From Chitinophagaceae bacterium (GTDB lineage: Bacteria > Bacteroidota > Bacteroidia > Chitinophagales > Chitinophagaceae), in contig JAHEZA010000012.1 in assembly GCA_023251335.1 (NCBI GenBank), forward strand, positions 1-14,952: a DNA stretch of 14,952 nt, written 5' to 3'. Made by a program: the position numbers and the translations under genes. Positions within the stretch are counted from its first letter, which is position 1; each line of letters begins with the position of its first letter. The notes beneath the pieces were generated by a model. That model searched no databases, was not told where the DNA came from, and was given only the letters and a program-made list of their open reading frames with translations. Positions 1-14,952 of this stretch are shown here, piece after piece.

Positions 1-270
1 TGATGCTGTCGAAAATCATTTGTCAGTAATTTAATCTTTTTATTTTTCTTTCCATCACGCTGTCTTTTTAATGTTAATTGCTGACAAGATGCTTGTTGGT
101 TTTCCAGAGGTAAAAAAGAAAATTGGGTCCATTGAATCCGCTGTCATAAAAAATTTTTTTACAAAAATAAATTCTAATACCGGTGAATGAACAAATAAAC
201 GTAGTTTCTATTTTTTCTTATTTTCCATAGAACTGGTTTGACTTTTGAAGTATTCGTAAAAAAATACATC

Positions 271-1008
271 ATGCCCGAAGGCCCGTCCATTATTATTTTG
301 AAAGAAGAAGTGCAATCCTTTATTGGAAAAAGGATAGTAAAAGTAGAAGGTAATAGTAAACTTGATATTCAGCGTTTATCCGGAAAAGAAATAATTGATT
401 TTAAAAGTTGGGGAAAGCATTTTTTAATTTGCTTTAAAGATTTTATAGTTCGCATACATTTTATGTTGTTCGGCAGTTATCGCATCAACGAACAAAAAGA
501 AGCTGCTCCACGATTGCGCTTAATTTTTAAGAACGGTGAAATAAATTTTTATGCCTGTTCAGTAAAATTTATTGAAGAAGATTTGAACGAAGTGTATGAT
601 TGGACATCCGATGTGATGAGTGATTTTTGGAATCCGAAAGCTGCCAAACAAAAATTAAAAAAAATTCCGAATGCTTTAGTTTGTGATGCGTTGCTCGATC
701 AACATATTTTTACAGGAGTTGGGAATATCATAAAAAATGAAGTGCTTTTCAGAACCCGGATTCATCCTGAAAGTGAGGTTGGCCAATTGCCGGCAAAGAA
801 AGTAAGTGAGCTAATTAAGGAAGCGCGCAATTATTGCTTTGATTTTTTGAAATGGAAAAAGGAATATGTTTTAAGGAAACATTGGCTTGCTCATACTAAA
901 AAAATATGTCCTCGATGCCACATCCCGTTTGTCAAAAAACATTGTGGCAAAAAAAACCGAAGAAGTTTTTTTTGCGAAAATTGCCAGATTTTATATGCAA
1001 AAGAATGA
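271..1008 (+). CDS. Fpg/Nei-family DNA glycosylase (endonuclease VIII-like)
   Basis: Bifunctional base-excision-repair glycosylase/AP lyase that removes oxidised bases and nicks the strand. The ATG at 271 is chosen because it gives MPEGPS: Pro2 (the Schiff-base nucleophile after Met removal) and Glu3 are the catalytic residues of this family. Further visible features are a conserved-type Lys in SWGKH (residue 49), a helix-two-turn-helix with FTGVGNIIKNE (about 147-157), and a C-terminal zinc finger with CxxC pairs at 213/216 and 235/238 and an Arg in the beta-hairpin between them. The length of 245 aa is slightly short for the family (about 260-275). The frame stays open upstream to a TTG at 238, but that start would bury the catalytic proline. 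No good promoter or Shine-Dalgarno is seen. Whether it prefers purine (Fpg) or pyrimidine (Nei) lesions cannot be told from sequence alone; the PEGPS start and compact size lean towards Nei-like. Confidence 0.9.
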   Translation: MPEGPSIIILKEEVQSFIGKRIVKVEGNSKLDIQRLSGKEIIDFKSWGKHFLICFKDFIVRIHFMLFGSYRINEQKEAAPRLRLIFKNGEINFYACSVKFIEEDLNEVYDWTSDVMSDFWNPKAAKQKLKKIPNALVCDALLDQHIFTGVGNIIKNEVLFRTRIHPESEVGQLPAKKVSELIKEARNYCFDFLKWKKEYVLRKHWLAHTKKICPRCHIPFVKKHCGKKNRRSFFCENCQILYAKE

Positions 1009-1059
1009 ACATGTTTTTGGCATTTTCCTTGTTGTCAGAAATATCAAAAAATCAATATT

Positions 1060-1209
1060 ATGATACGCAAATTAAAATCCGGGGAATACCGCCTGTATTC
1101 AAAAAAAGTAAATCCGAAAACGCACAAACGTCGAAATTTAGGAACATTTTCATCAAGGGGAGCAGCGCAAAAACACGAGCAGGAAATTCAATATTTTAAG
1201 AGACATTAA
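1060..1209 (+). CDS. Small conserved basic protein, 49 aa
   Basis: A short gene whose translation starts MIRKLKSGEYRLYSKK, continues VNPKTHKRRNLGTFSS and ends QYFKRH before TAA at 1207-1209. I recognise it from memory as a small protein with the pattern IRKLKSGxYRLYSxK..PKTxKRRNLGTF...A..HE..VQYFKRH, recurrent in Bacteroidota and some other bacteria and normally annotated hypothetical. It is strongly basic (many Lys/Arg), has no signal peptide or membrane segment, and the GEYRLYSKK/RNLGTF strand pattern suggests a small beta-rich nucleic-acid-binding fold; that function is inference. It begins 52 bases after the glycosylase stop on the same strand and may be co-transcribed. It ends 31 bases before the convergent metallopeptidase gene. 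A longer frame across 906-1199 is a shadow of the glycosylase end. Confidence 0.72.
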   Translation: MIRKLKSGEYRLYSKKVNPKTHKRRNLGTFSSRGAAQKHEQEIQYFKRH

Positions 1210-1224
1210 TTGATATCAGATGCA

Positions 1225-1241
1225 GATCATCAGGCATGATC
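1225..1241. terminator. Hairpin between convergent gene ends
   Basis: GATCAT and ATGATC form a perfect 6-bp stem around the loop CAGGC. It sits exactly where the plus-strand small gene and the minus-strand metallopeptidase gene converge, touching the latter's stop codon (1240-1242). No T-tract follows on either strand, so an intrinsic terminator role is only suggested by position. Confidence 0.25.
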
Positions 1242-2094
1242 AAAAACTTCCTGAGGCAAAAGTATCACCTTGGTTTAAATCGCCGGTTTCATAACCTTTT
1301 TTGAACCAGTACATTCTTTGTGCAGAAGTGCCGTGAGTAAAAGAATCCGGAGTTACAGTTCCCTGGTATTCCTGTTGCAATCGATCATCACCAATGGCGT
1401 TGGCAGCATTTAAAGCCTGATCAATATCTTCAGGCTTAATGACATTTTTCATCTTTTGATCGTAATGCGCCCATACGCCGGCATAGAAATCAGCTTGTAA
1501 TTCCAGCCTGACAGAATATTTATTGTATTCAGTTTCGCTTAGCTGCTGCTGAAGTTGCTGCATTTTTTGTGTTACTCCTAAAAGGTATTGCACATGATGG
1601 CCTACTTCATGGGCCACTACATACGCCATGGCAAATTCTCCTGTAGCGCCAAACTGATCCCGCAACTGTTGGGCAAATGAAAGATCAATGTATAAGTTAT
1701 GATCTGCGGGGCAATAAAAAGGTCCGGTAGTTGCACTTGCATTACCGCATCCTGTGGATACCCCGCCACGAAACAAGACAAGAGTAGGATCCGTATAAGT
1801 GCGGCCCATGTCATTAAATAATTTAGTCCATACATCCTCGGTGTCTGCCAGCACCACTTTCACAAATGCAGCCTCTTTGTCATCAGCGGCTTGTTGCTGC
1901 TGAGTCATTTCGGTTTGCTGCTGCTGCGGTTGCTGTATTATTTGACTCAGGTCGTTGATGTCCCCATCGCCCAACAAAAATTTAGCGAGAATAAATATCA
2001 CGCCAATTACACCACCGCCGATTGCCAATCCGCCACCGGAAACTCCCCTGCGGTCATCTACATTTGTGCTTTCTCTTCTGCCTTGCCATTGCAT
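1240..2094 (-). CDS. ypfJ: YpfJ-family neutral zinc metallopeptidase
   Basis: Member of the putative neutral zinc metallopeptidase family (YpfJ/KPN_02809 type, Pfam Zn_peptidase). Order of parts over 284 aa: a charged N-terminus typical of the family (MQWQGRREST..DDRRG), one membrane segment at about 21-41 (glycine- and isoleucine-rich), a Gln-rich linker at about 52-69, then the protease domain. The zinc site is HEVGHH at 162-167, with a downstream RLELQADFYAGVW (196-208) that fits the third ligand region. GCGNA (116-120) and FYCPADHNLYIDL (126-138) are other family signatures. It is probably anchored in the inner membrane with the catalytic domain outside. Its substrate is unknown for the family. 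The start at 2094 is supported by the family N-terminus and a -7 element 39 bases upstream. It lies 102 bp downstream of the crotonase gene on the same strand. Confidence 0.9.
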   Translation of the reverse strand: MQWQGRRESTNVDDRRGVSGGGLAIGGGVIGVIFILAKFLLGDGDINDLSQIIQQPQQQQTEMTQQQQAADDKEAAFVKVVLADTEDVWTKLFNDMGRTYTDPTLVLFRGGVSTGCGNASATTGPFYCPADHNLYIDLSFAQQLRDQFGATGEFAMAYVVAHEVGHHVQYLLGVTQKMQQLQQQLSETEYNKYSVRLELQADFYAGVWAHYDQKMKNVIKPEDIDQALNAANAIGDDRLQQEYQGTVTPDSFTHGTSAQRMYWFKKGYETGDLNQGDTFASGSF

Positions 2095-2129
2095 AATGAT
2101 AAATTTTGATAGAGTTAATTACGTTTCCC

Positions 2130-2149
2130 AAATCAAATATATTTGATTT
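2130..2149 (-). promoter_or_regulatory. Perfect 20-bp palindrome overlapping the metallopeptidase -7 element
   Basis: AAATCAAATATATTTGATTT is self-complementary over all 20 bases. On the minus strand it contains TATATTTG, an exact match to the Bacteroidota -7 consensus TAnnTTTG, ending 39 bases before the start codon of the zinc metallopeptidase gene. A TTG lies 15 bases further upstream, a little close for a -33 element. Because of the symmetry the same -7 box also reads on the plus strand, where no gene follows. It could be a promoter, a dimeric regulator's operator, or both. Confidence 0.45.
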
Positions 2150-2196
2150 TTAATTCCAACAGAACTGAACGATCGAAGTGATTTCCGGAATAAAAA

Positions 2197-2970
2197 TCAT
2201 ATTCTTTTTTTCGCTTTTACTTTTTCCTTAAAAGCTTCTATGGCTTTTTTTGTAAAATCGCTTAGAATTAATCGACCGCTTATAGCAGCTCTTTCTTTTA
2301 AAAGCGTATCCCAATCATCTGTGCCATGCCAAAACATTTTCTTCATTTCCGCCATCGCTTCCGGATTGAAATGTGACAATGAGGTTGAAAGCCTGTCAAT
2401 GGATTCATCCATATCATTTACTGATTGATGTACTTCGGCAAACAATCCTTTTTGTTTGGCCCAGTCAGCGTTGCGCCAGAGTGTAGCGTCTATTGAAAGC
2501 TGGCTAAATGCTGAATCACCGATTTTTCTTTTTATAGCCGGCCCCACAACAAATGGTGCCATGCCAATAGATAGTTCGCTCAATTTTACATCAACGTCTT
2601 TTACGGCTATTGCGTAATCCACAGCAGCAGCAAGGCCTACACCGCCGCCAACACATTTTCCATGAATGCGTCCGATAATCAGTTTAGGACATTTTCGCAT
2701 CTCATTAATTACGTTAGCAAAGCCGGAAAAAAATTCCATTCCTTCTTTTTGACTTTTGATTGTTATCAATTCATCGAAGCTTGCTCCGGCACAAAAAGCG
2801 CCATAGCCTGCACTTTTTAATACCACCACTTTTGAGTCGTGCGTTCCGGCATAATGGATCTCCTGCCTGAGTGCATCTAACATTTTTAGCGGAAGAGAAT
2901 TGCTCTGCGGATGAAAAAATTCAATGGTAGTAATGCCATGTTCTGAATGAGATTTTACATATCCTTCCAT
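2197..2970 (-). CDS. Enoyl-CoA hydratase/isomerase (crotonase) family protein
   Basis: Crotonase-fold enzyme of 257 aa acting on CoA thioesters. The two oxyanion-hole regions are visible: CAGASFDEL (60-68) and GKCVGGGVGLA (104-114). The Glu equivalent to rat hydratase Glu164 is present (LSELSIG, E132), but the Glu144 position (GGG-x-E) is occupied by Gly112. This is a one-glutamate active site, more like Delta3-Delta2-enoyl-CoA isomerases, and the following GMAPF also recalls isomerase sequences. The gene starts 20 bp after the paaZ stop on the same strand, so the two are almost certainly one operon, suggesting a role in phenylacetyl-CoA or similar acyl-CoA breakdown. Whether it is PaaF-, PaaG- or methylglutaconyl-CoA-hydratase-like cannot be settled here, so no symbol is given. 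The C-terminus is Lys-rich. Confidence 0.85.
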   Translation of the reverse strand: MEGYVKSHSEHGITTIEFFHPQSNSLPLKMLDALRQEIHYAGTHDSKVVVLKSAGYGAFCAGASFDELITIKSQKEGMEFFSGFANVINEMRKCPKLIIGRIHGKCVGGGVGLAAAVDYAIAVKDVDVKLSELSIGMAPFVVGPAIKRKIGDSAFSQLSIDATLWRNADWAKQKGLFAEVHQSVNDMDESIDRLSTSLSHFNPEAMAEMKKMFWHGTDDWDTLLKERAAISGRLILSDFTKKAIEAFKEKVKAKKRI

Positions 2971-2990
2971 ATTTTGTACGATTTATTTTA

Positions 2991-5066
2991 CTATTTAGTT
3001 TGTTTTCTTACCATCGTGAGTATCGTCCCGACGCCTATTAACGGGTCTTCTGTTTCATCTAAAATTTCCACATACCATTTTACAATTCCCCTCGGAATAA
3101 GCATTCCTTTTACATGCATTGTTTCCGGAGTTATTTCTTTTAATTCCTGTTCAATTTTTTCTTTGCAGGTCAATTTAATATAAATTTCGGTACCCGGATA
3201 AACCGGCTTTGTAAACCGCAACTCTTCTATTCCATAATTCAATAGAACGGGGTTTTTTTCGTAGCTGTCAACAAACAACCCTGCAGCCGCACTCATAATA
3301 AAGTAACCATGTGCTACCTGTTGCTCGAACATGGTATCTGAGAAATCTGTTGTTTTGATATGTGCATAAAAATGATCTCCACTTAGATCCGCGAACTTAT
3401 CAATATCTTCTGATGTAATTTTTCTTTTCGCTGTAATTAGCTGCTCCCCGATTCTTAATTCTTCAAAATATTTTTTGAACGGATGAATCGTATCTGTTCT
3501 TCCAATAGCTCCGGGTTGATACACATTGGTGATCGCAGTAAGCATCGTTGGCGAACCTTGTACGGCCACTCTCTGCATATAATGTTTTATTCCGCGCAAG
3601 CCTCCCATTTCTTCTCCACCGCCTGCCCGCCCCGGGCCGCCATGAACCAACATGGGCAAAGGCGAGCCATGACCGGTACTTTCTTTGGAGCAATCCCTGT
3701 TGAGCACTAAAATTCTTCCATGATAAGTACCTGCACCTAGAATAAAATTCTTCGAAAATTGTTCGTTTACTGTAACTATCGAACTGCATAAACTTCCCTT
3801 TCCCAATTTAGCAAGAGCAATGACTTCATCAATATTTTTATAAGGCATGATGGTACTCACAGGTCCAAATGCTTCTACAGAATGTGCTTCATCGCTCGCG
3901 AAAGGGTGTTCATTTTTTAAAAGCAACGGACTTATAAAAGCCCCTTTTTTATCATCGGCATCTATCAATTCCACACTGTCCAGGCTGCCATAAATTATTT
4001 GAGAAGAAGCCAATAGTTTTTGCACCTGTTCCAGGACTTCTTTTTTTTGCGATTGTCCCGCGAGCGATCCCATGCGCACTTTTTCATTTTCAGGATTTCC
4101 GATAGTTGTTTCTGCTAAGGATTTGCTGAGTGCCATCCACACATCCTCCATTTTATTTTCGGGAACAAAGATCCTTCGGATGGCGGTGCATTTCTGCCCG
4201 CATTTGGAAGTCATTTCTTTACGTATTTCCTTGATGAAAATATCCCACTCAGGCATCGTTGGCGTTACATCATCCCCAAGAACAATACAGTTCAGAGAAT
4301 CCGCTTCCAGGTTAAAAGGAACATTTTCGCGAAGCACATTCGGATTGGATTTTAAAATTAATCCTGTGGTTGCCGAGCCGGTAAAAGTGATCACATCCTG
4401 CGACGTAACATGATCCAGCATATCTCCTGCGCTTCCGCAAATCAATTGCAGAGCACCTTCCGGTAAAATTTTTGAAGCAATAATTTCTCTTACAACCGCC
4501 TCGGTTAAATAAGAAGTGATAGATGCTGGTTTCACTACCGCGGCTACACCTGCTAATAAATTGACTGCGATTTTTTCCAGCATTCCCCATACAGGAAAAT
4601 TAAAAGCATTGATATGAATTACAACGCCTTCTTTCGGTAGTAAAATGTGCTGTGCTGCAAAAGTGCCGCCTTTGCTTAATCCGATATTTTCTCCGTCCAG
4701 CGCGAAAATTTCATCGGGAAGTTTTCTTCTTAATGATGCATTGGAAAAAAGATTCCCAATGCCACCTTCAATATCAACCCAGCTATCAGCACGGGTTGCA
4801 CCAGTTTTATAACTGAGCTGATAAAATTTTTCTTTGTGTTCCAAAAGGTGAAGCGCCAGTGCTTTCAACATCCTGCCTCTTTCCTGGAAAGTCATTTTTC
4901 TTAACGCCGGGCTTCCTGTTTTTCTTCCATATTCAAGAATAGAAGCAAAATCCAGACCTTTGGTAGTAGCTTTTGCAATTATTTGTCCGTTTACTGCATT
5001 GTATAATTGTTGTCCATCGCCATCGCCTTCTATCCATTTGCCGAGGACATAATTTCCGAGTTTCAT
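2991..5066 (-). CDS. paaZ: PaaZ: oxepin-CoA hydrolase / 3-oxo-5,6-dehydrosuberyl-CoA semialdehyde dehydrogenase
   Basis: Bifunctional cytoplasmic enzyme of aerobic phenylacetate degradation. The C-terminal MaoC-like (R)-hydratase domain opens oxepin-CoA, and the N-terminal aldehyde dehydrogenase oxidises the resulting semialdehyde with NADP. The length of 691 aa is close to E. coli PaaZ (681). Dehydrogenase domain (about 1-515): NAFNFPVWG (153-161), the cofactor loop FTGSATTG (228-235), general base E254 in NLEADS and catalytic C293 in CGQKCTA, which line up with E. coli Glu256 and Cys295. A PaaZ-type segment, HGGPGRAGGGEEMGGLRG, is at 475-492. Hydratase domain (about 530-690): FADLSGDHFYAH (558-569) with the D-x4-H pair D560/H565, then HGYFIMSAAAG (586-596). 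It is first gene of a minus-strand pair with a crotonase. No other paa genes (epoxidase paaABCDE, ligase paaK) are visible. It ends in TAG. Confidence 0.95.
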   Translation of the reverse strand: MKLGNYVLGKWIEGDGDGQQLYNAVNGQIIAKATTKGLDFASILEYGRKTGSPALRKMTFQERGRMLKALALHLLEHKEKFYQLSYKTGATRADSWVDIEGGIGNLFSNASLRRKLPDEIFALDGENIGLSKGGTFAAQHILLPKEGVVIHINAFNFPVWGMLEKIAVNLLAGVAAVVKPASITSYLTEAVVREIIASKILPEGALQLICGSAGDMLDHVTSQDVITFTGSATTGLILKSNPNVLRENVPFNLEADSLNCIVLGDDVTPTMPEWDIFIKEIRKEMTSKCGQKCTAIRRIFVPENKMEDVWMALSKSLAETTIGNPENEKVRMGSLAGQSQKKEVLEQVQKLLASSQIIYGSLDSVELIDADDKKGAFISPLLLKNEHPFASDEAHSVEAFGPVSTIMPYKNIDEVIALAKLGKGSLCSSIVTVNEQFSKNFILGAGTYHGRILVLNRDCSKESTGHGSPLPMLVHGGPGRAGGGEEMGGLRGIKHYMQRVAVQGSPTMLTAITNVYQPGAIGRTDTIHPFKKYFEELRIGEQLITAKRKITSEDIDKFADLSGDHFYAHIKTTDFSDTMFEQQVAHGYFIMSAAAGLFVDSYEKNPVLLNYGIEELRFTKPVYPGTEIYIKLTCKEKIEQELKEITPETMHVKGMLIPRGIVKWYVEILDETEDPLIGVGTILTMVRKQTK

Positions 5067-5385
5067 TTAAGTAGAGATTTTTCAGTTACGATCCGATTGC
5101 ATCAAATTACACGAATTTACACTAATTAAGAAATTAAGAATAGAAAGAAGATTTGGGTACTTGAAAATAAACCGGATTCAAAAGTTCCTAAACTGCCGCA
5201 ACATTTTGAGTCTATTGGCAAGTGCTAAAACCAAACTTTGAAAAGCTGGTTGAAAATTAATTCAACTCAGTATTAGATCTTAATGGTTTTATGAAAAGCC
5301 TGTTCTTTTCAGTTTGAATTTTTAGGGTTCCATTTAACCTTTTTTTAACCCTGTAACAAATACATTTGCCAACTTAAACTTATTT
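5067..5385. other. Divergent intergenic region with short tandem repeats
   Basis: This 319-bp AT-rich spacer separates the divergent paaZ and beta-barrel genes and must hold both promoters. Close to paaZ, 5106-5127 is a near-tandem ATTACACGA / ATTTACACTA / ATT, followed by an exact 8-bp tandem ATTAAGAA (5125-5132 and 5133-5140). Read on the minus strand the first motif is AATTAGTGTAAATTCGTGTA, which resembles short repeats I recall from Bacteroidota intergenic DNA (memory, not searched). No open reading frame is worth calling. Confidence 0.4.
5361..5368 (+). promoter_or_regulatory. -7 promoter element for the beta-barrel gene
   Basis: TACATTTG matches the Bacteroidota -7 consensus TAnnTTTG exactly and ends 17 bases before the ATG at 5386, implying a very short leader. 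No clear TTTG -33 box lies at the usual 17-23 base distance. Confidence 0.45.
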
Positions 5386-6120
5386 ATGAAGAAAATTGTT
5401 TTTGTAGCCATTTCTTGCCTGTTTTTTAGCATGGCATTTTCACAGGATGCCGAACCCTCTACTGCAAAAACAAAGAGTTCAAAAATGAATAACATAGCGG
5501 CTGATCATTTTATGATGCAATTTAGCTATGATCATTGGTCAGGTATGCCGGATAGCATTGACAGCCACCAGTCAGGGTTTTCAAGAGGTTTTAATGCATA
5601 TTTCATGTATAATAAATTTCTAAAAACAAATCCAAAATTAAGTTTGGCGGGAGGATTGGGTGTTAGCACCAGCAATATTTATTTCAAAAAAATGAATGTG
5701 GATTTAATTGCTACTACTCCTACACTTCCATTTACACATCTTGACTCTACCAATCACTTCAAGAAATATAAAGTGGCTACTACTTATCTTCAGATACCCC
5801 TGGAATTTCGGTATTTTTCCAGGCCGGACGAGCCTAACAAAAGCTTTAAGGTGGCAATCGGTGCAAAGGTTGGGACTCTTTTGAACGCGCATTCAAAAGG
5901 GAAAACTATGGAAAATAAAAATGGGCAGGAGATTAACGCTTTTGCTCAGAAAGAGCTCAGCAAAAGATATATAAGTAGCACTCAATATATGGCAACCCTA
6001 CGAATTGGGTATGGCATTTTTTCTGCTTTCGGTTCTTACCAACTCAATAATGTTTTAAAAAACGGCACAGGACCAGGCATGCATTTATTACAGGTTGGCC
6101 TTACTATCAGCGGCTTATAG
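5386..6120 (+). CDS. Outer-membrane beta-barrel protein, unknown function
   Basis: A secreted protein of 244 aa with a clear Sec signal peptide (MKKIVFVAISCLFFSMAFSQ, cleavage near residues 19-20), a short disordered Ser/Thr/Lys stretch, then alternating amphipathic strands separated by turns: FMMQFSYDHW, GFNAYFMYNKF, KLSLAGGLGVSTS, TTYLQIPLEFRYF, FKVAIGAKVG, YMATLRIGYGIFSAFGSYQL, and a final strand LLQVGLTISGL. This pattern, including YLQIPLEFRY and the closing hydrophobic strand, is typical of small PorT/OmpW-like outer-membrane barrels in Bacteroidota. No specific function can be assigned. It is probably monocistronic: a -7 box lies just upstream and a stem-loop overlaps its stop. SecA further downstream belongs to the pathway that would export it, but adjacency need not be functional. 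Confidence 0.8.
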   Translation: MKKIVFVAISCLFFSMAFSQDAEPSTAKTKSSKMNNIAADHFMMQFSYDHWSGMPDSIDSHQSGFSRGFNAYFMYNKFLKTNPKLSLAGGLGVSTSNIYFKKMNVDLIATTPTLPFTHLDSTNHFKKYKVATTYLQIPLEFRYFSRPDEPNKSFKVAIGAKVGTLLNAHSKGKTMENKNGQEINAFAQKELSKRYISSTQYMATLRIGYGIFSAFGSYQLNNVLKNGTGPGMHLLQVGLTISGL

Positions 6121-6125
6121 TGGCC
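6097..6125 (+). terminator. Possible terminator stem-loop at the end of the beta-barrel gene
   Basis: GGCC-tt-ACTAT pairs with ATAGT-GGCC across a 9-base loop, with TT as a bulge. The structure overlaps the TAG stop (6118-6120) and is followed by the pyrimidine-rich TCTCTTTCTC rather than a clean T-tract, so it is a weak candidate. Confidence 0.3.
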
Positions 6126-6182
6126 TCTCTTTCTCATAACTTCTATATGCATTATTTGTATTTCTAAGCAAATCAGATAAAG

Positions 6183-6190
6183 TATTTTTG
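6183..6190 (+). promoter_or_regulatory. -7 promoter element for hflX
   Basis: TATTTTTG is an exact TAnnTTTG match, with a TTTG at 6155-6158 as a loosely spaced (24-base) -33 candidate. It ends 18 bases before the TTG at 6209, almost the same spacing as seen for the beta-barrel gene. It overlaps the alternative TTG start at 6188, which argues against that start. Confidence 0.4.
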
Positions 6191-6208
6191 CTATTTAAAA
6201 CATCTCTA

Positions 6209-7399
6209 TTGATAGAAAAAAAATTAAATTATAATAATCCGGTTAATGCTGTTTTGGTGGCTGTAATTCAAAATGGACAAACTGAGCATTTAATAATAGA
6301 ATACCTCGACGAATTAAAATTCCTTGCCGAAACAGCAGGTGCCACCACACTAAAAACATTCACACAAAAATTAGATCATCCTGATAGCCGCACTTTTGTA
6401 GGAAAAGGCAAACTTGAAGAAATAAAAAATTATGTATCCCGCAAAAATGTGGAATTGGTAATTTTTGATGATGAACTAACCGGTTCGCAGATCTCTAACA
6501 TAGAAAAAGAGTTAAAAGTTTTAGTGATAGATAGAAGCGATTTGATTCTGGACATTTTTGCTGCAAGGGCTAAAACTGCTCAGGCAAAGGTGCAGGTAGA
6601 ACTTGCTCAATACCAATACATTTTACCCAGGTTAAAAGGCATGTGGAAGCATCTTGAAAGACAAGGTGGTGGCATCGGAAGTCGCGGACCTGGAGAAACG
6701 GAAATTGAAACAGACAGGCGGATTGTAAAAGATAAGATCAGCCTGTTGAGAAAGAGGCTAACCGAAATAGATAAACAATCTTTCACCCAGCGCAAAGACC
6801 GCGGTGAATTTATAAGAGTTGCGTTGGTAGGATATACCAATGTTGGGAAATCAACCATAATGAACCTACTGAGTAAGAGTGATGTCTTTGCAGAAAATAA
6901 ATTATTTGCCACCTTGGATACTACCACCCGTAAAGTGGTGTTTGGCAATACGCCATTTCTTTTGAGCGATACGGTTGGTTTTATCAGGAAGCTTCCGCAT
7001 CATCTGATCGAAAGTTTTAAAAGCACCCTGGACGAAGTGAGAGAAGCAGATGTTTTAATTCACGTAGTGGATATTTCGCATCCCCGGTATGAGGAACAAC
7101 TGGCCGTGGTAAATAAAACATTACAGGAATTGAAAAGCTTTGAAAAGCCTGTTATCACTGTATTTAATAAAATGGATCAATATGAGAAAAATACCTTTGA
7201 CCAATGGTTGGATCCATCAGTAAAGCAACAATTATTGGAAGATTTAAAACAGCAATGGCAGGAACACACACATGGTAATTGTGTATTTATTTCTGCCACT
7301 GAAAAAACTAATATTGCGGAACTACGGCAAGTAGTGCTGAACCAGGTCAGAAAATTATACCAGGTAAAATATCCTTACAAAGCGGAATTTTTTTACTGA
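6209..7399 (+). CDS. hflX: GTPase HflX
   Basis: Ribosome-associated GTPase of the OBG/HflX group, known in other bacteria to bind 50S subunits and split stalled or heat-damaged ribosomes. The N-terminal HflX domain carries SRTFVGKGKLEEI and the glycine-rich signature GGIGSRGPGETEIETDRR (about 154-171). The G domain shows G1 GYTNVGKS (208-215), G3 DTVGFIRKLP (254-263), G4 NKMD (320-323) and G5 SATEKTNI (362-369). The frame opens at TTG 6188, but I prefer TTG 6209 (396 aa, giving IEKKLN after Met) because an exact -7 box covers 6183-6190 and a transcript starting there would not contain 6188. No ATG is available before conserved sequence, so a non-ATG start is required either way. The Rieske gene follows after 9 bases. 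Confidence 0.93.
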   Translation: MIEKKLNYNNPVNAVLVAVIQNGQTEHLIIEYLDELKFLAETAGATTLKTFTQKLDHPDSRTFVGKGKLEEIKNYVSRKNVELVIFDDELTGSQISNIEKELKVLVIDRSDLILDIFAARAKTAQAKVQVELAQYQYILPRLKGMWKHLERQGGGIGSRGPGETEIETDRRIVKDKISLLRKRLTEIDKQSFTQRKDRGEFIRVALVGYTNVGKSTIMNLLSKSDVFAENKLFATLDTTTRKVVFGNTPFLLSDTVGFIRKLPHHLIESFKSTLDEVREADVLIHVVDISHPRYEEQLAVVNKTLQELKSFEKPVITVFNKMDQYEKNTFDQWLDPSVKQQLLEDLKQQWQEHTHGNCVFISATEKTNIAELRQVVLNQVRKLYQVKYPYKAEFFY

Positions 7400-7408
7400 T
7401 TCAATAAG

Positions 7409-7738
7409 ATGGAAAAGAAAAATAATTGGATCAAAATAGCCAACAAACCTGGTGAGATTATTTTCCCGGAAAATAACATTGCCAAAATAACTGTCAAAGA
7501 AAAAGCCATTTGCGTGATACAAAAGGATGGTGGCTTAAAGGCCTGTGTGTCAAAATGCCCACATGCAGGAGGGGATCTTTCGGATGGATATTTAGATAAG
7601 AGAAATCATATCGTCTGTCCGGTTCATTGCTATCGCTTTAATTTAGATAGCGGTCGGGATAACAACGGGGAAGGCTATTTTTTAAAGATTTTCCCTATAA
7701 AAATAGAGAAAGACGGCATATTTGTGGCGTTAGAATAA
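7409..7738 (+). CDS. Rieske 2Fe-2S domain protein
   Basis: A single-domain Rieske ferredoxin-like protein of 109 aa, soluble, without signal or transmembrane segment. The cluster-binding motif is complete: C50-P-H52 (box 1, KCPHAGGDLSDG) and C70-P-V-H73 (box 2, VCPVHCYRFNLDSG), matching CxH...CxxH. Such small proteins resemble the NirD subunit of nitrite reductase or the ferredoxin component of dioxygenases and pass electrons to a partner enzyme. No oxygenase, reductase or nitrite reductase large subunit is in the window, so the partner is unknown. The ATG lies 9 bases after the hflX stop, implying co-transcription, although no biochemical link with HflX is known to me. It ends with two stops in tandem (TAA TGA, 7736-7741). 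Confidence 0.88.
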   Translation: MEKKNNWIKIANKPGEIIFPENNIAKITVKEKAICVIQKDGGLKACVSKCPHAGGDLSDGYLDKRNHIVCPVHCYRFNLDSGRDNNGEGYFLKIFPIKIEKDGIFVALE

Positions 7739-7783
7739 TGATAAATAACTGTATGAGCAGGTAAGATAAAACCTACAATTTAG

Positions 7784-7791
7784 TAACTTCG
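7784..7791 (+). promoter_or_regulatory. Candidate -7 element upstream of secA
   Basis: TAACTTCG differs from TAnnTTTG at one base. It lies 88 bases before the secA ATG in the 141-bp gap after the Rieske gene. TACAATTTG closer to the gene (one base too long between TA and TTTG) is an alternative. Neither has a convincing -33 box. Confidence 0.25.
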
Positions 7792-7879
7792 CAACCCTGT
7801 CATTTTGACTACGAAAAATTTCCGCATACAATTTGACAACTTGCATTTATCAATATTTTTTTAAATAATAACTTATTCT

Positions 7880-9208
7880 ATGGCCGGGCTTCTCTCAGCA
7901 CTATTTGGTGGCAATAAAAGTGAAAAAGACGTAAAGAAAATAAATCCACTTGTTGGAAAAATCAATTCTTTTTTTGATGAGTATCAACCGTTGTCGAATG
8001 ACGAGTTGCGTAACAAAACAATTATTTTTAGGGACCGCATCAAAGAATATCTCAAAGAAATTGACGACCAAATCGAGTTACAAAAAATAGAAGCTGAGAA
8101 GTTGGATTCCGCTGATATCAGTGGCCGCGATGCCATTTACCGCCATATCGACGATATGCGCAAAGACAGGGATAAAAAACTGGAAGAAGTGCTTCTTGAA
8201 ATTTTGCCCGAGGCGTTTGCCGTAGTAAAAGAAACAGCCCGCCGTTTTAAAGATAATTCCGAATTAGAATCCACCGCCACAGAACTTGATAAGGAATTTG
8301 CACTTACAAAAAAATATATCCGCATTGAAGGAGATAAGGCCATTTATCAAAATAAATGGATCGCAGGCGGCACCGAAATTACCTGGAATATGCTTCACTA
8401 TGATGTTCAGTTGATCGGAGGAATTGTGTTGCATCAGGGAAAAATTGCCGAAATGGCAACCGGTGAAGGAAAGACGCTCGTTTCTACTTTGCCTGCATAC
8501 TTGAATGCGTTGGCAGGGCATGGGGTACATATCGTTACGGTGAATGACTACCTGGCCCGTCGTGACAGCGAGTGGAATGGAACTTTATTTGAGTGGCTTG
8601 GCCTTACGGTAGATTGTATTGATAAACACCAACCGAACAGCGAGGAGAGAAGGAAAGCTTACAGCAAAGACATTATTTACGGCACCAACAATGAATTTGG
8701 ATTTGATTATCTCCGCGATAATATGGTGCATACGCCGGAAGAAATGGTACAAGGCAAACATCATTTTGCCATGGTGGATGAGGTAGATAGCGTATTGATT
8801 GATGATGCCCGTACTCCATTGATTATTTCCGGTCCGATTCCCCGCGGCGATCAGCAGGAGTTTGATCAATTGAAACCGCGGGTAGAAAAAATTGTAGAGG
8901 CGCAAAAGAGAGTTACCAGCCAATTTTTGATAGAGGCTAAAAAGAAAATAGGTGAAGGAAACGATGATCCTAAAGATGGCGGCCTTGCGCTGTTTCGTTC
9001 TCATCGCGGGCTTCCAAAAAACAGCGCGCTGATAAAATACCTGAGTGAGCCGGGAATGAAAGTAAAACTTCAGAAAGTTGAAAATCATTATTTGTCAGAA
9101 CAGGAAAAAAACATGCCGTTCGTAGATGAAGAATTGTTTTTTGTTATTGATGAAAAAAATAACCAGGTACAGCTTACCGACAAAGGAATTGCCCTTATCA
9201 CAAAATAA
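7880..9208 (+). CDS. secA: SecA, N-terminal part (to the internal stop)
   Basis: The first 442 residues of the preprotein translocase ATPase. [17 protein letters not shown] is the usual amphipathic SecA N-terminus, which supports the ATG at 7880. The first nucleotide-binding domain holds Walker A MATGEGKT (192-199), [11 protein letters not shown] (219-229), [14 protein letters not shown] (269-282) and Walker [22 protein letters not shown] (299-319). The preprotein-cross-linking region follows, including the stretch [11 protein letters not shown] (371-381), which I recall as typical of Bacteroidota SecA. The product would end at ALITK, inside the cross-linking domain/second-ATPase-domain border region, and would lack NBD2, the scaffold and the C-terminal linker, so it could not hydrolyse ATP productively or drive export alone. 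Confidence 0.85.
9206..9208 (+). other. In-frame TAA inside secA
   Basis: The codon order is ACA AAA TAA GGC GAA GAC. The stop is in the secA frame and followed by G. TAA also terminates the 49-aa gene (1207-1209) and the Rieske gene (7736-7738), while TGA and TAG end the others, so TAA is not reassigned across the window. Confidence 0.9.
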
Positions 9209-9406
9209 GGCGAAGACCCTGAATTTTTTATCCTTCCTGACATAGGCGTTAAACTGGCCGAAATAGAAAAAACAGATGCTTCTACAGAGGAAAAGTTAGA
9301 ACAAAAAGAAAAGCTGTTAAACGACTATTCCATCAAGGCAGAGAGAATTCATACTGTTCAACAGTTATTAAAAGCTTATACTGTTTTTGAAAAGGATGTA
9401 GAATAT

Positions 9407-11212
9407 GTGGTTATAGACGGGCAGGTAAAAATTGTAGATGAGCAAACCGGCCGTATCATGGAAGGCCGCCGCTATTCTGATGGGCTTCACCAGGCAATAG
9501 AAGCAAAAGAAAATGTAAAAATAGAAAGCGCTACCCAAACATACGCTACTATTACATTACAGAATTATTTCAGGATGTACCACAAACTGGCTGGTATGAC
9601 TGGTACAGCCGAGACGGAAGCTTCAGAGTTCTGGGATATTTATAAATTGGATGTCGTTACGATCCCAACCAATGTTCCTGTGATAAGAGGTGACGAGCAG
9701 GATTTGGTTTTTAAAACCAAACGGGAAAAATACAAAGCCGTTATTGAAGAAGTAGAAGCCATGAGTAAGGCAGGCAGACCTATTCTTGTAGGCACCACTT
9801 CTGTTGAGGTAAGTGAATTGCTCAGCAGAATGATGAAGCAAAAGGGACTGGTCCACAATGTATTGAATGCAAAACAACATGCCAAAGAAGCGCAGGTTGT
9901 TGCCGAGGCGGGATTATCAGGCGCTGTTACGATTGCAACTAACATGGCGGGCCGCGGTACAGATATTAAGCTTGGCCCTGGCGTAAAAGAAGCAGGCGGA
10001 TTAGCTATTCTCGGAACAGAAAGACATGAAAGCCGCCGTGTGGACAGGCAGTTACGTGGTCGTGCCGGACGCCAGGGAGATCCTGGTTCATCCAAATTTT
10101 TTGTGTCGTTAGAAGATGATTTGATGCGCATGTTTGGTAGTGAAAAGATTGCTTCACTAATGGATAGAATGGGCTATAAAGAAGGCGAAGTGATCCAGCA
10201 TAAGATGATCTCAAAAAGTATTGAACGTGCGCAGAAAAAGGTGGAAGAAAATAACTTCGGTATCCGTAAAAGATTGCTGGAATATGACGACGTGATGAAC
10301 AAGCAACGTACGGTTATTTATGGAAAACGCAACCATGCTTTGTTTGGAGAACGGCTGGCGCTGGACCTTGATAACGCGTTTTATTCTGTTGCAGAAGGTA
10401 TTATCAATTCATTCAAAGAAATCAATAATCATGAGGAATTCAAGTTGGCTGTGATCATGAATTTCGGAATTGATACCACCATTACTTCTGAAGAATTAGA
10501 AAAAGAAGACCTGACCGAATTGGCCCACAAATTATATTATGAAGCTAAGGATCATTATAATCATAAGAATGAATTAATGAATCAACACACGCTTCCGGTG
10601 ATAAAAAATATCCGTAAAGACCAAGGCGCTCACATTGTGAATGTTGCCGTTCCCTTTACCGATGGTAAAAAAGCAATGCAGGCGATTGCCAATCTGGATA
10701 AAACCATTGAATCCAACGGAAGAGAGCTTACCAATGCGCTGGAACGAAACATTACACTTGCCCTGATTGATGATGCCTGGAAAGAGCATCTTCGGGCAAT
10801 GGACGATCTGAGACAAAGTGTGCAGACGGCGGGATATGAGCAAAAAGACCCATTAGTTATTTATAAAATAGAGGCATTTGGCGCCTTTAAACAAATGGAC
10901 GACCAGGTGAATAAAGATATCGTTAGTTTCCTTGCCCACTGTAGCATTCCGGTGGAGCAAAACAACCAGGCTACCAGGATAACTGAAGAAAGAAGGAGAA
11001 GAACAGACATGAGTAAAATGCGCCAGCGTAAAGAAGAATTTGCAGGCGCGGGCGGACCTGAATATCTTTCACCGGAGAATGAATATCATGATCCTTCCGA
11101 AAATCTAAAACAAGAACCGATACGGGTAGAACCCAAAGTGGGTAGAAATGATCCTTGCCCATGTGGTAGTGGAAAAAAATATAAAAATTGTCACGGAAGA
11201 GGCGAAGGATGA
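9407..11212 (+). CDS. secA: SecA, C-terminal part (after the internal stop)
   Basis: This is the rest of SecA in the same frame. The homologous sequence actually begins at 9209, but the first near-cognate start is GTG at 9407, in the middle of the conserved [17 protein letters not shown], and the first ATG is 9458. Neither has a ribosome site, and neither is likely to be a real start. Motifs include [48 protein letters not shown] and [14 protein letters not shown] (second ATPase domain), then the helical scaffold and wing domains, and at the extreme C-terminus a SEC-C zinc motif [16 protein letters not shown] (CxC-x8-CH) used for SecB/ribosome contacts. This shows that the 3' half is not decaying: every late motif is intact. 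Confidence 0.8.
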
Positions 11213-11590
11213 TAGCTGCCTGTGTAGATGTTGCTTCAGGACGGTATCGCCATCATTCTATAAAATATCTTGTTTACCAGAATTCGTACAGACCGGGTTT
11301 CGTATTTTCTTCATCTGAAAAATTTTTTTGGCAATCAAAAAAGAGAGCGCTTTCGCTAGCCTGTTTCTTTCCTATTTATTTTTCACATAAGATCCGTCAA
11401 AAATTCTGATGTCTTTTCAATAACCTACTGCTACGCTCGTTGTGATTGTTTTCCGTTAAGAAAGGAAGTATATACTGTATCAAATCCGAAATGGGGATTG
11501 AATTCTCTTTATATTTATATGATTTAAACTATTTTTGACCTAAGGTTCGATCGCTAATCATTTTTGAATTAATATAAAAAACTTGATTTT
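11213..11590. other. Intergenic region between secA and the DUF481 gene
   Basis: This is 378 bp without a supported gene. A 66-codon frame overlaps the secA stop by four bases (ATGA, 11209-11409), but its product has no recognisable features. A short hairpin AGCG-CTTT-CGCT lies near 11347-11358 without a T-tract. The right end holds the promoter of the following gene; otherwise I see nothing. Confidence 0.4.
11534..11566 (+). promoter_or_regulatory. Candidate promoter of the DUF481 gene
   Basis: TTTG at 11534-11537, 21 bases, then CATTTTTG at 11559-11566: a Bacteroidota -33/-7 pair with normal spacing and one mismatch (C for T) in the -7 box, 24 bases before the ATG at 11591. Confidence 0.4.
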
Positions 11591-12652
11591 ATGATTGGAA
11601 GTTTTAAGTTTTATCACCACGGTAGAAGAAGTTTAAAGTATTTATTGATGGTGGTAATATGCCATCTCTTTGTTGTCAGCGTAAGCGCTCAACACGATTC
11701 GCTAATCCTCAAAAATGGCGATGTAATTGTGGGAGAATTGAAATCGATGGATAAGGGCGTGCTGACAATTGAAACGCCTTATTCAAAAAGCGATTTTACG
11801 GTAGAATGGGACAAGATAAAACAAATATATTCCAAGAGTTATTTTTTGATTTCGCTAACCGATGGACAAAGATTTAACGGGTCCTTCCGGTCTGTCGGAA
11901 CGAAAGATACCGTGCAAATTCATAATGTAAATGGAGAAGATGTGAACGTGCGGATGCAGAACATCGTTTATCTGAAAGGATTAAAATCAGATTTTTGGAG
12001 CAGAATCACCGCAAGCATCGACCTTGGGTTAAGCCTGACAAAAGCCAATAATCTTCACCAACTGAATATCTCCACCAATGTTACCTACCTGGCAGACAAA
12101 TGGCAGTTGAATTTTTACTATAACGATCTCCGCTCCAAACAAGACAGCATTGCCTTAACCCGCCGTACGGATTGGGGTCCTACCTTCAAATACTTTTTGC
12201 AGAACGATTGGTTTCTGAACACATCCATCACTTTTCTTTCAAACACAGAACAGGCGCTCAATTTAAGAACAACAGGCAAGGCTGGTGCTGGTAAATACCT
12301 GGTTCATACCAATAAGAAATATTTTGGCCTTGGCGGTGGGTTATCGTATAATAACGAAACTTTTACCAACGGAACGCCGGGTCGTAACAGTATTGAAGGA
12401 TATGCAGGATTCGAATTAAATCTTTTTGACCTGAAAGATCTTGACCTCTTAAGCGATTTGTACGTTTATCCCAGTATCACAGAATCCGGGAGGTGGCGTT
12501 CTGATTTTTCTTTGGACTTGAAATACGACCTGCCAATGGACTTTTATATAAAATTGGGAACCTCGGTTAACTTTGATAACCGGCCCGCAATCAAGGGGAA
12601 TGAGTTTGACTACGTCACTAGTTTTTCAATAGGTTGGGATTTTAATGATTAG
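11591..12652 (+). CDS. DUF481 (YdiY-like) outer-membrane protein
   Basis: A protein of 353 aa with an N-terminal signal peptide: basic start, hydrophobic run at about 17-31, cleavage near VSVSAQ (residues 30-34). The mature N-terminus has two copies of a short beta motif, LKNGDVIVGEL (40-50) and LTDGQRFNGSF (88-98), like the small SH3-like domain often placed before DUF481 barrels. The rest (from about residue 135) is a run of amphipathic strands with aromatic girdles: ASIDLGLSLTKANN, ISTNVTYLADKWQLNFYY, WGPTFKYFLQNDWFLNTSITFLS, KYFGLGGGLSYNN, and a final strand FDYVTSFSIGWDFND. This matches YdiY/DUF481 proteins, called salt-induced outer-membrane proteins in some genomes. The physiological role is unknown. 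It is probably monocistronic. Confidence 0.82.
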   Translation: MIGSFKFYHHGRRSLKYLLMVVICHLFVVSVSAQHDSLILKNGDVIVGELKSMDKGVLTIETPYSKSDFTVEWDKIKQIYSKSYFLISLTDGQRFNGSFRSVGTKDTVQIHNVNGEDVNVRMQNIVYLKGLKSDFWSRITASIDLGLSLTKANNLHQLNISTNVTYLADKWQLNFYYNDLRSKQDSIALTRRTDWGPTFKYFLQNDWFLNTSITFLSNTEQALNLRTTGKAGAGKYLVHTNKKYFGLGGGLSYNNETFTNGTPGRNSIEGYAGFELNLFDLKDLDLLSDLYVYPSITESGRWRSDFSLDLKYDLPMDFYIKLGTSVNFDNRPAIKGNEFDYVTSFSIGWDFND

Positions 12653-13070
12653 AGATTTTGAACAAAAAGGGGTAAAATGATTTGCATTATTAAGCATTCA
12701 ACCTTGGGCAATATTAAAAGCATTACATCTTTTTAAAGCCAGTCCTTGTCTAAATAAAAATTACCATAAATTGTTTGTTTACTAAGCATCGAAAGGGTTA
12801 TTTCTTATTTGCGCTATTTGTTCGTACGTGAGAAATGAAGCCGATGTTTTACAATTATAACGGAATTAAAATAATTAAAATTTAATGAAGGTTAATTGCT
12901 TGCCGGCATATTATTTTTTGTAAATTGCCAATCAATTCTTTTCCTGAATTTTCAATTCCAACTAGAAAATCCACCCAAGGCGCAAGTTAAAAGGAATGTT
13001 TCATTCCCGACTGTTTATTGAAATTTTTTTAATGAATGTTAATCTAATTCAATTGGAATTAGTGTTGTGA
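12653..13070. other. AT-rich non-coding stretch
   Basis: This is 418 bp without a gene. It contains two small perfect hairpins near its right end: GGAATG-TTT-CATTCC (12993-13007) and CTAATTC-AATTG-GAATTAG (13044-13062). It probably includes eroded 5' sequence of the sulfatase remnant that follows, but I cannot recognise coding sequence in any frame here. Confidence 0.4.
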
Positions 13071-13490
13071 TTGTTTGCAATTAATATTGGTGAACTCAAA
13101 ATTCAAAGGATAAATAAGTACTCAACCACGCTGCCTTTCCTGCAGGCAAAGAAGAAAATCCTCTCGCCCTGGCTTTTATTTATTGGAGCGATGATGGCGA
13201 TTGCATGGCAGTACGAATTGGCCGGTTCAAAGTTGTCTTTGCCGAGCAGCGCAGGTATTGATGTATGGCGGGAACCATTATCAGAAATCCGAATTGCGGT
13301 CCGATCCGTTTGAACGTGGAGGAGAAAGCTTTAGGCAGTATCATTGGTTTGTAGAGAATTATGCCCTTTGCAATATTTGACACCGGCACTTCTTGGTAAA
13401 TGGCTGAGCTTCAAAGAATTTCCGCCGCGGTGTAAGCCTGCAAGTTTCAGCATTGACCGTGTAATGGAAAAGATGATGCCGAAAAGTTAA
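13071..13490 (+). pseudogene. Arylsulfatase C-terminal remnant, multiply frameshifted
   Basis: Pieces of an arylsulfatase C-terminus appear in the right order but in different frames. The order is: YSTTLPFLQAKKK (from about 13117; compare the family's GYNLLPYLTGKEK); FIYWSDDGD then MAVRIGRFKVVFAEQR (about 13172-13243; compare YWSDDGDLVAVR..WKVVF.EQR); GIDVWREPLSEIRI (about 13257-13298); LRSDPFERGGES then YHWFVENYAL (about 13299-13372; compare NLRxDPFERA); and PALLGKWLSFKEFPPR followed by PASFSIDRVMEKM before TAA at 13488-13490. The sulfatase catalytic N-terminus (CxPxR) is absent. The family match is from memory of the conserved C-terminal pattern, not from a search. An 80-codon frame here (13071-13313) is only one shard. 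The loss looks old, with several indels and an eroded 5' part. Confidence 0.75.
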
Positions 13491-13690
13491 TAAATTTTCA
13501 TCGCATAAGTTGCTGACTTAATAAAAACAAACGATCAACAAGAAATCAAAAACAAAAGTCTAAACAAAATGGCAAAAGCAAACACAGCACCTTAATTACG
13601 AATCCATCTGATTTAAAGGCAGCGTTGCATCTATCGGATAATATAAACAATAACCGATGGAGGTGCCTGTTCTGTAAACGAAGGTTCTTC

Positions 13691-13838
13691 TTTTTTGAAC
13701 TAAGATGTCGCAAGGTTGCCAACCTTCAATAAGTCAATTTTAGAATTAAGAACTCCATCCGAAAGGTTGGCAACCTTTAATCCAGAGCGACATTTGGAAT
13801 GCACCCTTAACGATTGTACTTTTTTTTTGAACTAAGAT
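13691..13838 (+). repeat. 16-bp direct repeat flanking the inverted-repeat element
   Basis: TTTTTTGAACTAAGAT occurs at 13691-13706 and again at 13823-13838. The pair brackets the inverted-repeat element, and the second copy ends seven bases before the methyltransferase ATG. Six of the sixteen bases are a T-run, but the remaining GAACTAAGAT is specific. It may be a duplicated target, an ancestral repeat unit, or the edges of a small insertion. Confidence 0.55.
13705..13793. repeat. Nested inverted-repeat element
   Basis: AAGGTTGCCAACCTT (13712-13726) and its exact reverse complement AAGGTTGGCAACCTT (13763-13777) are paired, and each 15-mer is itself a 7-bp palindrome around one central base. 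Outside them ATGTCGC (13705-13711) pairs with GCGACAT (13787-13793). The element can therefore fold as two small hairpins or one large one. Two 15-bp arms plus 7-bp arms within 89 bp are unlikely by chance and recall REP/MITE-like elements. Confidence 0.6.
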
Positions 13839-13845
13839 TTTATAA

Positions 13846-14952
13846 ATGATCACTTCCCTTAATCAAAATATCAAATTCTCCGGAGATCCTATTGCGGATT
13901 TTTACACAGCGCATCCATATCCGCCTGCGGTCGAAAATCTTGAACATGTACTTGACGGGTGGCAGGATGCCAATCGCCGGCGGGCTGAATATCATTTATT
14001 CTGGCCTGGCAAACCCTACCGGTCCGATCTGAATATTCTTATTGCCGGCTGCGGTACCTGGCAGGCCGTAAAGTACGCATTGTGCTATCCGGGCGCCAGT
14101 GTGATTGGTATTGATGTAAGCGCTACAAGCCTCAGTGAAACTGAAAAGCTCAAACAAAAGTATAGCATCAATAACCTGCACACAGAGCAGCTGGCGATAG
14201 AAAAGGCAGGAGAATTGGGCAAAACTTTTGATCTGATCATTTGTACCGGTGTTTTGCACCACCTTAAAGATCCTGACGCCGGATTGAGGGCATTGGCTTC
14301 TGTGCTTGATGCCGATGGCGCGTTATATATGATGGTGTATGCATCTTATGGAAGGGCAGGCATTTATATGATGCAGGAATATTGCAGGATGCTGGGAATT
14401 GGTGCAACCACCAATGAGATCAACGATCTCAGGTGCGTCATCAAGGCGCTTTCGCCACAGCACCCACTCGTTTCATTACTGCAAAACTCTCTTGATTCCT
14501 ACAATGCGGATGCGCTGGCGGACGCGCTGCTAAACCCACGCGACAGAGCTTATTCCGTTCCGCAATTGTTTGCCTTTTTAGAGGAAAATGATTTATCGTT
14601 TGGCCGCTGGTACTTGCAGGCGCCTTACCTGCCTTATTGTGGCGCAATGGCTGCAACACCACATGCAGCGAAGTTGTTTGCAATGCCATGTAGTGAACAA
14701 TTCGCAGCGATGGAATTGTGGAGAGGAACAATGACACGACATAGCGCGATTGTTTATAGGGCAAGTAAACACGAGGTGATTGCTCCGGTTGATTTAGATG
14801 AGGCTGATTTTGAAAAATGCGTGCCGATTCGCCTGCCACACACTATCTGTGTAACCGAACGGCTTCCACCGGGCGCAGCCGGGGTTCTTCTTAACAGGAG
14901 TCATCAGTTTCACGATCTGGTACTACCAGTTGATGCGCAGCAAAAGAAGATA
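13846..14952 (+). CDS. Class I SAM-dependent methyltransferase (3' end outside the window)
   Basis: The frame is open from ATG 13846 to the last base (369 codons), so the C-terminus is missing. The N-terminus MITSLNQNIKFSGDPIADFYTAHPYPP (in part) is followed by a Rossmann methyltransferase core: motif I ILIAGCGT (64-71), the acidic strand-2 end GIDVS (88-92), motif IV region FDLIICTGVLHHLKDP (128-143), then GALYMMVYAS (158-167). The long region after residue 200 continues without recognisable domain and is larger than in a minimal methyltransferase. The substrate cannot be inferred; the HH after GVL is common in small-molecule methylases. GC content looks higher than in neighbouring genes (one early 60-base line is about 62% GC), which may hint at separate ancestry. 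An alternative start was not needed: no earlier in-frame ATG close by. Confidence 0.8.
   Translation, partial: MITSLNQNIKFSGDPIADFYTAHPYPPAVENLEHVLDGWQDANRRRAEYHLFWPGKPYRSDLNILIAGCGTWQAVKYALCYPGASVIGIDVSATSLSETEKLKQKYSINNLHTEQLAIEKAGELGKTFDLIICTGVLHHLKDPDAGLRALASVLDADGALYMMVYASYGRAGIYMMQEYCRMLGIGATTNEINDLRCVIKALSPQHPLVSLLQNSLDSYNADALADALLNPRDRAYSVPQLFAFLEENDLSFGRWYLQAPYLPYCGAMAATPHAAKLFAMPCSEQFAAMELWRGTMTRHSAIVYRASKHEVIAPVDLDEADFEKCVPIRLPHTICVTERLPPGAAGVLLNRSHQFHDLVLPVDAQQKKI

Follow-up and report, generated by a model that had tools for sequence, protein, structure and literature searches.

Nearly every bacterium depends on SecA and IF-2 for its survival. The window analysed here, a stretch of 14,952 nucleotides, is one whole contig (C57) of a fragmented Chitinophagaceae draft genome (671 contigs, 3.40 Mb, 85.8% complete), and it carries a secA frame with a single TAA in its interior. 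Is this gene broken, is the stop codon read through in the cell, or is a base wrong in the assembly? The initial annotation of the window set four options side by side without ranking them, namely a base-call error, a very recent nonsense mutation with a second secA elsewhere, tRNA suppression and programmed readthrough. The checks described below favour the base-call error, and they favour neither a second secA nor tRNA suppression nor programmed readthrough.

The secA frame and its interruption

The frame is divided by the TAA into an upstream and a downstream piece (Table 1). Joined across the stop, it scores 910.9 bits against TIGR00963 (cut-off 800) with one TAA inside, and all five Pfam domains are found across the two pieces, which places the gene among the SecA preprotein translocase ATPases. 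The upstream piece comprises most of SecA_DEAD, and the cross-linking domain for preproteins probably starts within it. The downstream piece consists of SecA_PP_bind from profile position 33 on, the last part of SecA_DEAD, P-loop_SecA, SecA_SW and SEC-C. The earlier reading, that no indel accompanies the TAA, holds: it is codon 443 of 1,111, no frame shift or indel was found in secA, where alignments to relatives continue through without a shift, and the frame contains no further internal stop. Pfam likewise bears out the earlier statement that the SecA domains are intact on either side, SEC-C included. The same domain set is seen in the SecA proteins of Bacteroidota and Chitinophagaceae (TIGR00963; source names Hanamia and Ginsengibacter), and the closest listed homologue (P0002) is 96% identical and uninterrupted. 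Compared to these proteins, the lone TAA at codon 443 is the difference of the present copy.

Past the stop, the first in-frame start-like codon is a GTG. A SecA made in two pieces would end at residue 442, restart near this GTG and be assembled into a working motor. SecA domains are kept in both halves, as such a protein would require, but the restart would lose 66 codons of conserved sequence and with them part of SecA_PP_bind, a loss that the initial annotation had already pointed out.

Table 1 Features of the secA locus, companion stops in the same draft and other genes of the window.
Feature	Sequence	Position	Strand	Remarks
secA frame	window (C57)	7880-11212	+	1,111 codons, last codon TGA; open but for one TAA
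secA upstream of the TAA	window (C57)	7880..9205	+	442 codons; most of SecA_DEAD (PF07517 residues 11-353)
In-frame TAA	window (C57)	9206..9208	+	codon 443; Ser in the congener column; most likely a consensus error
secA downstream of the TAA	window (C57)	9209..11212	+	667 codons and TGA; domains by Pfam
GTG	window (C57)	9407..9409	+	first in-frame start-like codon past the TAA, 66 codons downstream
infB (IF-2), lone in-frame TAA	L197, contig C52	4214
Permease, presumably LolC/E-like, lone in-frame TAG	L149, contig C4	1750	-
PF13366 protein, lone in-frame TAA	L170, contig C25	325
PF06439 protein, lone in-frame TAG	L172, contig C27	5137	-
Fpg/Nei-type DNA glycosylase gene	window (C57)	238-1008		PF01149, PF06831; frame open
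Methyltransferase gene	window (C57)	13846-14952		at contig end

Two other genes of the window are recorded here as observations in their own right. One is an uninterrupted gene for an Fpg/Nei-type DNA glycosylase. The other is the methyltransferase gene at the contig end, which has a GC content of 0.484, compared with 0.392 for positions 1-12652, and finds weak generic methyltransferase matches or none in 19 other same-genus genomes; it may have been transferred recently, or this end of the contig may be chimeric.

Codon 443 in relatives

Twenty-nine loci from the genus and the family were fetched, and 28 of them cover codon 443. At this column we observed Ser in 20, Ala in seven and Thr in one, and all 14 same-genus loci that cover the site have Ser. 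The 120 best homologues listed are similar (113 Ser, 7 Ala), and 80 more distant loci from GTDB 220 show varied residues and two gaps. A stop at this column was found in none of these 108 loci and in none of the 120 listed homologues; the one internal stop flagged among these matches, in L083, is the natural end of that frame. The alignments point to Ser as the residue lost at codon 443. The proposal of Gln or Lys made from the window itself finds no support, as the congeners have Ser.

In 20 same-genus genomes, our own included, the other listed secA matches contain no stop, except for two weak SEC-C hits of about 36 residues each (G009 and G013), which lie below the cut-off and have stops reported inside. 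We take these stops, and those in some weak below-cut-off matches to other GTPases in other genomes, to be alignments overrunning frame ends. Among the sequences compared, the TAA is private to this assembly.

If codon 443 were a site of programmed readthrough or recoding, the TAA would regulate the SecA level. The frame is indeed open and conserved past the stop, but a stop with such a role would be expected to recur in orthologues at this column, where the counts are 0 of 108 loci and 0 of 120 listed homologues. We give this reading next to no credence.

Constraint on both sides of the stop

Identity to P0002 is 0.952 before the TAA and 0.967 after it. Compared with locus L006, the dN/dS of secA is 0.04 before the TAA and 0.016 after it, values that are rough owing to a high dS of about 2; some other secA pairs gave no dS. 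At gap-free columns that are otherwise invariant among 121 SecA proteins, our own SecA has no private change, a property that it shares with others (81 of the 121, own included). A decayed pseudogene was considered and rejected, there being no other stop or frame shift and a low dN/dS on both sides of the TAA. Because secA shows no decay, the TAA would have to be either very recent or absent from the cell.

A true and very recent nonsense allele would belong to a strain or subpopulation whose cells are dying, rely on intact neighbours or survive on weak background readthrough. Many short-lived true in-frame stops in bacterial genes are reported by Belinky et al. 2021 (PMC7918605), who also expect a substantial part of the raw cases to be artefacts and keep only stops common to at least two species. 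The stops described there resemble the secA TAA in having purifying selection on either side; the secA TAA would nevertheless fail this filter, as none of the other species compared shows it. The second secA that had been suggested alongside a nonsense mutation was not found: the contigs of the draft, which is 85.8% complete, hold one secA only.

Companion stops in conserved genes of the same draft

A coding-potential scan for stops with coding-like flanks covered 119 of the 671 contigs (681,313 bases, about 20% of the draft) and returned 19 candidates, the highest-ranking of which was the secA stop. Family evidence places five of the 19 within a single gene each: secA, infB, a permease that we take to be LolC/E-like, and the genes of a PF13366 and a PF06439 protein (Table 1). 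Several of the 14 other candidates resemble adjacent genes in one frame; the family tests covered the five.

With the IF-2 model, which was run on 30 genomes, our own infB contains one TAA and the 26 other matches above the cut-off contain none. The column of this stop is Glu in both congeners compared, and Glu, Lys, Ser and Asn in four order-level relatives. The permease has the Pfam domain MacB_PCD before its TAG and FtsX after it; the TAG is present once in our own copy, is absent from the other matches listed, and stands in a column that is Ser in all seven congener loci compared. In the PF13366 protein, profile positions 2-32 are matched before the TAA and 35-117 after it, and in the PF06439 protein positions 76-141 precede the TAG and 143-187 follow it. 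The evidence for these last two stops is the continuity of the Pfam profile, to which the comparison with relatives is added in infB and the permease. Judging by the family consensus, the lost residue is presumably Glu in the PF13366 gene and Trp in the PF06439 gene. Consensus errors would be expected to leave lone stops in further conserved genes, and the draft shows this pattern; the stops in infB and the permease are absent from the relatives searched.

A pooled coding model applied to our own contigs flagged four of the five stops again, missing the one in the PF06439 gene, among eight candidates in total. When applied to 80 other loci, it gave 128 candidates, mostly opposite the secA strand; as a comparator it is too unspecific to yield a rate or to show an excess of lone stops in this draft over others. 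A crude frameshift scan of the draft gave one doubtful match, adjoining a run of unknown bases.

A random substitution in coding sequence creates a stop in 4.7% of cases. The five stops would then correspond to roughly 1.6 errors in 10,000 bases, and to about 1.3 when secA, the starting case, is left out; at the former rate the 3.3 kb of secA should contain around half an error. A change from C:G to A:T in the congener codon fits three of the five stops (secA, permease and infB), and the share of this class is 28% if substitution is uniform. The PF13366 stop would be of the same class if its lost residue is Glu, and the PF06439 stop would not be if its lost residue is Trp, as presumed for both. 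Such a bias could arise from oxidation of the library DNA or from a mutator, five stops being too few for a verdict. A mutator could produce true nonsense alleles with the pattern seen in secA, the permease and infB, but secA, infB and the permease would then all have been hit at once in one genome, two of them encoding proteins that almost no bacterium can do without. A true nonsense allele is in our view unlikely.

Decoding of stop codons in the draft

In nonsense suppression, a suppressor tRNA or an altered release factor would read the stops and allow full-length SecA to be made, in line with the conserved sequence downstream of the TAA. A tRNA search of the draft gave 173 candidates, of which 150 were scored and 24 accepted, and no anticodon TTA or CTA is present among these 24. 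The set is without tRNAs for Ala, Asn, Asp, His and Ile, so some tRNA genes are missing from it, and the release factors are represented by RF2 and a probable RF1 piece (RF1 below its cut-off), both apparently cut by contig ends; this leaves suppression some room. Weighing against it, apart from the anticodons, is that TAA and TAG replace unlike residues (Ser and Glu, as judged by congeners), which is not a clean fit for one suppressor. Moreover, both codons close long open runs: among 334 stops that end open runs of at least 200 codons in any frame of 99 contigs, 215 are TAA and 45 are TAG. We consider suppression very unlikely.

A genome-wide reassignment of TAA was rejected, since TAA still closes 215 of these 334 runs, and here our result agrees with the initial annotation. 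Its own argument, that TAA ends at least two other genes of the window, stands for one: among eight likely genes whose ends were read, only that at 7409-7738 closes with TAA. The frame at 906-1199 (97 amino acids) also does so, and its status as a gene is improbable. A set that spans two different stop codons, no fewer than two lost residues and a number of indispensable genes is not accounted for by one suppressor tRNA, one reassigned codon or a regulatory stop in secA; random wrong bases would account for it.

Broken SecA frames in other assemblies

A profile search of 394 genomes of the family found a match in 379. Among the 150 SecA matches listed, two contain an internal stop, namely our own and that of G193:C253, both from fragmented drafts. 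In the latter draft (420 contigs, 84% complete), a single TAA with intact flanks stands at SecA column 670 (L226, position 2964).

The first 442 residues of SecA and the 601 residues from the GTG onward served as separate queries, and for each the best 120 of 8,000 scored matches were aligned to full SecA. Only one of the 120 listed first-part matches, P0126, ends at residue 442. This protein has 442 residues, is 90% identical, lies on a contig of 3,467 bases and ends at the exactly homologous residue; because it is named 'partial', its end is likely the contig edge. Another protein, P0132, is 99% identical and covers residues 1-379 only. Among the 120 best later-part matches listed, identity does not exceed 94%, and about a dozen start at residues 507-519, some of them on long contigs (P0250, P0304 and P0322). 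We read these as starts chosen by gene callers past an upstream break or a contig edge; alternatively, they could mark an internal start that is used.

A two-piece SecA gains something from the public SecA proteins that start at residues 507-512, near the GTG, a few of them on long contigs. However, gene callers pick such starts after any upstream break, and the matching end at residue 442 is seen in P0126 alone among the 120 first-part matches listed. We regard a working motor in two parts as barely conceivable. The broken frames in other assemblies also lend slight weight to a true nonsense allele.

Four SecA pieces that start at residues 451-512 (P0250, P0304, P0322 and P0355) are found on contigs of at least 51,588 bases; in these assemblies either the frame is broken or an internal start is used. 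P0125 and P0250 are two SecA pieces that both lie on a contig of 1,819,960 bases; this is likely one and the same contig, with a frame break in another assembly.

A consensus error as the probable source of the TAA

From these sequence comparisons, we consider it highly probable that the TAA is a consensus error in the draft and that secA would be an ordinary, intact, single-copy gene in the organism. This explanation is favoured because the TAA is private, because secA is undecayed, and because conserved genes of the same draft carry TAA and TAG companions. In a fragmented draft, one wrong consensus base would be enough to create the TAA at codon 443. Wrong bases scattered across the draft would, where they fall in stop-prone codons, appear as lone in-frame stops. 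We infer that the cells carry an intact codon and that the error belongs to the assembly; several of the interrupted genes are indispensable to the cell. Two observations speak against an error: nothing else in secA looks wrong, and in other assemblies P0126 ends at the homologous residue and SecA pieces start near the GTG.

The pattern resembles the false nonsense codons that consensus errors introduce into draft and metagenome-assembled genomes. As in those cases, the stop is isolated, the gene is undecayed and the draft is fragmented; unrelated genes are hit, by TAA as well as TAG, a likeness drawn here from the sequence. In a literature search on nonsense mutation and readthrough in secA, the matches listed do not mention secA.

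For an apparently broken essential gene, these results suggest that the conserved genes of the same draft be checked for like breaks before suppression is invoked. It is exceedingly improbable that in a living Chitinophagaceae population secA, infB and the permease gene all truly contain their TAA or TAG and that the full-length proteins are made by broad, codon-unspecific readthrough, for example because a release factor is weakened. Were the stops real, translation of several essential proteins would have to pass a stop codon, and this would constitute a major exception to translation termination in bacteria.
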